From Candidatus Fermentimicrarchaeum limneticum (GTDB lineage Archaea; Micrarchaeota; Micrarchaeia; Burarchaeales; Fermentimicrarchaeaceae): a DNA stretch of 64,000 nucleotides. Within the stretch, counting starts at the first letter, position 1. Each line of letters opens with the position of its first letter. A program made the translations under genes and the position numbers. Positions 1 through 64,000 of this stretch are shown here, piece by piece. The notes below the pieces were generated by a model that had not been told where the DNA came from, searched no databases, and was given only the letters and a program-made list of their open reading frames with translations. The stretch is taken from positions 434,001 to 498,000 of the forward strand of contig CP058998.1 of NCBI GenBank assembly GCA_013426015.1, given 5' to 3'.

Positions 1-288
1 GTATTTAAGGGGAAGGATATGATGTACCAGGAGTATTTCATAAAGAAAGGGGAGAAGGTTTTTGTGACTGGAACTGCGGTTCCTTGGTACGACCTGAGCT
101 CGGGCAAGTATGTCCCCAAGATCATTATAAAGAGGGGCAAGGATAATGGTTTCTTCTATATTTCGAAAAAGGAGGAGAGGGATGTGCTCAGGGATATGAG
201 GAACCAAGCCATGCTGTTCATCAGTGGAGGCGGGCTTGCTACCATTGTTGGAGTGTGGTACATCCTACTAAAGCTGAAGGTTCTCTAA
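1..288 (+). CDS. GIDE-like domain membrane protein, C-terminal part (5' end outside window)
   Basis: The frame is open to the first base of the window, so this is probably the C-terminal part of a longer protein; an ATG at 19 could also start it. The segment YFIKKGEKVFVTGTAVP, followed by a short beta-rich stretch, FFYISKKEE and a C-terminal hydrophobic helix (about residues 66-87), resembles the C-terminal part of GIDE/MULAN-type membrane proteins, which end in a single membrane segment. In eukaryotes that family carries a RING domain; none is visible here because the sequence stops at the window edge. The assignment rests on motif resemblance only. Confidence 0.5.
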   Translation, partial: VFKGKDMMYQEYFIKKGEKVFVTGTAVPWYDLSSGKYVPKIIIKRGKDNGFFYISKKEERDVLRDMRNQAMLFISGGGLATIVGVWYILLKLKVL

Positions 289-346
289 CCTACGCAGGAA
301 TCAAGTATTAAATTGATTTCTCTCCAAATAGGTAGAGGGGTGAACC

Positions 347-802
347 ATGTCAAGGCCTTCTTGGGACGAATATTTCATGAAGATATGCGATGTGGTTGCG
401 GAGAGGTCAACCTGCAAGAGGCACAACTTCGGTGCTGTTATAGTGAGGGACAAAAGGCTGCTTGCAACTGGTTATAACGGTGCCCCGAGCGGACTGCCCC
501 ATTGCCTGGAGATAGGCTGCTTGAGAGATGAACTGGGAATACCGAGCGGCACGAAGCACGAGATATGCAGGGGTGTTCATGCCGAGCAGAACGCCATAAT
601 ACAGTGCGCCCTGCACGGAGTTTCCTCAAAGGATGCAACGATGTATGTCAACGGCATACCCTGCAAGATATGCGCCAAGATAATAATAAATTCTGGTATT
701 AAGCGAGTGGTTTACGGCGGGGATTATGCAGACAAGGAGGCTTTTGAGCTTTTCAAGCAGGCAGGGGTTCAGATGGACCAATTGAAAACGAAGAAGAGGT
801 GA
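347..802 (+). CDS. deoxycytidylate (dCMP) deaminase family protein
   Basis: A 151-residue zinc-dependent deaminase, predicted to convert dCMP to dUMP for thymidylate synthesis in the cytoplasm. Visible are the HAE zinc/catalytic motif (GVHAEQNAI, about residue 78), the PCKIC zinc motif (about residue 104) and the N-terminal NFGAVIV and GYNGAPSG segments typical of the ComE/dCMP deaminase family. An extra pair of Cys and His in the inserted [18 protein letters not shown] segment matches the second zinc site of that family. The start ATG follows GGGGTGAACC. It is followed after 4 bases by the next gene, suggesting co-transcription. Confidence 0.9.
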
Positions 803-806
803 CGTT

Positions 807-1202
807 ATGCCTTTGAGTGTTCTTCATTCTTTCATACATCAAACAGAGGAGAAGACGACGTCGCTGACAATCTCGCTTGGAGACGACGCACTGTTCATGA
901 CCCTGAGCGACAAGGTGAACAAGAACCGGGTGAAACTCGATTTGGACGAGGTTGCCGGGCTTGCAGAAGCGATTGAGAAGAACAGGAGCTGGAGCGCATT
1001 CCACACATTCACTAATCTGCAGAACGTGGAGAGCAAGAATAGGATAAGCTACAATGATGGGTTCTTCAGTGTGGAGGGAGAAAAGAAGGTTGCGATGAAG
1101 CTCGGCGAAAGCGAGAGGGCCGCCTTCAAGAGGGTTTTGGAGTTCGCCTTCAACAAGATGATTGAAAGGAAGCTGGAGCAGGGAAGGAAATTCGGAAAAT
1201 GA
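807..1202 (+). CDS. conserved hypothetical protein, possible nucleic-acid-binding
   Basis: A 131-residue protein with a clear GAGGTGA ribosome binding site; it starts 5 bases after the dCMP deaminase stop, so the two are probably one operon. I do not recognise the family with certainty. An alternating charged/hydrophobic N-terminal half (LTISLGDDALFMTLSD) suggests beta strands, a central segment RSWSAFHTFTNLQN is rich in aromatic residues, and a C-terminal helix follows. The overall plan recalls PC4-like or ThermoDBP-like single-stranded DNA-binding proteins, but this is weak. It ends 2 bases from the end of the convergent gene. Confidence 0.6.
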   Translation: MPLSVLHSFIHQTEEKTTSLTISLGDDALFMTLSDKVNKNRVKLDLDEVAGLAEAIEKNRSWSAFHTFTNLQNVESKNRISYNDGFFSVEGEKKVAMKLGESERAAFKRVLEFAFNKMIERKLEQGRKFGK

Positions 1203-1203
1203 A

Positions 1204-1710
1204 TCATCCCAATGCTTTCCTTCTGAAATCAGCTCCTACGACTTTTTCCAGTTCTTTTATCGCAGTAAATCGGGATACGTTTAGGTCAGTCATTATCTCA
1301 GAATCAGGCTTCTCAATTAACTTAATGAGTCCCTGGGTACTCTGTCTATTGGCGTGGAGTATAAGCTGTGCGACTGTTCCCAGGTCAGTGAGTATCTCTT
1401 TTTCCCTTTCCATAACGTTGTCCACTCTTCTGTCAAGAATTTTTACAGCTGCAGGATTCTTCCCAGTTGGAGTTTTTGCAGCCTGCTTCACCGCATCCTC
1501 AAGGAAGAGGCCGAATTTTATCTCTGTTTCTCCGAAAGTAAGCAAGTCGGAGTCCAGCGCCTTTATTTTTTCCGAAACTTTTTTCAGGAGCTTCTTTGGC
1601 TTTTCCTTCCAATCCATGTCTGCCTCAATCAATTCCCTTAGTCCATCAGCCATTTCGGCGAAACGTGTCTCCTTCTCGGTATGCTGCGAATATTTAAATC
1701 CAAAGCTCAT
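1204..1710 (-). CDS. hypothetical helical protein
   Basis: A 168-residue, highly charged, mainly alpha-helical protein with no recognised domain and no membrane segment. The C-terminal third (PDSEIMTDLNVSRFTAIKELEKVVG) could be a small helix-turn-helix-like element, but this is a guess. A TATA-like sequence (TTTTTATATGGG on the minus strand, around 1728-1740) lies about 25 bases upstream of the ATG. It converges with the gene ending at 1202. Confidence 0.6.
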   Translation of the reverse strand: MSFGFKYSQHTEKETRFAEMADGLRELIEADMDWKEKPKKLLKKVSEKIKALDSDLLTFGETEIKFGLFLEDAVKQAAKTPTGKNPAAVKILDRRVDNVMEREKEILTDLGTVAQLILHANRQSTQGLIKLIEKPDSEIMTDLNVSRFTAIKELEKVVGADFRRKALG

Positions 1711-1778
1711 GAGCAGATTTTGATTTTTCCCATATAAAAAGATAGATTATAAAATTAGATCTGACGAAATAGTGATGT

Positions 1779-2876
1779 ATGAAAGTCAATGAAGGAAAGG
1801 CTCAGCTCAATTTAACAGATAAAGTCTTCTTCAACCCGCAGATGGAGTTCTGCAGGGATATCTCAAGCATAGGCGTTGGAGCATATTGCGAGGAGATTGG
1901 AAAAAGGATCCATGTGGTTGACGGGCTATGCGCTACTGGTGTGAGAGGCATCCGATATAAACTGGAGAGCAGCTGCGTTGGGAAGGTTGAGTTTGTTGAC
2001 ATGGATGAAAACGCATGCAAGCTTGCAGAAAGGAATGCAAAGCTCAACAAGCTCAGGAATTACGAAGTGCACTGCTGTCACATAAACGACTTCCTCTTCC
2101 ACAACAAGAGGTTTGACTGGGTGGAGCTAGACCCCTTCGGCACACCTCTGCCTTACCTGCAGAGCGCGCTTGCGTCGTTCAGGAAGCAGGGGATGCTTTC
2201 GGTTACTGCAACGGACACAGCAGTCCTTTGCGGAGCGCATCAGAGGGCGTGCCTGAAGAACTACGGGGCGATGCCGATTGACAATGAATACTGTCATGAG
2301 ATAGGAGTGAGGATACTGGCAGGCACGATTGTCAGGTTCGCCTCCAGCCTGAATCTTGGGACAGACTTCTGCCTTTCCCTCTCGGTGCAGCACTTCTTCA
2401 AGCTTTTTGCCAAGTTGAAGACAGGGGCTGACGGAGCAGTTGCAAGCATGAAGAAGATGGGCTACATCTCCCACTGCCCAAAATGCCTGAACAGGGAGTG
2501 GAGGTTCAATCCTCCAATTCTGAAGGAGAAGTGCCCGAGATGCGGCGGAAAGTTCGAGCATGCAGGCCCGCTTTTCCTGGGTGAGCTGTGGAATGAGAGA
2601 TTCCTTGCGGGCATGAGGAGGATAAACCAGGGAAGAGACTACAAAAACAAGTGGAAGATTGATGAGACTCTCTCGATTATGCAGGAGGAGACGGGCATGC
2701 CTCCCACCTATTTTGATCTGCATAAGATTGCGGAGAAGGCAAAAAAATCCCCCCCGAATTTTGAAAGCTTCGTTAAAAGGCTCAGAGAGGGGGGTTTTAG
2801 GGTTTCAAAAACGCACTTCAAAAGCAATTCAGTTAGAAGCAACGCAGGCATAAAAAAAATCATGTCTATTTTTTAG
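1779..2876 (+). CDS. trm1: tRNA (guanine26-N2/N2,N2)-dimethyltransferase
   Basis: A 365-residue protein matching archaeal Trm1, the SAM-dependent enzyme that methylates G26 of tRNA. The N-terminal Rossmann methyltransferase domain shows the SAM-binding loop VDGLCATGVRGIRY (about residues 47-61), the acidic motif VEFVDMDENA and the catalytic ELDPFGTPLPYL motif (about 116-127). The C-terminal region has the zinc ribbon CPKC...CPRCGG (about 235-261) expected in archaeal Trm1. Length is normal for the family. Its stop overlaps the convergent glycerate kinase gene by 11 bases. Confidence 0.93.
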   Translation: MKVNEGKAQLNLTDKVFFNPQMEFCRDISSIGVGAYCEEIGKRIHVVDGLCATGVRGIRYKLESSCVGKVEFVDMDENACKLAERNAKLNKLRNYEVHCCHINDFLFHNKRFDWVELDPFGTPLPYLQSALASFRKQGMLSVTATDTAVLCGAHQRACLKNYGAMPIDNEYCHEIGVRILAGTIVRFASSLNLGTDFCLSLSVQHFFKLFAKLKTGADGAVASMKKMGYISHCPKCLNREWRFNPPILKEKCPRCGGKFEHAGPLFLGELWNERFLAGMRRINQGRDYKNKWKIDETLSIMQEETGMPPTYFDLHKIAEKAKKSPPNFESFVKRLREGGFRVSKTHFKSNSVRSNAGIKKIMSIF

Positions 2877-4194
2877 ATTTCGCCAATCCTATCATTACAT
2901 CATTGACATTTGTTCTTGTCGGACCTGTCATTATGCAAGAACCAATTACTTTGAAAAAGTTGTATGAATCGTTATTTTTCTGGAATTCAATCGCATTCAT
3001 CTCGAGTTCTCTTCCTTTTTGTATTGTAAAACCATCAACTATGGCACCGTCTGCCGGAGAGTTTCCATCTATGCCGTCAGTACCGAACGAAGTAAAAATT
3101 ACATCCTTGATTCCGTTTATTCCAATAGCGCAGCTCAGCGCAACCTCCTGGTTTCTTCCGCCCTGCCCCCTGCCTTTTACCTTAACTGTCGTCTCCCCTC
3201 CTGCGACGAATGATCTGCCTTCTTTCAGCATTTTTGCTAGTCTTCCTCCAACTTCTCGCGCGTCACCCTGAACATTTCTAATTATCCTTGTTCTTATGCC
3301 GTTCAGATTAAGGTATCTGCTTGCGGCAAGCAGGGCAGTCTCGTTGCTTCCAATTATGAAGCTGTGCACCTTTTTGAAGATAGGGTCCCCTTTCTTGGGA
3401 GTCTCCTCAACCAGTCCTTCCATCTCTTTTTCAATTATCCTGCAGGCAGCTGAACCATCCCACAGGCCGTATTTCACGAGGATTCTCTTGGAATCAGCAA
3501 ATGTCGTATGGTCCGGAACAGTTGGACCGGAGGAGATGACGTCCAGCCGGTCTCCGACTACATCAGACAGAATGAGGTTTATCACTGTTGCAGGATAAAG
3601 CTTCCTTGCAAGCCTCCCTCCCTTGATTTGGGAGAGGTGTTTCCTAACGGCATTCAGCTCGTTTATGTCCGCGCCTGCTTTCATCAGTTTATCTATCGTT
3701 TGCTGCTTCTCCTCAAGTGTCAGACTTTCAATTGGCTGCGAGAGCAGGGCGGAGCCGCCTCCTGAGATGAGGCAAATGACCAAGTCACCCTCATCTATTC
3801 TCTCAGCGTAGTCAAGAATCCTTCTAGTTCCTTCAAAGCTTCCTCTTCCGGCTATTGGATGCTCGGCCTCCTGAAGCTTCGCTTTCTTTACATTGAAATG
3901 AGTGCCCTTCAGTATATTGACAAATCCGTCCTCAATTGGGAGTATCCTCTCGATGCTCTCGGCCATCAGACCGCTGGCCTTTCCCCAACCCAGAAGGCGG
4001 ATTTTCCTGAATTCGCCCAGCCTGAAGGTCTTCCTTCTCCTTCCTGCTTTTATGACTAGTTTTCCATCCTCAAGCAGCACGCTTTTTCTGATGAGCCTGT
4101 CCGGCTGCACGGAGAGGAGGGTAGACTCAATTACGTTGAGAATGATCTCTCTTGCCAACTCTCCTTTAATCAAATCTTCCTTGTTTCGAATCAT
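2866..4194 (-). CDS. glycerate 2-kinase (MOFRL family)
   Basis: A 442-residue protein of the GckA/TtuD-type glycerate kinase family, which phosphorylates D-glycerate at position 2 using ATP. Seen: the glycine-rich VICLISGGGSALLSQP motif (about residues 138-153), a downstream ILSDVVGDRLDVISSGPTVPD motif, and the MOFRL domain with GRGQGGRNQEVALS and FGTDGIDGNSPADGA. Its job would be to channel glycerate into 2-phosphoglycerate and lower glycolysis. Length and motifs are complete. The next gene upstream (RING-like) is only 10 bases away, suggesting a shared transcript. Confidence 0.92.
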   Translation of the reverse strand: MIRNKEDLIKGELAREIILNVIESTLLSVQPDRLIRKSVLLEDGKLVIKAGRRRKTFRLGEFRKIRLLGWGKASGLMAESIERILPIEDGFVNILKGTHFNVKKAKLQEAEHPIAGRGSFEGTRRILDYAERIDEGDLVICLISGGGSALLSQPIESLTLEEKQQTIDKLMKAGADINELNAVRKHLSQIKGGRLARKLYPATVINLILSDVVGDRLDVISSGPTVPDHTTFADSKRILVKYGLWDGSAACRIIEKEMEGLVEETPKKGDPIFKKVHSFIIGSNETALLAASRYLNLNGIRTRIIRNVQGDAREVGGRLAKMLKEGRSFVAGGETTVKVKGRGQGGRNQEVALSCAIGINGIKDVIFTSFGTDGIDGNSPADGAIVDGFTIQKGRELEMNAIEFQKNNDSYNFFKVIGSCIMTGPTRTNVNDVMIGLAKSKK

Positions 4195-4204
4195 GCAAAT
4201 CAGT

Positions 4205-4390
4205 TCAAATCTTAATTAGCTTCGTGTCGCAGACAGAGCAGTGAGGGGTTTTTATCACAAGGCCTTTCTTTTCGGCGCATTTCGCGTGGTAGAAGCTTTT
4301 GCAGTTCGGGCACATCAGGGTTGCGCCGCTTATTATCGTTGCGAAAATCCCGCTCACTCTGTCCTTGCAGATGAGGCAGATTTCATTCAC
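4205..4390 (-). CDS. small RING-like zinc-binding protein
   Basis: A 61-residue protein whose cysteine/histidine spacing resembles a RING finger: CLIC near the N-terminus, then CPNC, YHAKC and finally CSVCD. Eight ligands can be assigned to two interleaved zinc sites, with His in SFYHAKC. RING fingers bring E2 enzymes together with targets in eukaryotes; in archaea small RING-like proteins are known near ubiquitin-like systems, but no ubiquitin-like, E1 or E2 gene is visible in this window. It may equally be a simple treble-clef or double zinc-ribbon adaptor. It sits directly upstream of the glycerate kinase gene on the same strand. Confidence 0.6.
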   Translation of the reverse strand: MNEICLICKDRVSGIFATIISGATLMCPNCKSFYHAKCAEKKGLVIKTPHCSVCDTKLIKI

Positions 4391-4447
4391 AGTACCACCA
4401 AAGTAGTTTTTCTAGAAGTTGTATATTAAGTTTTGCAGAAACTCGCA

Positions 4448-5200
4448 TCAGTGAAATGAGTGAGCCTCGTCAGGGAACTTGCCGCCCTCTACCTCTTTCT
4501 TGAAAGCAGCAACCGCATTCCTTATTGTCTCCGCAAGGTTCGCATATCTTTTCACATGCTTGGGCTTGAAGCTATCGTCCATGCCGAGCAGGTCATTGAT
4601 GACAAGCACCTGTCCGTCGCAGTATTTTCCGGCGCCTATGCCTATTGTTACGCTTTTCACATTTTCTGTTATCCTCTTTGCAAGCTGTTCCGGAACGCAT
4701 TCCAGGACTAGTGAGAAGACGCCAAGCTTGTCAACCGTCAATGACTCTCGGAAAACCCGCTCGCCCTCTTTCCCCTTCCCAACGACTGCATACTTCTCGG
4801 CTGTCTGGGGGAGAAGCCCCAGATGCCCCATCACGGGAATTCCATCTGAGACAAGCTTCTCTATCACGTCCTTCACGCACCCCTCAACCTTCACCCCGTC
4901 CGCGCCTGCCTCAAGGAATTTCTTTGCGTTCTCCAACGCAATGTTGGGAGTGGCGTATGAGCCGATAGGCATATCACCGATTACAGGAGTGCTCTGCGCC
5001 CCTCTACAAACTGCTCTTGTGTGGTGGAGCATCTCGTCCATAGAAACCTTCTTCGTGGTCTCATAACCCAGCACGACCATGCCAAGGCTGTCACCTACGA
5101 GTATCAGGTCTACGCCGGCCTGCTCAACCAGCCTCGCAACCTGATAATCATAGGCAGTGAGCATCACGACTTTCTTATTTCCTTTCAACTTCTCTAGCAT
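4448..5200 (-). CDS. panB: 3-methyl-2-oxobutanoate hydroxymethyltransferase (ketopantoate synthase)
   Basis: A 250-residue TIM-barrel enzyme that adds a hydroxymethyl group from methylenetetrahydrofolate (or the archaeal analogue) to ketoisovalerate, giving ketopantoate for coenzyme A synthesis. Diagnostic motifs are VMLTAYDYQVARL, VDLILVGDSLGMV (metal-binding Asp), DMPIGSY, ADGVKVEG, PVMGHLGLLPQ and IGIGAGKYCDGQVLVINDLLG. The ATG lies inside the end of the upstream panE gene (26-base overlap), so the two pantoate genes are translationally linked. Confidence 0.95.
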   Translation of the reverse strand: MLEKLKGNKKVVMLTAYDYQVARLVEQAGVDLILVGDSLGMVVLGYETTKKVSMDEMLHHTRAVCRGAQSTPVIGDMPIGSYATPNIALENAKKFLEAGADGVKVEGCVKDVIEKLVSDGIPVMGHLGLLPQTAEKYAVVGKGKEGERVFRESLTVDKLGVFSLVLECVPEQLAKRITENVKSVTIGIGAGKYCDGQVLVINDLLGMDDSFKPKHVKRYANLAETIRNAVAAFKKEVEGGKFPDEAHSFH

Positions 5201-6083
5201 GCGTAGCCTCCAGGTATTTTATCATTGACACAACGGTCTCGTTAACAGGAGTGGGTATTCCATGCTTGCTCCCCATCTCCACGACCTTTCCATTCAGAAA
5301 ATCAATCTCAGTCTGCCTCCCTTTCATCAAGTCCTGGTGCATTGAGGAGTAGTTCTTCAGCCCTGATATCTCCCTGTCGATTGTTTCTGCCAAGCCGCTC
5401 TTGAATACAACACCTTCCTTGGTGGCAACCTCGATGCATTCCTTGACTATCTCATGCCTCAGCCTGTCGAGGGGAGGAACCACGATCTCATAATCCCTTA
5501 CTTCCAGCATCGCAGTGAGCGGGTTTATCACGCAGTTTATTGTCAGCTTCTTCCAGACATCCTTCTTCAGATCATCAACCACACGTGCTTCCAAGCCAGA
5601 CTCATTGAACACCTTCGCAATCTCCCTTCCCTTCTCCGTGTTGCCAAGCACCACCCAGCCCTTCATGATGGTAACCTCGCCCGGCTTGAGGAATTCCGCC
5701 CCGAAGTGCAGCACTCCCCTTTCCACATGGCACTTGTCATCAACCACTGACCTGACAATCTCCTCGTTGCCAATGCCGTTCTGCAGTATGAGGATAGTTG
5801 TATCATTCCTGAGAAGCTTGACGACTCCTTCCAGAGCCTTCCTGGAGTCATGAACTTTTGTCGTTAGTATTATGAGGGAATCCGGAGGAAGCTCCCTTAT
5901 CTCGGTGTCAGCCTTTATCCTCAGCACGCCTTTCATGTCCCCGTTTACGGTCAGCCCGTTCCTGCTTATCGCGTCGGCATGCTCCTTCCTTGCAATGAGG
6001 GTGACGTCATTCTTCCTTGACAGCATTGCACCGCAGGCGCTTCCTATGGCTCCTGCACCAAGAATAAAAATACGGCTGAAGAT
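5175..6083 (-). CDS. panE: 2-dehydropantoate 2-reductase
   Basis: Ketopantoate reductase, which uses NADPH to make pantoate and follows PanB in the pathway. Seen: the Rossmann loop IFILGAGAIGSACGAML at the N-terminus, ILQNGIGNEE, and the C-terminal KLTINCVINPLTAML segment with the catalytic Lys, followed by SSMHQDLMKGRQTEIDFLNG. The start is odd: a strong GAGGAGGTGA site is followed 5 bases later by in-frame ATC (6081-6083), and there is no ATG, GTG or TTG between the upstream gene's stop and the Rossmann motif. An in-frame ATG exists at 6197 but would put 38 extra residues inside the upstream regulator gene. I chose the ATC. Confidence 0.85.
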   Translation of the reverse strand: MFSRIFILGAGAIGSACGAMLSRKNDVTLIARKEHADAISRNGLTVNGDMKGVLRIKADTEIRELPPDSLIILTTKVHDSRKALEGVVKLLRNDTTILILQNGIGNEEIVRSVVDDKCHVERGVLHFGAEFLKPGEVTIMKGWVVLGNTEKGREIAKVFNESGLEARVVDDLKKDVWKKLTINCVINPLTAMLEVRDYEIVVPPLDRLRHEIVKECIEVATKEGVVFKSGLAETIDREISGLKNYSSMHQDLMKGRQTEIDFLNGKVVEMGSKHGIPTPVNETVVSMIKYLEATHAREVERK

Positions 6084-6087
6084 GGAA

Positions 6088-6399
6088 TCACCTCCTCTCA
6101 GTTTCCTTGAGCCAGCTGGATATGAATTCGTCAACCCTTCTGACTTCCCTTCCCCTATTGGAGAGCGAGTAGAAGACCCGTATGGGTCTTTCCTCACCCA
6201 TCACCCTTCTCTTCACAAGCCCGTTCTTCTCAAGCAGCTTCAGTTTCGTTGACAGCGTCTTTGGGTTCGCCTCGAGAATTCTCCGCAAATCGTTGAAGCT
6301 CACCTCCTCATTCTTCAGGAGGCTTCTCAGGACTGCACAGCCCCACTTGCTGCCCAGAATCTTGCAGAAGCGTTCCATCGGACATGGTTCGTTGGCCAC
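6088..6399 (-). CDS. HxlR-family transcriptional regulator
   Basis: About 104 residues with the winged helix-turn-helix of the HxlR family: CPMERFCKILGSKWGCAVLRSLLKNEEVSFNDLRRILEANPKTLSTKLKLLEKNGLVKRR. It is the first gene of a three-gene minus-strand unit with panE and panB, and its end nearly abuts panE, so it probably regulates coenzyme A precursor synthesis or itself. The GTG at 6399 is preferred because GGTG precedes it by 5 bases; TTG at 6411 is the alternative. A TATA-like TTAATATAAG lies about 30 bases upstream on the minus strand. Confidence 0.85.
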   Translation of the reverse strand: MANEPCPMERFCKILGSKWGCAVLRSLLKNEEVSFNDLRRILEANPKTLSTKLKLLEKNGLVKRRVMGEERPIRVFYSLSNRGREVRRVDEFISSWLKETERR

Positions 6400-6456
6400 G
6401 ATTTCACCCAATACTATAGTAGGTGCACTTATATTAATTTCACCTTCAGAATCAGC

Positions 6457-7083
6457 TCACTCGGCAGGCCCGTATCTTGTCACTTTCCTGTACTTTGTCA
6501 CTTCGCTGCATTCATTCCTGGTGCTTTCAACTTCCCTGCATGTTTCCTTCTTGGTTATTGAGTTTGCGTAGCAGTAGCAACTGGAAATTTCCGTATTCCA
6601 GCTGAGTTTCACTTCCTGGTTGAATCTGACGGTTTTTGATGAGCCGGGAGAGAGGTATGTGGTTTCGTTTATCCCTACATCCTTATTTTTGTACCATTTC
6701 CCCTTGGGTGGGTCGTTCTTGGAGCTGATGTCAACCCCGGAGTATATTATGAAATTGCCCCCGACAGTGTCGGAGTTCTTTATCGTGCATTCCGAGGTCA
6801 TCCAGCTCTGGTTCCAGCCGCTGGGATAGCACTCGTACTCTTTGGTATACTGCAAATCCTCATAGGTGCATTCCGTGTCCGTGTACGGAACAAGATGGCA
6901 TTCCTGTTCGGTGTAGGGCTCCCAGACTTCATATGCCACCCTATCTGAGCTGTAGTCCACGTGCTGCACCTGCCCTCCCTGCTGCAGGGTAGCTGCTTCC
7001 GCAACCTCGCCAGTTCCCACTGTTGGCTGGACAGCAAATGTGATAGCCAGGAATACCAAAGCGACTAGGATGAATGCTGGCAC
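6457..7083 (-). CDS. secreted or membrane-anchored cysteine-rich protein
   Basis: A 208-residue protein with an N-terminal hydrophobic segment (PAFILVALVFLAITFA) followed by an AEAA-like region, so it is probably exported. The mature part has about ten cysteines in repeated CxxVxY/CxYEDL-like contexts (ECHLVPYTDTECTYEDLQYTKEYECY, CYCYAN), consistent with disulfide bonding. I do not recognise the family. The GTG at 7083 begins inside the hydrophobic segment; the in-frame sequence upstream (EKPWL) would extend it but has no ATG, GTG or TTG near the GAGGTG site, so the exact start is uncertain. Confidence 0.6.
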   Translation of the reverse strand: MPAFILVALVFLAITFAVQPTVGTGEVAEAATLQQGGQVQHVDYSSDRVAYEVWEPYTEQECHLVPYTDTECTYEDLQYTKEYECYPSGWNQSWMTSECTIKNSDTVGGNFIIYSGVDISSKNDPPKGKWYKNKDVGINETTYLSPGSSKTVRFNQEVKLSWNTEISSCYCYANSITKKETCREVESTRNECSEVTKYRKVTRYGPAE

Positions 7084-7151
7084 CAGCCATGGTTTTTCCG
7101 TATGAGCACCTCGTTGATATTACTCAAATTGAGTATATTAACCTAACCCCG

Positions 7152-7167
7152 AGGCAAGCTTAATATA
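7152..7167 (+). promoter_or_regulatory. TATA/BRE promoter element
   Basis: GGCAAGCTTAATATAG lies about 31 bases before the ATG at 7198 and resembles the promoter motif used repeatedly further downstream. Confidence 0.55.
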
Positions 7168-7197
7168 GCGGCGATTCGAAAATTAAGTGGTGTGGAT

Positions 7198-7665
7198 ATG
7201 GTCTTTGCCCAGAGGGATCCCAAGATAGGAGAAGTTCTCAGGAATATTGACGTGGTGGAGAAGCCGCCCACCTCACTTACTCCGGAAGCAAGGAAGATAC
7301 TTGATGTCATTTATGAGATGGAGAAGTCAGGCAAAAAACCAGCGCTAAGAGTTATAGAAATTAGAATACTCAACGATGCGACACAGGAGATAAGCAGGCA
7401 GCCCCTTGTGGAACCTGAGGGCAAGGTGACAAAATTCGGGAACAGGCTTATAAAAGTCGAGGAGGTAGTGGAGAAGACCAGTACAAAAATCCGCCCCTCG
7501 CTTATGGAGGACGAGCTGAAGAGCCAGTTGAAGGGGTTGATTAAGGCAGGCTATGTGGCAGTGCAGTTCGAGGGCAAAGAAAAGAAGCCTGAGGAGGTTT
7601 ATAGACTGACTCCTGAAGGTGTTGACCAGATTGAGAAATTCAGGAAAGTGCCTGGCGTCGTATAG
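7198..7665 (+). CDS. hypothetical protein, possible winged-helix
   Basis: About 155 residues; the ATG at 7198 follows GGTGTG and fits better than the GTG at 7192. The C-terminal half (SLMEDELKSQLKGLIKAGYVAVQFEGKEKKPEEVYRLTPEGVDQIEKF) has the pattern of a winged helix: a recognition-like helix, a short wing with KKPEEVYRLT, and a closing helix. I do not recognise a specific family, and no membrane segment is present. Confidence 0.6.
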   Translation: MVFAQRDPKIGEVLRNIDVVEKPPTSLTPEARKILDVIYEMEKSGKKPALRVIEIRILNDATQEISRQPLVEPEGKVTKFGNRLIKVEEVVEKTSTKIRPSLMEDELKSQLKGLIKAGYVAVQFEGKEKKPEEVYRLTPEGVDQIEKFRKVPGVV

Positions 7666-7682
7666 ACAGTGAGGTGTTATAG

Positions 7683-7766
7683 ATGGTTGGTGAAGTGCTG
7701 TTTGGGCTGATTGGCCTGAAAAAAATGCTCGAGCCTTTTAAATCTGATGGCGACCCTCCTTATTGA
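7683..7766 (+). CDS. possible 27-residue small ORF
   Basis: An ATG preceded by GTGAGGTGTTATAG opens a 27-codon frame rich in hydrophobic residues at its N-terminus (VGEVLFGLIGL). It follows the preceding gene by 18 bases. It may be a small peptide gene or chance; there is no homology argument. Confidence 0.25.
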   Translation: MVGEVLFGLIGLKKMLEPFKSDGDPPY

Positions 7767-7772
7767 AATAGG

Positions 7773-8513
7773 TCAGAGTGGGTTTAGGTGCGGAGGGTGC
7801 TCGTCTGAGAACATGCGAGTTTCATCAGCCGCATCTCTCTTCTTTGAGTTGAAGTCGTGAAGCCTGCACACAATTGTGGCGCAGTCCTTGGCCGCCCTGG
7901 TCGTCTCCTCCTCATTTTTGGGAAAAACCTCTATCTCGGCAATAACCTTCTCTTCTGACATGTGCCGCAGGGCCCTTCTTATCCAGTGGTGGGTAGCGCT
8001 CTCCTCCTTCACCTTCTCCTGCATCTTCTGCCTCAGCTCTTCAAGCGGAATTCTTTTGACTCCTGCCTTTGAAAACTCGTCAATAACACCCCAGATTGAC
8101 TGCTCCATTTCTCCTGGGAACTTATTGACGCACGCCACATCCTTGCAGACTGCGGTTGTCTCAAGGAGCTTGGGGCTTAGCACGTTGATAACTGGCTTGA
8201 AACCGCCCTTCTCCGACTTCTCCAGTCTGATGTCTTTTGCGGAATCAGGTTTGTGGCAACTCACGCACACTACCATGTCTGCATCAACCCTTACCGCCTC
8301 ATTGAGCGTAAAGGAGAAGTTTCGCGTCCTCTGCGCGACATTCCCGGCTGCAGGGTTGTGCATAATGGAGAAAGTACCGTTGTGGTGCAGCTCTTCCGCC
8401 ACCCGTTTGGTGAATTCCCTGTTGTCACTTGAGCTGATGGCGACTAGCGTTTTATATGCGTGAGCCTCGCCATCCGCCTTCTTTGTTACTACGACCATGG
8501 TTTTATTGCTCAT
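7773..8513 (-). CDS. hypothetical protein
   Basis: A 246-residue soluble protein with no recognised family. The N-terminal half (KTLVAISSSDNREFTKRVAEELHHNGTFSIMHNPAAGNVAQRTRNFSFTLNEAVRVDADMVVCVSCHKPD) looks like an alternating alpha/beta fold; the central part holds Cys pairs (CVSCHKPD, CKDVACVNK); the C-terminal part has a basic helix-rich stretch (RQKMQEKVKEESATHHWIRRALRHMSEEKVIAEIEVF) that could be a winged helix. It marks the beginning of the accessory region. Confidence 0.6.
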   Translation of the reverse strand: MSNKTMVVVTKKADGEAHAYKTLVAISSSDNREFTKRVAEELHHNGTFSIMHNPAAGNVAQRTRNFSFTLNEAVRVDADMVVCVSCHKPDSAKDIRLEKSEKGGFKPVINVLSPKLLETTAVCKDVACVNKFPGEMEQSIWGVIDEFSKAGVKRIPLEELRQKMQEKVKEESATHHWIRRALRHMSEEKVIAEIEVFPKNEEETTRAAKDCATIVCRLHDFNSKKRDAADETRMFSDEHPPHLNPL

Positions 8514-8725
8514 CTCAGGTATTTATTCCTAGTGTATGCCAAACATTAGTCAATTTAAAACGGTTCCCTCGCCGGCACGTCTTTCCCCTTGAAGCGAAAT
8601 TGGCGTTTTTCTTGCAGGGATACTGTATTGATCTAACCGTGCCAGTTAGATACGGGGGTAGCGTGAAGCTTGAAAGCAGGATAAGGGGGGAGCTGCTCGA
8701 CAACCGGAGGAGTGAGGCTATCCGG

Positions 8726-8744
8726 CAAAGCAACCTTAATATAC
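8726..8744 (+). promoter_or_regulatory. shared promoter motif, copy 1
   Basis: CAAAGCAACCTTAATATAC, one mismatch from the consensus shared by several accessory genes. Downstream at 8779 is only a relic frame. Confidence 0.55.
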
Positions 8745-8893
8745 TAAAGCAACCACTTACTATCAGGTGGATTTATAGGCAAACATCACAAAAAAGCAGA
8801 CCCAAAGAAAGCACGGAAAAGATGGTCGAGATTGGGATTAGGTTCTTCTTTTCGGTGGGGGTGATGAGAAGAAGTCAAAGCAATCTTAAGAGG

Positions 8894-8910
8894 TGGACCG
8901 GGCGGGATTC
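8894..8910 (-). repeat. tRNA-Ala 3'-end fragment F1
   Basis: TGGACCGGGCGGGATTC equals the reverse complement of the last 17 bases of the tRNA-Ala gene at 28952-29036. It is followed at about 8950 by TTCGAACCCC, the other half of a T-arm, so the T-arm looks split by about 40 bases. It is preceded by a partial promoter motif, as is the real tRNA. Confidence 0.75.
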
Positions 8911-9045
8911 TTCCCTTGCCTCTGACGTGAGAAATCAGGCTTTTCCTGTATTCGAACCCCGTACTTCATACAAATTACCTCCGACTTTTCCTAATCAGAT
9001 AAGTTTAATATATTAGGGATGACACAATTTAAAGTGGTGATGTTC

Positions 9046-9426
9046 ATGTCAAAGTTGGCAGTGGCAGAAAAAGCGATGTTTGGGGAGACAGAGCTTGAAC
9101 GAGTAAACCCCAGAATGTGGATTGGAAAAAGTTTTGATAAATCTACTGGAAATGTCACTGAGATTTCCCTAATTCTTCTAAATGATGGGAGAATAAAACT
9201 CATAGAGCAGATTCTGGATAAGAATAACAAGTCGCTATTTTACTTTAAGTCAAATTTCAATCAGAATGCTAAGCAAATTGAAACTGAAGAGAGGAGAGGA
9301 AGCAGTGATACAACTGATGAAGTCCGGGGAGAAAACATGGTGGGATTTTTAAAAAATAAAGAAGTGCAGGCAGAACTGACGAAAATAAATAAAACGACAC
9401 TTACTAAGTCATTAAACCACCTGTAA
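9046..9426 (+). CDS. hypothetical protein
   Basis: About 126 residues, no recognised domain. The start at ATG 9046 follows GGTGAT by 5 bases and lies about 35 bases after a TATA element (GTTTAATATA); the earlier in-frame ATG at 9019 would be too close to the TATA box. The N-terminal half has an alternating pattern (ISLILLNDGRIKLIEQIL), the C-terminal half is charged and probably helical. Confidence 0.55.
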   Translation: MSKLAVAEKAMFGETELERVNPRMWIGKSFDKSTGNVTEISLILLNDGRIKLIEQILDKNNKSLFYFKSNFNQNAKQIETEERRGSSDTTDEVRGENMVGFLKNKEVQAELTKINKTTLTKSLNHL

Positions 9427-9460
9427 TCAAATCCACCATTCTCCGTCGTAAATTTTCCAG

Positions 9461-9514
9461 TAGACCGGGCGGGATTCGAAAGAGAAACCCCTTTGGTTTC
9501 CTCTACCTTTCTGC
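9461..9514 (-). repeat. tRNA-Ala 3'-half relic with hairpin (F2/H4)
   Basis: On the minus strand this reads AAAGGTAGAGG (end of the tRNA-Ala anticodon arm and variable loop), then a hairpin AGAGGAAACC..GGTTTCTCT in place of the 5' side of the T-arm, then TTCGAATCCCGCCCGGTCTA (T-loop and acceptor strand). It is therefore a tRNA-Ala 3' half expanded by about 12 bases. Confidence 0.7.
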
Positions 9515-9672
9515 TTGATATCTGGGGTTAAAACTATAAATAGATGATAGAAGGAGAACATCTCAAAGCTTTCTGGAACTGAATATTACGCTGAGCTTAT
9601 CCTCGCACGATCGGCTAACCACATTCGGGTACTCGATTCCCGAGATATCCCTCCCCTCTTTGAGAATTTTTA

Positions 9673-11607
9673 TCACTTCTTGTAGCATCTCTCGTTTATC
9701 GTTGTCACAATGGTCATGGGGTAGTAGTCATTGCTGTTCTTGATTATTACGTTGAACTTGTCCGGATTTGTCATAGTAAAATTATATTCCGTATCCGCAA
9801 GTTGCTCCTCCCGGTAGTAGTAGTGGTAGGAGTAGCCATTCTTGAAGTTGTTGTAGTCGGTTGCGGGTATGACGTACCAGTCGAACAGCCTTGCCTTGGA
9901 CGTGAGTTTTATGTTGTATACACAGTAGTCGTATTTGGTGGTGTTGACGCTGTAGGTGAAGTAAATCCATGTATTCGGCTCTATCACCTCGTTTTTGTCA
10001 TACAGTTTGAACGGCCCGTATTCCATCCATGTAACATCCGGCGCCTTCCATTCCCAACCGTTGAGATTGCAATTGTAAAGCACAAACGTCTGCGAAACAT
10101 TCCAGCACTTTTCAATGGTGTTCCCTGGGTAACTTCCGCCGGCGGTGTCCAGCGGGAACCATATCTCAGTATCGTTTTTTGATGTGTGCCAATGTACCTC
10201 CGGCGCCGTGGAATAGTGGGCAAAGGTCGCATTCACAAAACGATTCGTGGTTGAATTGCCACCTATGTAAACCTCTGCAAAAGCATGATTGCATTCCGGG
10301 ATTATCAGTATCCTAGCGCTTCCGCCTATGGCTTCAATCATTGATGCAATGAGCACGGCTTGGTTCTTGCAATCGCCGGATTTGGTCAACAGTGTTTCTC
10401 TTGGGGAGTAGGGTTCGTATGTAAGGTTCACCGGCACGTTCTGGTAGATGATGTTTTGGTGGACCCAGTCGTATATGTCAAGTATCTGGTTTGCCGAGTA
10501 GGAGCCAGGATGCTTGGAGATTGCCTCCGCGGCAGCCTGGCGGACGTTTATGTCCATCGGGTTGAATTTGTCGCAGTAAACACCTTGGTAGGCGTCGCAC
10601 GGGGAGCTTGAGACATCGTTGCAGGTGTACCAGCCTGAGCCGGTTATCCCGACATTGGTGAACAACTCGTCGTATGCCGTCTCTAGCTCATCTAAGGTCG
10701 GCGAGATGCTTACAGAAACTTCATTCTTGTCAGTCTTGATGCTGATTTTTGCCAGGAGGGTTCCGACGGATGTGCCGCTTTGGGACATGTTTCTTGCAGT
10801 TGAAACTGCCTTCTCCAGGACCCTCACAATAAGGCCAGCCGATGTGGAATCGGTGGTAAGCGCAATCATCCTGATGTCGATGTTCTTTCCCGTCTTGCCT
10901 ATGGAGAGCCCGAGCGACTCCACCTCCGAGAGAACCTGCAGGTTCAGCGATTCGGGGGCCTGGTCGCCCATCGTGCTTATCTCACGCTTGATTGCGGGGG
11001 AGCTCTCCACGAGAAACACGAAAATTGGGTCCTTTCCAATCTTGTTGTATAGGGCGGTGAGGTTCTGCCTGCCCGTAATGCTGTCGGCCTTGCCGGTGTC
11101 AACGTCAATTGAATCCTCAACAGCTTCCTTCGAGCCGCTGACCAATACGTTATCGCCAATGAAGGATAGGTAGCTCTCATTCGCCGACATCTCAACCGGG
11201 CTTATCCGGTACATCACGCGGTTGTGGTAATCCAGCTCGCTTACCGTGTTGTCCTCCCTGATATTTTCCAGAATTTTGTCCTTGTCTATTGTGCCTTTTG
11301 CGATGAAACCGTAATACGTCGCATCCTGCTGAGTGAATGAATCAAACTTTAGGAATATGAGGAGCCTGTCCATCTTGTTGAGGTCGATGCCAGTATTCCT
11401 CTCAATCTGCCCGATTTCGTAGTCAACCTCGCTTCCGAAGAGGGGCGTCAGATCCGTATCGCCGAGAATTGAGGATGGTCTGAGTATGACGACAGCATTC
11501 GCGGTTTTCGGTATCATCTCAAATTCATCTTTGGTGCCGGGCCATATGATGCCGCAGCACCCCAAAATCAGCAGAGCCAGCATGAGAAGCAACATTGTTT
11601 TTTTCAT
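9673..11607 (-). CDS. lipoprotein-like exported protein with C-terminal transglutaminase-like domain
   Basis: About 644 residues. The chosen ATG (11607) opens a signal peptide with a lipobox-like end (MLLLMLALLILGCCG), preceded by a TATA element TTTTTATATC. The first 300 residues resemble DUF3352-type proteins (FEMIPKTANAVVILRPSSILGDTDL). The C-terminal half has a transglutaminase/papain-like core: SGDCKNQAVLIASMIEAIGG (catalytic Cys), CNHAFAEVYI (His) and a later WFPLDTAGG (Asp). It is probably anchored outside the cell, where it may cleave or cross-link peptides. It shares its transglutaminase part with the gene at 17348. Confidence 0.75.
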   Translation of the reverse strand: MKKTMLLLMLALLILGCCGIIWPGTKDEFEMIPKTANAVVILRPSSILGDTDLTPLFGSEVDYEIGQIERNTGIDLNKMDRLLIFLKFDSFTQQDATYYGFIAKGTIDKDKILENIREDNTVSELDYHNRVMYRISPVEMSANESYLSFIGDNVLVSGSKEAVEDSIDVDTGKADSITGRQNLTALYNKIGKDPIFVFLVESSPAIKREISTMGDQAPESLNLQVLSEVESLGLSIGKTGKNIDIRMIALTTDSTSAGLIVRVLEKAVSTARNMSQSGTSVGTLLAKISIKTDKNEVSVSISPTLDELETAYDELFTNVGITGSGWYTCNDVSSSPCDAYQGVYCDKFNPMDINVRQAAAEAISKHPGSYSANQILDIYDWVHQNIIYQNVPVNLTYEPYSPRETLLTKSGDCKNQAVLIASMIEAIGGSARILIIPECNHAFAEVYIGGNSTTNRFVNATFAHYSTAPEVHWHTSKNDTEIWFPLDTAGGSYPGNTIEKCWNVSQTFVLYNCNLNGWEWKAPDVTWMEYGPFKLYDKNEVIEPNTWIYFTYSVNTTKYDYCVYNIKLTSKARLFDWYVIPATDYNNFKNGYSYHYYYREEQLADTEYNFTMTNPDKFNVIIKNSNDYYPMTIVTTINERCYKK

Positions 11608-11732
11608 GGAGTGGAGATTCTCTTTGCTGATATAAAAACGTATGCTGTTTTGACGCTGCATGACTGTGTGATGCAGGCTTAAATATCAAAAGAGGCATAA
11701 TCTTTTATACGTTTTTAGAGTTATTAGTCGAT

Positions 11733-12692
11733 ATGGATTTTACTGCAATACTTGAACTTGCTCCATTTTATCTGTCTTCACTGGTCTTTCCACTTTTGCT
11801 TATTTTGTGGCAAATTGTCGGTAAAAATGAATCAAAAGTTGATTGGATTGTGCGTTTTATTTTTAGTGCTTCATTCATTATCTGGGTTTATTTTTTACTT
11901 CCTTGGGCTGGAATCAATTATTATTTAAGATACTTTTTTCCAATAATGTTTTTGATTGCCAGTATTTATTCTTTTCAAAAAGTATGGATGATTCAATTAA
12001 AGACAAAACTTCCAATAAATGCAAAAAAACTTCCTTTATTTAAGAAACTTGGAATCAAAGATTATTTTTATTATGCTTGTTTACTAATAATGGCAGTTTT
12101 GTTTTTGCTTACCGCTATTATCTGCTTTAGAGCGCAGTTCTATCCTGTGGAGGCAGTGCAACTTGAGTTTCCTTTGAAAGGGGGGCAATATTTTTTTGGG
12201 GAAGCAGGAAGTAATAGTGCATTAAATAGTCATCATGAATCTAAATCACAGAAATATGCGTATGACATAATTAAAATAGATTCTCTTGGATTTAGGGGAA
12301 AAGGATTTTTTTCAAGTAATTTGTCTGATTATTATATTTTTGATGAAACAGTTTATGCGCCGTGCAGTGGAATTGTTTTTAAGACAAATAATTTTTCAGA
12401 GGATATGCCAATTATGCAAAGAAATGAAAAAGAACCTGGCGGGAATCATGTTATTTTGGATTGTTCGGGGGCGAGAGTTAGTCTTATTCATTTTAAAAAA
12501 GGGAGTTTGCTTGTTTTTGAAGGAGAGTTGGTTACAACTGGACAGCCCCTGGGAAAAATAGGCAACTCAGGAAGAACAACCGAACCGCATCTGCACATTC
12601 ATGCAGAAAATAGGTTGGGAGAAGGAATTCCAATTGCTTTCAATGGAAAAACTTTTGTAAGAAATGACATTTTTAACGCAGAACAAAAATGA
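11733..12692 (+). CDS. membrane-anchored M23 (LytM-type) metallopeptidase
   Basis: A 319-residue protein with about four N-terminal membrane segments (residues 8-28, 39-60, 63-82, 109-132) and a C-terminal M23 domain. Zinc ligands are visible in HHESKSQKYAYD (HxxxD) and HLHIHAE (HxH), with intervening GNHVILDCSG and GKIGNSGRTTEPHLH. In bacteria M23 enzymes cut peptidoglycan cross-bridges; in archaea the substrate is unclear and may be a bacterial cell wall or a pseudomurein-like or protein substrate. The gene is markedly AT-rich compared with its left neighbour, suggesting transfer. Its TGA overlaps the next ATG (ATGA). A TATA-like TTTTATAC precedes it by about 25 bases. Confidence 0.85.
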   Translation: MDFTAILELAPFYLSSLVFPLLLILWQIVGKNESKVDWIVRFIFSASFIIWVYFLLPWAGINYYLRYFFPIMFLIASIYSFQKVWMIQLKTKLPINAKKLPLFKKLGIKDYFYYACLLIMAVLFLLTAIICFRAQFYPVEAVQLEFPLKGGQYFFGEAGSNSALNSHHESKSQKYAYDIIKIDSLGFRGKGFFSSNLSDYYIFDETVYAPCSGIVFKTNNFSEDMPIMQRNEKEPGGNHVILDCSGARVSLIHFKKGSLLVFEGELVTTGQPLGKIGNSGRTTEPHLHIHAENRLGEGIPIAFNGKTFVRNDIFNAEQK

Positions 12693-12859
12693 TATCATTT
12701 GCTTTCTTGCCAAGAAAGAAAGGCGGGTATGGAGTAGGCGGTTATTTTGGAAGTAAAGGACGGGAAGCTTTTCATAAAGCCAAAGCAATAATTGTTGTTA
12801 TATTCAATTTTATTTTTGCCCCTAACAAAAGTTTTAAATACTTCAACTCTAAAATTTAA
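12689..12859 (+). CDS. small 56-residue ORF coupled to the M23 gene
   Basis: The ATG overlaps the M23 peptidase stop codon (ATGA). The product starts with a glycine-rich basic part (PRKKGGYGVGGYFGSKGREAF) followed by a hydrophobic segment (AIIVVIFNFIFA). No family is recognised. The stop-start coupling and shared AT-richness support translation; homology support is lacking. Confidence 0.4.
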   Translation: MISFAFLPRKKGGYGVGGYFGSKGREAFHKAKAIIVVIFNFIFAPNKSFKYFNSKI

Positions 12860-12874
12860 TTTATGGAGGAAAAA

Positions 12875-13039
12875 ATGAAAAAACATGATATTAGCCAATG
12901 GCCCATTCCTGCATGCTTATTTATGGGCATCGGAATTGGCTTACTTTTGGTAGATAAATTTCCTATTGCGATTCCTGCATTTGCACTAATCGGATTCGGA
13001 CTAGGTATTTTAATCACTTCTTTAATCTCAAGAAAATAG
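12875..13039 (+). CDS. small two-segment membrane protein
   Basis: A 54-residue protein, nearly all of it two hydrophobic segments (IPACLFMGIGIGLLLV and IPAFALIGFGLGILITSLI). GGAGG ends 5 bases before the ATG at 12875, so this start is preferred to the in-frame ATG at 12863. A TTTAAATA box at about 12834 gives it its own promoter. Too short for the supplied frame list but convincing by its signals. Confidence 0.6.
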   Translation: MKKHDISQWPIPACLFMGIGIGLLLVDKFPIAIPAFALIGFGLGILITSLISRK

Positions 13040-13247
13040 AATGATTCTCAAATTAAAGCGATTAATAGTCAAATTTTACGTCGTAAAATACGTCTGGCCT
13101 CGGACGCTGTTCAGCAGAACGCGCTCGGCTTGTAGTCTCCGCCGCAGCAGACCCAGTTATTCAGACAGCATCGCCACAGTTTAATCCAAAGCTAAAAAAT
13201 GATTCTAAACTCCGAAAGCAAGGTAAGTGTACTCCATGGCTTTTTTA
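13040..13247. other. intergenic stretch with palindrome-headed repeat
   Basis: It contains the perfect palindrome ATTTTACG-T-CGTAAAAT at 13073-13089 at the head of a repeat described separately (copies near 17252 and 18831), and a GC-rich stretch (CGCTCGGCTTGTAGTCTCCGC) unlike the AT-rich flanks. No gene is seen. Confidence 0.4.
13073..13110 (+). repeat. palindrome-headed repeat, copy 1
   Basis: Palindrome ATTTTACGTCGTAAAAT followed by CGTCTGGCCTCGGACGCTGT. The second part recurs imperfectly at 17271-17290 and 18848-18868. Confidence 0.6.
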
Positions 13248-13373
13248 CTAACTCTCAACTCTTATAGGGCCGACAAGCATTTCTTCAACATCTCTGATGC
13301 AACTCCCACAATACACTAAAGACCTGTCTTTCTCAGGGTCAAACAACTTCCCACACGAGGGACATTTGTTCAT
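13248..13373 (-). CDS. small zinc-ribbon protein
   Basis: A 41-residue protein with two CxxC knuckles (KCPSCGKLFDPEK and VYCGSCIRD), the hallmark of a minimal zinc ribbon. A TATA box (TATAAATA on the minus strand, about 13407-13414) overlaps an 8-base-arm palindrome, so expression may be controlled by a dimeric regulator. Function unknown. Confidence 0.6.
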   Translation of the reverse strand: MNKCPSCGKLFDPEKDRSLVYCGSCIRDVEEMLVGPIRVES

Positions 13374-13394
13374 GTTGTTCACCACAAACAGTAG

Positions 13395-13411
13395 ATATAA
13401 CTTAGTTATAT
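13395..13411. promoter_or_regulatory. palindromic operator-like site
   Basis: ATATAACT-T-AGTTATAT, a perfect 8-base-arm palindrome lying between the TATA box of the zinc-ribbon gene and its ATG; a plausible operator. Confidence 0.45.
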
Positions 13412-13430
13412 TTATAGCCGACAGTATACC

Positions 13431-13760
13431 ATGGGTAACTTATTGGCGCAGATTATATCATCTAAAGCCAAAACAAGCTTAAGTATAACCTCAAACAAAT
13501 TATTAGTATATGCCCATAAAGATCCAGAAAAAAGAAGGGAATTTGCGAGGAGATACTACAAAGCATATCGGGAAAAATATGGAGATAAAGTGAGGGCTTA
13601 TCCTAGAGAGCATAGAAAGAAAAATATAGAAAAGGCAAGAGCATATGAAAGAGAATGGAGAGGGAGAAACGTAGAAAGGGAGAGAGCAAAAGATAGGGAA
13701 TATTACCAGAAGCATAAAGAAGATATAAGCATAGTGAAAGGGGAAGAGGTGAGCAGATGA
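13431..13760 (+). CDS. HNH-endonuclease-type N-terminal helical repeat protein, probably degraded
   Basis: From about residue 28 the product is a charged, Tyr/Arg-rich helical repeat (DPEKRREFARRYYKAYREKYGDKVRAY...NIEKARAYEREW) like the N-terminal region of virus-borne HNH endonucleases. A shared-type promoter (13467-13485) lies inside the open frame, so the true start should be downstream, near 13510, where ATGCCCATAAAG occurs in the +1 frame; one missing base would join MP to HKDPEKRR. The upstream 26 residues are therefore probably not translated. The stop overlaps the next ATG. Confidence 0.45.
   Translation: MGNLLAQIISSKAKTSLSITSNKLLVYAHKDPEKRREFARRYYKAYREKYGDKVRAYPREHRKKNIEKARAYEREWRGRNVERERAKDREYYQKHKEDISIVKGEEVSR
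13467..13485 (+). promoter_or_regulatory. shared promoter motif, diverged copy
   Basis: CAAAACAAGCTTAAGTATA, a variant of the shared motif, ahead of the tiny-ORF operon. Confidence 0.5.
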
Positions 13761-13870
13761 AAATATCTACAGACAACGCGATGACACCAATAGAATACCA
13801 AAAGAAGAAAGCCGCACACAAGGCAGATGCAGCGAGGAAAAAACAACAGCATAAAGGCGGGGTAAAATGA
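13757..13870 (+). CDS. tiny basic ORF in ATGA-coupled operon
   Basis: 37 residues, rich in Lys and Ala (YQKKKAAHKADAARKKQQHKGG), with ATGA overlaps at both ends and GGTGAGCAGATGA as its start region. Probably a small nucleic-acid-binding peptide of a virus or plasmid; function unknown. Confidence 0.45.
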   Translation: MKISTDNAMTPIEYQKKKAAHKADAARKKQQHKGGVK

Positions 13871-13986
13871 GAACTCCGAAAGGTTGTGTCTACAAGGGAA
13901 AAAAGAAAAGGAGGGCGAGGTATGAGGCGTTCGTTCTACCTGACGGGACGGTTAGCACTAGGAAAATAAAAAGGGTGAGCAGATGA
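13867..13986 (+). CDS. tiny basic ORF in ATGA-coupled operon
   Basis: 39 residues; a basic start (CVYKGKKKRRARYE) followed by AFVLPDGTVSTRKIKRV, which looks like a beta hairpin. ATGA overlap at both ends. Function unknown. Confidence 0.45.
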   Translation: MRTPKGCVYKGKKKRRARYEAFVLPDGTVSTRKIKRVSR

Positions 13987-14150
13987 AAAAACAGTTTGCA
14001 GTTCGGTTTGAGGCAGAGAGTAGCATTAGCTTCTATCGTTGGTTGATAAAGCACAATTTCCCTGAAGGATATAATGTTCTATGCTTCAATTGTAATTGTT
14101 CTATTGGTGCGCATGGCTATTACCCCCATCAAAAGCCAAAGCAAGGTTGA
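13983..14150 (+). CDS. HNH endonuclease C-terminal fragment
   Basis: 55 residues; FYRWLIKHNFPEGYNVLCFNCNCSIGAHGYYPH matches the C-terminal end of virus-type HNH nucleases (pattern LCxNCN...G...CPH). The upstream HH part of the motif is missing and the final Cys is replaced by Tyr, so the piece should be inactive alone. It follows, through ATGA overlaps, the N-terminal-like piece at 13431. Confidence 0.55.
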   Translation: MKKQFAVRFEAESSISFYRWLIKHNFPEGYNVLCFNCNCSIGAHGYYPHQKPKQG

Positions 14151-14229
14151 TGAGTGAGAGTATGGTGGGAGGCATCTAACAGGTGGTTTTGAGTAAAAAA
14201 GGGCTGGAAGGGGCAGAGAAGGTGTTTCA

Positions 14230-14541
14230 GTGACAAAGAAACTCACAATTGACTCAGCGTTCAAGATAGAGAACATAGTAGCTTCAGCCAATTTGGGAGT
14301 GGAGCTTGACCTTTATGTTCTTGCCCAGAAAATCAGGAACATAGAGTATGAGCCAGAGCAGTTTCCAGGTGCAATACTCAAGCTGAAAGACCCAAAGGCA
14401 TCTCTTCTGCTCTTCAAGAACGGCAAGGTAATATGCACAGGCTGCAAAAACGAGAGAGAAGTGAAGTATGCCTTAGAGCGAGCAATAAAGCTACTGGCTT
14501 CCTATGCAAAACCTTTGCCAGTCCCCAAGAAGGAGGGATAG
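14230..14541 (+). CDS. single-repeat TATA-binding-protein (half TBP)
   Basis: 103 residues that contain exactly one TBP repeat: FKIENIVASANLGVELDL, YEPEQFPGAILKLKDPKA, LLLFKNGKVICTGCKNEREVKYALERAIKLL. Ordinary archaeal TBP is about 180 residues with two such repeats forming the DNA saddle. Here the frame stops after one repeat with the tail KPLPVPKKEG, and no second repeat is found in any frame downstream. The start GTG (after GGTG) overlaps the stop of a 14-codon frame (14189-14233), so it belongs to the tiny-ORF operon. It could form a homodimeric saddle or pair with the host TBP or TFB. Family identification is strong; function is inferred. Confidence 0.88.
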   Translation: MTKKLTIDSAFKIENIVASANLGVELDLYVLAQKIRNIEYEPEQFPGAILKLKDPKASLLLFKNGKVICTGCKNEREVKYALERAIKLLASYAKPLPVPKKEG

Positions 14542-14570
14542 TTTTCCTAATACTATTCGCCCTAATTTAA

Positions 14571-14618
14571 AGGGTTGGTAGGTCGTGGGATTACGCCTTT
14601 GTGATTCCACCTCCAACC
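14571..14618. terminator. long imperfect hairpin after the half-TBP gene
   Basis: GGTTGG..GT.GTGG.AT pairs with AT.CCAC..CCAACC around a GC-rich loop. It lies between the half-TBP stop and the next promoter and may end the transcript or be a structured RNA. Confidence 0.4.
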
Positions 14619-14621
14619 TAC

Positions 14622-14640
14622 CAAAGCAATCTTAATATAC
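14622..14640 (+). promoter_or_regulatory. shared promoter motif, copy 2
   Basis: CAAAGCAATCTTAATATAC, exact consensus; 33 bases before the ATG at 14673. It lies inside the open frame that begins at 14601, showing that the true start is 14673. Confidence 0.75.
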
Positions 14641-14672
14641 TCGGACACACTATTACTCAAAGGGGTGTTTTG

Positions 14673-15008
14673 ATGAGAGGAGGTTACATCCTTGAAGGTA
14701 TCATATACATTATAATCGCTATCGCATTATTTTACGTATCTAAAAATATAGACATTATCTGGTTCCTGCCGATTAATGCTCTTGGGAGTAACGCTGAAAC
14801 TGCCGCTTGGATTTTCCAAATGGCGGGTGCTTTAAGTGGTGTTTTAGGATTACTATCATTTCTGTATGGGCTAATCTCATCACAACCAAAATCAAAAATT
14901 GAAATAAAAGTTGAAACAAGAGAATCCGTATATGTCCGTTGCTCAAAATGCAAAACAAAGAATGAGGAAGACGCAGAGTTTTGCAAGAAATGTGGTAATG
15001 AACTCTAA
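14673..15008 (+). CDS. membrane protein with C-terminal zinc ribbon
   Basis: 111 residues: two membrane segments (about 6-24 and 46-66) and a C-terminal zinc ribbon VRCSKCKTKNEEDAEFCKKCGNEL. The ATG at 14673 is chosen because the promoter precedes it. Such two-helix plus zinc-ribbon proteins are common in archaea; function unknown. Confidence 0.7.
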   Translation: MRGGYILEGIIYIIIAIALFYVSKNIDIIWFLPINALGSNAETAAWIFQMAGALSGVLGLLSFLYGLISSQPKSKIEIKVETRESVYVRCSKCKTKNEEDAEFCKKCGNEL

Positions 15009-15017
15009 ATATCAAGC

Positions 15018-15036
15018 CAAAGCAATCTTAATATAC
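15018..15036 (+). promoter_or_regulatory. shared promoter motif, copy 3
   Basis: CAAAGCAATCTTAATATAC, exact consensus, 22 bases before the ATG of the next gene, so that transcript is probably leaderless. Confidence 0.75.
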
Positions 15037-15057
15037 TGAAAAAGGCATAATTTAGGC

Positions 15058-16041
15058 ATGGCAGCATACAAGAAAGCCAAGGACACTATAAGAGATAACC
15101 TTCAGGATACACCTACAGCCGACCAGTTGAAGGAAGTTTCCGCAGGTGAAAAATATGCCAAACACCTGCCTTCAAAGGAAGAAATAAAGAAAATTGCGTG
15201 GCATATTGAGAAAATCATGAAGGTGAAAGTGAGCGATGCTCTCAGAAACGGGGAGGAAGGCACGAAAGTCATCCTCGTGCAGGATTTAGAAAAACTCTTA
15301 GATGGAAGGGTTAACCAGAGGTTGGAGAGATTTGCGCGGTATCCCCTTGTCGTAGAGCAGTTGAAGCAGGAAGAGACGAAAGGGTTCGAGCCTGTGAAGC
15401 ATGCGCCCTCTTATTTTGACCCTTCAGACGGCGCTGTGTACATGATAACGGATAACTTCGAAAAAATCTACAAGGAAAAGTGCGAGGAAAAGATGATAGA
15501 TGCCAATAGCGCTGAGGGCAAAAGATTTAAAAAATTCTTGGAATTCCTCTATTTTGCCCATGAGGAGATACACAAAACAATTGCCGAGAAAAACCCAGCC
15601 ATTAGAAACAGCAGCTCGGACAGGTGGGCAGAGCTGGCGAAGGTTCTCGAGGAGCACCTTGACGATGAAAACAAGACTCCGGAAAAGGAGGAGAAGGTTG
15701 TCAAATCCATAGAGTCAATCAGGGACAAGTATGACGCCCTAGATACCTGCATGGAGGGTATTGCCCACTACGCAGGATACCGGGTCATGTGCAAACTGGG
15801 CTACTCCAGCTGGGCCAGTACGGAATTTGGAAACATCAGGAACTACACCGGGACTGAACCCGAGACTCCTACGTATAAGGAAGTAATGGACGCTTCAAAG
15901 GGAATAAAATTCGTGGAAGCAATTCAAAGAAGGATCCATGAAAACCCAATTGCACTCATAATTGAGCATCCGCCTACTTCCATGAAGTATATAAATAATC
16001 CTGATGAGTACCTGAAAGCCAGGGAGGAAGGGGAGATTTAG
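15058..16041 (+). CDS. predicted zinc metallopeptidase (HExxH)
   Basis: 327 residues, no signal peptide or membrane segment. LYFAHEEIHKTIA gives the HExxH zinc motif at residues 168-172, and CMEGIAHYAGYRVM at 231-244 offers a Glu (233) at the distance expected for a third ligand in gluzincin-type enzymes. I do not recognise the exact family. The protein is likely cytoplasmic. It has its own copy of the shared promoter. Confidence 0.6.
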   Translation: MAAYKKAKDTIRDNLQDTPTADQLKEVSAGEKYAKHLPSKEEIKKIAWHIEKIMKVKVSDALRNGEEGTKVILVQDLEKLLDGRVNQRLERFARYPLVVEQLKQEETKGFEPVKHAPSYFDPSDGAVYMITDNFEKIYKEKCEEKMIDANSAEGKRFKKFLEFLYFAHEEIHKTIAEKNPAIRNSSSDRWAELAKVLEEHLDDENKTPEKEEKVVKSIESIRDKYDALDTCMEGIAHYAGYRVMCKLGYSSWASTEFGNIRNYTGTEPETPTYKEVMDASKGIKFVEAIQRRIHENPIALIIEHPPTSMKYINNPDEYLKAREEGEI

Positions 16042-16136
16042 TTTATTCTAAAGCTGCGAATGTAACCATAGTTACAATCGCTATTCTGTTGCTTGATGGT
16101 TTAAAAATAGCAAATGAGCAATAATTAGAGTTTGTT

Positions 16137-17174
16137 ATGGTAGAAGCTACTGCAGAAAAGCCAAGGGAGGAGTCACCACTGCACAGATTCAGGGATTTGT
16201 TCAGAAGGGGTGAGAAGGAGGAAAGACCTTCCGTAGCCTCATTCCTGGAAGCCAGGATGAAGGAAGCTCCTCAGCACAAGATGCGCTTCGGAATCAATGA
16301 ATACGCAGGGGAGATGAGGATCAACATAGAGCAGGGGTTCGGTTTTGACAGCAAGCGCGAAACATACGTGAAGCAGTACCTCAACCTTGTCGGCTCAATT
16401 GCGGACATGCTCAAGGATGAGATTACAGGCTATGACAGACTTTCAAAAGAAGGCAAGAAGCAGATGCAGGAGGACTTCATAGCCGGGATCTGGGGAGTCA
16501 TATACGGCAATTTGGATGTAAGGTATGGAAATAACAAGCTCGGCTTTCTCTCTGAGTCGCTTGACAGGAACCTGTGGGACTGCGACAACTCTTCCACTCT
16601 TGTCTTTGATGTTGTAAGGGAGCTGGGCATACCCGTGAAGATGATAGCGGTTCCTGGGCATGTTCTTGTAGCTACTGAGGATTTCTACTTCGAGACAACG
16701 GTGAGGGATCATGCGGCGTATTATCCTATTGAGAAGCTGCACGAGAGATACCCCAGAATACACGCGGAAACCTCGGACCGCGAGGTCGTTAACGCGATTG
16801 CCTGGGCATCTAAAGGCCTTGCCTGCGCCAGGAAATGGGACGATGACGGCGCCATCTTTGAGTACACCATGTCTCTCCAGCGGGATCCGAATAACGCGGA
16901 TGTATACGTGAACAGGGGGATTGCCCACCAGAGAAAAGGCCAGCTAGGGGAGTCTTACAAGCGAAAAGACGAATACAGGAAGGCCATTGACGATTACAGC
17001 AAGGCTCTTGAGCTGAACCCTGATCTCATTTCAGTCCATATGGCAAGAGGAGGTCTTTATCTCTCAGAGAAGAAGTTCTCCAGCGCTCTTGAGGATTTCC
17101 TGACTGCTGGCCGGGCTTATGCAAAGAAGTTTTACAACACCGTAAAGGATGCCTGGGCGGATGTTTCCCGGTGA
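16137..17174 (+). CDS. transglutaminase-like (SirB1-type) protein with TPR repeats
   Basis: 345 residues. The middle part (LWDCDNSSTLVFDVVRELGIPVKMIAVPGHVLVATEDFYFETT, about 138-180) has the Cys-His-Asp order of a transglutaminase-like core as in SirB1-type proteins. It is followed by two or three TPR repeats (DPNNADVYVNRGIAHQRKG; YRKAIDDYSKALELNPDLISVHMARGGLYLSEKKFSSALEDFLTAG). No signal peptide, so probably cytoplasmic and interacting with other proteins. TATA element GGTTTAAAAATAG at about 16099. Confidence 0.7.
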   Translation: MVEATAEKPREESPLHRFRDLFRRGEKEERPSVASFLEARMKEAPQHKMRFGINEYAGEMRINIEQGFGFDSKRETYVKQYLNLVGSIADMLKDEITGYDRLSKEGKKQMQEDFIAGIWGVIYGNLDVRYGNNKLGFLSESLDRNLWDCDNSSTLVFDVVRELGIPVKMIAVPGHVLVATEDFYFETTVRDHAAYYPIEKLHERYPRIHAETSDREVVNAIAWASKGLACARKWDDDGAIFEYTMSLQRDPNNADVYVNRGIAHQRKGQLGESYKRKDEYRKAIDDYSKALELNPDLISVHMARGGLYLSEKKFSSALEDFLTAGRAYAKKFYNTVKDAWADVSR

Positions 17175-17229
17175 CTTTTTTAGTCATGGTTATTTTGATT
17201 AAACTTTTCCCAAAAGTTTATTACCAAGC

Positions 17230-17247
17230 CGAAGCAAGCTTAAATTA
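17230..17247 (+). promoter_or_regulatory. shared promoter motif, diverged copy
   Basis: CGAAGCAAGCTTAAATTA, about 100 bases before the next ATG and directly in front of the palindrome-headed repeat copy 2. Confidence 0.45.
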
Positions 17248-17251
17248 GTCC

Positions 17252-17290
17252 ATTTTTACTTCGTAAAAGTCGTTTTGCCTCAAACGCTGA
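17252..17290 (+). repeat. palindrome-headed repeat, copy 2
   Basis: ATTTTTACTTCGTAAAAG followed by TCGTTTTGCCTCAAACGCTGA; imperfect version of the repeat at 13073. Confidence 0.5.
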
Positions 17291-17347
17291 TTCCAAAAAG
17301 TTATTCTAGCCGAAAGTATTTTCAATAAAGCCACCGTAACAATTTTC

Positions 17348-18790
17348 ATGAGGTACTGTACAGAATGCGGGAAAAAGCTTCTCAAACCAAATTTAAAGTA
17401 CTGCCCTGAATGCGGGGCTGCTCTTTCCAAGGAAACGCCTCCTCCTGTTAGTGCAGAACAGCCACCGGCTGCGCTTTCAGCCAAAGCTGGAACTGAAAAG
17501 CTGGCTGCGGAGGAACCTGCTGCCAGAAGCAGGAAACCGGGATTTCGGCCATTGCGATTTGTTCTTGTTATGCTTTTGCTTTTTGGCATAGCGTTCTTAG
17601 TTTTGCTTGTGGGTTTACCGATTTTATTTTTCTATCTTAGCGGGGGCTTGCAGGATGGGGGTCAGGATAGTTGCGCCAATGTGACATGCAGTAACTATTG
17701 TAATGGCAATATCCGGTACTATAACGGCTTCTGCGTGGTTGGCCAGTGCCAATATTATCCCGAAGTTTGCCCCAATGGCTGCAGCAATGACTCGTGCAAT
17801 TCGCCTAAACCCGTTGAACCTGAATTATCACAAATCTACATCTCCGTGAGTCATGAGAACGAAGATCCGTATTACGGCAGTTACTGCGACAAGATTAACC
17901 CCTATGACCTGAGTGTCCGTGAAGCTGTTTCAGAGGCGATTAAAAAGCATCCTGGGCGTTACAGCGTTGACCAGCTTTTTGACATATTCGACTGGGTGAA
18001 GGCAAATGTAAGATATCAGAATGTTCCTTTGGGAGGTATTCCTTATCCAGCAGCGGAAACTTTGGTGACAAAATCCGGGGATTGCAAGAATCAGGCGGTC
18101 TTGGTGACATCTATGATAAGGGCAATAGGAGGTACCGCGAAAGTCGTGGCAGATCCGGGATGCAGTCACGCCTATGCAATGGTGTACGCCGGCTCGTCAG
18201 AGGCAGAGCTGAGAAATTTGTCACGGGCAATTGCCAGCCATTACGGCTCCAACGCTTCGGTGGATTATTTTAAGTATAATAACGGTACGGTGAGCTATCT
18301 TGTATATAACAACAGCATGTGGATAATCTTCGATACAGCTGCGGGAAATTATCCGGGCACTACACTTAAGAACTGCTCGGGAAACAGGACGCTCCACATG
18401 ATTACAAGCTGTTTAGATTGTGTTAATTCATATCCGAATAAGCCCTATACATTCAATGATAAATGTTACTCTCAATGCCCTTCGGGGGCGGTTACGGCCA
18501 ATCAATACGCATGTAAACCCTGTCCGGCAGGTTACCAGAGTTATAATGACCAATGCCTAAAGTGCCCGACGGGTCAGATTCTTGGCAACGATGGATTATG
18601 CTATCCGACGTGTGGAAACCCCACTACTTATTGTCAATCTGGCTCTCATTGTTATAATAATAAATGTGTAACATGTCAAGCAGGCTATATTCTGGGTACG
18701 GATGGATTATGTTATCAACCGTGTGGAAGTCCTACTACCTATTGTCAATCTGGCTCTTATTGCTCTAATGGACGTTGCTACAGGAGCTGA
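17348..18790 (+). CDS. zinc-ribbon membrane protein with extracellular transglutaminase-like and Cys-rich repeats
   Basis: 480 residues. N-terminal zinc ribbon (YCTECGKKLLKPNLKYCPECGAALS), one membrane segment (about 60-90), then an outward domain with many Cys, a transglutaminase-like core (SGDCKNQAVLVTSMIRAIGG, CSHAYAMVY, IIFDTAAGNYPGTTLKNC) very similar to that of the gene at 9673, and C-terminal Cys-rich modules. The last two modules (GLCYPTCGNPTTYCQSGSHC, GLCYQPCGSPTTYCQSGSYC) are tandem copies, also visible at DNA level (about 18590-18652 and 18700-18762). Probably a surface peptidase or cross-linking/adhesion protein. Confidence 0.75.
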   Translation: MRYCTECGKKLLKPNLKYCPECGAALSKETPPPVSAEQPPAALSAKAGTEKLAAEEPAARSRKPGFRPLRFVLVMLLLFGIAFLVLLVGLPILFFYLSGGLQDGGQDSCANVTCSNYCNGNIRYYNGFCVVGQCQYYPEVCPNGCSNDSCNSPKPVEPELSQIYISVSHENEDPYYGSYCDKINPYDLSVREAVSEAIKKHPGRYSVDQLFDIFDWVKANVRYQNVPLGGIPYPAAETLVTKSGDCKNQAVLVTSMIRAIGGTAKVVADPGCSHAYAMVYAGSSEAELRNLSRAIASHYGSNASVDYFKYNNGTVSYLVYNNSMWIIFDTAAGNYPGTTLKNCSGNRTLHMITSCLDCVNSYPNKPYTFNDKCYSQCPSGAVTANQYACKPCPAGYQSYNDQCLKCPTGQILGNDGLCYPTCGNPTTYCQSGSHCYNNKCVTCQAGYILGTDGLCYQPCGSPTTYCQSGSYCSNGRCYRS

Positions 18791-18830
18791 TTACGGAAGT
18801 AAACCAGATGGAATAGCCAGTTTCTCGCAA

Positions 18831-18868
18831 ATTCTAAGTAGTAAAATCGTCATCGCTTCGGACGCTGT
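18831..18868 (+). repeat. palindrome-headed repeat, copy 3
   Basis: ATTCTAAGTAGTAAAAT followed by CGTCATCGCTTCGGACGCTGT; the CGGACGCTGT end is identical to copy 1. Confidence 0.5.
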
Positions 18869-18950
18869 AGACCTTATCGCGTTGATAACCTCAGTAACAG
18901 GCTACACACTTTCTACGATTATAATTTAGCTTGTTAGATATTAAACTTTG

Positions 18951-18975
18951 GTGCTCCGACCGCAATCAGAGGCTT
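18951..18975 (-). repeat. tRNA-Glu 3'-end-like repeat, copy 1
   Basis: GTGCTCCGACCG is the reverse complement of the acceptor end of tRNA-Glu (54762-54836). The match continues into a further 13 bases shared (with 3 mismatches) with the inverted copy at 58009-58033. Confidence 0.6.
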
Positions 18976-19025
18976 GGACTCAATATATTCCAGTGGTCTA
19001 TTTTGGGTTCGCTCTATAAGCTATA

Positions 19026-19547
19026 TTATACATCTGCTATACGGTGTAAGCGTTGTAATTGCCAATTACGTTCTTTGATGATGCTATTATCTGCGTTGTT
19101 AAAATGAGCGGCGACAGCTTTGATAGCATACGCAGGAGCGCCAAAAGCATGAGTGGCAACATGGGGAGTCGCAGCTGCATGACCGGCAGCACGAGCGGCA
19201 AAACATGCTGCATCCTGGCCTGCGCCAAGCGCATCGCGGGCAGCCGCATGGGCCGCAAGTGAGACCTTACGCACATCAGCCATTCTAAACACGCCCGTAC
19301 GTACCCATTCTCGACACGCTTCAATAGCTTTGCGTGGCCTATCATCTTTAGGATACTTCTCTTCGAAATACGGAAGTACATGCTCGGCGCAATCTGCAGC
19401 CCAGAGCGCCAATATTTTTTGTTCGGTCTTGAAAGCTTGATGCCCTACAAGCGCTGAAGTTGGCTTGTTAAGAATCTCTACAACTGACTTGCGCACGTTA
19501 GAAACTAATGCAGTTATTTTTGTACTTTTCTGTGTTACACGTTGCAT
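19026..19547 (-). CDS. Imm5-like putative immunity protein
   Basis: 173 residues, helical and Ala-rich. The pattern DCAEHVLPYFEEKYPKDDRPRKAIEACREWVRTG, then ALAAHAAARDA-like and ARAAGHAAATPHVATHAFGAPAYAIKA segments, matches the Imm5 family of immunity proteins found with polymorphic toxins in bacteria. No toxin gene is adjacent. It is GC-richer than its flanks, suggesting acquisition from bacteria. A role as an orphan immunity protein is an inference. Confidence 0.7.
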   Translation of the reverse strand: MQRVTQKSTKITALVSNVRKSVVEILNKPTSALVGHQAFKTEQKILALWAADCAEHVLPYFEEKYPKDDRPRKAIEACREWVRTGVFRMADVRKVSLAAHAAARDALGAGQDAACFAARAAGHAAATPHVATHAFGAPAYAIKAVAAHFNNADNSIIKERNWQLQRLHRIADV

Positions 19548-19618
19548 GAGTAATTAATAGTGTAACAAGTTAAATAATGATGTCAGGTGCGATTCCCATC
19601 CTCCGACGTGAAAAAAGC

Positions 19619-19633
19619 AGTGCTCCGACCGAG
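19619..19633 (-). repeat. tRNA-Glu 3'-end-like repeat, copy 2
   Basis: AGTGCTCCGACCGAG contains the 13-base acceptor end of tRNA-Glu plus its flanking base in reverse complement. Confidence 0.55.
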
Positions 19634-19673
19634 AAGTTATTTTGTGGTTCAAAAAACCCTCACGCTAACTCCT

Positions 19674-19710
19674 GGAAGCAAGCTTAAAATACCCAAGAAT
19701 ATTAACTACT
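19674..19710 (+). promoter_or_regulatory. shared promoter and initiator of the YdeI-like gene
   Basis: GGAAGCAAGCTTAAAATAC followed by ATTAACTACTAA at the transcription start distance and then TTGGTGG as ribosome binding site; same architecture as at 24131, 28424 and 28596. Confidence 0.65.
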
Positions 19711-19724
19711 AACTTGGTGGACTT

Positions 19725-20291
19725 GTGAAGATCGGAAAAACATTTTATGCAGCCGACAGGAAGACATGGCACTCCTGGCTTGCCAAAAATTACAAAAAGG
19801 AGAATGAAATCTGGCTTGTCTATTACAGAAAAGCATCCGGCAAGCCGAGAATTCCCTACAATGATGCGGTTGAAGAAGCGCTGTCCTTCGGCTGGATAGA
19901 CAGCATAGTGAAAAACATTGATGATGAGAGGTTCGCGCAGAGGTTCTCCCCAAGACGACCAGGCAGCCAGCTTTCGCAGATGAATAAGGAGCGCGTCAGA
20001 AAGTTGATTAAGCAAGGTAGAATGACACCCACAGGGCTTGCAGCAATTGCGCACACATTCAAAGCGGATTCAGAAGAAGATTTTACCATTTCTGAAGATA
20101 TTCTTGGTGCAATAAAGGAAAACGCAGATGCATGGGTGCATTTCCGAAGATTTCCTGAAAGTTATAAGCGGATACGTATTGCGTATATCGAAAGCCAGAG
20201 ACGCCATGGTACGGAAGCATTTAAAAGGAGCCTTCAAAACTTTATCAGAATGACCGCCAGAGGCAAAAGATTTGGGTCCGTAAGAGAATAA
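19725..20291 (+). CDS. YdeI/OmpD-associated family protein
   Basis: 188 residues. KTFYAADRKTWHSWLAKNYKKENEIWLVYYRKASGKPRIPYNDAVEEALSFGWIDS, then RFAQRFSPRRPGSQLSQMNKERVRKLIKQGRMTPTGLAAI, is the characteristic YdeI-like core. In bacteria such proteins have been linked to resistance against bacteriocins and antimicrobial peptides, but the biochemical role is not settled. The start is GTG at 19725 after TTGGTGG. It lies directly beside the Imm5-like gene, which is a suggestive pairing. Confidence 0.85.
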   Translation: MKIGKTFYAADRKTWHSWLAKNYKKENEIWLVYYRKASGKPRIPYNDAVEEALSFGWIDSIVKNIDDERFAQRFSPRRPGSQLSQMNKERVRKLIKQGRMTPTGLAAIAHTFKADSEEDFTISEDILGAIKENADAWVHFRRFPESYKRIRIAYIESQRRHGTEAFKRSLQNFIRMTARGKRFGSVRE

Positions 20292-20310
20292 AAGAAGATA
20301 ATGGTCAAGC

Positions 20311-20430
20311 CAAAGCAAGCTTAAATATCGGAAAGGCATGGGCTTAGCGACAACGGTTACCAAACAAACGGAAGCAAGCGATAACGTGTTTTTTGGCAAT
20401 ACGCCGTATACCCCTTCAGCTCGCGCTTGA
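20311..20430 (+). promoter_or_regulatory. orphan shared promoter with a truncated reading frame
   Basis: CAAAGCAAGCTTAAATAT (20311-20328) points rightwards but the next gene is on the other strand. Behind it an ATG at 20338 opens only 30 codons (MGLATTVTKQTEASDNVFFG...), running into the 3' end of the methyltransferase gene. It looks like the 5' end of a gene cut by an insertion or deletion. Confidence 0.5.
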
Positions 20431-21034
20431 GGACGTCTTCTTCATTGAAAATGCGGTAAATAATAACTGGTATCATGAGTAGGAACGGCGGGAGCGCCCA
20501 GTACGAGCCGAGCGCGATTGACGTGGCGATGTAGATAAGCAACGAGCCAAGGTACATTGGATGCCGGATGAACGCGTACGGCCCTGTCGAAATGACTTTC
20601 TGCCCTTTTTCAACCCGAATGGTCCGCCCTGCGTAGCTGTTCTCCCTGAAAACCAGGCAGACGAGGGCATAGCCCAAGACGACGATGGCATCTGCGGCAA
20701 CAACGAACTCAAAGGGAACATTCGACCACCCGAAGCGGCGGTCGAGCCCCGGGATGAGAAATCCGATGAAGAACACGACGGACGCTATTTTTATGAGCGT
20801 CTTCTGCTTCACTTCCTTTTCTCTCGTCTTAAATCTCCGCTCCAAAAACTTCGGGTCGTTTTTCAGGAAATACGCGAGAACAAAGGACGCCGGGACAAAA
20901 ACTATCGCCATGTACACCCACGCCTGCCAGTAGTCCAGCGTGCCTGCCGGAACGAAGAGCATAATGCCTACGACAGCAAGCGCGGCTATGAATATCAAGA
21001 CGACTCGTTTCGTTAATGCAGCCTTATCCATCAT
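20357..21034 (-). CDS. isoprenylcysteine carboxyl methyltransferase (ICMT)-like membrane methyltransferase
   Basis: 225 residues with about five membrane segments. The C-terminal signature RHPMYLGSLLIYIATSIALGSYWAL, followed by FNEEDVLKRELKGYTAYCQKTRYRLLPFVW, is typical of the ICMT/phospholipid methyltransferase family, which binds SAM at the membrane face. The substrate is unknown; in prokaryotes these enzymes methylate small lipids or other membrane compounds. Confidence 0.85.
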   Translation of the reverse strand: MMDKAALTKRVVLIFIAALAVVGIMLFVPAGTLDYWQAWVYMAIVFVPASFVLAYFLKNDPKFLERRFKTREKEVKQKTLIKIASVVFFIGFLIPGLDRRFGWSNVPFEFVVAADAIVVLGYALVCLVFRENSYAGRTIRVEKGQKVISTGPYAFIRHPMYLGSLLIYIATSIALGSYWALPPFLLMIPVIIYRIFNEEDVLKRELKGYTAYCQKTRYRLLPFVW

Positions 21035-21150
21035 GCAGGATGCGCATTGTGTTTATAAAAACATTGCTGAGTGACCGGCAGTAAACATTTGGCTCCGAAG
21101 CTACAAAGTTCGCCAAAAAAGCAAACGGAGTATAATGCCGATTTAAACAT

Positions 21151-21169
21151 CAAAGCAATCTTAATATAT
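21151..21169 (+). promoter_or_regulatory. shared promoter motif, copy 4
   Basis: CAAAGCAATCTTAATATAT, consensus in 18 of 19 positions, 23 bases before the ATG at 21192. Confidence 0.75.
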
Positions 21170-21191
21170 CTCCAAACATCAAGTATGACTG

Positions 21192-22628
21192 ATGGTCTCT
21201 TTAACATTCTTCGGCGGAGTAAATGAGATAGGCGGAAACAAGATACTCCTTAAGGATAGAAAGACAAAGATATGGCTTGACTTCGGGATGAGCTTCTCCA
21301 CCTCTGCTGAGTTCTACTCTGACTTTCTCGGTCCCAAGAAGTGCAATGGAATCGGGGATTACATCGAATTGGGGCTTGTCCCGGACATCAGGGGGCTTTA
21401 CCGGGAGGACTACCTGAAGAAGATGGGGAGGGGGAAGGAGGAAAGGGAGTTTGACGGGATCCTGCTCTCCCATGCGCATCTTGACCATAATGGGCACCTG
21501 GACTTGGTGAGGCCGGACATACCGCTATACTGCTCGCAAGGCTCAAAATGCATCATGGAGATGGTTGACGCAACGAGCGGGGGAGAGTTCCTGAGGGAAA
21601 AGGTGAGCTTCTGCTTCGTTCCAAAGAAAAGGGGGGAAGGGTTAAAACGCCTGGACAGCAGGGAGCCAGAAGGGATTGTTGAGAGGGTTGTCAAAGTCGT
21701 TGAAAAGCCGTTTAAAGTCGGAGATTTGGAAGTTACGCCAATGCCTGTGGACCATTCTCTTCCAGGAGCAATGGCATTCGCAATAGAAACAAGCGAAGGC
21801 ACTGTTGTTTACTCCGGGGATTTCAGGTTCCACGGGCTTAACGAGAAGAAGACAAGGGAATTCGTTGAAAAATCTGCTGAATTTGAGCCGGCTGCATTCA
21901 TCTGCGAAGGAACAAGGATTGACAGCAACAAGACAGAAACCGAGAGGGATGTATACAACACGGTGACGAAGTTCTGCAAGGACTGTGAAGCTCTCATAAT
22001 CGCAAACTACCCCCTTCGTGACACTGACAGGATGACGACTTTCCTGAATGCTGCAAAGGACCATGACAGGAGGCTGGTTGTAAACCTGAAGCAGGCTTTC
22101 CTGCTTGATGCATTCGAGAAGGCAGGGCAGGAGGCTCCGAAGCTGGAGGATGTTTCCGTCTACATTCCGCGCAAGTCCTGGGGCCTGGTGACTGAGGACG
22201 TGCATCCTGACCTGGTACACGGGGATTACGAGACCTGGGAGTGCGGGTTTATTGATTCTGACAATTCGATAACCTGCGAGGAGCTCAGGAAGAACCAGAG
22301 CGAGTATTTGTGGCACTGCGACTTCTTTGAGCTGAAGGAGCTTATTGACGTGAAACCGATGAAGGCAAGCAAGTACGTGTGGAGCGTTACCGAGCCATTT
22401 GACGTGGTGATGGAGCTTGACGAGCAGATAGTGATGAACTGGCTTGCGCATTTCAACATAACCGAGATAACCCGGTCGCATGTTTCTGGCCATGCAAACG
22501 GGCAGGATCTGAAGGAGACGATTGACGCGATAAGGCCGAAAAAGCTCTTTGCCGTGCATACTGAGCATCCTGAGATGTTTGAGAATGTGGAAGTGGTGGA
22601 GAAGGGGAAGGAGTGCGAGGTTGGGTAG
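21192..22628 (+). CDS. RNase J-like metallo-beta-lactamase/beta-CASP ribonuclease
   Basis: 478 residues. FFGGVNEIGGNKILL at the N-terminus, the zinc motif LLSHAHLDHNGHL (HxHxDH), PVDHSLPGAMAFAI, YSGDFRFHG and the C-terminal SGHANGQDLKETIDAIRPKKLFAVHTEHPEMF are the motifs of RNase J/aRNase J-type nucleases, which process or degrade RNA from the 5' end. The long insert between motifs (beta-CASP) is divergent. It uses the shared accessory promoter and may be an extra copy besides the housekeeping aRNase J, which I do not see here. Confidence 0.85.
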   Translation: MVSLTFFGGVNEIGGNKILLKDRKTKIWLDFGMSFSTSAEFYSDFLGPKKCNGIGDYIELGLVPDIRGLYREDYLKKMGRGKEEREFDGILLSHAHLDHNGHLDLVRPDIPLYCSQGSKCIMEMVDATSGGEFLREKVSFCFVPKKRGEGLKRLDSREPEGIVERVVKVVEKPFKVGDLEVTPMPVDHSLPGAMAFAIETSEGTVVYSGDFRFHGLNEKKTREFVEKSAEFEPAAFICEGTRIDSNKTETERDVYNTVTKFCKDCEALIIANYPLRDTDRMTTFLNAAKDHDRRLVVNLKQAFLLDAFEKAGQEAPKLEDVSVYIPRKSWGLVTEDVHPDLVHGDYETWECGFIDSDNSITCEELRKNQSEYLWHCDFFELKELIDVKPMKASKYVWSVTEPFDVVMELDEQIVMNWLAHFNITEITRSHVSGHANGQDLKETIDAIRPKKLFAVHTEHPEMFENVEVVEKGKECEVG

Positions 22629-22804
22629 TGGGATATGCTGGTGAAGTAGCGTATGACAAGGCGGGGTTTGAATAGTACTGGAAGATCCACCTAACCTTAT
22701 TCTACTTTTTAAAATAATTAAGTGTATCCGAACCTAAGATCAAAAATACCATTAAATCTAAGTCTAGGATTATGCGGTACCACTCATTATTGTTACTTAA
22801 ATTG

Positions 22805-23374
22805 CTAGCTTGTAAAGTATGAGTAGAGGAAAAAACGAATCGTTCCCAATATTGTAGTGAGATTAACTGTAAACATAAACACGGCAACAATGAATAACCA
22901 TAGAGCAAAAAATTGAATGAACTTTACCTGGTTTTTGTCTAATTCGAGATAATTACTAAAACCAGCAAGATACACAAAAATTAACGGAATAAATAGTGAG
23001 ATAAGATTGGTCGATGCTTGAATTAAATCATGTGCCATTTCTTGTTTAGAAATAACGTCAGATGAAAGAGGTAGCGTTACAGTCGCAGGAATATTTGCAT
23101 TTAGCAGCGCAAAAGTAAAGGTTACCGCTATGCTAGCTAAAGCCACAGAAATAGTTAAGGTTTTAATCCCATGGTCATAAACATAATTCATAAGGCCTAC
23201 TCGTTGTTTATCGTTTAATCTTTTGAACAAAAATACGGCAATTAGCGCACAGATAAAAACTTCTACAATAAGTATTGGTATTTGGATGATTGGTGTGGAG
23301 ATCCATATTCCCCAAGCTAATGCAAAAAATATGGATCCTGCAAACAACCGCCAGTATGATACGTCAGATGACAT
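22805..23374 (-). CDS. four-helix membrane protein of unknown function
   Basis: 189 residues with four or five membrane segments (about 9-28, 31-50, 70-92, 114-137, 149-180). AT-rich. No family recognised. Divergently placed from the next gene; the shared intergenic has the element TTGCTGCATCAAAGTTTATAA, nearly the same as between 25801 and 25868. Confidence 0.55.
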   Translation of the reverse strand: MSSDVSYWRLFAGSIFFALAWGIWISTPIIQIPILIVEVFICALIAVFLFKRLNDKQRVGLMNYVYDHGIKTLTISVALASIAVTFTFALLNANIPATVTLPLSSDVISKQEMAHDLIQASTNLISLFIPLIFVYLAGFSNYLELDKNQVKFIQFFALWLFIVAVFMFTVNLTTILGTIRFFLYSYFTS

Positions 23375-23463
23375 TAACTGTTAATTGCTGCATCAAAGTT
23401 TATAATGGTGAGCAGATGCAATATAAAATTGAAAACGATAAGTTCTAGATAGGATGTGTATTA

Positions 23464-24114
23464 ATGCAAAAAAGAATACGTCCAACTGTAAATAATTATG
23501 AAATTGTTAGACCAGGATTCTTGGGTTACAGCAAAGATGGATCTCGCGGCTATCTTTATGATATCCAAAGTAGAAAGATACTGGAATTCAAAGTTTCTAA
23601 AAATAAGGAAGCCATGACCCATCTTAATGAGCTATGGCACTATATCCAGTTAGTCTCACGATCAGACAAATATCTTAAAACCTATAGGCTGCTTGAAAAA
23701 CTAAATGGTAAACCTACATTGAGATGCAGAGCAGTTAGGGTTTCAATGGCTCATTCTAATAGAAAAATAACAGAGCATGCACTAGTAAATTATTTAATGT
23801 CTAATTTTGGAGAATTAGAAATCTCTTTTAGAAAACGTAGTCAAGTTATTATTTTTTATGAGATACTGGCAGAACTGATTGAAGCTACTTACGCAGCAAT
23901 AGCAGCTAATCTTAATAGTGCCGTACCCGTAGGAGAAGTTAAAGCACAAAAAATAATTAGAATACTGGATTATATACGTTTAGAATGTGCCAAAGATCAT
24001 AACTTTCTTTATCACAATTGGAAAGATGTAGAAGAATGCGAGAGGAGAATAAGAAGAATAATCCGAGATCAGAGAATTATTTCAGCTGGACAGAGAAGTC
24101 TTTCAGACTTTTAG
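23464..24114 (+). CDS. hypothetical protein
   Basis: 216 residues, AT-rich, basic and largely helical in its C-terminal two thirds (EILAELIEATYAAIAANLNSAVPVGEVKAQKIIRILDYIRLECAKDHNFLYHNWKDVEECERRIRRIIRDQRIIS). No family is recognised. It precedes the HEPN-like gene, which has its own promoter. Confidence 0.55.
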   Translation: MQKRIRPTVNNYEIVRPGFLGYSKDGSRGYLYDIQSRKILEFKVSKNKEAMTHLNELWHYIQLVSRSDKYLKTYRLLEKLNGKPTLRCRAVRVSMAHSNRKITEHALVNYLMSNFGELEISFRKRSQVIIFYEILAELIEATYAAIAANLNSAVPVGEVKAQKIIRILDYIRLECAKDHNFLYHNWKDVEECERRIRRIIRDQRIISAGQRSLSDF

Positions 24115-24130
24115 AAACTGATCATAGTAT

Positions 24131-24168
24131 CAAAGCAATCTTAATATACGTTAGCATACTAACTACTA
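24131..24168 (+). promoter_or_regulatory. shared promoter motif, copy 5, with initiator
   Basis: CAAAGCAATCTTAATATAC, exact consensus, then ACTAACTACTAA at transcription-start distance and GGGGTATCAGC before the ATG at 24182. Confidence 0.75.
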
Positions 24169-24181
24169 ATGGGGTATCAGC

Positions 24182-24850
24182 ATGGCAATTAGACATACTC
24201 TTTTTGACTTATTAAAGTTTTCAAATCCCGAGCTTAATTATGGAGAAGGGGTAAAAAGGCTCAAAAAACTTGAGGAGGAACTAGATTCGAAAGATATCAT
24301 CTTAATTTTCTTTTTCTTTAGAGATGAACTTTATCTTATAAGTAAAGATATGTTTTCCATTGCATCAGCCAGTATTATAATTACACTTGAGGATCGACTA
24401 AAAAAGGAATTACTACTTTTATATGATGAGGGTAAACACCTGACTTCATCGAATGGAAAAGCTACAAGCCCTAAAGAAATTGAAGAATTTACCTTAAATA
24501 AACTGAGACTAGAGCTAGAAAGGCACATATCCAACAGTATGTCTGAACAAATTAAAGAGATGAATAAATTAAGAAGAGTCGTAGTGCACACAAATATGGA
24601 AAAAGCAGTTGAGCTGAATCTTTCAGGTAGAGCACAAATACCTGATTCGCTAATGACACATGAGAGCAGGCGAGTTAGTGTAGTTTTTAATCCAGAAATA
24701 CCGATTAAGATTCTAAAACTCTCACTTAAAGTTCTAAGAGAGCTGGAATCTGAGAATTTAAAAAAACAGGAACCATTTTTTGATCAAATGCTTGATGATA
24801 CAATTAAGAGAAGAAACGATTTCAATTCCGGAAAAATTTATGGATACTAA
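24182..24850 (+). CDS. helical protein with a HEPN-like Rx4H motif
   Basis: 222 residues, AT-rich, nearly all alpha-helical. The segment IKEMNKLRRVVVHTN (about residues 122-136) has the R-x4-H spacing of HEPN ribonucleases and follows two long helices (ASIIITLEDRLKKELLLLYDEG; KLRLELERHISNSMSEQI), the order seen in MAE_28990-type and other stand-alone HEPN proteins. HEPN proteins often act as toxins in defence. No obvious antitoxin (MNT-type nucleotidyltransferase) lies nearby, so the reading is tentative. Confidence 0.45.
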   Translation: MAIRHTLFDLLKFSNPELNYGEGVKRLKKLEEELDSKDIILIFFFFRDELYLISKDMFSIASASIIITLEDRLKKELLLLYDEGKHLTSSNGKATSPKEIEEFTLNKLRLELERHISNSMSEQIKEMNKLRRVVVHTNMEKAVELNLSGRAQIPDSLMTHESRRVSVVFNPEIPIKILKLSLKVLRELESENLKKQEPFFDQMLDDTIKRRNDFNSGKIYGY

Positions 24851-25149
24851 TTGTTCAAAATTACTTGATTAAGATTATCTAGTTGTTTTCTTTTTTTCAA
24901 TTTTATTAAACATTCTTCAAATTCATTAGCCTCTGCCTGACATTAGAGATTAGTTAGCACTTATAGTTTGTAAAGATAAACTGAGATACAAAGATTACTT
25001 AAGCATTGGGTCACAACTAGAGATTACACACTTCATTTTCGCAGCAATCCCTTTCTTATAGGTGCTTCATGTGTACTTCAGCCCTTAATATTTTCATTCA
25101 AAATATGCCGGCGGTGCATTACTTCTCATAGTGCCGACTCCCAATTCCC
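24851..25149. other. AT-rich intergenic stretch without recognisable feature
   Basis: About 300 bases, AT-rich, with stops in all frames. No promoter motif, repeat or hairpin stands out; probably decayed sequence. Confidence 0.4.
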
Positions 25150-25638
25150 TCAAAACCATGGACACATGCGAGAGTTATTTGGAAGAATGCATAGGTACAT
25201 CGGAACAGTCAGTACTTCACAGGTTTCGCGCATTCGTCTATAAATCACTACTGCGCGATGATTGCCGTCCATCAGCGTGTATGGTCCTTGTTTGGATATG
25301 GCAATCAAAATACCTATTGGTGCATCGGTTGATACCTGAAAATTTTCTACTTCGGTTGAATCTGCAGCTGTGGGAACACTTCTATCCGGTGAAATCCTAA
25401 TCCAAAAAGCGTCATTATTAATGACTCTTATTATGCCTTTCTGTTCAAAGTCATTTTTATCTACCGTCACTTCGTAATATTCTCCACCCCGCATCCATTT
25501 TATTAGGGGACTTCTACACTCCAGGAAATCCTCAAATTTTGAAGGGTCGTACCCACTGTCAATCATCCTTCGTTTCTCTGATGGATGCCATTCTCTCAAT
25601 ACTCTTTCTTCATTGACTTGTTCTTGATTAATCTTCAT
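25150..25638 (-). CDS. ParB/sulfiredoxin-fold domain protein
   Basis: 162 residues. YTLMDGNHRAVVIYRRM contains the DGNHR motif of the ParB N-terminal/sulfiredoxin fold, which binds nucleotides, preceded by a beta-rich segment (DAPIGILIAISKQGP). The rest is not recognised. Proteins of this fold outside chromosome partition often accompany DNA modification or mobile elements. It overlaps the end of the upstream zinc-ribbon gene by 11 bases, so the two form an operon. Confidence 0.65.
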   Translation of the reverse strand: MKINQEQVNEERVLREWHPSEKRRMIDSGYDPSKFEDFLECRSPLIKWMRGGEYYEVTVDKNDFEQKGIIRVINNDAFWIRISPDRSVPTAADSTEVENFQVSTDAPIGILIAISKQGPYTLMDGNHRAVVIYRRMRETCEVLTVPMYLCILPNNSRMCPWF

Positions 25639-25801
25639 GTTGTATCCTACTCTCCAAAAATGCTAGCCCACATTTATCACAAATGTACAAACTTAAATCA
25701 CGGTCTGAATCACCGAGATGTACTGTTTCCGGAACTTGACCTTGATCATTCTTAACTGCTGGAGTACCGCACCTTGGGCATCTAAATTCATATTTGTTCA
25801 T
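25628..25801 (-). CDS. zinc-ribbon protein
   Basis: 57 residues; FRCPRCGTPAVK and YICDKCGLAFLE give two CxxC knuckles. The ATG at 25801 follows GAGGTGAGAGC and fits better than the upstream in-frame starts. Minus-strand TATA TTATAAATT lies at about 25837-25845. Its end overlaps the ParB-like gene. Confidence 0.65.
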   Translation of the reverse strand: MNKYEFRCPRCGTPAVKNDQGQVPETVHLGDSDRDLSLYICDKCGLAFLESRIQHED

Positions 25802-25867
25802 GCTCTCACCTCTTAGAGTAGCTTGCTGCATCAAAATTTATAAGGATAAGCAGCCATAATACAAAGC

Positions 25868-26305
25868 ATGGAAAAATCAAAGTCTAAAAGTTCAAACAAA
25901 AATACTAAGCCAGATGCATATGTGAGTGAACCTTTCGGTCCGGTTACTGTAGACCAGCAAATGGCTATTACCGATGCTTTAACGCAAAGAGTTTACGACC
26001 GCTTGAAAAAGATGGCAGAAATGAGAAGAGAAATCGCAGCGCTCAATACTGGGATTTACAATGCTGAGACATATGAATTAATGGAGAAGGTAGTATTCAT
26101 AATTGCATTCTTATTTGCTATAGTTATTGTATCTGTTTTATCCTTCCTTCTTTATATTGCACAATATGGATATGCAGTAGCGGCTTTAGGCATTGGGATA
26201 GTCTACGTTTCATTCATAGTAGTATTCTACTCACGGCAGCGAGTTAGTATGAAAGCAGGAGCAGGGTCATGGTTTATGGAACTTAAAAAGGAAGACATTC
26301 GCTAG
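25868..26305 (+). CDS. two-segment membrane protein
   Basis: 145 residues with a soluble N-terminal 75 residues and two adjacent membrane segments (about 77-98 and 102-122). The short C-terminal tail ends MELKKEDIR. No family recognised. Confidence 0.55.
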   Translation: MEKSKSKSSNKNTKPDAYVSEPFGPVTVDQQMAITDALTQRVYDRLKKMAEMRREIAALNTGIYNAETYELMEKVVFIIAFLFAIVIVSVLSFLLYIAQYGYAVAALGIGIVYVSFIVVFYSRQRVSMKAGAGSWFMELKKEDIR

Positions 26306-26314
26306 TTGTGTATA

Positions 26315-26712
26315 ATATATCCTTAGTAAATCCGGTAAACCCGGCCTGCCTGCCGTCAGAGAAGGCAGAAAAGCAGGAAAAAGGCAGCCAGGCGCCGCCT
26401 AGACCGGAAAACCCCGGAGACGCAGGACCGTTCAGGCGTCAAAATCCGCTTCCTTCACAATTCCCCCATGAAACCTGCAGAAAAAGCGGATTTACCTCGG
26501 AGAGTCTGGAAAAGTAAATCCGCTACTGCTGCCTCTCCGACGATAAGCCGACCGAAAAGCCGAGCGGATTTACCGAATTTACCCGACGTGATTTATACAC
26601 TTGCGAGAAAGAGGGATTTACCGGGTTTTATGGCAATTTACCAGCGATTTACTCTCTTGCTTTTGATGTTTTCACCGGTATGGATTATACCCGAACTGGA
26701 TATGCAGAAATA
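26315..26712 (+). repeat. repeat tract A: reiterated GGATTTACC words and direct-repeat end
   Basis: The word GCGGATTTACC or its reverse complement occurs at about 26327, 26440, 26486, 26513, 26564 and 26612, in both orientations. The tract ends in TTGATGTTTTCACCGGTATGG... (26662-26707), repeated with changes at 27540-27585. No gene is convincing. Confidence 0.6.
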
Positions 26713-26779
26713 GACGAACTGGTCTACAAGCTATACGGAATCACTCGGCTTTAAAAAACAAAGAATTCATAATTGACGC

Positions 26780-27207
26780 ATGGAAATCGCTCATAAGGAG
26801 GAGCCTGCAGGAGAGGGAAAGAAGCAGGAGGAGAAGCAGCCTTCCCATGTAAGGAAGCTTCTCGAGAAGATGCACCTAAAGGAAATTGGGAAGCCGAAAT
26901 CCGTAGGGCAGGCTCTTGACTGGATGAAAAGGGATGCGGAAAGCGGGAAGCTGGAAAAGATAGCCGATGGAAGCATGAGAGAGCATCAGAAGCTCCTGGC
27001 GAAGAAATTCAAGAGGCGCGAGGAGTTTTTTATGACGGCAGAGAAATACCCGAAAGGGATGGCAGAAATAAAATGCTGGCAAAAGAACTGCAGAAAGAAG
27101 GCCAGGATCCGGCGCTCAAAGAGATTCAAGAAAGGCTGAAAGGCAGCTATAACGAGCAGGTGATTATCGCTGTTGCAAGGAGATGCCTGAACACCCGCAA
27201 GACTTAG
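26780..27207 (+). pseudogene. frameshifted gene for a basic helical protein
   Basis: The frame from 26780 codes a Lys/Glu-rich protein (HVRKLLEKMHLKEIGKPKSVGQALDWMKRD...). At the T6 run 27026-27031 the natural continuation is in another frame: one extra base gives FYDGREIPERDGRNKMLAKELQ then EGQDPALKEIQERLKGSYNE up to a stop at 27205-27207, a helical sequence of the same character. Without the shift the protein ends in a basic stretch at 27139. It is a pseudogene, a sequencing slip or a slippery-site frameshift. Family unknown. Confidence 0.6.
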
Positions 27208-27617
27208 ATAATTTCGCAAGCAATTGAAGATGAATATGCGGTGAGGAAGGGCATTTCCAGTGTAGAATAGCATTTAGAATCCGGTGTATCTGGCCAGGAA
27301 AAAGCGGAAAATAGCGTATTTGGCCTGCCGGAATCAGTTCACTCATGTCTCTTTCATGCTTCTTGCAAAAAATCAGGAGGCGGAACCGGTCTATCCCGGT
27401 TACTGAGGCAGCTCTTCTGCTGCCAGGCGGAAAAGCCTGAGAGCTTCTGCCTCGCAAGAGGCAAATACGCTGAAATTGAGGAAAAGAGAGCCGAATACAC
27501 CGAGTTTTTTAGTGTATTTTATGCTCGAGATGAGTGAAATTGATGTTTTCACCGATATGGGTTATACCCGGACTGGAAATGCAGGATTTATTGCGGATTG
27601 TGATGCTGGTTTTGATG

Positions 27618-27640
27618 AGAGGAACCTCGCGGTTCCCTCT
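27618..27640. repeat. AGAGGAACC hairpin H1
   Basis: AGAGGAACC-TCGC-GGTTCCCTCT followed by ACCTTCC. Same family as H2 (29038), H3 (29585) and H4 (9481). The flanking CTCTACCTT equals tRNA-Ala sequence. Confidence 0.65.
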
Positions 27641-27653
27641 ACCTTCCCTGAGA

Positions 27654-27698
27654 TGGACCGGGCGGGATTCGTATAAGAACCACGTCGATGGTTCTTAT
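27654..27698. repeat. 45-base direct repeat, left copy (tRNA-Ala fragment F3 plus hairpin)
   Basis: TGGACCGGGCGGGATTCG followed by the perfect hairpin ATAAGAACCA-CGTCGA-TGGTTCTTAT. All 45 bases recur identically at 28496-28540, on the other side of the HExxH gene. Confidence 0.85.
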
Positions 27699-27770
27699 CA
27701 TCTCCACGTATTCGCACCCCTACCATAAACATCACCTCGTTTTGGTTATAACGAAGCAAAGCAGAGCTTA

Positions 27771-28391
27771 TCATCGTTTCATAAATAAGAAAAAGAATTC
27801 AAATATATGCCGCATTTCGTGAATTAGCTCGTCCGATATTGGACAATCTTCACGTATAAGAATAAGCCATTTTTTTCCCTCTTCATCTAATTGTTTTACG
27901 AATGCCCTGGCTGATTTATCAAAAGTAATCGATTTTCCATATTCTTCTGTCTCCAAATTGCTAATTTTTTGCAACTGTTCGCCAATTCTAAAGAAATCAT
28001 CTTTTGTACAAACAATTGCTTTTATCTTTGGCATTTCGATTAAACCAACATTATACCCCTTATTCTTTAAATCTGATTTTAGAATTCTCCAAGCCTTTTC
28101 GATAGTTGATTTAGAGATAGGGGTAGGTTTTGATGTTAGTTGTATAAGGTTTAGTGGTAGGTTGATGTATCCAATCATTTCATCAACATAAGGGGCCAGT
28201 ATCTCTGGCTTTTCCTTTGAAACGTGCTTCATTACATCGGCGATTGCCCCTTTCTCAACATCAGAACCAGTTTTCAGAATATCAATCAGCTGCGATGCCA
28301 GTTTCTCATCCTTTTTAATGCTGTCTGCCAGAAACTGCACCAATTCCTTTGGCTTTCTTTTGGAGTTCCTTATCTCCTCACTTAAATTCAT
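27771..28391 (-). CDS. HEAT-like protein with C-terminal HExxH motif
   Basis: 206 residues. The N-terminal part (KLASQLIDILKTGSDVEKGAIADVMKHVSKEKPEILAPYVDEMIGYI) resembles HEAT/ARM repeats. The C-terminus has DELIHEMRHIFEFFF, a HExxH zinc motif, but the protein ends ten residues later, so the usual third ligand is missing and the gene may be truncated. The ATG at 28391 follows GGTGGTG. It carries the shared promoter and is bracketed by 45-base direct repeats. Confidence 0.6.
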   Translation of the reverse strand: MNLSEEIRNSKRKPKELVQFLADSIKKDEKLASQLIDILKTGSDVEKGAIADVMKHVSKEKPEILAPYVDEMIGYINLPLNLIQLTSKPTPISKSTIEKAWRILKSDLKNKGYNVGLIEMPKIKAIVCTKDDFFRIGEQLQKISNLETEEYGKSITFDKSARAFVKQLDEEGKKWLILIREDCPISDELIHEMRHIFEFFFLFMKR

Positions 28392-28403
28392 CTTCACCAC
28401 CAA

Positions 28404-28442
28404 GAATTAGTTAACATTCGGGAGTATATTAAGATTGCTTTG
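28404..28442 (-). promoter_or_regulatory. shared promoter motif, copy 6, with initiator
   Basis: On the minus strand CAAAGCAATCTTAATATAC (28442-28424) followed by ATGTTAACTAA at start-site distance and TTGGTGG before the ATG. Confidence 0.75.
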
Positions 28443-28495
28443 GTCTTTCCTGATTATATGTAAACAAAAACCACTCTCAGACGTAAAGCAAGGAG

Positions 28496-28540
28496 TGGAC
28501 CGGGCGGGATTCGTATAAGAACCACGTCGATGGTTCTTAT
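28496..28540. repeat. 45-base direct repeat, right copy (tRNA-Ala fragment F4 plus hairpin)
   Basis: Identical to 27654-27698. It is followed by GGATTCGAACCCCC at 28550-28563, the opposite half of a T-arm. Confidence 0.85.
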
Positions 28541-28595
28541 GATTTCCTTGGATTCGAACCCCCTTATTCATATATACCACCCCAGCATTTGTTTA

Positions 28596-28634
28596 GGTAA
28601 GCAATATTAATATAGTCCTCGATATTAACTACTT
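28596..28634 (+). promoter_or_regulatory. shared promoter, variant, with initiator
   Basis: GTAAGCAATATTAATATAG followed by ATATTAACTACTT and TTGGTGG, leading to the GTG at 28646. Confidence 0.65.
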
Positions 28635-28645
28635 TTGGTGGTAAA

Positions 28646-28930
28646 GTGGATAAGAAAAGCAAACCTATAACCAAAAAAGATAAAATGAAATTCAATCCCG
28701 AACCTGGGTTTATACTGCTGCTGATATTTTTTGTATTTATTGGTATGTTAGTAGAAAAGACAGGCGTATCCTTATTCATACCTCTAATTTTTTGGTTATT
28801 TGCCCTGATAGTTTACAAACAAGGACGTATATTTGGTATTCACGACAATGAGAAAGCAAGGCGTTGGGCGGTATATCTCGCCATTGCAGGGGTGTTCTTA
28901 TTCTTTTGGGAATTTAGAGTTTGTTGTTAA
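28646..28930 (+). CDS. two-segment membrane protein
   Basis: 94 residues with a Lys-rich start and two or three membrane segments (FILLLIFFVFIGMLV; LFIPLIFWLFALIVY; AVYLAIAGVFLFFW). Start GTG at 28646 after TTGGTGGTAAA. No family recognised. Confidence 0.6.
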   Translation: MDKKSKPITKKDKMKFNPEPGFILLLIFFVFIGMLVEKTGVSLFIPLIFWLFALIVYKQGRIFGIHDNEKARRWAVYLAIAGVFLFFWEFRVCC

Positions 28931-28951
28931 AGCCAGAGCAATCTTAATAGA

Positions 28952-29036
28952 TGGACCGGGCGGGATTCGAACCCGCGGCCTCTACCTTTTCCGCGGAAGA
29001 TGCGAAGGTAGCGATCTACCACTGATCTACCGGCCC
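28952..29036 (-). tRNA. tRNA-Ala(CGC) with a 13-base intron
   Basis: On the minus strand the acceptor stem GGGCCGG pairs with CCGGTCC and has the G3:U70 pair that marks alanine tRNA. The anticodon arm is CTACC-TT-CGC-A, then the insertion at 28988-29000 (TCTTCCGCGGAAA), then A-GGTAG. Removing it leaves a normal 7-base loop, with the intron after position 37, the usual archaeal place. T-arm GCGGG-TTCGAAT-CCCGC. CCA is not encoded. Confidence 0.9.
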
Positions 29037-29037
29037 A

Positions 29038-29060
29038 AGAGGAACCTCTCGGTTCCCTCT
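29038..29060. repeat. AGAGGAACC hairpin H2
   Basis: AGAGGAACC-TCTC-GGTTCCCTCT, directly abutting the 5' end of tRNA-Ala. It could serve as terminator for the upstream membrane gene or as a processing signal. Confidence 0.6.
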
Positions 29061-29098
29061 ACACTCCAATGCTTCGGCTTCAAGGTTACATTTATCCA

Positions 29099-29533
29099 TC
29101 AAAAATGAATAGAAAAGATTGGGGAAACGACTGTTGTGAACGACAAAATTCCGATTATTCCCCCGGCAAAAAATGACTTTCCCGCGAATCTCAGTCTGGA
29201 CCTGATTCCATCGCTGAATCCTAACCTGCTTAGCAGGTATAAGAATACTCCAAGTGGAAGATAGATTAATACGTATAGAGTCGGGAGCGACATATAGATT
29301 CTAAACGCCCAAGATGTTAAAAAAACACCGCTAGCCATACAGCATACATACGAACCGGTATCATACGGTGGCGGACAGGAACAATTTGGCGATTCTTCTA
29401 CGTAGCCCGCTCTGGACAAAAACGCCCAAAGAAAAATTATGATTGGCAGCAGGGCGAGCAGAAAGCCCACAATTATCGCATTCCTGTTTTCGTGCTCATC
29501 CTTCTTTCTGGCAGCAACGCTCTTCCTGGCCAT
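29099..29533 (-). CDS. three-segment membrane protein
   Basis: 144 residues with a Lys/Arg-rich start and membrane segments at about 18-40, 65-100 and 118-142. The loop SPNCSCPPPYDTGSYVCCMASG has several Cys. A minus-strand promoter GCTTTAAATATCC lies about 35 bases upstream. No family recognised. Confidence 0.6.
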   Translation of the reverse strand: MARKSVAARKKDEHENRNAIIVGFLLALLPIIIFLWAFLSRAGYVEESPNCSCPPPYDTGSYVCCMASGVFLTSWAFRIYMSLPTLYVLIYLPLGVFLYLLSRLGFSDGIRSRLRFAGKSFFAGGIIGILSFTTVVSPIFSIHF

Positions 29534-29584
29534 TTTACCACCATCGGATATTGTTTATTTTGGATATTTAAAGCAAAGCCCAGA

Positions 29585-29606
29585 AGAGGAACCTGCGGTT
29601 CCCTCT
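29585..29606. repeat. AGAGGAACC hairpin H3
   Basis: AGAGGAACC-TGC-GGTTCCCTCT followed by ACCTTCCC; the rightmost member of the family. Confidence 0.6.
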
Positions 29607-29665
29607 ACCTTCCCTTCTAGGGTATTATTATTAAGTTAAGGCGTTAAATAGCTTTTGGCGGCAGC

Positions 29666-29773
29666 ATGGGTATTCAAATCAATTTCAAGATGACAACGGA
29701 GCAGAAGATTGCTATAATAGCGCTGATTTTCCTTCTGATTATTGCATGGCTCGGCAAGATGAGTCAGGCCTAG
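29666..29773 (+). CDS. 35-residue single-segment membrane protein
   Basis: ATG after a TATA-like GTTAAATAGC (about 29642). Short polar start, then IAIIALIFLLIIAWLG as one membrane segment. Could be a small translocon-type or membrane-tether peptide; no family recognised. It ends 8 bases from the convergent nadC. Confidence 0.45.
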   Translation: MGIQINFKMTTEQKIAIIALIFLLIIAWLGKMSQA

Positions 29774-29780
29774 TTTTGGA

Positions 29781-30620
29781 TTACTCGCTCAACAGCAGCC
29801 TCAGGTTCACGTCTATTGCTTTGGGCGAATGCGTCAGGCACCCCATTGAGATGAAGTCCACATCGTATTTGGCGTAATCCTTCACTTTTTCAAGTGTTAT
29901 CCCGCCAGATACTTCCACGATGACCTTGTCCCTCAGCCCGCTCTCCTTCAGCATTTTCAGTGATTTTTCAATTTCAGGGAAAGGCATGTTGTCAAACATC
30001 ACCACATCCGCACCGTACTTGGCAGCCTCCAGCGCATCATTGGCGTTGTTCACCTCAATGCATATCTTCTTTGTGAAGCTCACGTGCGCCTTTGCTCTTC
30101 TGAGGCACTCCTCCACGCTTCCCACAATCCTCAGGTGGTTCCTCTTAATGATAATCTCGTCAGCCAGCGTCCATCTCTCCGGGTCTCCTCCCCCTATCCC
30201 CACGGACTTCTTGTCAAGGTAGCCCAGCACGGTCTTCCTGGTGCAGGTTATCCTCACTTTTGGGTTTACCTCTCTTGCAAGCTTCACAGCCTTCTTCGTC
30301 ATCGTGGCTATGCCGCTCATCCTCTGTATGATGTTCAAAGCAGTTCTTTCTGCTTCAAATAATCTTCTGCTGTTACCGCTCACTTCGAGCAGCACATCGC
30401 CCTCATGCATCTCACTTCCTTCCTTCATTACCTCGTTAACGTGCAGAGTATTGCTCTTCAATAGATGCGCGGCCTCCTCAACGCCCGCACATATCCCCTC
30501 CCCTATTGCAACCATCTCAGCCCTCAGCTCCATGTTCTTTGGGAGAAGAGCTGCAGTCGTGATATCCCTGAAGCCTATGTCCTCACGCATAATGTCAACA
30601 ATTATCTCTCTCCATCCCAT
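29781..30620 (-). CDS. nadC: nicotinate-nucleotide pyrophosphorylase (quinolinate phosphoribosyltransferase)
   Basis: 279 residues. Converts quinolinate and PRPP to nicotinate mononucleotide in NAD synthesis. Motifs: MREDIGFRDITTAALLP, EAERTALNIIQRMSGIATMTKKAV, CTRKTVLGYLDKKSVGIGGGDPERWTLADEIIIKRNHL, EVNNANDALEAAKYGADVVMFDNMP, VEVSGGITLEKVKDYAKYDVDFISMGCLTHSPKAIDVNL. The ATG at 30620 follows GGTGG. Length is normal. Confidence 0.95.
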   Translation of the reverse strand: MGWREIIVDIMREDIGFRDITTAALLPKNMELRAEMVAIGEGICAGVEEAAHLLKSNTLHVNEVMKEGSEMHEGDVLLEVSGNSRRLFEAERTALNIIQRMSGIATMTKKAVKLAREVNPKVRITCTRKTVLGYLDKKSVGIGGGDPERWTLADEIIIKRNHLRIVGSVEECLRRAKAHVSFTKKICIEVNNANDALEAAKYGADVVMFDNMPFPEIEKSLKMLKESGLRDKVIVEVSGGITLEKVKDYAKYDVDFISMGCLTHSPKAIDVNLRLLLSE

Positions 30621-30785
30621 GGGACCACCCAATTGTTTACGGGAGGGAGCTATTTAAAATTAGTGCCCTGCAGCTTCGGTACCGCAGGCGTTGCGCATGA
30701 ATGACGTTCACTGGAAAGTTACCCCCCTTCCGCCCGTTTAAATACCCCCCCAGACCACTTCATAACCGTTGAAGAGGTGATTGAG

Positions 30786-30911
30786 ATGAAGATTGACATT
30801 GCAAAACTGACCTTGGATGAAGTAGAGGCTCTCGCCGAGAGGCTCAAGGCGAATAATGCTTCCACCGTGATAAGCAGGATGGGTGACAGGCTTGTCCTTG
30901 ACGTAAGCTAG
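30786..30911 (+). CDS. 41-residue hypothetical protein
   Basis: Preceded by a TATA element (GTTTAAATACC, about 30737) and the ribosome binding site GAGGTGATTGAG. The product is acidic and looks like helix-strand-strand (LTLDEVEALAERLKANNASTVISRMGDRLVLDV). Well-formed signals and an ordered composition make it likely real; function unknown. Confidence 0.55.
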   Translation: MKIDIAKLTLDEVEALAERLKANNASTVISRMGDRLVLDVS

Positions 30912-30968
30912 GCATCAATAGCGGTGGAAAAGGAGGAAATGGCCGGACCTGGCGTTTTGATCGCCTTA

Positions 30969-31019
30969 TGGGAGCTGCCGGCTAAGGAAACTCGCTGGCA
31001 ACTCCCAACCCTTTCTTAA
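30969..31019. terminator. hairpin between convergent genes
   Basis: GGGAGCTGCCGGC and GCTGGCAACTCCC form a 13-base stem with two mismatches around an 11-base loop, followed by TTTCTTAAAAAAA. It sits between the 41-residue gene and the end of L12. A 26-codon frame with AGGAGG (from about 30940) overlaps it but is probably not coding. Confidence 0.5.
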
Positions 31020-31024
31020 AAAAA

Positions 31025-31318
31025 CTAACCGAACAGAGCTGAGAGTCCTGCCGCAGCCTCCTCCGCTGATGGCTTCTTCTCTTCCTTCTTCTCCTCTTTC
31101 TTTGCTTCCGGAGCTGCCTGCGCTGGAACAGCTGCAACTGGCATTGCCGCCTGCTTTATTGCATCTTCAATGTTGACGCCCTGCAGTGCGGAAACCAGTG
31201 CTTTTACTTTTGCCTGGTCAACCTGCATGCCAGACGCCACGACAACCTTTGCGACGTTGTCCTCGCTTATCGGCTGCTTCGCAGAATGCAGCAACATTGC
31301 CGCATACACATATTCCAT
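31025..31318 (-). CDS. rpl12: ribosomal protein L12 (P1/P2 type)
   Basis: 97 residues. [30 protein letters not shown] start, an Ala/Pro-rich hinge, and the acidic [10 protein letters not shown]...[11 protein letters not shown]-terminal tail that recruits translation factors. GGAGGT precedes the ATG at 31318. Last gene of the ribosomal block. Confidence 0.95.
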
Positions 31319-31334
31319 ACTATTACCTCCTGGT

Positions 31335-32174
31335 TCAAGCACCAACCTTTGATTTCAAGGCAGCTGCCTGTGCATTTGCCTTTGCAAGAATCAAACCAAT
31401 GACATCCTTCTCATAAATCTCTGCATTGAGCGCCAAACTTCTTGAATCCCTGTGCGCCTTCTGCAGCAGCAGGATGATGTTCTGCTTCGTCGGATATGCA
31501 ATGTTGAACGAAAGGTTCAATGCCTCTGAAGCGCATCTCCTCAGGTCTGCAAGAAGCTTTTCCTCGTCAACGTCAAGCACATCCTTCCCGTATACGATTC
31601 CTCCCTCTGAAGCCGCGAGAATGTTGAACATTACCTCAAAAGGTTCTATGCCGAGCTTCTGCAGCGCCTTTGCGGCCGCATCCGTTATCTTCTGCCCTGC
31701 CTTTGCAACCAAGGAATCGGTTGCAATCACTACTTTGCCTCCCTTTATCTGCGCATTCACACCGCCCTGCTTAAGCTCAGAAAGGACTGGACCGGGCGGC
31801 AGCGAGGTCTCACCTGCAGGTATCACAATCTCATATGGAGCCACCTGCCCCGGCTTTGCAGCAGCCTTTCCCTTGCTCTGCTTCACGAACTTGTAAAGCT
31901 GGAACGGGTTCATGTCGGTCATGACAAGAGCGGTAGGCCCGGTCATTATGTTTGTTAGCTCAGGCTCCTTTCCTGCCTGCTCAAGAGCCCTCTTTATCAA
32001 AGAATTCTTTGCAACGACAAGCTCTGCAGTGCCCCTCAGTTTCTTTCTTATAGCCTGCAGGTGCCTGTCAGGATAGTTGCGTATGTCAGCAACCGCAATA
32101 ACCTTGAATTTCTTTATCTTCTCCGCTAGGTTTGAGACGAATTCCTGCTTCTGCTTGAGGATTAACTCATTCAT
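31335..32174 (-). CDS. rpl10: ribosomal protein L10 (P0)
   Basis: About 279 residues. N-terminal rRNA-binding domain ([40 protein letters not shown]), the archaeal insertion ([32 protein letters not shown]), and C-terminal helices that bind L12 dimers. The start overlaps the L1 stop; GGTGAGTGAAAATG favours the ATG. The charged P0 tail seen in many archaea is absent; it ends AALKSKVGA. Confidence 0.93.
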
Positions 32175-32176
32175 TT

Positions 32177-32809
32177 TCACTCACCAATTCTGTGCGGCTT
32201 TCCCATTGTAAGCTTTACATACATGGACTTCATCCTCTGCTCCCCTGTCTTTGCCTTCACTGCATCTAGAACGGCCTCGATGTTGTCGGCAAGCTCCTCC
32301 GCCGGCATGTTCTCCGTTCCCACAAGGCAGTGCACCACAGGCAGGTATTTGCCCTTGCTCTTCACTTTCACAACCTTCTTAGCCCTGTCGGCAGCCTCCT
32401 CCAGCTTCACCCCAATGAGTGGCTTGGGCAGCTTCCCCCTCGTCCCAAGTGTCTGACCGAGGTTCTTCGCAACGACAGCCATGAGGTTAGGCTGCGCAAG
32501 CAATTCGTAATCGAGAATGCTTTTCAGCTTCGCCTTGTCAGCGGCAAGCTTCGGTATCTCCTCGCTTGTTATGACAAGCAGTCCTGCCTTCTTTGCATCC
32601 ATTGCAACCTGTCCGTCTCCAAAAACCGCAACCTTCTGCTCCCTGCCCTTCCCTCTGGGGAGGACTATCTCGAGGTTGAGCCTGTTATCCTGCTTGTTGA
32701 AGTCGATGTCTCTGAAGTTGATTGCAAGCTCAACGCTCTGCGTGAACTTCCTTTTGCCCTTGTCTTCTAGAGCGCCGTTGAGTGCCTTTAGTATTTTCTC
32801 TCTTTCCAT
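32177..32809 (-). CDS. rpl1: ribosomal protein L1
   Basis: 210 residues with KRKFTQSVELAINFRDIDF, the RNA-binding IVLPRGKGREQKVAVFGDG, LGTRGKLPKPL and VHCLVGTENMPAEELADNIEAVLDAV. Coupled to L10 by overlapping stop and start. The leader has a CTGCT-TGT-AGCAG hairpin over the GGAGG site, a possible translational control element, since archaeal L1 is known to bind its own mRNA; this is inference. Confidence 0.95.
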   Translation of the reverse strand: MEREKILKALNGALEDKGKRKFTQSVELAINFRDIDFNKQDNRLNLEIVLPRGKGREQKVAVFGDGQVAMDAKKAGLLVITSEEIPKLAADKAKLKSILDYELLAQPNLMAVVAKNLGQTLGTRGKLPKPLIGVKLEEAADRAKKVVKVKSKGKYLPVVHCLVGTENMPAEELADNIEAVLDAVKAKTGEQRMKSMYVKLTMGKPHRIGE

Positions 32810-32881
32810 TTTACCCCTCCTGCTACAAGCAGTATAGCGGGAAAATGAGTGGAATTATTATGCCAAGTAAGGAATATAAAC

Positions 32882-34447
32882 TTATTGCTTCCTCCTTCCT
32901 TTAATTTTCTTTAGAAGCATGTAGCCCAGAATCAGGATGATTACTACGGGGATTATGAGGACTGCCAGCATGTAGGGAGGCATTTCAGTTATTTTTAGGA
33001 CTTTTAGCTTCAGAACCCCTTTTGGCGGTAGATAACCTTCCTTGCTTACCGTGAAGTTGAACTCGCCATCCTTGTCTGATTTTATGAAATTGCCATTCTC
33101 GTCCTTGTCCACGACTCCGTCCTCATCACCGATATAGGTTTTGCCGAATATTGTAATCTGCGGGTAGGGGACAGGGTTTCCGTCAGTGTCGTTAACCTGG
33201 AATGTTATCGGGAGTCCCACCACTACCTCAGCCGGGAAGGAGACTACAAGCCCCTTGGGCTGAGGCTTGCTCGTGAAGTGCACAACCGCCCTTGTATAGG
33301 GCGGCAACTCGATGTTGCCCGCCTTGTCAATACTTCTTGCCTCAAAGGTGTAATCGCCATGTTCCAGGGAGGAGGTATCCCAGGAGTAGTTCCAGCTGGA
33401 TGTTCCGGTCACGTTCTGCCAGTCCCCTCCCTCAACCCTGACCTGGACGTATTCTACCCCTGCATCAGCGTCTGAGCTGCCCTCGATTACGGAGGGAGAG
33501 TCGCTGACACTTATTGATTCTGAGGAGAATCCTGTGCGGATGGTTGATATCGCGTACAGCCTTCCGTCATATGAGCCTACGTAAAGCAAACCTCCCTTGA
33601 GTTTGGGAGTGGATATGACCCAGTTGCCGGTTTCGTACTTCCAGACTATTCTGCCGTTTGTATCAGCCGCGTATAGGTTGTCATCCGTAGTCCCGAAGTA
33701 TATTATTCCTGTTTCATTGCTGTAGTAAACCGATGACTGCGCCTCTGTTCCTGTCGAGATGTTCCAGATGCGGCTTCCGTCACCTGCAAAAACAGCATAG
33801 ACGTTGCCGTCCTTGCACGGGAAGTACAGCACATTCTGGGAGGAGATGGCAAAGCCGGATTGTATCTTGGCGGGGAAGCGCTGCTCCCATAGTTTGGTTC
33901 CATTGAAGGCGTTGAATGCGTAAAGCCTTCCCTCATCTGAGCTTATGTACGTAACCCAGTCTGACACGAGAGGCGATGACGAGAAACCCGTATAGGTTGT
34001 GTAGTTCCACAACATCCTTCCATCCGCTGCCTCTGATGCGTAGAGCTTGCCATCCGTCGAGGCGAAGTATACGATGTCATATGCAAATGCAGGTGAGGAG
34101 AGTATCTTGTCTTTTGTTTTGAAGCTCCATGCAAGAGTGCCGTTGAGCCATAGGGCGTAGAAGCTGTTGTCGTTGGAGCCGAAGAACACCATGTTCCGCG
34201 ATACAGCAGGTGAGGACTCTATCCTTCCAACCTTTCCATACTTCCATAATTCCTCTCCATCTGTCGCGTTTATTGCGTACAGATTGCCGTTCGCGGAACC
34301 CGCGAATACGGTGCCATCATAAAGCGCCGGGGATGCAACGATGTAGTCCCCGGTTGTAAAAGACCACTTTGCAACCCTGTCTTCGGCGGATGTGGGAATT
34401 GCTGAAAGCGTCATGCATAGCAGGAGCAAAACTATTCTGAATTTCAT
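32882..34447 (-). CDS. exported PQQ-type beta-propeller protein with C-terminal membrane anchor
   Basis: 521 residues. Signal peptide (IVLLLLCMTLSAIPTSA), then about seven PQQ-like blades with repeats such as GTVFAGSANGNLYAINATDGEELWKY, then Ig-like/CARDB-like sheets (RVEGGDWQNVTGTSSWNYSWDTSSLEHGDYTFEARSIDKAGN), and a C-terminal membrane segment (PYMLAVLIIPVVIILILGYMLL) with a KKIKGRRKQ tail. It faces outward and may bind a ligand or scaffold surface proteins. It sits between the L11 and L1 genes, which are normally adjacent. Confidence 0.85.
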   Translation of the reverse strand: MKFRIVLLLLCMTLSAIPTSAEDRVAKWSFTTGDYIVASPALYDGTVFAGSANGNLYAINATDGEELWKYGKVGRIESSPAVSRNMVFFGSNDNSFYALWLNGTLAWSFKTKDKILSSPAFAYDIVYFASTDGKLYASEAADGRMLWNYTTYTGFSSSPLVSDWVTYISSDEGRLYAFNAFNGTKLWEQRFPAKIQSGFAISSQNVLYFPCKDGNVYAVFAGDGSRIWNISTGTEAQSSVYYSNETGIIYFGTTDDNLYAADTNGRIVWKYETGNWVISTPKLKGGLLYVGSYDGRLYAISTIRTGFSSESISVSDSPSVIEGSSDADAGVEYVQVRVEGGDWQNVTGTSSWNYSWDTSSLEHGDYTFEARSIDKAGNIELPPYTRAVVHFTSKPQPKGLVVSFPAEVVVGLPITFQVNDTDGNPVPYPQITIFGKTYIGDEDGVVDKDENGNFIKSDKDGEFNFTVSKEGYLPPKGVLKLKVLKITEMPPYMLAVLIIPVVIILILGYMLLKKIKGRRKQ

Positions 34448-34519
34448 CCATCCACCGATTAATTATGGGTGTATTTAATATAAACGTATAAGGCGTCTGC
34501 GATTAAAATTAGAAATAAA

Positions 34520-35002
34520 TTAAGAGAGCAGCTTGTCGTGCTTCCCCTCATTCACTTCCTTGATTACTTCCTTGGCGCTCTTTCCCTCGCAGGTCACCCC
34601 CATGCTCACGCACGTGCCGAGCACCTCGTTCACTGCCTTCTTAATCCCTTTTGCGAGGCTGACCGATTCCTTCATTTTTGCAACCTTGACGACCTGCTGC
34701 ATTGTCAAATTTCCAATCACCTCTCCCTTTGCCTTCGCCCCTTTCTCAACGCCAATTTCCTTCTTTATGAGCGCGCTGCTGGGCGGCGTGCCCACCTCTA
34801 TCTCAAACTGCTTCGTTTCCTTGTCCACTATGACCTTCACGGGCATCTTCAGCCCCTCAAAGCTCTTCGTTTTTTCATTTATTGCTGCCACTATCTGCCC
34901 TATGTTCACGCCAAGCGGTCCCAGAGCAGGACCAAGAGGCGCCCCCAGGGTGGCTTTACCCCCATCAACAAGCGCTTGCACTGTTACTTTCAACTTCAAC
35001 AC
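34520..35002 (-). CDS. rpl11: ribosomal protein L11
   Basis: 160 residues: VDGGKATLGAPLGPALGPLGVNIGQIVAAINEKTKSFEGLKMPVKV, then TPPSSALIKKEIGVEKGAKAKGEVIGNLTMQQVVKVAKMK and GTCVSMGVTCEGKSAKEV. Binds the GTPase centre of 23S rRNA. It follows Spt5 by one base. Confidence 0.96.
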   Translation of the reverse strand: MLKLKVTVQALVDGGKATLGAPLGPALGPLGVNIGQIVAAINEKTKSFEGLKMPVKVIVDKETKQFEIEVGTPPSSALIKKEIGVEKGAKAKGEVIGNLTMQQVVKVAKMKESVSLAKGIKKAVNEVLGTCVSMGVTCEGKSAKEVIKEVNEGKHDKLLS

Positions 35003-35003
35003 C

Positions 35004-35444
35004 TCACTCTGCCTTCTTGTATATCTTCACAATATTGATTTTTATCGTTACAGGAATCGGAACTGCAACCTCGAGAAGTTCGACAGTAACCTCGTCCTTC
35101 GATTCGTCTATCTTTATTATCTTCGCCTTCTCCCCCTTGAACGGCCCGCTTACCAGCTCAACCACATCTCCCTTGGCTATCTGCAGCTTTGTCGTCCTAG
35201 TCTCAATGAGGGGCGCTATCTCCTCTATCCCCATGCTCTTGGACAGCACGCCCTTTATGTGCGGTATCTTCATGGCAGCCTGCCTTGCGACAACTTCGTC
35301 CTCAGCCTCGAGTATGAGGTAGCCTCTCATGTCCTCAAGCAGCGCGATTGCATAGATGGGAAGCCTGTCCTTTGTTATCTTGTTTTTCAGCACATCGGTG
35401 ACGACCTTCTCCTGCCCCGCTGTGACCCTGTAGACGAATATCAA
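35004..35444 (-). CDS. spt5: transcription elongation factor Spt5 (NusG)
   Basis: About 146 residues: NGN domain (YRVTAGQEKVVTDVLKNKI, IPHIKGVLSKSMGIEE) and a KOW domain (AKGDVVELVSGPFKGEKAKIIKIDESKDEVTVEL). Works with Spt4 on RNA polymerase for processivity. The start is TTG at 35444 after GAGGTGTGG; the SecE stop is 10 bases upstream. Confidence 0.92.
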   Translation of the reverse strand: MIFVYRVTAGQEKVVTDVLKNKITKDRLPIYAIALLEDMRGYLILEAEDEVVARQAAMKIPHIKGVLSKSMGIEEIAPLIETRTTKLQIAKGDVVELVSGPFKGEKAKIIKIDESKDEVTVELLEVAVPIPVTIKINIVKIYKKAE

Positions 35445-35454
35445 AACCACACCT

Positions 35455-35646
35455 CTATTTCTCAAGAAAACCGAATATGATCGTTATGGCGTAACCAAGC
35501 ACGCCTATTGCCACCATGCCCAGGGCGGTCACCCTGATGGTGGTGTAGAACTCATCCTGCGTTGGCCTGTAGCAGACCCTGAGCACTCTGAGCGCTTTCT
35601 GGATGAACTCGTTTACATCGTATCCAAGTATCTTCATTTCTGGCAC
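35455..35646 (-). CDS. secE: protein translocase subunit SecE (Sec61 gamma)
   Basis: 63 residues with an amphipathic helix (VNEFIQKALRVLRVCYRPTQDEFYTTIRVTALGM) and one C-terminal membrane segment (AIGVLGYAITIIFGFL). Standard position between FtsZ and Spt5 in archaea. It starts next to the FtsZ stop. Confidence 0.93.
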   Translation of the reverse strand: MPEMKILGYDVNEFIQKALRVLRVCYRPTQDEFYTTIRVTALGMVAIGVLGYAITIIFGFLEK

Positions 35647-36708
35647 CTATATTATTGAATCAAGATCGATATCAGGCGGCTCCGGCTTTACCTCAACCTT
35701 CTCGTAGTTGGGAAGCTTTGCGCCTGCTATGACAACAAGCACCTTCATCACGGCCTTGCTCAGGTCGGGTTCTACCCTCGCGCCCCAGATGATGTGGGAG
35801 TTGGGATGTATCCTCTTTGACAACTCCTCGACAACGAGCTCGGCCTCCCGCAGCGTCATGTCCGCCCCTCCCGTCACATTGACCAGCGCCTTATTTGCCT
35901 CTGAGATGTCGGTGTCAAGCAGCGGGCTGCTCAGCGCATTCTCGACCGCAGTTATGGCTCGCTCGTCAGGCTTGACGTTGGCATTGGATTCGCCAAACCC
36001 TATCACTGCGCAGCCGGCGTCCTTCAGGATGGTTCTCAAGTCGGCAAAATCGAGGTTGACCAATCCAACCTTTGTGATAAGCTCAGTTATCCCCTTCACC
36101 GAGCTTGAAAGAACCTCATCAGCAACCTTGAAGGCGGTGTTGAGCGGCAGGTCGGGTACTATCGCAAGCAGCTTGTCGTTCGGTATGACTATCACGGTGT
36201 CAACCTGCCTCTTGAGCTTGTTCAATCCCTCCAGTGCGTTCTGCCTCCTGACCCTGCCCTCCGAGATGAATGGAAGAGTGACGACAGAAATTGTGAGAGC
36301 ACCGAGGTTCTTTGCCTCCTCTGCAATTATGTGCGCGCTGCCCGTGCCAGTGCCCCCTCCTAGCCCGCAGGTGACGAAAACCATCTGTGAATTGGCGAGA
36401 AGCTTTCCAATCTCCTCCTTGCTCTCCTTCGCAGCCTCCTCCCCAACGGTAGGGTTGCTGCCCGCCCCCAGTCCTTTCGTGGTGTTCTTGCCAAGGAGAA
36501 GTTTCCTGTCAGCCTTAGTTTTCACAAGATGATGCGCGTCCGTGTTCATTGCTACGGTACTCACTCCTTCTATCCCAATCTCGAATATCCTGTTGAGAGT
36601 GTTGCAGCCTGCGCCACCGCTTCCAACCACGCATATCTTGGGCGCAGCGCTCTCTATGAACTTCAGCAGCTCCTCGTCATCCTTCGACAGAAATGATTGT
36701 TCAATCAA
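35647..36708 (-). CDS. ftsZ: cell division protein FtsZ
   Basis: 353 residues. N-terminal short helix, VVGSGGAGCNTLNRI, the tubulin signature GLGGGTGTGSAHIIAEEAKN (about 117-136), and the T7 loop NLDFADLRTIL. GTP-dependent polymer forming the division ring. The short C-terminal tail (KVEVKPEPPDIDLDSII) is acidic with a final hydrophobic patch, probably the anchor-binding peptide. First gene of the FtsZ-SecE-Spt5-L11 unit. Confidence 0.96.
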   Translation of the reverse strand: MIEQSFLSKDDEELLKFIESAAPKICVVGSGGAGCNTLNRIFEIGIEGVSTVAMNTDAHHLVKTKADRKLLLGKNTTKGLGAGSNPTVGEEAAKESKEEIGKLLANSQMVFVTCGLGGGTGTGSAHIIAEEAKNLGALTISVVTLPFISEGRVRRQNALEGLNKLKRQVDTVIVIPNDKLLAIVPDLPLNTAFKVADEVLSSSVKGITELITKVGLVNLDFADLRTILKDAGCAVIGFGESNANVKPDERAITAVENALSSPLLDTDISEANKALVNVTGGADMTLREAELVVEELSKRIHPNSHIIWGARVEPDLSKAVMKVLVVIAGAKLPNYEKVEVKPEPPDIDLDSII

Positions 36709-36809
36709 AGTATCCCCTCTTTGGATTATATGTGTTTTTATAATCTGTAAAGCTTTATATCCTTTCGGTTTTCACCTGTACAGATATGCTCAACCCAGGT
36801 TCATTGTTT

Positions 36810-36986
36810 TCAGGTCCATCTCTCAGCTGCCTTCTGCGACAGGAACCCGCGCATTGCGGCCTCTTCGGATTCCACCGTGAATGAGGTGGAAAGCTCGCTT
36901 CTACCGTTCCACTCTTTCCCCTCTCTCCTCATCGTAACTTCAGAGCAAAGAGCTTCACTGTCTGCTTCCCTGCGTGTTTCTATCAT
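36810..36986 (-). CDS. possible 58-residue protein upstream of ftsZ
   Basis: An ATG frame with no stop for 58 codons lies in the 310-base gap in front of ftsZ. The product is charged, with a probable strand (SELSTSFTVES) and a final helix (EEAAMRGFLSQKAAERW). No ribosome binding site is evident and no family is recognised. Between it and ftsZ a TATA-like TTTATAATC occurs near 36733-36745, a likely ftsZ promoter. Confidence 0.35.
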   Translation of the reverse strand: MIETRREADSEALCSEVTMRREGKEWNGRSELSTSFTVESEEAAMRGFLSQKAAERWT

Positions 36987-37024
36987 CAATATTCTTTTAA
37001 GTCCCGAGATTTAATAATGTGGGT

Positions 37025-37237
37025 ATGAAAAACGAGAGCATCAAGGCATGCCCCAGATGCGGCAGCGTCAGATTAAGGGCGCTCTCACTTCGGGAGGGCG
37101 GGATACCCGGCATTTCAGAAGTTTCGGGGCTGTTCTACTGCAATGACTGCGGGAAGCACGTGGTTCCGGTGATTTTTCAGAACATGAACGAGTACAGGAA
37201 ATTCCTGAAGGGGCTGGGAGGCAAAACCCATATTTAA
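37025..37237 (+). CDS. zinc-ribbon protein
   Basis: 70 residues with CPRCGSVRLRALSLREGG...SGLFYCNDCGKHVVPVIF, two CxxC knuckles around a beta-rich loop, as in small archaeal zinc ribbons that assist transcription or RNA processes. The ATG at 37025 is preferred. Function unknown. Confidence 0.65.
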   Translation: MKNESIKACPRCGSVRLRALSLREGGIPGISEVSGLFYCNDCGKHVVPVIFQNMNEYRKFLKGLGGKTHI

Positions 37238-37275
37238 ATAATGCTGGATGATAATTCATATGCGATGGTGGTAGT

Positions 37276-38196
37276 TTGCAGAGGGAAGTCGAGAAGATAA
37301 GGAAAGATATAAAGAGGCTCAGGATACAGGGAGCCAGGAATGTTGCAAAGGAAGCGGTTCGGGCAATGGGCATAATCGCCCGCAAGTCAAAAGCCAAGAG
37401 CAGGGAGGAGCTGGTGAACGAGTTGCTGGTTGCAGCGGACGAGCTGGCTTCCGCCAGGCCGACAGAGCCGATGCTCAGGAATGCGCTCAGGGCGTTGTTT
37501 GCAGAAGTCAGGAATAGCACCGGCGGAGTTGAGGAACTGAGGAAGCTTGTCGAAAGAGAGGAGATGGAGTACTTCAAGAGGATGAGGGAGAACGAGGAGA
37601 GAATGGAGGAATACGGCGCAAGGGAGCTTTCCGGAAGTTCAACAGTTCTGACTCACTGCCACAGCAGCTCTGTGGTTTCGATACTTAAGAGGGTAGACGA
37701 GCTGGGCAACGGAATTTCGGTGATATGCACTGAGACCAGGCCTAAGCTGCAGGGCCTCATAACTGCGAAGCAGCTGAGCAGCGCAGGTGTGAAGGTGACT
37801 CTGATAGTGGATTCTGCGGTAAGCCACTTCATCAAGGATGTTGACGCCGTGCTTGTCGGAGCGGATGCGATAACCAGCAGGGGCGACCTGGTAAACAAGA
37901 TAGGCACCGCAGGCATCGCAGTGATAGCACACGAGAACGGAGTGAGCATGTATTCTGCAGCAGAAACGTTCAAGTTTGACCCTTTGACTCTGTGGGGAGG
38001 GATTGAAAAGATAGAGGAGAGGAAGCCGGAAGAGGTAACAAACCCCAAGAAACTGAAGGGGGTTGAGATAAGGAATCCGGCCTTTGACGTGACTCCCGCG
38101 AGGTATCTGACTGCGTACATAACCGAGATGGGCGTCATACCGCCACAGAGCCTGCTGAATGTAATGTTAAAGGGAGGTATTGAGAAACTTTACTAG
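37276..38196 (+). CDS. ribose-1,5-bisphosphate isomerase (eIF2B-related)
   Basis: 306 residues. VLTHCHSSSVVSILKR, ICTETRPKLQGLITAKQLSSAGVKVTLIVDSAVSHFIKDVDAVLVGADAITSRGDLVNKIGTAGIAVIAHENGVSMYSAAETFKFDP and NPAFDVTPARYLTAYITEMG match the archaeal isomerase that turns ribose-1,5-bisphosphate into ribulose-1,5-bisphosphate, rather than methylthioribose-1-phosphate isomerase. It works right after AMP phosphorylase, the next gene (8 bases on). The start is TTG at 37276 after GGTGGT. Confidence 0.9.
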   Translation: MQREVEKIRKDIKRLRIQGARNVAKEAVRAMGIIARKSKAKSREELVNELLVAADELASARPTEPMLRNALRALFAEVRNSTGGVEELRKLVEREEMEYFKRMRENEERMEEYGARELSGSSTVLTHCHSSSVVSILKRVDELGNGISVICTETRPKLQGLITAKQLSSAGVKVTLIVDSAVSHFIKDVDAVLVGADAITSRGDLVNKIGTAGIAVIAHENGVSMYSAAETFKFDPLTLWGGIEKIEERKPEEVTNPKKLKGVEIRNPAFDVTPARYLTAYITEMGVIPPQSLLNVMLKGGIEKLY

Positions 38197-38204
38197 GTGG
38201 TTCT

Positions 38205-39725
38205 ATGGTTGAAAAAGGCTACATGCTAAGGGCCAGAATATTCGACATTGAAACAGGGAAGAACATTGTTGTGCTGAACGAGAGCGAGGCACAGGATATG
38301 GACATGTTCATAGGTGACAGGGTCATGCTGAAGATCGGGGACAGAAAATGCACCGCGATTGTGGATGTCAGCGACACGCTTGTCAAGAGAGGCGAGGTTG
38401 TGCTTTTCTCCGACACCTCCTTGGGAATAGGCACGAAGCACGGAGATATGATCGAGATCACCCCCACAAGCAACCCGGCTTCGATTGAGATAATAAAGAA
38501 GAAGATGGACGGCGGTGATTTGTGGGAGGGTGAGATAAAGACTGTCATTAACGAGATTATGGAGAACAAGCTCAGCGAGACGGAGCTGGCTTCCTTTGTC
38601 AGCGCGCTGTACATCCGAGGGCTGAGCAATGATGAAACTATTTACCTGACAAACGCGATTGTCGGTTCCGGAAGCACTCTTGATCTGGGGGTGCATCCCG
38701 TGGTGGACAAGCATTGCTCGGGCGGAGTTGCGGGGAACAGGACGACGATGATTCTGGCTCCGATAATAGCTGCGGCGGAATTGTACATACCGAAGACGTC
38801 TGCAAGGTCAATCACCTCACCTGCCGGAACAGCCGACACAATGGAGGTGCTGGCCCCGGTCACTTTCAAGCTTGATGAGATGGAGGAGATCGTGCTCAAA
38901 ACCCACGGATGCATTGTGTGGGGAGGCGCAATGGACCTGGCCGCAGCTGACGACAAGCTGATAAGGATAAGGAATTCGATGAGGCTGGACCCGAAGGGCG
39001 TCCTGCTGGCCAGCATACTCGCGAAGAAGAAGTCCGTGGGAGCGGAATACGTGGTGATAGACATACCAGTCGGAAGAGGAGCGAAGGTGGAGGACAGCAG
39101 GGTTGCCAAGGGGCTTGCCAAGGATTTCCTCGAGATTGGCGAGAAGCTGGGGATGAAGATAGAATGCTACATAACCGTTGGGAACGGTCCGATAGGAAAT
39201 GGGATGGGCCCGGCTCTTGAGGCAAGGGACGTCCTGAAAGTTCTGCAGGGGGAGGGCCCTTACGACCTTACCGAGAAGTCCCTGCTGCTTGCAGGTGCTC
39301 TTCTTGAGCTGTGCGGCAAGGTTGAGAAGGGGAGAGGTTACGCAGTCGCAAGCGATATCCTGAAGTCTGGAAAGGCCCTGGAGAAGATGAGGGAGATAAT
39401 AGGCGCGCAGGGGGGCAATCCCAAAGTCAGGGTGGAGGACATACCGATAGGCAGTTACAAGTCAGAGGTCAAGGCGCAGAAGGAGGGCAGGATACACCAC
39501 GTTGACAACAGGATGATATCAAGAATCGCAAGGGCTGCGGGCGCGCCGAAGAACAAGGGGGCAGGAGTGCTGATGCACGTGAAGCAGGGTGACAAGGTGA
39601 AGGTCGGTGACGTTCTGTTTGATATAATCGCTGAGAGCGAAACGAAGCTGAGCATGGCGCTTGAGGTTGCAGGCCAGCTTGAGGCAGTGGAGATGGAGAA
39701 GGTCATACTGAGCAAGATGGAGTGA
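38205..39725 (+). CDS. deoA: AMP phosphorylase
   Basis: 506 residues of the thymidine phosphorylase superfamily with the archaeal N-terminal extension (about 90 residues) that marks AMP phosphorylase. Motifs: VDKHCSGGVAGNRTTMILAPIIAAAELYIPKTSARSITSPAGTADTMEVLAPV, GGAMDLAAADDKLI, ANNG-like segment MKIECYITVGNGPIGNGMGPALEARDVL and the C-terminal KAQKEGRIHHVDNRMISRIARAAGAPKNKGAGVLMHVKQGD. Releases the base from AMP, giving ribose-1,5-bisphosphate. Third step (RuBisCO) is not in the window. Confidence 0.93.
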   Translation: MVEKGYMLRARIFDIETGKNIVVLNESEAQDMDMFIGDRVMLKIGDRKCTAIVDVSDTLVKRGEVVLFSDTSLGIGTKHGDMIEITPTSNPASIEIIKKKMDGGDLWEGEIKTVINEIMENKLSETELASFVSALYIRGLSNDETIYLTNAIVGSGSTLDLGVHPVVDKHCSGGVAGNRTTMILAPIIAAAELYIPKTSARSITSPAGTADTMEVLAPVTFKLDEMEEIVLKTHGCIVWGGAMDLAAADDKLIRIRNSMRLDPKGVLLASILAKKKSVGAEYVVIDIPVGRGAKVEDSRVAKGLAKDFLEIGEKLGMKIECYITVGNGPIGNGMGPALEARDVLKVLQGEGPYDLTEKSLLLAGALLELCGKVEKGRGYAVASDILKSGKALEKMREIIGAQGGNPKVRVEDIPIGSYKSEVKAQKEGRIHHVDNRMISRIARAAGAPKNKGAGVLMHVKQGDKVKVGDVLFDIIAESETKLSMALEVAGQLEAVEMEKVILSKME

Positions 39726-39729
39726 TTGG

Positions 39730-40671
39730 ATGAGGAAGCCTCTTGGAAGGAAAGTAGTTGACATGAAGCTGAAGGAGAACATGGGAGCTGCCGAGCTTGT
39801 GGAGGAGATGAGGAATGCTGGGGGATTCACAGCCCGCCATCTTGCGGTTGGAGCAGGCATCCTCGAGGACATGCTAGGCGACAAAGAGTGCACAAACTTC
39901 CTTTCTTTCCCTGCGTGCATTGTTGCAACCGGTCTGAGGGGCGTTCTTGCGCAGTTTGTGAAGGAGTTTGACGTAGTAATCACAACAGGAGGCACATTCG
40001 ACCATGATCTGGCAAGGGCGTGGGGAGGCAGATACTTCCACGGCAGCTTTGAGCTTGATGACGAAATGCTGCACCGGATGGGTTTGAACAGGCTTGGGAA
40101 TGTGCTTATCCCAAATTCAAGCTACGGGGTGCTGCTGGAGAGAAAGATGCTCCCGATATTAAAGGAACTTTCAAAAGAGAAGGAGGAGTGGAGCAGCAGG
40201 GAGCTTGCACACGAGTTTGGCAGGAGGGTTGAGGATGAGAATTCAATCCTGTACCAGGCCGCGAAGCACAAAATCCCTATATACTGCCCTGGCATACTGG
40301 ATGCCGCTTTTGGGACAAACCTTGTTATTTTCTCACAGGACAACAAGTTCAAGCTCAATCTGATGAAGGATGAGAAGGAGTTGAGCGACATCGTCTTTGA
40401 CAGCAGGAGGAGAGGTGCTTTAATGATTGGTGGAGGAATTTCAAAGCACCACACAATCTGGTGGAACCAGTTCAAGGGCGGGCTGGATTATGCGGTGTAC
40501 ATAACCACCGCAACAGCCTATGACGGCAGTTTGAGCGGTGCAAGGCTGAGGGAGGCAATATCGTGGGGAAAGGTTAAGGAGAAGGCGAAGCAGGTCACAA
40601 TAGACGGGGATGCAACTGTGATACTTCCTTTAATGCTTGCTGCTTTGAGAAAGAGAAAATATAAAAATTAG
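39730..40671 (+). CDS. dys: deoxyhypusine synthase
   Basis: 313 residues. Transfers a butylamine group from spermidine to the lysine of translation factor aIF5A, using NAD. Motifs: NAGGFTARHLAVGAGILEDML, LSFPACIVATGLRGVLAQFVKEFDVVITTGGTFDHDLAR, YCPGILDAAFGTNLVIFSQD, MIGGGISKHHTIWWNQFKGGLDYAVYITTATAYDGSLSGARLREAISWGK with the active-site lysine. Starts 4 bases after AMP phosphorylase. Confidence 0.95.
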   Translation: MRKPLGRKVVDMKLKENMGAAELVEEMRNAGGFTARHLAVGAGILEDMLGDKECTNFLSFPACIVATGLRGVLAQFVKEFDVVITTGGTFDHDLARAWGGRYFHGSFELDDEMLHRMGLNRLGNVLIPNSSYGVLLERKMLPILKELSKEKEEWSSRELAHEFGRRVEDENSILYQAAKHKIPIYCPGILDAAFGTNLVIFSQDNKFKLNLMKDEKELSDIVFDSRRRGALMIGGGISKHHTIWWNQFKGGLDYAVYITTATAYDGSLSGARLREAISWGKVKEKAKQVTIDGDATVILPLMLAALRKRKYKN

Positions 40672-40702
40672 TAAGTCTAATAAAAAAGGGAGAGGTGAAG
40701 AG

Positions 40703-40996
40703 ATGAAAATTTCAGAGCTCAAACCAGGAACAGGCAATGCTACCATAGAACTTGCAGAGGTAACTGCGATTGAAGAGCCGCGCGACGTGCTGACAAGGTT
40801 CGGCAAGAAGACGAGGGTTGCAAATGCAACCATAAAGGATGAGAGCGGAGAGATAACTCTTTCTCTTTGGGGCGACGACATAAACAGGATAGCCATAGGG
40901 GACAAGATAAAGATAGAGAACGGCTGGGTTTCGGAGTTCAGGGGCTCCCCGCAGATATCCGCAGGGAAGTACGGCAAGATAACAAAGGTGGAGTGA
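40703..40996 (+). CDS. OB-fold single-stranded DNA-binding (RPA-like) protein
   Basis: 97 residues forming a single OB fold: NATIELAEVTAIEEPRDVLTRFGKKTRVANATIKDESGEITLSLWGDDINRIAIGDKIKIENGWVSEFRGSPQISAGKYGKITKV. This is the archaeal one-domain RPA/SSB type. Binds single-stranded DNA or RNA. GAGAGGTGAAGAG precedes the ATG. Confidence 0.88.
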   Translation: MKISELKPGTGNATIELAEVTAIEEPRDVLTRFGKKTRVANATIKDESGEITLSLWGDDINRIAIGDKIKIENGWVSEFRGSPQISAGKYGKITKVE

Positions 40997-41004
40997 GCCC
41001 AGCA

Positions 41005-41020
41005 AAGCATTAAATATCAC
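41005..41020 (+). promoter_or_regulatory. promoter of the NosD-like gene
   Basis: AGCAAAGCATTAAATA, a core-gene promoter related in its upstream part (AGCAAAGC) to the accessory motif; about 60 bases before the ATG. Confidence 0.5.
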
Positions 41021-41067
41021 AAGGCGGATTAAAAGTAGCTGTACAAAAGCCACTAGGTGAGGGAAGC

Positions 41068-42849
41068 ATGGCAAGAAAGAAGCTGATATCCGCCGAGCTC
41101 ATAACCACGTATGCATGGGTGATATGGCTCGTGCTGATGCTGCTCGCGGTTCTCTATTACTTTGGGTTCTTTGTTACCACACCCAACAATTACCGGGAAT
41201 GCGTACCGGAGACCGACGGATGGCAGGTCACGTACAGCACTCTGTGCGAAAATATGACAATCATAATGAACGGTAATCTGACCATTACAAGCGGTGGCTC
41301 ACTCATACTGAGGAATACGACCCTGATAATGAACGGCAGCAAAGACGGCCAGCTTGCCATAGAGGTCCGCCCTAGGGGGGAGATGAGAGTGCTTGACAAC
41401 GACAACAACAGTACAACAACCTGGGACAGAAGCAGAGTAATGAACGGGGACAACGCGTCGGCAAACTTCATTTTCTTCGTGCACGCGGATTCGAAGTTTG
41501 AGATGAGGAATTCCGAGCTGTCAAACGCGGGCTACCGATTGTATGATACAACCAAAGGTCTGAACATAGCTGGCAATGGTGCCATCATAAGCGGGAATGT
41601 AATCAAGGGGAACGTTTACGGCCTGATAATAAGCGGAGCTGAAATAAAGGTTATCAACAACACGATATCAGACAGCCTTTACGGCATATACGTGGGGAGC
41701 TCGGCGTCCAGCATCCGCATTGAGTCCAATTCAATCCTGAAAAATAATGTGGGGGTGTACCTGGCCCCCCGTTCCTCCCGTGTGGAGATTGTTGGGAATA
41801 TGATAGCCGAGAACCACGGCACGGGCGTATTCCTGGAAGATTCCGCGAACAACTCGATTATAAGGAACACTGATGTCAGGAACGACAGGGGGGTGTACCT
41901 GAATAACTCTGCATCCAACCTGATAGAGGGCAACACCATCTCCGGGAACAGCAATGGCATTGTTGTAGAGTCATCGGGGTACAATACGATAAGGACAAAC
42001 GACATTACATCAAATTCGCTGTACGGCCTACTCCTTGCATCGTCAAACAACAACACGGTGGCAACCAACAGCATACGCGACTGCTTCCAGTGCATCACGC
42101 TGCAGATGTCAAACGGAAACAGGTTCTTGGACAACTCGATTGCTGACGGCAAGAATGCGATGAGCTTCTTCTACTCGAACTTCAATGATATAAAGGGGAA
42201 CAACGTGACGAAGAATCTGCAGAGCATTGTTCTGCAGAACTCTGAAAGCAACTCAGTATCGAAGAACAAACTGGTCGAGAACAGCAACGGCATCGGGCTT
42301 ATGAACTCAACCTCAAACTATGTGGGTTCAAACAGTGTTTCAAAAAGCAGCTATGGGGTATGGCTTTACTCATCACATCTCAACTCCGTTGTGGATAATG
42401 ACCTGACTCAGAATGTTCAGGGGCTGTGGTTCCACTTCGCTTATAAAAACAATGCAACTGATAACACGATGAAAGGGAATAACGTCAGCATTGTCCTGAG
42501 CTCTTCGGTAGGCAATAATATCTATCTCAACTCCATGGAGGGGGGCACCCAGTACGGGATAGATATCTACAATTCTTCCTCAAACAAGATTTGGGAGAAC
42601 AGGATTGCTTCGAATGGTGGTGGAGTGCGAACAAGCATCTCGATTTCAAACGAGTTCAAAAAGAATGATATTGAGAACAACGGGAATGACGGGGTTTATT
42701 TCGAATCATCAACAGACATCTTCACTGCAAACACTGTGAAGGGGCACGCGCAGTACGGTGTTTACTGCTATAACTCCAATCCAACGTTCGCAGGCAATTT
42801 TATATTGAACAACGGCAACAACTGCGACGGCTGCGCGGGTTGCAACTAG
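41068..42849 (+). CDS. membrane-anchored NosD-like right-handed beta-helix protein
   Basis: 593 residues. An N-terminal membrane anchor (YAWVIWLVLMLLAVLYYFGFF) is followed by about 20 pectate-lyase-type coils of roughly 22-24 residues with the recurring N-x-I-x-x-N-x-x-G-I/V-x-L pattern (for example SNLIEGNTISGNSNGIVVESSGYNTIRTND). The end NNGNNCDGCAGCN is Cys-rich. Such surface proteins bind or cleave polysaccharides, or serve as cell-surface scaffolds; catalytic residues cannot be judged. Confidence 0.85.
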   Translation: MARKKLISAELITTYAWVIWLVLMLLAVLYYFGFFVTTPNNYRECVPETDGWQVTYSTLCENMTIIMNGNLTITSGGSLILRNTTLIMNGSKDGQLAIEVRPRGEMRVLDNDNNSTTTWDRSRVMNGDNASANFIFFVHADSKFEMRNSELSNAGYRLYDTTKGLNIAGNGAIISGNVIKGNVYGLIISGAEIKVINNTISDSLYGIYVGSSASSIRIESNSILKNNVGVYLAPRSSRVEIVGNMIAENHGTGVFLEDSANNSIIRNTDVRNDRGVYLNNSASNLIEGNTISGNSNGIVVESSGYNTIRTNDITSNSLYGLLLASSNNNTVATNSIRDCFQCITLQMSNGNRFLDNSIADGKNAMSFFYSNFNDIKGNNVTKNLQSIVLQNSESNSVSKNKLVENSNGIGLMNSTSNYVGSNSVSKSSYGVWLYSSHLNSVVDNDLTQNVQGLWFHFAYKNNATDNTMKGNNVSIVLSSSVGNNIYLNSMEGGTQYGIDIYNSSSNKIWENRIASNGGGVRTSISISNEFKKNDIENNGNDGVYFESSTDIFTANTVKGHAQYGVYCYNSNPTFAGNFILNNGNNCDGCAGCN

Positions 42850-42852
42850 GGT

Positions 42853-43377
42853 TCACCAAGGGACGCTCTTGAGACCAATCCTGTTTGCTATTATGTTGCT
42901 TGCGACATGCAGCAGGTAAGTCAGCACGAGCAGCAGGATTATCACTTCTGTTGTGATCAAGCCTTCCGGCACGTATTGGTAGGAAAAGAGCAGCGCAAAA
43001 ACCAGGAAGGAAAGCTGGTCGAGTATGAGCGAGGGATGACCTCTCTTCATCCTCATCCTTCTCTTTATGAAGCTGCCTGCGAGGTCCCCCAGCATTGTCC
43101 CAAGGGATAACACAAAACCCAGAGGCAGGTAATTCAGGTAACAGACCGAAGCAGGAAGCAGCACAAGGGAGCACATCTGCCATTCCACAATTCCGGTGAT
43201 GCTGCCGAAAGAGAGTCCCGCGAGAAGGCCTTTCCAGGTTTTCCCGTCTCCGAGTATCCTCTCACCATCCACGAATTTTTTCCTGAGGTCGACCGGCAGC
43301 CCGCCTCCGAAGACTACGGGAGTTGCATTGGCGACGTATGCGGGAAGGATGAACAGGAGTATGGGAGCCAGATCCAT
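42853..43377 (-). CDS. carS: CDP-archaeol synthase
   Basis: 174 residues, about five membrane segments. Motifs YVANATPVVFGGGLPVD, LGDGKTWKGLLAG and GTMLGDLAGSFIKRRMRMKRG belong to the CarS family, which transfers CMP from CTP to unsaturated archaetidic acid in archaeal membrane lipid synthesis. Convergent with the NosD-like gene, 3 bases apart, and divergent from sppA. Confidence 0.95.
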   Translation of the reverse strand: MDLAPILLFILPAYVANATPVVFGGGLPVDLRKKFVDGERILGDGKTWKGLLAGLSFGSITGIVEWQMCSLVLLPASVCYLNYLPLGFVLSLGTMLGDLAGSFIKRRMRMKRGHPSLILDQLSFLVFALLFSYQYVPEGLITTEVIILLLVLTYLLHVASNIIANRIGLKSVPW

Positions 43378-43421
43378 TCACACCACAATATTTATAAGTT
43401 GAGAAAGGTATTTATTAGAAT

Positions 43422-44348
43422 ATGAAGACGAATGAAGTCATTCTTCTGGTTGGGCTGGTTGCCATCGGGGCAATGATGCTTTTTGCCGCAGTGCTCGTTG
43501 CATATTCAATTTACGTTCTTGCATACCCCCAGGACTGCGTTGGGGTGATTGAAGTCCACGGCGTGATAGGCACGGAGAGTTCCAGCGGAGGGCTTTTCGG
43601 CACTCCTACAGTAGGCTCGACCGATATTGTGAGGCAGATTGAAGAAGCCCAGAGCAGGAGCGAAGTCAAGGCAGTGGTTTTTGAGGTCAACTCCCCTGGA
43701 GGCTCCGTCGTGGCGAGCAAGGAGGTATACGAGGCAACCAGGGAGCTGAAGAAGCCGAAGGTATCCTACTTCAGGGAGGTCGCTGCTTCAGGCGGCTATT
43801 ACATATCCGCGGGTTCTGATTACATAGTTTCCGAGCCAGACGCTTTGACTGGAAGCATAGGGGTTGTTTCAGTATTTGAGGACATGAGCGGGCTGTTCAA
43901 CAAGTTGGGGATAAACTACACGATATTCAAGTCCGGAGAGCTGAAGGATATGGGGGACCCAAGCAGACCGCCCACAGAGAAGGAGAAGCAGATCATGCAG
44001 TCGATAATTGATGAAATCTTCCAGGAGTTCAAGAAGGTTGTTGAGGAGGGAAGGGGGGATAGGCTTAACAAGCAGAAGTTTGAGGAAGTGCTTGATGCAA
44101 GGGTGCTGACTGGCAGGCAGGCGATGGGTGTGGGGCTTGTTGATGAGCTTGGCAACAGGGACGAAGCATTGAAGGTTGCTGGAAGGCTTGCAAACATGAG
44201 CTTCACAAAGGAGCCGCCGGTGTGCAGGATGAGCAGCAGCAACCCGTTTGACCAGATAATCAGCGAGATGGCAGACGGGATTGCCTATAGCATCAGAAGT
44301 CTGGTCAACATAGAGGCAGGCAGAAGAGTTGGAGTCAGCTACACCTGA
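43422..44348 (+). CDS. sppA: signal peptide peptidase SppA (S49 family)
   Basis: 308 residues with one N-terminal membrane segment (about 8-35). VFEVNSPGGSVVASKEVYE, KPKVSYFREVAASGGYYISAGSDYIVSEPDALTGSIGVV contains the nucleophile Ser of ASGGYY and the later Lys needed for the S49 dyad. Degrades cleaved signal peptides at the outer face of the membrane. TATA element AATATTTATAAG is about 30 bases upstream. Confidence 0.93.
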   Translation: MKTNEVILLVGLVAIGAMMLFAAVLVAYSIYVLAYPQDCVGVIEVHGVIGTESSSGGLFGTPTVGSTDIVRQIEEAQSRSEVKAVVFEVNSPGGSVVASKEVYEATRELKKPKVSYFREVAASGGYYISAGSDYIVSEPDALTGSIGVVSVFEDMSGLFNKLGINYTIFKSGELKDMGDPSRPPTEKEKQIMQSIIDEIFQEFKKVVEEGRGDRLNKQKFEEVLDARVLTGRQAMGVGLVDELGNRDEALKVAGRLANMSFTKEPPVCRMSSSNPFDQIISEMADGIAYSIRSLVNIEAGRRVGVSYT

Positions 44349-44353
44349 GCTAT

Positions 44354-45550
44354 TTATTCATACCTGAGAGCTTCAACAGGCAGCAGCTTGGCTGCCCGCC
44401 TTGCCGGGAAGAAGCCAGCGACTACGCCGACTGTCAGGGAGAACAGCAGGCCGAAGGTGGCAAGCTCCGGGCTTATGTCAGTTGGGACGCCGAAGTAGTT
44501 GAGCACCAGGGTTGTCATGGCTGCAAGGAGAAGCCCCAGAGCACCGCCAACCAGGCCTATAATGCCTGCTTCGATTAGGAACACCTCAAGCACCATGTTA
44601 TCCGTGGCTCCTATTGCCTTGAGCACTCCTATCTCCCTTGTCCTTTCTATGACAGACATGAACATTGTGTTGGCGATGCCTATCCCCCCAACTAGGAGTG
44701 CTATCCCAGCTATGCCAGAAAGGAAGAGTTCTAATGTGCCGGTTATAAGGTTAACTCTCTCTGCTATAAAAGAGGGAGTCATCACTGTAAAATCCTCATT
44801 ATCCTCACCTACGTGATGCAGCTGTCTCATCTTGATTGTTAGCTGCTCACCAACTTTATCGGTATCATATCCTTCCGCTACCAATACCCCGATCTCATCA
44901 ACTTGATTGGGAAATCTCTGGTTTCCCAAAAACTCCCTTGCATCATCGAGCGGCATAGCGACCATGCTGCCGGTAGTGGCGGCGAGTCCAGTGCTTTTCT
45001 TCGTTATGCCAACAACTCGGAAAGTCGTGTTTCCGATTTTTATTAACTGGTTAAGTCGGACTTTCTCTTTAAATAAATCATTTGCCAAGTTATAACCTAT
45101 AACTGCCACGTGTCTTTCATTCTCCTTGAATGGCCGGCCTTCACCAATCTCTATAAGCGAGGTGAATAAGAAAACATTTGGAGTCCAACCACCTCCCATT
45201 GCATTTGCAGTCTCATCCTTGTACTGGACTGGCAGCCTCATAATCTGGAGCTCGTACATGATATCCTGAACTCCTGGGATTGCTCTTAAAGCATTTCCAT
45301 CCTGCGTGGTCAGCTTGCCGGTAGTGCCCCCAAATATGCTCTGTCTCAGGCTCCCAGGACTTATGGTTATCCAGTTCCCCCCGAGCATCCCAAGCTGGTC
45401 CATTATGAAGGCATTAACTCCCTGAGCAACCGATATGAGGGTGACTATTGCGGCTATGCCTATGACTATGCCCAGGATGGTGAGGTAGCTCCTCAGCTTC
45501 CTGTTGCTGAGGTTCTTTATCGAGTAATCCAGCAGGTCTAGGTGTTGCAT
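44354..45550 (-). CDS. MacB/FtsX-type ABC transporter permease
   Basis: 398 residues: first membrane helix (SYLTILGIVIGIAAIVTLISVAQG), a large outward periplasmic-core-type domain, then three C-terminal helices (LFLSGIAGIALLVGGIGIANTMFMSVIERTREIGVLKAIGA). This fold works as a mechanotransmitter rather than a classical transporter and exports peptides or extracts lipoproteins. It ends the operon running from 49975 to 44354 and partners the LolD-like ATPase. Confidence 0.92.
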   Translation of the reverse strand: MQHLDLLDYSIKNLSNRKLRSYLTILGIVIGIAAIVTLISVAQGVNAFIMDQLGMLGGNWITISPGSLRQSIFGGTTGKLTTQDGNALRAIPGVQDIMYELQIMRLPVQYKDETANAMGGGWTPNVFLFTSLIEIGEGRPFKENERHVAVIGYNLANDLFKEKVRLNQLIKIGNTTFRVVGITKKSTGLAATTGSMVAMPLDDAREFLGNQRFPNQVDEIGVLVAEGYDTDKVGEQLTIKMRQLHHVGEDNEDFTVMTPSFIAERVNLITGTLELFLSGIAGIALLVGGIGIANTMFMSVIERTREIGVLKAIGATDNMVLEVFLIEAGIIGLVGGALGLLLAAMTTLVLNYFGVPTDISPELATFGLLFSLTVGVVAGFFPARRAAKLLPVEALRYE

Positions 45551-47068
45551 CTACTTCGCCTTCTTCTTGAAGTACCTCCTGTACACGAAGTATCCAACTG
45601 CCCCCACCACAACAACTATCATGAATATTGAGGCGAGGCCCATGCCCGCTGGTGTCTGCGTCAGGGCTGCAATGTCTGATGACACGATTTCCAGCATCAC
45701 GTCCTGTGTTATGTTGTATTCGGTGTTATAAGCATCCTTGCAACGCATGGAAACGTGGAGAGGGTACGTGCCTGGCTTTAGATCACTCTTGGAATAGGTT
45801 GTATATTGCACGCTTGTGTAATCATCTACATTCAGGCTGCCGATGTAGCTTTTTGGGGAGTCCAGTATCTCAAAATATTCGCTTGTTACTGACACCTCAA
45901 GCGCTCTCACGTTTATGTTGCCGGTGTTTGAGAACTGCATCGAAAGCGAATACTTCCCTCCTGGAGATATGGGTGCGGGGCTTGTATTCGGGGTTATGGA
46001 TATCTCGGGGGTACCTCCTACCTCCACACCGACTTGCTTCTGTATTGCGGTCTGCGTCTCTCCGTTTACGTTCAGGTAGTTGATTGTTATTGTCAGCGGA
46101 TAGTAGCCGGCAGGCGCGCTGCCGCTCACACCAATTTCAAACTCCATCTGTTTCTTGGAATCCGGCTGGATGAGCTCGGCGTATCTCTCTGACTGGCCCA
46201 GTGAAGTGAAGTATGCGGATGTGGAGGAAACCGTAACCTTTGCCGAGTAGGCGTTGCTGTTGCCGTTGTTGGTTAGGTTAACAAAAAGCTTTGTCTTTTC
46301 ACCTGGTTCTATGACGCTCTTCTCTGACCTTGCGTCAACAAGGAAGTCAACAGAGCTCTTGACTACATTGACCGGCGTTATGGTTATTGACGTGTACTGC
46401 TCAGCTCCAAGCGGATCTCGGTATGCCACAGCAAGTGGGATGGACTGCACCCCTGATGAAACCGAAGCACTTGCAACGATTGGAAGTTTGAAAGACACGT
46501 TCTGCCCAGTTGCCAACTCATTTAGTGAGACTTGGGAGATCTGGTCAAAGAAGAAAAATGTGGAATTCACTGTCAGCACCACTTTTGATATGCTGCCTCC
46601 CTCATTCTTTATCTGCCCGTCGACAGTGAAGCTCTCTCCTGGAGTTATCGGCTTGAGAAGGGTGAATGAGAAACGGAATATTGGTGGATTGGTTACACTT
46701 ATCGGTATTGAAAATGTCTTCGTGTAGGAACTGCCTCCCTCTGTCCAGAATGCGTCCAGCTTGAGGTTGTATATTCCTGGTGTGACACTGTCCTTTATTA
46801 GGAAAGGTATTGTGATGACTGTCGAGCCTAGGCTGCCCAGATCACCAAGCTGAACCCTGCTTGAAGTGAACGTGAACTGCTCCCCGCCCTGGTATATCAC
46901 AACGCCGCTGAGGCTTGATGTTGACGGATTGTAGACCGTGATTGAGGCGGAGCCCGTCACACCGGGCTTCAGCGTGGTCGGCAGAACAGAGTATGCAGTT
47001 ATCTGCACGTCTGCGGATGCCACTGCAACAAGCGCTAACAGCGCAAGAAACAACGCTTCCTTTCTCAT
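45551..47068 (-). CDS. COG1361-type exported protein with CARDB/S-layer-like repeats
   Basis: 505 residues. Signal peptide (ALFLALLALVAVASA), four or so beta-sandwich repeats each containing NxGxI/NxxxV and PG-x-Y motifs (ITPGESFTVDGQIKNEGGS; IEPGEKTKLFVNLTNNGNSNAYSAKVTV; ISPGGKYSLSMQFSNTGNINVRALEVSV), and a C-terminal membrane anchor (ASIFMIVVVVGAVGYFVYRRYFKKK). It sits between ATPase and permease genes, so it is probably the extracellular partner of that system. Confidence 0.85.
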   Translation of the reverse strand: MRKEALFLALLALVAVASADVQITAYSVLPTTLKPGVTGSASITVYNPSTSSLSGVVIYQGGEQFTFTSSRVQLGDLGSLGSTVITIPFLIKDSVTPGIYNLKLDAFWTEGGSSYTKTFSIPISVTNPPIFRFSFTLLKPITPGESFTVDGQIKNEGGSISKVVLTVNSTFFFFDQISQVSLNELATGQNVSFKLPIVASASVSSGVQSIPLAVAYRDPLGAEQYTSITITPVNVVKSSVDFLVDARSEKSVIEPGEKTKLFVNLTNNGNSNAYSAKVTVSSTSAYFTSLGQSERYAELIQPDSKKQMEFEIGVSGSAPAGYYPLTITINYLNVNGETQTAIQKQVGVEVGGTPEISITPNTSPAPISPGGKYSLSMQFSNTGNINVRALEVSVTSEYFEILDSPKSYIGSLNVDDYTSVQYTTYSKSDLKPGTYPLHVSMRCKDAYNTEYNITQDVMLEIVSSDIAALTQTPAGMGLASIFMIVVVVGAVGYFVYRRYFKKKAK

Positions 47069-47751
47069 TTGACCACCTCGGTTTTTTCAATAAGCCCATC
47101 TTTAATATAAACTATCTTCTTAGCATGTCTCGCGATATTTATATCGTGGCTGACTATTACTATCGTATAACCTTTCTTATTGAGTTTCATCAGGAGCTTT
47201 ATTATCTCCTCCCCTGATTTTGAATCCAGATTACCGGTCGGCTCATCAGTGAAAACTATGCGTGGGTCGTTTGCCAAGGCTCTTGCTATCGCAACCCGCT
47301 GCCTCTCCCCTCCGCTGAGCTCTGATGGTTTATGCTCTGCCCTCTCCCCCAGCCCGACAAGCTCCAGCAACTCGGCCGACCTCTTTCTCCTATCCTCTGG
47401 GGGGAGTCCGTTGAAAATCATGGGCAGCTCAACGTTCTCTACCGCGCTTATCGTGGGGATGAGGAAGAAGAACTGGAAAACGAACCCTATTTTCTTGCTC
47501 CTCACCTCTGCAAGCTCGTTGTCTGTCATGGTTGAGACATCAGTTCCATCTATGTACAGCCTGCCGCTCGTTGGCTTGTCAAGGCAGCCCATTATGTGAA
47601 GGAGCGTGCTCTTGCCGCTCCCTGAAGGGCCCATTATGGAGAGGGAGTCCCCTCTCTTTACAGTGAGGTCAATGCCTCTAAGCACCTCCAGTTCAACATT
47701 GCCCAAGAGGTATTTTTTCTTGAGATTCTCTACCTTTATCACATCATCCAT
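47065..47751 (-). CDS. LolD/MacB-type ABC transporter ATPase
   Basis: 228 residues. Walker A GPSGSGKSTLLHIMG, Q loop FVFQFFFLIPTISAVENVE, signature LSGGERQRVAIARALANDP, Walker B IVFTDEPTGNLD, H loop VIVSHD. ATG at 47751 (MDDVIKVENLKKKYLLG) is chosen over the upstream frame start because it directly follows the previous stop. Energises the MacB-like permease. Confidence 0.95.
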   Translation of the reverse strand: MDDVIKVENLKKKYLLGNVELEVLRGIDLTVKRGDSLSIMGPSGSGKSTLLHIMGCLDKPTSGRLYIDGTDVSTMTDNELAEVRSKKIGFVFQFFFLIPTISAVENVELPMIFNGLPPEDRRKRSAELLELVGLGERAEHKPSELSGGERQRVAIARALANDPRIVFTDEPTGNLDSKSGEEIIKLLMKLNKKGYTIVIVSHDINIARHAKKIVYIKDGLIEKTEVVK

Positions 47752-47752
47752 G

Positions 47753-48505
47753 TTACTCCCTCTGCGAGAACAGAAATGCACCGGTCAGTATACATACAAC
47801 GCAGAATCCCGCAAGCACTGTGAAATCCAGCCAGAGCGGCATTCCAGGAGCGTTTGTGAGAGTGACCCTGAGCCCGTCAACTCCATATGTTAATGGGTCC
47901 AAAAATGTTATAAACTGCCATGCCCCGAGGTTCTCGAGCGGGAACAGAGCGCCTGATAGAAGGAAGAGGGGCATGATGAGAAAGTTGGTGATGAGCTGGA
48001 ATCCGTGCATATCCTCCATTTTTGATGCTATCGCTATGCCCAACGCTACAAATGAGGCTGATATGAGGAACATGAATAGCAGAGCAGCCGGAAGGCCATA
48101 AAGATTAAGATGCACACCAACCAGCAGTGAGACGCCCAAGAACAGGATTGCCTGAATTGTGGAAGTTGTCATTCCCCCCAGGGTTATGCCGAGCATTATC
48201 GAAGTTCTTGAGATTGGTGCGACCATTATCTCTTTTAGGAAGCCGAACTCCCTGTCCATAAGCACTCTTATTCCGCTGAATATTGATGAGAAGAGAAGCA
48301 CCATGCCTATTATGCCGGGCGTGAGGAGATCCATGTAATTGCCTCCACCGCTTTGGGCCTGATAGGCTGGTCCGAATCCGCTGCCCAGTATGAGCAGGAA
48401 GAAGAATGGCATTCCCAGCGTGCCGATAACCCTGCTCTTGGCTCTGAAGAAGCGTATGACCTCCCTTTTCCAGAGGATGTAGATTCCGCTTATTTGTTTG
48501 TTCAT
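47753..48505 (-). CDS. ABC-2 type permease (DrrB-like)
   Basis: 250 residues with six membrane segments. N-terminal WKREVIRFFRAKSRVIGTLGMPFFFLLILGSGFG, MDREFGFLKEIMVAPISRTSIMLGITLGGMT and LSGALFPLENLGAWQFITFLDPLTYGVDGLR are typical for daunorubicin-resistance-type exporters. Partner of the ATPase encoded immediately upstream (5-base gap). Confidence 0.93.
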   Translation of the reverse strand: MNKQISGIYILWKREVIRFFRAKSRVIGTLGMPFFFLLILGSGFGPAYQAQSGGGNYMDLLTPGIIGMVLLFSSIFSGIRVLMDREFGFLKEIMVAPISRTSIMLGITLGGMTTSTIQAILFLGVSLLVGVHLNLYGLPAALLFMFLISASFVALGIAIASKMEDMHGFQLITNFLIMPLFLLSGALFPLENLGAWQFITFLDPLTYGVDGLRVTLTNAPGMPLWLDFTVLAGFCVVCILTGAFLFSQRE

Positions 48506-48510
48506 ACAAC

Positions 48511-49494
48511 CTACCTATTCCTACTCCTTATCCTTGTCCTGAACCTGTCAAGCACTCCAGCTTTCTCCTCTCTAATGCTCTTGCCCGTGAGCTGCAGGAA
48601 GACGTCTTCAAGCGTTGGATGGCGGAGTGAGATTGAATGAATTTCAAGTTTGTTCTTCTGCGCAATGTCGAATATGATGGGTATGACATGCTCAGCATCC
48701 TCGGCGGATATGTTCATCTCGCCGTTCATGTTTTTTATCTTCTTTATGTTTTTTATTTTTTTCAGGTGCGGCAGCAAGCCCGGGTCTGCCTCAAGCGAGA
48801 TTATATCGCCACCGATGGAGTGCTTCAGTTTTTCAGGTGTGTCAAGCGCAATAATCTTCCCATGGTCTATTACGGCTACCCTCTCGCAGAGAGAATCTGC
48901 CTCCTCCATGTAATGAGTTGTGAGAACTACTGTTACCTTCTCAGATTTGTTCATTTCTATTATATGGTCCCATATATTCCTTCTTGTCTGCGGATCCAAA
49001 CCAAGAGTTGGTTCATCCAAGAAAAGCACCTTCGGGTGATGTATCAAACCTCTTGCAATCTCCAGCCTCCTCTTCATACCACCCGAGAATTTCTTAACCT
49101 GCATGTTAATTTTTTCGGATAAGTCAACAAGTTCGATAACCTCCTTTATCCTTTGCTTCCTCTCATCAGCAGGCATTCCGTAAATCATCCCGTGAAAGTC
49201 CAGATTCTCGTATGCAGTGAGCTCGTCGTCAAGGCTGGGGTCCTGGAACACTATTCCTATGGAGTTCCTAACCTCATCCTGCTGGGTGTCCACGTCAAAC
49301 CCATTCACCTCTGCTGTTCCGGATGTTGGTTTTAGGATTGTGGATAGCATTGAGAGTGTCGTTGTCTTCCCAGCTCCATTCGGACCCAGAAGCCCGAACA
49401 GCTCTCCCTCTTTAATCTGCAAATTTACGGAGTCAACTGCTGTGAAGCCATTGAATTTTCTAGTCAGTTTGTTGGTTTCAATCACATTTGTCAT
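48511..49494 (-). CDS. DrrA-like ABC transporter ATPase
   Basis: About 327 residues from the ATG at 49494. Walker A GPNGAGKTTTLSML, signature FSGGMKRRLEIARGLIHHP, Walker B VLFLDEPTLGLDPQTR, H loop VVLTTHYMEEAD, and the DrrA C-terminal domain (SISLRHPTLEDVFLQLTGKSIRE). The frame extends upstream into the padR gene but this ATG, 7 bases after the padR stop, is the natural start. Exports drugs or lipids with DrrB. Confidence 0.94.
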   Translation of the reverse strand: MTNVIETNKLTRKFNGFTAVDSVNLQIKEGELFGLLGPNGAGKTTTLSMLSTILKPTSGTAEVNGFDVDTQQDEVRNSIGIVFQDPSLDDELTAYENLDFHGMIYGMPADERKQRIKEVIELVDLSEKINMQVKKFSGGMKRRLEIARGLIHHPKVLFLDEPTLGLDPQTRRNIWDHIIEMNKSEKVTVVLTTHYMEEADSLCERVAVIDHGKIIALDTPEKLKHSIGGDIISLEADPGLLPHLKKIKNIKKIKNMNGEMNISAEDAEHVIPIIFDIAQKNKLEIHSISLRHPTLEDVFLQLTGKSIREEKAGVLDRFRTRIRSRNR

Positions 49495-49501
49495 CGAATC
49501 A

Positions 49502-49975
49502 CTATTCCACGAGTTTTTCAAAGAGACTGCATATCTTGAGAAATGCCTCCTTCCTTTTCTTCTCCGGAAGTTTGAGGAATTTCTCCCTGAGCCTGTTGAA
49601 TTTCTCAAATTCTTCAATAAGCCCCTTTATTTCAATATCATCAAAGTTGTATATTATCTTTATTACGAGCGGTAGGAATACAGTGGACATGTCCCCCTTC
49701 TGCATCATTCTCTCCCTGCCTTCTGCGAGATGTTTCATCCCACGGGCAGTAATCAGATAGGTTATCTCCCTTCTCCCCTCACCCGCCGAGAGCTCAGATT
49801 TAACCAGCCCATCCATCTCCATTTTCCTCAGGAGCGGGTATATTGCTCCGGGACTCGGTTTCCACTTCGCCGATGTGAGTTCAGCTATTCTTTCGGTTAT
49901 CATTTTGCCGGAAACTGGCTTCTCCGCCTCGCAGAGTACGAAAAGCTTCAGCAAGTCTTTTGCAAATATTTTCAT
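49502..49975 (-). CDS. PadR-family transcriptional regulator
   Basis: 157 residues. Winged helix DLLKLFVLCEAEKPVSGKMITERIAELTSAKWKPSPGAIYPLLRKMEMDGLVKSELSAGEGRREITYLITARGMKHLAEG, followed by a helical dimerisation arm. First gene of the six-gene export operon, so it probably represses it in the absence of the exported compound. A direct repeat in its promoter is the likely operator. Confidence 0.93.
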   Translation of the reverse strand: MKIFAKDLLKLFVLCEAEKPVSGKMITERIAELTSAKWKPSPGAIYPLLRKMEMDGLVKSELSAGEGRREITYLITARGMKHLAEGRERMMQKGDMSTVFLPLVIKIIYNFDDIEIKGLIEEFEKFNRLREKFLKLPEKKRKEAFLKICSLFEKLVE

Positions 49976-49985
49976 ATCTGATTTG

Positions 49986-50012
49986 ATATATAACTGAAAA
50001 GATATATAAAGA
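49986..50012 (-). promoter_or_regulatory. padR promoter with direct repeat
   Basis: On the plus strand GATATATAA-CTGAAAA-GATATATAA: two 9-base repeats 16 bases apart. One copy is the TATA box of the minus-strand operon, so a bound PadR would block it. The second copy lies just before the ATG. Confidence 0.55.
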
Positions 50013-50054
50013 GTGCAGTTTCTTTTAGGCTACGTGATTGCTTCGTGACATGCT

Positions 50055-50076
50055 CCCACCCCTAAAGGATGTGGGG
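50055..50076. other. hairpin CCCAC...GTGGG, possible transposon end relic
   Basis: CCCACCCCTAAAGGATGTGGGG followed by TTTCTCGCTCGC. The layout recalls the subterminal hairpins of IS200/IS605-type ends, but no transposase or TnpB is near. Weak. Confidence 0.2.
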
Positions 50077-50153
50077 TTTCTCGCTCGCTTCTGCTAACCT
50101 GCCAAAGGCTGTTTGATGATAATTTAATATATGGGGATTTCCAAAAATAAGTT

Positions 50154-50720
50154 ATGAAGAAGGGCAAAGAGGTATCTCTGAAGGACAGGCTAGGGCTTTT
50201 TCTAAGCAACTATAAGGAGCTTCATGAGGCTGCAGTCACGCATCAGCACGAGGGAGTGGGCAGGACGGCAGTAGACATCATTGCAGGAAGCAGGATGCTT
50301 TCGGAATGGGATAAGAGCCAGTACTTCGGTGACACTGCCATATTCTCCCCCCACCTGTCGGTTGCGGAGAACGCTTGGAGCAGGATAGAGGAGGGCAGCG
50401 CCCCGGAGCTGAGCAAGCTCGACAGGGCGAAGTTCATTGCGAGCTTCTCAAAGCACGAGCCAGTTGCAATTGACGCGCTGGACTTCATAGAGAGGAGCGA
50501 CATCCATGAGGAGGACAAGGTCAAGAATGCAATGTATATAGGAGCGCATACGGCTTACCTGTCAATTGCAAAGAGGACGCTTAACCTAATAATTAGAAGC
50601 AGGCTGAGGGGCGATGAGAAGTTGAGATACGTAAGAGAGCTCGCCCAGGCATCAAAGCACAGGGATATTAGAAGCAAAGCAACTAAGTGGCTTGACGATT
50701 TCAAGGTTGTGCGGGGCTGA
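50154..50720 (+). CDS. hypothetical helical-repeat protein
   Basis: 188 residues, all-helical, with motifs of similar length repeating about every 35-40 residues (VGRTAVDIIAGSRMLSEWDKSQYFGDTA; SVAENAWSRIEEGSAPELSKLDRAKFIAS; PVAIDALDFIERSDIHEEDKVKNAMYIG; SIAKRTLNLIIRSRLRGDEKLRYVRELA), so it is a HEAT-like repeat protein. The role is unknown. A TATA-like TTTAATATATG precedes it by about 25 bases; it converges with alaS. Confidence 0.65.
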   Translation: MKKGKEVSLKDRLGLFLSNYKELHEAAVTHQHEGVGRTAVDIIAGSRMLSEWDKSQYFGDTAIFSPHLSVAENAWSRIEEGSAPELSKLDRAKFIASFSKHEPVAIDALDFIERSDIHEEDKVKNAMYIGAHTAYLSIAKRTLNLIIRSRLRGDEKLRYVRELAQASKHRDIRSKATKWLDDFKVVRG

Positions 50721-50721
50721 T

Positions 50722-53367
50722 CTACTCCTTGAATGAGACTTTCCCCTTAGTTCTACCTCTGGCAAAAGTCTTGCTGCCTCCCCCCGCACCGCCGAATTTA
50801 GAATACAGTTCTGAAAGTAGTTTGTCCGCCTCCCTTTCCGAACCTTCAAGTGTCGCAGCAACCACGTCATTGTTCTGGTTGGCAAGCACTGCTACTACCT
50901 CCTCCTCCGCAACGTGCAGAGCAATCTTCTCCAGGAGCTTAGCATCAACGTCCAGAACCTTCCTGACAATTCCATTCTTCGCCTCTGCAACCAGTTTACT
51001 GGCCTCCAGCTCCGCTATCCTCTCCTCCAGTTCCTCTACCTTCTTCCCCCTCTCCTTCCACTCGGTGAAGAATCTGTCCTCCGTAGATGCAAGCTGCTCT
51101 GGCGAAACCTTCAGCTTCTCAGAAGCAGTCCTCAGCATATCATCCTCCTTCTGCACGTATTTCAAGGCTTCCTCGCCTGCAACAAACTCAATCCTGCTGA
51201 CCCCGTCCTGGATTCTCTCCTCTTTTATTATCTTTATCATCCCTACCTTGCCAGTGCTGGGCAGATGCAAGCCAGCGCACGCCTCTGCATCAACCCCCCC
51301 CTCAACCTCGACTATCCGTATTACCCTCTCAGGACATGCGCCTCCCTGGTATATGCTGAACCCGTACTTCCTCTCTGCCTCTCCCCTCTCCATGTTCATT
51401 ATATTTATCTTCCTGTCTTCGAGCACGATCCTGTTCGCGACAGACTCTATGCGCCGTATCTGCTCAAGCGAGAGCTTCTCGTAATGCGTTATGTCCAGAT
51501 GCGCCCTCTCCTTCTCCTTCTTTGCCCCTGCCTGCCAGATGTGGCTTCCAAGGACGTTCCTGCATGCGTAATTCAGTATGTGCGTAGCACTGTGGTGCCT
51601 CATGAGGGCTTTCCTCGTCTCGCCATCAACATGGAGGTAGACCCTCTGCCCTTCGTTGAACTCCGGCTTCTCGAGAACGTGGAACACGACTCCCGCAACC
51701 TTCTGCACATCCAAAACTTTCACTCCGTTGATTGTTCCCAGGTCTGCAGCCTGCCCTCCACCCTCAGGGTAGAAGATTGTTGCATCCAGGACAACGGCGC
51801 CGTTCCTCACCGCGACTACCGTTGAGTCCAGTTCCAGCTTTTCTGCATCCTCGTAGTAAACCGCCCTTGTCTCCGGCAAGCCGGTTGCATCAAAACGGGA
51901 CTTTTCCTCCTTCTCAGCAATGTGGTTCCTGGTGAGCGCATCGTAGAAATCCGCCGGAATCTTCACTTCAACCTTCTCCTCCCTCGCAACCTTGTGGATA
52001 AGTTCTGGAGTTATCCCCTGCGATTCATATAGCTTCGCCAACTGGTCTGATGAGAAGCTGCTGCCCTTCTCAAGTATGTCAGCAACAATCCTCCTTGACT
52101 TCTTTATTGTCAAGCCGTACCTGCCCTCCTCAGCATCTATGATTTTCTGCATGTGCGGGAGGTTCTCAAGCAGCTCAGGGAAGAGCGGCTTCAGCTCTCT
52201 GCAGTTCAGCTCGATTATGTCATTTATCCTGAACGGGAAGTTGAACTCCTCTATGAAGCTCAGCGCCCTCCTCAGCACAACCCTGAGGTTGTACCCCCCT
52301 CCTGTGTTGCTCGGAAGCGCACCATCCGTTATCGCATAGGCCAGTGTTCGTGCATGATCGCAGATCGCGTATATCGCCTCAAGCGGCGCTATCTTGGATT
52401 CCAGCTGCTCGGCAGTTACTCCAAGTGACTTTGCAATGTCCATCCTCACCTTGTCGATATCAGTTGCAACATCCATGTCCAGCGAACCGCTCATCTTGGA
52501 GTACTTCAGGAACAGCTCCGGGTCATGTTCAATGCCAGCCTCCCTCTTCATCTTTTCCACAATCGGACCGAAGACGGCATCGTAGCTGGTGGGAGTGCCC
52601 TGCGTTATCCATGTGAATCTCTCAAGCCCCGCACCCATGTCGATTACTTTCTCATCCATCTCCCTGTAGCTGTTAATGTCACCTAGGAACTGGGTGAAGA
52701 CTGCGTTGCCCAGTTCCAGCCCTCTCACATAGTATTCAAGCGAAAAGCCGAATGCGCCGTAGCCTATCCATGCATCCTCTACGAAGACTATCTCCTCCTT
52801 TGGAATCCCGAAAACGCTGTTCAAAAGCTCGAAGTCAAGCTCGATGCACCGGTCCTTCCAGTAGCCCTTCTCGTTGGCAAGCGCGTGCTGTCCAATCATG
52901 ACAAAGGAGCTGTAGTGCCTGCCTGTTATCCCTATGTTGGGTATGTCCGAGAACCTCAGGCAGACCTGCGGGACGATGAGGGGGTTGGCCGGCAGCTCGA
53001 AGGCAACCATCCCTTTATCTATCCTCTGGAAGTCTATTATTGATGCCACTGTGAAGAACAGGTCGGGCCTCCAGCGGGACACGACAGGGTATCTCCTAAC
53101 CGAAGTGTGTCCTTTTGAAACGAAAAACTTGTCAATCTCCTTCCATGTGTCGGCATAGCTGAACCTCTTCTTTGTAGGAGGGTCGCCTATGAACCCATAG
53201 CTCTGGCACGTGACTTCGGGGCAAGTCATGCTGTCAGTGAGAGTCCAGAAGAATTTGCCGCATTTCTGGCACTTCTTCCTAGAGTAGCCCTCCTTCTTGA
53301 AAAGCTCCACTTTCCAGTACTTTTCATGGTCTTTCTGGAACTTCTGTATGAGTTCTTTCTTTCCCAT
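50722..53367 (-). CDS. alaS: alanyl-tRNA synthetase
   Basis: 881 residues, archaeal type. N-terminal part with a Cys pair module (CQKCGKFFWTLTDSMTCPEVTC), class II catalytic core (RRYPVVSRWRPDLFFTVASIIDFQ, FELPANPLIVPQVCLRFSDIPNIGITGRHYSSFVMIGQHA), the editing domain with GGGQAADLG, HHSATHILNYACRNVLG and AEACAGLHLP zinc ligands, and a C-terminal DHHA1-type domain ending in GGAGGGSKTFARG. All parts are present. It recognises G3:U70 in tRNA-Ala, seen in the tRNA at 28952. Confidence 0.97.
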   Translation of the reverse strand: MGKKELIQKFQKDHEKYWKVELFKKEGYSRKKCQKCGKFFWTLTDSMTCPEVTCQSYGFIGDPPTKKRFSYADTWKEIDKFFVSKGHTSVRRYPVVSRWRPDLFFTVASIIDFQRIDKGMVAFELPANPLIVPQVCLRFSDIPNIGITGRHYSSFVMIGQHALANEKGYWKDRCIELDFELLNSVFGIPKEEIVFVEDAWIGYGAFGFSLEYYVRGLELGNAVFTQFLGDINSYREMDEKVIDMGAGLERFTWITQGTPTSYDAVFGPIVEKMKREAGIEHDPELFLKYSKMSGSLDMDVATDIDKVRMDIAKSLGVTAEQLESKIAPLEAIYAICDHARTLAYAITDGALPSNTGGGYNLRVVLRRALSFIEEFNFPFRINDIIELNCRELKPLFPELLENLPHMQKIIDAEEGRYGLTIKKSRRIVADILEKGSSFSSDQLAKLYESQGITPELIHKVAREEKVEVKIPADFYDALTRNHIAEKEEKSRFDATGLPETRAVYYEDAEKLELDSTVVAVRNGAVVLDATIFYPEGGGQAADLGTINGVKVLDVQKVAGVVFHVLEKPEFNEGQRVYLHVDGETRKALMRHHSATHILNYACRNVLGSHIWQAGAKKEKERAHLDITHYEKLSLEQIRRIESVANRIVLEDRKINIMNMERGEAERKYGFSIYQGGACPERVIRIVEVEGGVDAEACAGLHLPSTGKVGMIKIIKEERIQDGVSRIEFVAGEEALKYVQKEDDMLRTASEKLKVSPEQLASTEDRFFTEWKERGKKVEELEERIAELEASKLVAEAKNGIVRKVLDVDAKLLEKIALHVAEEEVVAVLANQNNDVVAATLEGSEREADKLLSELYSKFGGAGGGSKTFARGRTKGKVSFKE

Positions 53368-53414
53368 GACAACCAGAAGGATTTGTGAAACGGTATATTA
53401 AAGCTTTTTTGGTC

Positions 53415-54053
53415 TCATCTCTTCTTCTCCTTCTGGTATTCAACGTAGGAGTAGGTGATGATGTAGACCATGACAACAATGACCGGGATGAGTATGAAGA
53501 ATGCAGCGTAGGACGGGAGGAATATGCCGAGCAGTGAGATTACGGCTGTCGCCTTCAGCAGCACTCCTCCGCGTTTATGCGTCTTGCTCCAAACTCTATC
53601 ACTGCTTAGCGTCCACGGGGTCTGTATGCCGATGAACCAGTTTCTTTTTGCATTCTCAGTCAGAACACCTGCGCAATAGAGGAGTATTCCGAAAGCAGGG
53701 GCGAGAAGCTGCACCATGTTGAATTCCAACCCGAAGTTCCAGATGAGGGTCAGGAGGTATATGTAAAGCAGGAACAGAGAAAAGACGACTATGAACATAT
53801 CGTAGTAGTCCCTGAACTTCTCAATGTTTGATTTGAGCGGGTCTATGACGGGTATGATGATGAAAAACACTGAAAGCAGCGCTAGGAGGATCGGCATGAG
53901 GAAGGTCCCCCAGAATTTGGGCATGTAGCCGTCGACCTCGCCCGCCATGTTCCAGTGGGACGCGACCTTTTCGGGCATGCGTGGGTAGAGGTAAGCACCG
54001 ATGATGAAGGAGACCAGGATTATTGCGACTACGGCCGCTTCGCTTTTTCTCAT
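53415..54053 (-). CDS. SdpI-like membrane protein (DUF1648/SdpI)
   Basis: 212 residues, six membrane segments. SHWNMAGEVDGYMPKFWGTFLMPILLALLSVFF is a DUF1648 signature, and ENAKRNWFIGIQTPWTLSSDRVWSKTHKRGGVLLK is the SdpI signature. In Bacillus SdpI gives immunity to a killing peptide and signals its presence. In archaea the role is unknown. It runs away from the GNAT gene behind it. Confidence 0.88.
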   Translation of the reverse strand: MRKSEAAVVAIILVSFIIGAYLYPRMPEKVASHWNMAGEVDGYMPKFWGTFLMPILLALLSVFFIIIPVIDPLKSNIEKFRDYYDMFIVVFSLFLLYIYLLTLIWNFGLEFNMVQLLAPAFGILLYCAGVLTENAKRNWFIGIQTPWTLSSDRVWSKTHKRGGVLLKATAVISLLGIFLPSYAAFFILIPVIVVMVYIITYSYVEYQKEKKR

Positions 54054-54096
54054 GTATACACCATTCCCTTGCGATGTTTAAAAATATTCTGGTTCG

Positions 54097-54576
54097 TCAG
54101 AGTATTTTCTCCATTGGGGCGACGACGAACCCCCCACCAACCCTCTGCTCAACATCCCCGGCGTAGTGATAGCCCCTGTTTCTCAGAAAATCGCGGGCGT
54201 TTGGGGTGAGGGGCAGTATGCTCGAGCTCTTAACTCCAAGTTCTTTGAGTCTCTTTTCGCTCTCCTCCAGCAACGCCCCTCCAATACCCTGTTTTCTGTA
54301 CCTGAAAGACACTGCTATCAGAAGCTCCGCATTCTCGTGATCTTCTAGGAGAGCAACAGCACCTCCGATTACCTTTTTTGTCTCCTTATCAACTGCTATG
54401 AGTTCAACGCAGGGTTTTCTGCAAGGTTCTTTCTCAACGGTTTTCATGCCTGCTTCTGTGTAGACTCTTGAGAGTTGATTCCTCTCCTTCTCGCTCTCAA
54501 GTGCCTTTATAACGAATTTTGCTTCTGCAAGCTCATCCTTCCTAACACTTTTCAGAGCCATAGTCAGTTTGCTCAT
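54097..54576 (-). CDS. GNAT-family N-acetyltransferase
   Basis: 159 residues. The acetyl-CoA motif VSFRYRKQGIGGALLEESEKRLKELGV (about 90-116) follows beta strands ELIAVDKETKKVIGGAVALLEDHENAELLIAV; the C-terminal ARDFLRNRGYHYAGDVEQRVGGGFVVAPMEK completes the fold. Substrate unknown. Confidence 0.88.
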   Translation of the reverse strand: MSKLTMALKSVRKDELAEAKFVIKALESEKERNQLSRVYTEAGMKTVEKEPCRKPCVELIAVDKETKKVIGGAVALLEDHENAELLIAVSFRYRKQGIGGALLEESEKRLKELGVKSSSILPLTPNARDFLRNRGYHYAGDVEQRVGGGFVVAPMEKIL

Positions 54577-54643
54577 TCAGAGTATATATGGGACAGGGTT
54601 GCGATTAGTAGGATTTATAAGTATTTTTCTGCTAAAGTAATGG

Positions 54644-54715
54644 GGGCCCGTAGTCGAGTGGTAAGACGTCAGTCTCACACACTGAAGATCCCCGGTTCGA
54701 TCCCGGGCGGGCCCA
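54644..54715 (+). tRNA. tRNA-Val(CAC)
   Basis: 72 bases: acceptor GGGCCCG/CGGGCCC, D-arm TAGTCGAGTGGTAAGAC, anticodon arm TCAGT-CTCACAC-ACTGA with anticodon CAC, T-arm CCCGG-TTCGATC-CCGGG, discriminator A. No intron, CCA not encoded. TATA-like GATTTATAAG is about 30 bases upstream. Confidence 0.93.
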
Positions 54716-54761
54716 CTCGGATAAGCATTTTAAAGCTTTGATTGGATAATAGACAACCTGA

Positions 54762-54836
54762 GCTCCGATCATCTAGTCCGGTTAAGGATTCAGGCTTCTC
54801 GAGCCTGCAACCCGGGTTCGAATCCCGGTCGGAGCA
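54762..54836 (+). tRNA. tRNA-Glu(CTC)
   Basis: 75 bases: acceptor GCTCCGA/TCGGAGC, anticodon arm CAGGC-TTCTCGA-GCCTG with anticodon CTC, T-arm CCGGG-TTCGAAT-CCCGG, discriminator A. No intron, CCA not encoded. Followed at once by the hairpin CTGAGCC-ATA-GGCTCAG (54837-54853). Confidence 0.93.
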
Positions 54837-54853
54837 CTGAGCCATAGGCTCAG
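54837..54853 (+). terminator. hairpin after tRNA-Glu
   Basis: CTGAGCC-ATA-GGCTCAG, a perfect 7-base stem directly after the tRNA; terminator or processing element. Confidence 0.5.
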
Positions 54854-54911
54854 GTTGCCACCTGTCCAAGCGATTTTTCCTTGTTCCCGAGGGTGGTTCT
54901 GAGTGGCAAGG

Positions 54912-55010
54912 TTTAAATAGACTGCTACGACTCTTCGTCCGCTAGGGGAGCAACACTTGACCTGACCTCAGATCAGACGGCTGCCCGTTGACCCTTTCCA
55001 TGTGCCACAG
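54912..55010 (+). ncRNA. possible non-coding RNA gene
   Basis: A good TATA box (TTTAAATAG, 54912-54920) is followed not by an ORF but by a structured GC-rich stretch containing the quasi-palindrome TGACCTGACCTCAGATCA (about 54958-54975) and ACGG-CTG-CCCGT. The segment is about 90 bases and ends at the convergent ABC gene. No known RNA family is recognised. Confidence 0.3.
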
Positions 55011-55025
55011 TGTAGCTATTGGCGT

Positions 55026-56966
55026 TTATAAGCTCTGCTGCACTCTATCCCCAAGGAGTTTTGTTGAAGCCACAATGCCAAGCACCGCCCAAAACAATAA
55101 TCCGAAAGTGTTGAGCCCCGCCCTAATTACTTCGGTTTGGCTGTACAAAAGGAGGCTTTCAAGCAGCTTTATTCCTTGCGTTAATGGAAGCAGCGTGCTG
55201 AACGCCTGTATTTCGGAGACCATTAGCTCTCGCGGGAAGAAGATTCCTGAGAGGAACAGCAACGGCAAGCAGATTACGAGTGAGGAGAGCATTGCGGTGT
55301 TCTCGCTTTCCGCAAAGATTGCAATAATCATTCCGATGGACGCGAAGGATAGCGACATTAAGCCAGCGACAAGAATTGATTGCGGCAGGTTATACCAGTT
55401 GATTGCCAAGCCAAAAGCTAGGGAACCCACAAGATAGACCAGTATCACCTGGAAGATTGCGACAAGCATGGTCAAAGCCACCTTTGAAAGCACGAGCTCG
55501 ATTGGATTCACTGGGGACATCATTGTCCTCTTCAAAGTGCCGCTGGACCTCTCTTTAAGCAGGATGATGGCTGAAAAAAGTACTGTGACGAACATCAAAA
55601 TGACTCCCACTAGGGCGGGAAATATGCTTTCAATCCTGCGAATGCCAGAAAGGCGCTTTACCTCCTCAAAAAGGATTGGCGTCACGATGCTATCCGGCCC
55701 CCTGGACGTGAGCGTGTCAAGCACATCCTTGGCTGAGAGGGTGCTCGTTTTCAAGCCAGAAATCCCTTCCGAAAGGGATGCGACAATGCCGCCCATTGAA
55801 TCCATATCTTCCGTGCTCGCCTGCTTGAGTTCCTCCAGTTGCAATACCGCGTTCTCCATAGAAGCAATTGACGCCTCTAATTCGTTAAGCTCGTAGACTG
55901 AATCAAGGTGGGTGCTCGTGTTGACCACCCCTTCCCGGATTATTGCGAGCCTGATTCTCGTTGCATTGCTTTCATTTGCAAGCTGGTCGACAAACACCGC
56001 CTGTTCAGCCATACTGTTTGACAGCTCGCCAAGCGATTCATTCACGGTGATTAAGTCCTTGCAGAGGAGCACCCAGCGCTGGACTGGGGCTTCGGTCACG
56101 TTCTCAAAAGCCGCTGCATCCGGGCAGAACGCATCATTATACATTTGGGTCAAGTCGCTGGAAGTGCGGGAAATGTTTGAGCGCACCGAGAGAATGCCCG
56201 TGGAAATGTTCGTTGCGGTATCGTAGATGGCGCTCATCCTGGCATCAAGATAATCAATGTCTGAGACGGAATTGTTCATTTCGCTCTTCAGCGAGTCAAT
56301 GCCCTCTTGAAGCGATGAAAGGCTGCCTTTCGAAGAGTTGATCGAAGCCCTAAAGGAGGCAGTATCTATCGCTGCGATGCGGTCCCGGGTCTCTTTAAGG
56401 CTGTCCTGGATTTGAGCGGTTTCAGCGCTTGCATTGTCCAGGCTATTTGAAAGGTTCTCTAGCCCCGCACTCATATTTTCGAGAGTGGACCAGGTTGCGC
56501 CAATGAAACGCGCGCTGACCTCCTTTGAAGCGCCGTAGGCTATGCCGCGCGCAACAGACCCGACAAGGCCAGCAACTTCCGGCCTTGCGTTGTCAGTCAT
56601 CACGGTTAGCTTTCCCTGCGAGCCATTTGCAATGTTATTTGAGAAGCCATCATAGATGACAATGACTGCAAGGACATTCCCATTGCCAAGCTCCCCATCA
56701 GCTTGTGCAAGGCAGCCTTGGTCGCTTGAAACATTTGCGTTGAAGACTTTTGACATCTCTTGCGCGACCACTGTCGCCTCTGGGCCGGAATCCATCTGGC
56801 AGATGGCCACCGGAATGCGCTTCATAGAAGTCTCCTGGGAGCTATCCGTGAAAACTAATCCTGCAAGGATTGTTATCACAACCGGGGCAAGGAGTATGAG
56901 TGAAAGCGTTTTCCTGTCGCGGGAGATTTCAATCAGGTCTTTAAAGAGGAGCCAAAGGAGCCTCAT
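55026..56966 (-). CDS. ABC-2 type permease with large extracellular coiled-coil domain
   Basis: 646 residues. First membrane helix (TLSLILLAPVVITILAGLVF), a roughly 380-residue outward domain with long coiled coils (ENLSNSLDNASAETAQIQDSLKETRDRIAAID; SVYELNELEASIASMENAVLQLEELKQAS), and five C-terminal membrane helices with FFPRELM and LPLTQGIKLLESLLLYSQ. This layout matches YhgE/Pip-like or DUF3533-type exporters within the ABC-2 group. Its ATG overlaps the stop of the ATPase gene. Substrate unknown. Confidence 0.88.
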   Translation of the reverse strand: MRLLWLLFKDLIEISRDRKTLSLILLAPVVITILAGLVFTDSSQETSMKRIPVAICQMDSGPEATVVAQEMSKVFNANVSSDQGCLAQADGELGNGNVLAVIVIYDGFSNNIANGSQGKLTVMTDNARPEVAGLVGSVARGIAYGASKEVSARFIGATWSTLENMSAGLENLSNSLDNASAETAQIQDSLKETRDRIAAIDTASFRASINSSKGSLSSLQEGIDSLKSEMNNSVSDIDYLDARMSAIYDTATNISTGILSVRSNISRTSSDLTQMYNDAFCPDAAAFENVTEAPVQRWVLLCKDLITVNESLGELSNSMAEQAVFVDQLANESNATRIRLAIIREGVVNTSTHLDSVYELNELEASIASMENAVLQLEELKQASTEDMDSMGGIVASLSEGISGLKTSTLSAKDVLDTLTSRGPDSIVTPILFEEVKRLSGIRRIESIFPALVGVILMFVTVLFSAIILLKERSSGTLKRTMMSPVNPIELVLSKVALTMLVAIFQVILVYLVGSLAFGLAINWYNLPQSILVAGLMSLSFASIGMIIAIFAESENTAMLSSLVICLPLLFLSGIFFPRELMVSEIQAFSTLLPLTQGIKLLESLLLYSQTEVIRAGLNTFGLLFWAVLGIVASTKLLGDRVQQSL

Positions 56967-57853
56967 CGCTTCACCTCTGCCATTTTCATAAAGAGGTCTT
57001 CAAGGGTGGGATTGTTCACGTTTATCCGCGCAATTTTTTCACCAAAAACCTTTGATGCGAGCGGAATGACTCGCTCGGGCTCGTTGCATTCAATCGTGAT
57101 TGTCGTGCCGGACTGCAGCACCTTGTCCTCCGGATGAATGGAGAGGCGTTTCAATTCCGCGCTTGTTGGCACCTTGTTGAGCTCAACCGTAACCACTGAA
57201 TGCAACGTCTTGCGCTTCAAGCGTAACGGGGTATCCACGTCAACCAGCCTGCCGCTGTCGAGAATTGCTATGCGGTCGCACAAGTACTCCGCCTCATCCA
57301 TATAATGGGTGGTCAAAAGAATCGTGATTCCCTCCTTTTGCACATCTTTGATTGTCTTCCACAGCGCCCGCCTCGCAATTGGGTCTAGGCCAGAGGTAGG
57401 CTCGTCGAGAATCAAGAGCTTCGGGTTGTAAACCATCGAGCAAGCCAAGTTCAGCCTGCGCCTCATCCCACCAGAGAGATCCCTAGCCCTCGCCTCCGCC
57501 TTCCCGTCAAGGCCAAGAACTGAAAGTAAGTGCGCTGCAACGATGACCGGATTCTTGATGCCATAAAGGCGGGCGAAGTGAACAACATTCTCAAGGCAAG
57601 TGAGGTCCGCGTACACCGCGTTCTCCTGGGGCGCCAACCCGATTAGCGACCGATCCTTCTTCCCGAACACGGACACGACGCCCGAAGTGGGCTTTGAAAT
57701 AAGGCTGATTATGTTTATGAGCGTGCTCTTTCCCGCGCCGTTATGACCCAAGAGGCCGAAAATCTCACCCTCCCCAATCGAAAAGGATACGCCATCAAGC
57801 GCAGTGAAACTACCGAACCGCTTAACCACATTTTCAACGATTACAGCGTCCAC
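56963..57853 (-). CDS. ABC transporter ATPase
   Basis: 296 residues. Walker A GHNGAGKSTLINII, signature LSGGMRRRLNLACSMVYNP, Walker B LLILDEPTSGLDPIARR, H loop ILLTTHYMDEAEYLCDRIAIL, with the C-terminal DrrA-like tail (ARINVNNPTLEDLFMKMAEVKR). Energises the permease encoded next. The pair sits between tRNA-Glu and a tRNA-Glu-like fragment. Confidence 0.94.
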   Translation of the reverse strand: MDAVIVENVVKRFGSFTALDGVSFSIGEGEIFGLLGHNGAGKSTLINIISLISKPTSGVVSVFGKKDRSLIGLAPQENAVYADLTCLENVVHFARLYGIKNPVIVAAHLLSVLGLDGKAEARARDLSGGMRRRLNLACSMVYNPKLLILDEPTSGLDPIARRALWKTIKDVQKEGITILLTTHYMDEAEYLCDRIAILDSGRLVDVDTPLRLKRKTLHSVVTVELNKVPTSAELKRLSIHPEDKVLQSGTTITIECNEPERVIPLASKVFGEKIARINVNNPTLEDLFMKMAEVKR

Positions 57854-58094
57854 GATGGTATTACACGCACATAGAATAAATAGGTTAAGTAAAAGGGCAT
57901 TCCACGCCGCAGAAGTATTTCTAAGGCTAGGAGTTTAGGAAGAAAAAGTGCAGGGGGAGCAAGCCCTGCCCTGGACTCCGTGCAGACCTTTTTCGGACTG
58001 CTCTGAGCCTAATCCTCTGGTTGCGGTCGGAGCACTTCCGGAGATTTGAACTGGAAATTAATTATTTAAAGAATGCTCGCAATATTGAACCTAG
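57854..58094. other. intergenic stretch with hairpin and inverted tRNA-Glu-like repeat
   Basis: Hairpin GCAGGG-GGAGCAAG-CCCTGC at 57950-57969, then the repeat CTCTGGTTGCGGTCGGAGCAC (within 58009-58036) and a degenerate T-arm-like CCGGAGATTTGAACTGG at 58038-58054. Promoter AATTATTTAAAG near 58061 serves the permease gene. Confidence 0.4.
58009..58036 (+). repeat. tRNA-Glu 3'-end-like repeat, inverted copy 3
   Basis: CGGTCGGAGCACT (58024-58036) equals 54826-54838, the tRNA-Glu acceptor end and its flank. Read in reverse, the 25-base stretch also matches 18951-18975 with three differences. Confidence 0.6.
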
Positions 58095-59351
58095 ATGGTT
58101 AAACTAAAGAGAACTCTTGGATTGTTTGATATAGTCGCACTTTCTATAGGAGCTACAATAGGGGCAGGCATATTCGTAATAACTGGAACGGTTTCGCAGA
58201 TAGCAGGACCTTCTCTTGTTATTTCAGTAATAATAGCAGGTATAATAGCAGCTTTAACTGGTGTGAGCGTATCACAGTTGGTGAAAGCATTCCCGAAAGA
58301 AGGAGGCGAGTATGAGTATGGTCAAAAAACCCTTTCTCCATTCCTCGCTTTTCTTTCAGGATGGATGTGGACTTTAAATAAAATTGTTACTGATAGCGTG
58401 ATAGCACTAGGATTTGCAACGTATACTGTGCTCTTTCTTCCTTTCCAAATTCAAATAATCGCAGCTGCAATAATCGTGGCTGTTACTGCGATAAATTATT
58501 TTGGCGTGCGCCTTACAGCGACTTTGACATCTCTCTTCGTAGTTATTAAAATTTGTATCCTACTCTTCTTTGTGCTCCTTGGAATTTTCTACATAAAACC
58601 AAGCAACTTCGCTCCATTCTCTCCTCACGGCATAGCTGGAATTCTCCAAGCTGCAGCAATAATGTTTTTTGCATATGTTGGCTTTATCAGACCGATATAT
58701 GTCGTAGAAGAGATCAAGCAGCCAAAGAAAAATGTGCCTCGAGGTATATTCTTGGGTCTAGCCATCTCAGCAGTAATATATTTCCTTGTAACATTTGTTG
58801 CTACTGGTCTCATTGGTTCAGATGCTCTGGGCTCCACAAATTCGCCTCTGGCCTCAGCAATTTCAGTAACTAGCTTTCCCCCAGCAGTTGATATAATTGT
58901 ATTCGGTGCCATAATCGCGACATTTTCTGTCCTTTTAGGTGATGTATTGGGTTTGTCGAGGATGATATTCGCCATGGGGAGGAGAGGCGATTATCCAAAA
59001 TGGTTTGCGGAGATAGAAGAGTCCAGCCAAACTCCAAGACGAGCAATACTTTTTGCAGGTTTGTTGATTGGAATCCCAACTTTGATTTTTGATTTGAGGA
59101 GCTTGGCTCAGGTTGCAAGCTTTTTGATACTAGTTTATTTTGCTTTTGTGAATTTGTCTGCAATAAAACTTAAAAAAACTTTAAGCGGGTCATCAATAAT
59201 CTCAGCAATCGGTATTGTAGGCGTATTGGGCTTGGCTTTCTCTCTGCCATTTTTCAGTATCCTCATAGGCGCTTTACTGATTCTCATTGGAGCAATTTAT
59301 TATTTAGTAAAGAAAAGCTGCTCTGCAAACCCTAGGGCATATCTAAAATAA
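58095..59351 (+). CDS. APC-superfamily amino acid permease
   Basis: 418 residues, 12 membrane segments. The first helix carries LFDIVALSIGATIGAGIFVITGTVSQIAGPSLVISVIIAGIIAALTG, the substrate-binding GAGIF motif, followed by EYEYGQKTLSPFLAFLSGWMW and the conserved IKQPKKNVPRGIFLGLAIS loop. Imports amino acids or related amines with protons or sodium. AT-richer than the flanking ABC genes. Confidence 0.9.
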   Translation: MVKLKRTLGLFDIVALSIGATIGAGIFVITGTVSQIAGPSLVISVIIAGIIAALTGVSVSQLVKAFPKEGGEYEYGQKTLSPFLAFLSGWMWTLNKIVTDSVIALGFATYTVLFLPFQIQIIAAAIIVAVTAINYFGVRLTATLTSLFVVIKICILLFFVLLGIFYIKPSNFAPFSPHGIAGILQAAAIMFFAYVGFIRPIYVVEEIKQPKKNVPRGIFLGLAISAVIYFLVTFVATGLIGSDALGSTNSPLASAISVTSFPPAVDIIVFGAIIATFSVLLGDVLGLSRMIFAMGRRGDYPKWFAEIEESSQTPRRAILFAGLLIGIPTLIFDLRSLAQVASFLILVYFAFVNLSAIKLKKTLSGSSIISAIGIVGVLGLAFSLPFFSILIGALLILIGAIYYLVKKSCSANPRAYLK

Positions 59352-59430
59352 TTGGGTTGTTTTATGTATCCAAAACTCCTATGAAATCACCCGGATAGTT
59401 TTATATATTTGTGTATTTAAATATATCAAT

Positions 59431-59712
59431 ATGAAAAACGAGGTTAAAATTCTCAAGGCTCTGGCGGATGAAACAAGAATAAAAATAATCCAATGCTTGT
59501 TAGAGGGAGAGAAATGTGCATGTTCGATAGTGCCAAACGTTAATAGAGCCCAACCTACTGTTTCTCAGCATCTTAGAATTTTGGAGGAGGCAGGAGTATT
59601 GGAATCAAGAAGAGTTGGCACCAATATCTGGTATAAAATAAAGAGTAAAAAAGCAAAACAGATCATGGAAATTCTGGATATCACAAAAATCAAAAGTAAG
59701 ACGAAGTGTTAG
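59431..59712 (+). CDS. arsR: ArsR-family metalloregulator
   Basis: 93 residues. Winged helix with ILKALADETRIKIIQCLLEGEKCACSIVPNVNRAQPTVSQHLRILEEAGVLESRRVGTNIWYKI. CAC in the helix is the ELxVCxLx-like arsenite-sensing site, although here only CxC plus context is seen. It precedes acr3 by one base and will repress the operon until arsenite binds. TATA box GTGTATTTAAATATATC just upstream overlaps a likely operator. Confidence 0.92.
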   Translation: MKNEVKILKALADETRIKIIQCLLEGEKCACSIVPNVNRAQPTVSQHLRILEEAGVLESRRVGTNIWYKIKSKKAKQIMEILDITKIKSKTKC

Positions 59713-59713
59713 T

Positions 59714-61093
59714 ATGGAAGAAGCTCTTGGAACATTTGAAAAATATCTCTACATTTGGGTAGTCCTATGCATGATTTTAGGTTTAATTCTGTCGCAAGTG
59801 TTCCCAGCATTCAGTATCATACTTAATGGTTGGCAGATATACGGGATCTCGATTCCTATAGGCATATGTTTGTTTTTGATGATGTACCCTGCTCTGTTGA
59901 ATTTACAATTCGAGGAATTGAAAAAATTGTTAAAGAATCCTAAGCCGATTGTATTAACACTGATCTCAAATTGGATTGTTGCTCCGATTGTTGCTGCACT
60001 TTTGGCATACATGTTCTTGAATGGACACGAACAGCTCATTGTTTCCGTCATACTACTTGGCTCTAGTCCCTGTACGGCTATGGTTTTAGTATGGGGCGCA
60101 TTAGCAAAAGGCAACCAAGAGCAAAATGTAATTGTCACGAGTTTGAATACTTTGACGATTATGTTTCTTTACGCCCCTGTTGTTTCTATATTGACGGGTA
60201 TTCAGAATATTCAAATCGATAGAGCTGCTCTCCTGATTTCAGTTTTTGTTTTCATAGGGATACCGCTGGTCTTAGGATATTTTTCAAAAAGGATAATCAC
60301 ACGGAAAAAAGGGGAGAAATGGTTCCTTGAAGTCTACAGACCTGCAGTTGGAAAAATTGCCATATTCGCACTATTGGTCACGTTGATTGTATTATTCTCT
60401 CTTAATGGAAAAGTGCTCATCGGACACCCCGAGGAAATGGTTTTGGTTTCAATTCCTTTGTTGGTAGGTTTTGCTATAGTGGTCGGATATAATTTGATTG
60501 TTACGAAAATGGCTGGCCTCAAGTATAGGGAGGCAATAACAAGTGTAATTGTAGGTTCATCCAGTCATTTTGAAATCGCAATTGCAACGGCAGTAAGTAT
60601 GTTCGGACTTAATTCTCAAGCCGCTTTGGGAACAACCATGGGCTTGTTTTGGGAAGTTCCAGTCATGCTTAGTCTCGTTTATCTAGGCAGCAAACTTAAA
60701 GCGATGAATTTTTGGACTAAGGACGAGGTTTACCTCGTTAATAAACTGGTGTCTTTTATGACAATGGCACAAAAAGAAGTCCCCGTGATTCACGTGGAGG
60801 AATGGGAAGATTTCAAAAAAGCATTGGTAGAAACCCAACCGGACTGTATTTTCTGTGCACAGCAATCCGCCCCCCACTCAGAAAAACCTCTGACTCTCGG
60901 ATTGATGTTCGCCAGCAAGAATGCACAGCATGCATTCCTTGACCTTGCCATTGATGATTCTTTTAAGAAAACTAAAATCCCAACATTCGTAAATAAATTT
61001 GGGGCAGTATGCCTTGATGAGGATAATCTCAAAAATTTCATTTGCTGCGAGCTGGGAAGGGAGGATATCGAGATACGCTCATACGAAGTATAA
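59714..61093 (+). CDS. acr3: ACR3-type arsenite efflux permease with C-terminal extension
   Basis: 459 residues. Ten membrane segments over the first 345 residues with the ACR3 motif LLGSSPCTAMVLVWGALAKGN (conserved Cys) and SSSHFEIAIATAVSMFGLNSQAALGTTMGLFWEVPVMLSLV. An extra soluble domain of about 110 residues follows, with DCIFCAQQSAP and ICCELGRED Cys motifs, absent from ordinary ACR3. It may deliver or sense arsenite or act as a redox partner. Translationally close to arsR and the thioredoxin gene. Confidence 0.93.
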   Translation: MEEALGTFEKYLYIWVVLCMILGLILSQVFPAFSIILNGWQIYGISIPIGICLFLMMYPALLNLQFEELKKLLKNPKPIVLTLISNWIVAPIVAALLAYMFLNGHEQLIVSVILLGSSPCTAMVLVWGALAKGNQEQNVIVTSLNTLTIMFLYAPVVSILTGIQNIQIDRAALLISVFVFIGIPLVLGYFSKRIITRKKGEKWFLEVYRPAVGKIAIFALLVTLIVLFSLNGKVLIGHPEEMVLVSIPLLVGFAIVVGYNLIVTKMAGLKYREAITSVIVGSSSHFEIAIATAVSMFGLNSQAALGTTMGLFWEVPVMLSLVYLGSKLKAMNFWTKDEVYLVNKLVSFMTMAQKEVPVIHVEEWEDFKKALVETQPDCIFCAQQSAPHSEKPLTLGLMFASKNAQHAFLDLAIDDSFKKTKIPTFVNKFGAVCLDEDNLKNFICCELGREDIEIRSYEV

Positions 61094-61121
61094 ATCGGAG
61101 TTCTCGACGTGAGGTGAGCTT

Positions 61122-61361
61122 ATGGAGATAAAGATTTTCGGGCCTGGTTGCGCCAAATGCGTCTTAACAGAAAAAGTTGTCAGGGAGGCTTTGGGCGAAC
61201 TGGGAATCAAGGCAGATATCGAGAAAGTGAGCGATATAAACACCATGGTGGAGTCCGGCGTGATGATGACGCCTGCAGTTGCAGTTGACGGCGCGGTCAT
61301 CTTCCAAGGCAGAGTACCGAAGAAAGACGAGGTTGTTGCAGCTCTGAAGAAAAAAAGATGA
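61122..61361 (+). CDS. small thioredoxin-like redox protein
   Basis: 79 residues. GPGCAKCVLTEKVVREALGEL with CAKC active site, MMTPAVAVDGAVIFQGRVPKKDEVVAAL with the cis-Pro; this is the redox-active disulfide protein 2 type commonly found next to arsenic and permease genes. Likely supplies electrons to reduce arsenate or a permease disulfide. 4 bases before the next gene. Confidence 0.92.
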   Translation: MEIKIFGPGCAKCVLTEKVVREALGELGIKADIEKVSDINTMVESGVMMTPAVAVDGAVIFQGRVPKKDEVVAALKKKR

Positions 61362-61365
61362 GAGA

Positions 61366-62301
61366 ATGTGGGATGTCCTTTCAAGCATGTTTAACGGAGG
61401 AGTAGCCCTGCTGATAGAGTACATAACGCAGCACACTCTGACCTGCCTAATCCCGGCATTCTTCGCTGCGGGTTTGATAAATACGGCTGTGCCGAAAAGC
61501 TGGATAATGAAAATATTGGGCGGGACGAATAAGGTTCTCGCATATGTTCTTGCGTCTGCTTCAGGAATGTTCTTCTCAGTCTGCTCATGCACGGTAATTC
61601 CGTTCTTTGCAGGGGTTTACAAGAGAGGCGCAGGGCTCGGGCCTGCAATTGCGCTGCTCTACTCGTGGCCTGCCATAAACCTAGCTGCATTTGCACTGAC
61701 TGGGAGCGTTTTCGGTGCGAAGATGGCGATTCTGAGGGCGGTTTTCGCAATTCTTATCGCATTTATAACTGGAAATGTAATTGAGTTCTTCTTCAAGGAT
61801 GATAGGAAGGAGCCTTCAAAAAAACTGAAAGCATCAACTGTTGGGATGGATGCCTCTGAAAAGAAGAGGAGCAAAAAGGAGCTTTTCAAGGATTGGATGA
61901 AGGCAACGTGGGACTTCTTCCTTATGATATTTCCATACTTGCTTGTGGGTGTCTTTCTGGCAGGTGCCATAAGGGTTATCCTGCCAAGAGATCTAGTTTC
62001 GAAATATGTTGGAGGAGACAGTTTGTGGTCGTGTTTTTTCATCTCATTCATGGGGGCTTTCTCTTACTTCTCGTCTCTAACAGAAGTGCCGATTACACAG
62101 ACGCTTGTTTCGCTTGGGATGGGGAGAGGAGCCGCGCTGAGTGAATTCCTAGCGGACCCTGCATTGAGCTTGCCCAGTGCAATGGCAGTTGCAAAAATAA
62201 TAGGCTGGAAGAGAACTGCAGTATACCTGAGCTTGGTTGTGATATTCTCAACTTTCATAGGCTGGCTTATGGGTGCTGAGATGCTTGGCTGGGTTTATTG
62301 A
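61366..62301 (+). CDS. ArsP-like permease (DUF318/SO0444 family)
   Basis: 311 residues, about eight membrane segments in two homologous halves: TCLIPAFFAAGLINTAVPKSWIMKILGG and GVFLAGAIRVILPRDLVSKYVGG, with FFSVCSCTVIPFFAGVYKRGAGLGPAIALLYSWPAINL carrying the conserved CSC motif and the second-half SSLTEVPITQTLVSLGMGRGAALSEFLADPALSLPSA. Family members export organoarsenicals or other metal(loid)s. Last gene of the arsR operon. Confidence 0.88.
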   Translation: MWDVLSSMFNGGVALLIEYITQHTLTCLIPAFFAAGLINTAVPKSWIMKILGGTNKVLAYVLASASGMFFSVCSCTVIPFFAGVYKRGAGLGPAIALLYSWPAINLAAFALTGSVFGAKMAILRAVFAILIAFITGNVIEFFFKDDRKEPSKKLKASTVGMDASEKKRSKKELFKDWMKATWDFFLMIFPYLLVGVFLAGAIRVILPRDLVSKYVGGDSLWSCFFISFMGAFSYFSSLTEVPITQTLVSLGMGRGAALSEFLADPALSLPSAMAVAKIIGWKRTAVYLSLVVIFSTFIGWLMGAEMLGWVY

Positions 62302-62327
62302 AAGGATTATTTTCCTAGGACCGAGCC

Positions 62328-62540
62328 TCAAGCCTGCTTTTGCCTCAGGACAAGTCTCTCAGCCTCCCCCCTGAACCCACCCAACTCCATCCTCTCACCA
62401 CGCTTTACGAAACCCGAACTCCTTATGGATACCCCAGACAGTATGTCCGGCATCATATCCTTGAGGCCAAATCCTATGAGGGCGAAGATGAAAATTTGCT
62501 TGCATATGCCTGCAGCACGCTCTTGAATTTTTTCTTCCAA
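62328..62540 (-). CDS. possible 70-residue protein or gene relic
   Basis: A TTG start after GGATGG opens a 70-codon frame; one hydrophobic segment (GICKQIFIFALIGFGLKDMMPDIL) and a basic tail. No family is recognised. It lies in the 324-base gap between convergent ends and could be the end of a decayed gene. Nothing else is seen in that gap. Confidence 0.3.
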   Translation of the reverse strand: MEEKIQERAAGICKQIFIFALIGFGLKDMMPDILSGVSIRSSGFVKRGERMELGGFRGEAERLVLRQKQA

Positions 62541-62625
62541 CCATCCCCAAAATAATTGCTCGGCCTAAAATAGTTGTATCCGCAGTTGCCTACATGGAAG
62601 GGAAGCATATTATTAATTGATAAAT

Positions 62626-63999
62626 TTATAAATAATTAAGCAGCTCGGACATGTCCTTTTTGTTTATGACAACTGTGGCGGCTTCCCTCACTTCTTGAGA
62701 GGCGTTGAAAGCAACAGCCATTCCAACCGCCTTCATTGCATGGGCATCGCTCAAATCATCCCCAACAAGGATGCAGTTCCTGAGAGGAACGTTGAGAATT
62801 TTGGAGAGGAATCTGACTCCTTCCAATTTGCATACCGAATAACCGCAGTTCTCCTCGCATGTGAAATTTGGCGTCTTAAGTCTCCCTGTTATTTCGTCGT
62901 TGATTGTCTCAAGCTTGTTTGCCACAATGTAATCTGCACCTATCCTGCAGCCAACCACCTCACACACCTGTTCATAGCTGTTGCTCAGAATCGCTATTCT
63001 GTAACCCCTTCTCTTGAACTCGCTAACCACTCTCTTCACCCCCCTGTTGAGAGGAATGCCCGATGCAATCCTAACCAGCTCTGACTTCTTCATCCCCTTC
63101 AGCAGCCTTGCAATCTTTCTGCTCGCCTCGTCTTCGCATATTTTCCCTCTCTTAACCTCTCTGTTGATTTTTGAAATCTCCCTCCCCAACTTCTTGGTTT
63201 TTGCAAGCTCCGTTATGAATCTCCCATCCAGAAGAGTCCCATCCATATCAAATATCACCATTCTTGACTCTTCTCCATTACCCGCAGCATGTAGCCTACC
63301 AAAAGCACTTTTCAGCATATGACTGAAGTTCCTCAAGAACCACCACTTGCGCTTTACTCCGTGACGTATTATCACCTGCGCAACTTCTCTTGACATGGTC
63401 ACCAAATCGCCGGTCGACCTCATCTTGTGCTCCTTATACCCCAGGTTGACCTCCTGTATTCTTGCTTTGAGCAGGAAAGCATTGATGAGTATCCCAATGT
63501 CTATCCCCCACCCTTCCTCAAACTCCATCCTGAGAAAAAGCTCTCTATTGCCAGCTATCTCGCCACTCAACGGCTGCCTGAGCTGTAGCTCCGGGAAGAA
63601 TATCGCCAGCAAAGGTTTCGCAGTTATCTCCGTGACCCTTCCCGCCTTCCTCGCATAATATCCTTTCACAAAATCGGCTTCACCAACAAGTATAGGCTCA
63701 ATAAGCTTCTCTATAAAACCAGTTTTAAAATTCGTGATGTCAGCATCAGTGAACACCAGCACATCACCGCTGGAATTCACCACACCGTCCCACATCGCAA
63801 TGCCTTTCCCTGGGAATTTCTTCCTGCTCTGAGTTATAACTCTCGCACCGGCTTCCCGGGCTCTTTTGACAGTTTTGTCCCTCGAGCCTCCATCAACTAC
63901 CAGAACCTCGCTCACAAGCTCGCATTTTTTTGCCTCCCTGATTACCCTCCCTATGTTTTTCTCCTCGTTTAACGCGGGTATTACGATGCTCACCTTCAC
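62626..63999 (-). CDS. bifunctional glucosyl/mannosyl-3-phosphoglycerate synthase-phosphatase
   Basis: 457 residues in two domains. Residues 1-230: a GT81-type glycosyltransferase with VSIVIPALNEEKNIGRVI, VLVVDGGSRDKT, FTDADITN (metal-binding DxD at 84-87), RQPLSGEIAGNRELF and EEGWGIDIGILIN, as in glucosyl-3-phosphoglycerate synthase. Residues 246-457: HAD phosphatase with MVIFDMDGTLLDG (nucleophile D251), ILSNSYEQV and LVGDDLSDAHAMKAVGMAVAFNA. Together they would make glucosylglycerate or mannosylglycerate, a compatible solute. The GTG at 63999 is the last possible start in the window; the true one could lie beyond it. Confidence 0.85.
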   Translation of the reverse strand: MKVSIVIPALNEEKNIGRVIREAKKCELVSEVLVVDGGSRDKTVKRAREAGARVITQSRKKFPGKGIAMWDGVVNSSGDVLVFTDADITNFKTGFIEKLIEPILVGEADFVKGYYARKAGRVTEITAKPLLAIFFPELQLRQPLSGEIAGNRELFLRMEFEEGWGIDIGILINAFLLKARIQEVNLGYKEHKMRSTGDLVTMSREVAQVIIRHGVKRKWWFLRNFSHMLKSAFGRLHAAGNGEESRMVIFDMDGTLLDGRFITELAKTKKLGREISKINREVKRGKICEDEASRKIARLLKGMKKSELVRIASGIPLNRGVKRVVSEFKRRGYRIAILSNSYEQVCEVVGCRIGADYIVANKLETINDEITGRLKTPNFTCEENCGYSVCKLEGVRFLSKILNVPLRNCILVGDDLSDAHAMKAVGMAVAFNASQEVREAATVVINKKDMSELLNYL

Positions 64000-64000
64000 A

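Follow-up and report, generated by a model that had tools for sequence, protein, structure and literature searches.

The window analysed in this study, a stretch of 64,000 nucleotides from the archaeon Candidatus Fermentimicrarchaeum limneticum, carries on its forward strand a gene for a single-lobed TATA-binding protein (TBP2, 14230-14541, 103 aa). The gene starts with GTG, and a ribosome-binding site (AGGTG, 14220-14224, + strand) was read 5 nt before the start; the start of the other TBP type of the host, TBP1, is likewise preceded by GGTG. The Pfam TBP profile PF00352 matched residues 11-91 over profile positions 2-84/85 with an E-value of 1.8e-29 and 101.9 bits (curated cut-off 22.9 bits), which makes it a full-length lobe by this profile, one complete lobe and nothing more. 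TBP2 covered half of each NCBIfam TATA-box-binding protein model and scored 95.9 bits with the best of them, where the cut-off is 270, so it is not a canonical two-lobed TBP. It aligned with a single lobe of archaeal TBP structures (phmmer 2.3e-41 against M. jannaschii 2z8u), and AlphaFold modelled it as a single lobe (pLDDT 82, pTM 0.70) that superposed on half of solved archaeal TBPs with an rmsd of 1.1-1.5 A. The original prediction had described an intact, stand-alone TBP lobe with a ribosome-binding site and had proposed structure prediction of the monomer; the profile match and the model bore this description out.

It had also allowed for a second lobe that would appear once a sequencing error was corrected. 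We searched the whole host genome (1.2 Mb, ~97% complete, two contigs) for TBP in six frames, with stops read through and E-values up to 10. Only three TBP stretches were found genome-wide, each by itself in a frame of 106-118 aa, indicating that neither the flanks of TBP2 nor the rest of the genome contain a second lobe for it; a two-lobed TBP was absent from the host in this search, and a hidden second lobe was thereby ruled out. Given the pattern in the phylum, it is unlikely that a two-lobed TBP hides in the missing ~3% of the genome. Furthermore, the TBP2 frame was kept at about equal length in congeners, and dN/dS between congeneric TBP2 genes was ~0.07-0.3, values which indicate that TBP2 is under purifying selection. 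The kept length and the low dN/dS argue against both a sequencing error and a gene fragment in decay.

The three host TBPs are the core copy TBP1 (C1:1045410, L001), TBP2 in the window and a second, also single-lobed TBP2 copy (C1:893905, L003). By eye, one neighbour of TBP1 resembled a gene for a ribosomal protein of the L21e type and another a gene for a small subunit of RNA polymerase. By blastn, a block of 303 bp including the TBP2 gene start (14220-14522, + strand) shared 98% identity with the other TBP2 copy; the first 90 codons agreed throughout and the flanks were unrelated, so one of the copies was made recently. TBP1 and TBP2 differed at ~17% of the lobe positions and at none of the seven DNA-contact positions. 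The host had a single, ordinary TFB, which spans 315 aa and contains two cyclin repeats. The nearest related record was MAG Sv174 (L053, 93% identity), and the related records belonged to Candidatus Micrarchaeota. The view of TBP2 as an exception in a host with an ordinary TBP had to be given up, since the host has no two-lobed TBP and the single lobe is the rule in most families among the matches listed. That TBP2 arose from an ordinary TBP by truncation or damage is extremely improbable. The recent duplication with unrelated flanks and the apparently lost upstream TATA element (see below) would suit such an origin, but the core TBP1 is single-lobed too, and the equal length in congeners and the purifying selection refute damage to the protein. 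The variant raised earlier, in which a damaged copy remains in a host devoid of TBP, failed as well, the core TBP1 being itself a half.

Upstream of TBP2 lies a chain of tiny, partly overlapping ORFs on the + strand (13431-14150), namely 13431-13760, 13757-13870, 13867-13986 and 13983-14150. The original prediction called this setting a mobile-looking micro-operon and TBP2 a possible inhibitor from a virus or plasmid. The overlapping tiny ORFs were present as described, but matches to PHROGs in this chain were weak only (E 5.8e-4 for 13431-13760 and 0.068 for 13983-14150), leaving its mobile nature half supported. TBP2 itself had no match in PHROGs, and a scan of viral contigs (IMG/VR) returned distant relatives alone, at most 43% identical; a viral origin was rejected on these two results. 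The same M23 peptidase gene adjoins TBP2 in G003 and in the window. Farther downstream, 19026-19547 (- strand) encodes an Imm-5-like immunity protein (PF21805, E 5.4e-41).

In the alignment, all seven DNA-contact positions of TBP2 were canonical: N15, V17, F45, L60, F62, I68 and T70. With an ungapped offset of 12 they correspond to Arabidopsis N27, V29, F57, L72, F74, V80 and T82. Residues of this kind make the minor-groove contacts of canonical TBP and include two intercalating phenylalanines. Across 75 single lobes, N15, V17, F45 and F62 were invariant, position 60 was L or I and position 70 T or S, while K63-N64 and I68 of the FKNGK/Ile68 signature, which TBP2 carries, were near-invariant. 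The glutamates expected to contact TFB were also kept (Glu41 in 75/75 and Glu43 in 74/75 single lobes, both in TBP2), whereas position 41 was Asn in 24/29 canonical N-lobes. According to a passage in PMC7221094, the stirrup glutamates touch TFB in canonical C-lobes. Natural fused relatives from the same clade were modelled as a full saddle (pLDDT 89.7; TM 0.86-0.91 against solved TBPs), which suggests that Micrarchaeota lobes are compatible with the usual lobe pairing.

For the distribution, we surveyed 60 relatives and 223 genomes of the phylum that were at least 80% complete, and assigned the states from the matches listed and the loci examined. Among these matches, families f1-f6 (the host's own order), f8, f10, f11, f13, f14, f16, f19 and f27 had single-lobed frames only, and f7, f12, f15, f17, f18 and f20-f25 had two-lobed frames of roughly 185-265 aa; the matches listed thus indicate that one lobe per TBP chain is the norm across most families of Micrarchaeota. 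Family f26 was assigned to neither state. Genomes of family f9 carried a pair of diverged half-TBP genes at distant chromosomal sites, as in the one-contig genome G043, where they lie at 119 kb and 882 kb (L033/L034); other such pairs were L044/L045 (G046) and L046/L047 (G049). These unlinked partners may form an obligate heterodimer. G213, also of f9, had four TBP stretches, two of them inside one 185-aa frame, and represents either a two-lobed TBP beside half-TBPs or contamination. The one-contig genome G133 had exactly one half-TBP and one TFB, so that, short of the half acting as a monomer, any saddle in G133 has to be homodimeric. TBP2 was restricted to the genus of the host among the matches listed for the relatives and phylum genomes searched, with 0-2 copies per genome. 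A genome from the host's order with single-lobed TBP also had a second, very divergent TBP-like lobe (L039, G009:C12:19300-19539, 42 bits). In the record of Vulcanisaeta sp. JCM 14467 (L127), the two TBP lobes fell in two different frames, probably through a frameshift in the record. Another record held an IscU/NifU-like ORF of 506 aa (L135:5038-6558) with, by eye, a seeming intein-like insertion after its first part.

These results lead us to regard TBP2 as likely to be a paralogue of the single-lobed general TBP of most Micrarchaeota, two chains of which would pair as a saddle that recruits TFB. The original prediction that a lone lobe could dimerise into a saddle was kept as the best reading. 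Since the half-size TBP is the only kind in the host and, among the matches listed, in most Micrarchaeota families, two copies very probably pair, and a homodimeric saddle is what the sequences favour; DNA binding, TFB recruitment and the roles of TBP2 and TBP1 relative to each other we infer in the same way. Two chains (TBP2-TBP2 or TBP2-TBP1) would join via the surface that links both lobes in normal TBP, and the symmetric saddle would kink the TATA box with two phenylalanines per lobe. A single two-cyclin TFB would be recruited via the Y-E-P-E-Q-F stirrup, which is on both subunits. A homodimer would offer two equivalent TFB sites, of which the BRE would pick one, and the direction of transcription would be set by TFB on the BRE. 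In another reading, also raised in the original prediction, a half-TBP is a monomeric regulator or inhibitor that binds TFB or TBP1 and blocks initiation. TBP2 is indeed a paralogue with altered non-contact residues, and a lone lobe with the TFB stirrup could compete for TFB. However, TBP2 retains every DNA contact. Moreover, entire families (among the matches listed) and a one-contig genome have no TBP other than half-TBPs, which means that the general job must fall to the lobe itself; we consider the monomeric inhibitor very unlikely.

The original prediction placed TBP2 close to a set of near-identical promoters and proposed a dedicated promoter-recognition system. The closeness was confirmed. 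An exact copy of the promoter pattern AAAGCAATCTTAATATA lies downstream of TBP2 at 14623-14639 (+ strand), before the ORF 14601-15008, whose true start is likely the ATG at 14672, and another at 15019-15035 (+ strand) before the ORF 15058-16041. In the host genome, AAAGCAATCTTAATATA had 8 exact matches and 17 within two mismatches, with 0 control matches, mostly in two clusters, one around TBP2 (window ~8.7-29 kb) and one at C1:551-566 kb. Near-identical copies of the promoter motif CAAAGCAATCTTAATATAC were located in the window at 8727, 14623, 15019, 21152, 24132, 28425 (- strand), 28598 and 28935, and elsewhere at C1:551-566 kb, C1:1116582 and C1:1117213. One of the two CAAAGCAATCTTAATATAC islands ends at a tRNA-Lys gene (28950-29037). 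Across genomes, the motif occurred in 5/5 genomes of the genus and in 0/8 outside it. A general motif search of host upstream regions (n=206) returned TATA-like words only. A recurrent word, GGGTAACTTTCC/GGTAACTTT, stands before several host genes and may be a regulatory element or a repeat.

A comparison of the regions upstream of TBP2 genes revealed a degenerate copy of the genus motif, CAAAGCAAGGTTGATGA, before TBP2 in the window (14137-14153, + strand). Compared with G002, the TATA part of this leader has apparently been lost, so expression of the window copy is uncertain. The motif or a close variant preceded TBP2 in G002, G003 and both G004 copies, and the box upstream of TBP1 genes was different (TTTATAAA). 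No motif was found upstream of the second host copy of TBP2 (L003). It is plausible from these sequences that TBP2, with TFB, is dedicated to the near-identical CAAAGCAATCTTAATATA promoters of the variable genes of the genus, including its own, with TBP1 as the housekeeping factor. This idea refines the reading of TBP2 as a general-TBP paralogue and does not conflict with it, but we hold it to be rather unlikely. The two motif clusters, one of them around TBP2, the motif in front of TBP2 in three other species and the different box of TBP1 favour it. Motif and TBP2 are also both confined to genus g1 among the genomes searched; the dedicated system of the original prediction gains some support from this, but the shared ancestry of one genus explains the co-occurrence equally well. 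Moreover, the DNA-contact residues are identical in TBP1 and TBP2, the L003 copy has no motif, and the conserved AAAGCAA half of the motif could be read by TFB or by another regulator. G001 has the motif and no TBP match, though TBP1 is missing there too and the lack of TBP2 is thus probably a gap.

The origin of the single lobe was approached with a tree of lobes. The lobes of Micrarchaeota and Diapherotrites, whether single, N or C, all fell into one clade outside the N- and C-lobes of other archaea (support 100/93), and TBP2 grouped with its congeners inside it (99/96). Forcing all archaeal N-lobes, or all C-lobes, together was rejected (AU p 0.025 and 0.018), but holding together the N-lobes of other archaea was not (p 0.53). 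In a study of 34 species, Adachi et al. (2016, PMC4910066) obtained clean N and C lobe clades and took N/C mixing as a sign of more than one duplication. However, two-lobed Micrarchaeota TBPs contained identical inter-lobe DNA runs of up to 89 bp, mostly within ~residues 40-71 with a few reaching residues 19-38, and most of them had an excess of identical codons between lobes; neither feature was detected in the Woesearchaeota and Thermoproteota controls. Runs of 47-89 bp were seen in L061, L054, L048, L030, L049, L062, L064 and L079. This pattern indicates gene conversion within the gene of a general transcription factor, with the DNA-binding core as its centre. Conversion can yield the same N/C mixing and may be its source, and re-duplication was therefore dropped as the sole cause but kept as likely. 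Outside the converted core, two-lobed Micrarchaeota TBPs kept no N/C identity (the N-lobe was more N-like in 11/22), whereas in Diapherotrites the N-lobes were more N-like than their own C-lobes in 8/8.

Among the Micrarchaeota sampled for an RpoB tree, the three branches that diverged deepest were single-lobed with good support, and the states required five changes at equal cost, or six losses when regain was forbidden. In one genome, the RpoB match ran across two adjacent frames (L228/L230, G056:C2:18986-20214), reflecting a split gene or a frameshift. Single lobes scored about equally against N and C profiles; their discriminating columns were 5 N-like versus 8 C-like, the flanks leaning N and the core C. 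We slightly favour, at a little better than even against repeated loss, that one lobe was lost near the base of Micrarchaeota and that later re-fusion produced two-lobed proteins again. Under repeated loss, for which the chance appears just short of even, conversion took place in a two-lobed ancestor, about six independent lobe losses followed and today's two-lobed TBPs are its vertical descendants. Such a course draws on the strong conversion signal in two-lobed Micrarchaeota TBPs, which the controls lack, on the modest price of six losses against five changes and on the N-like N-lobes of Diapherotrites. It sits less well with the Micrarchaeota lobes that keep no N/C identity outside the core, with the single-lobed deepest branches and with the rejected all-N and all-C groupings, though conversion can cause such rejection too. 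It also seems quite improbable that the lobe is a relic from before the duplication, that is, that Micrarchaeota never inherited a fused TBP and formed their two-lobed TBPs by later independent fusions. The position of the clade outside other archaeal N- and C-lobes and the about equal profile scores would agree with a relic, but some N/C identity survives in the lobes of Diapherotrites, the glutamate for TFB contact resembles that of C-lobes, and gene conversion can produce a similar picture.

TBP is the protein by which all archaea and eukaryotes find gene starts. It is usually viewed as one chain whose two lobes go back to a single duplication in the distant past (Adachi et al., 2016, PMC4910066). 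A lineage living on half-TBPs would supply a natural minimal TBP with an exactly symmetric saddle, and would directly test whether transcription takes its direction from TFB alone. The fusion of lobes could be studied as a comparatively recent, possibly repeated event, and the two diverged half-TBP genes of f9 would add a heterodimer stage for comparison. From TBP2 and its set of promoters one could learn how a duplicated general factor comes to have a regulon of its own.

We found no dedicated description of a single-lobed TBP as sole TBP in the literature. Single-lobe archaeal TBPs are mentioned in one Methods sentence of Ravarani 2020 (PMC7221094, citing Brindefalk et al. 2013), where they were excluded from analysis. 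They are probably the same kind of protein as TBP2; that mention does not describe taxa, sole-TBP status, lobe conversion or paralogues. A comparison of DPANN genomes counts TBP as conserved with its size unmentioned (PMC8407392). Single TBP-like domains elsewhere, such as the N-domain of RNase HIII, are one TBP-fold unit as TBP2 is, but the likeness is a distant one of fold only (Foldseek E 0.1-0.2) and TBP2 has no fused catalytic domain. Haloarchaea have several TBP paralogues per genome, which may give promoter specificity (PMC7289017); their sets consist of two-lobed TBPs and many TFBs, whereas our host has single-lobed TBPs and one TFB. With canonical archaeal TBPs (P. woesei 1pcz, S. acidocaldarius 1mp9, M. 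jannaschii 2z8u), TBP2 has in common the lobe fold, the DNA contacts and the TFB glutamates. However, the canonical proteins have two lobes per chain and TBP2 has one, so its saddle would need pairing in trans.
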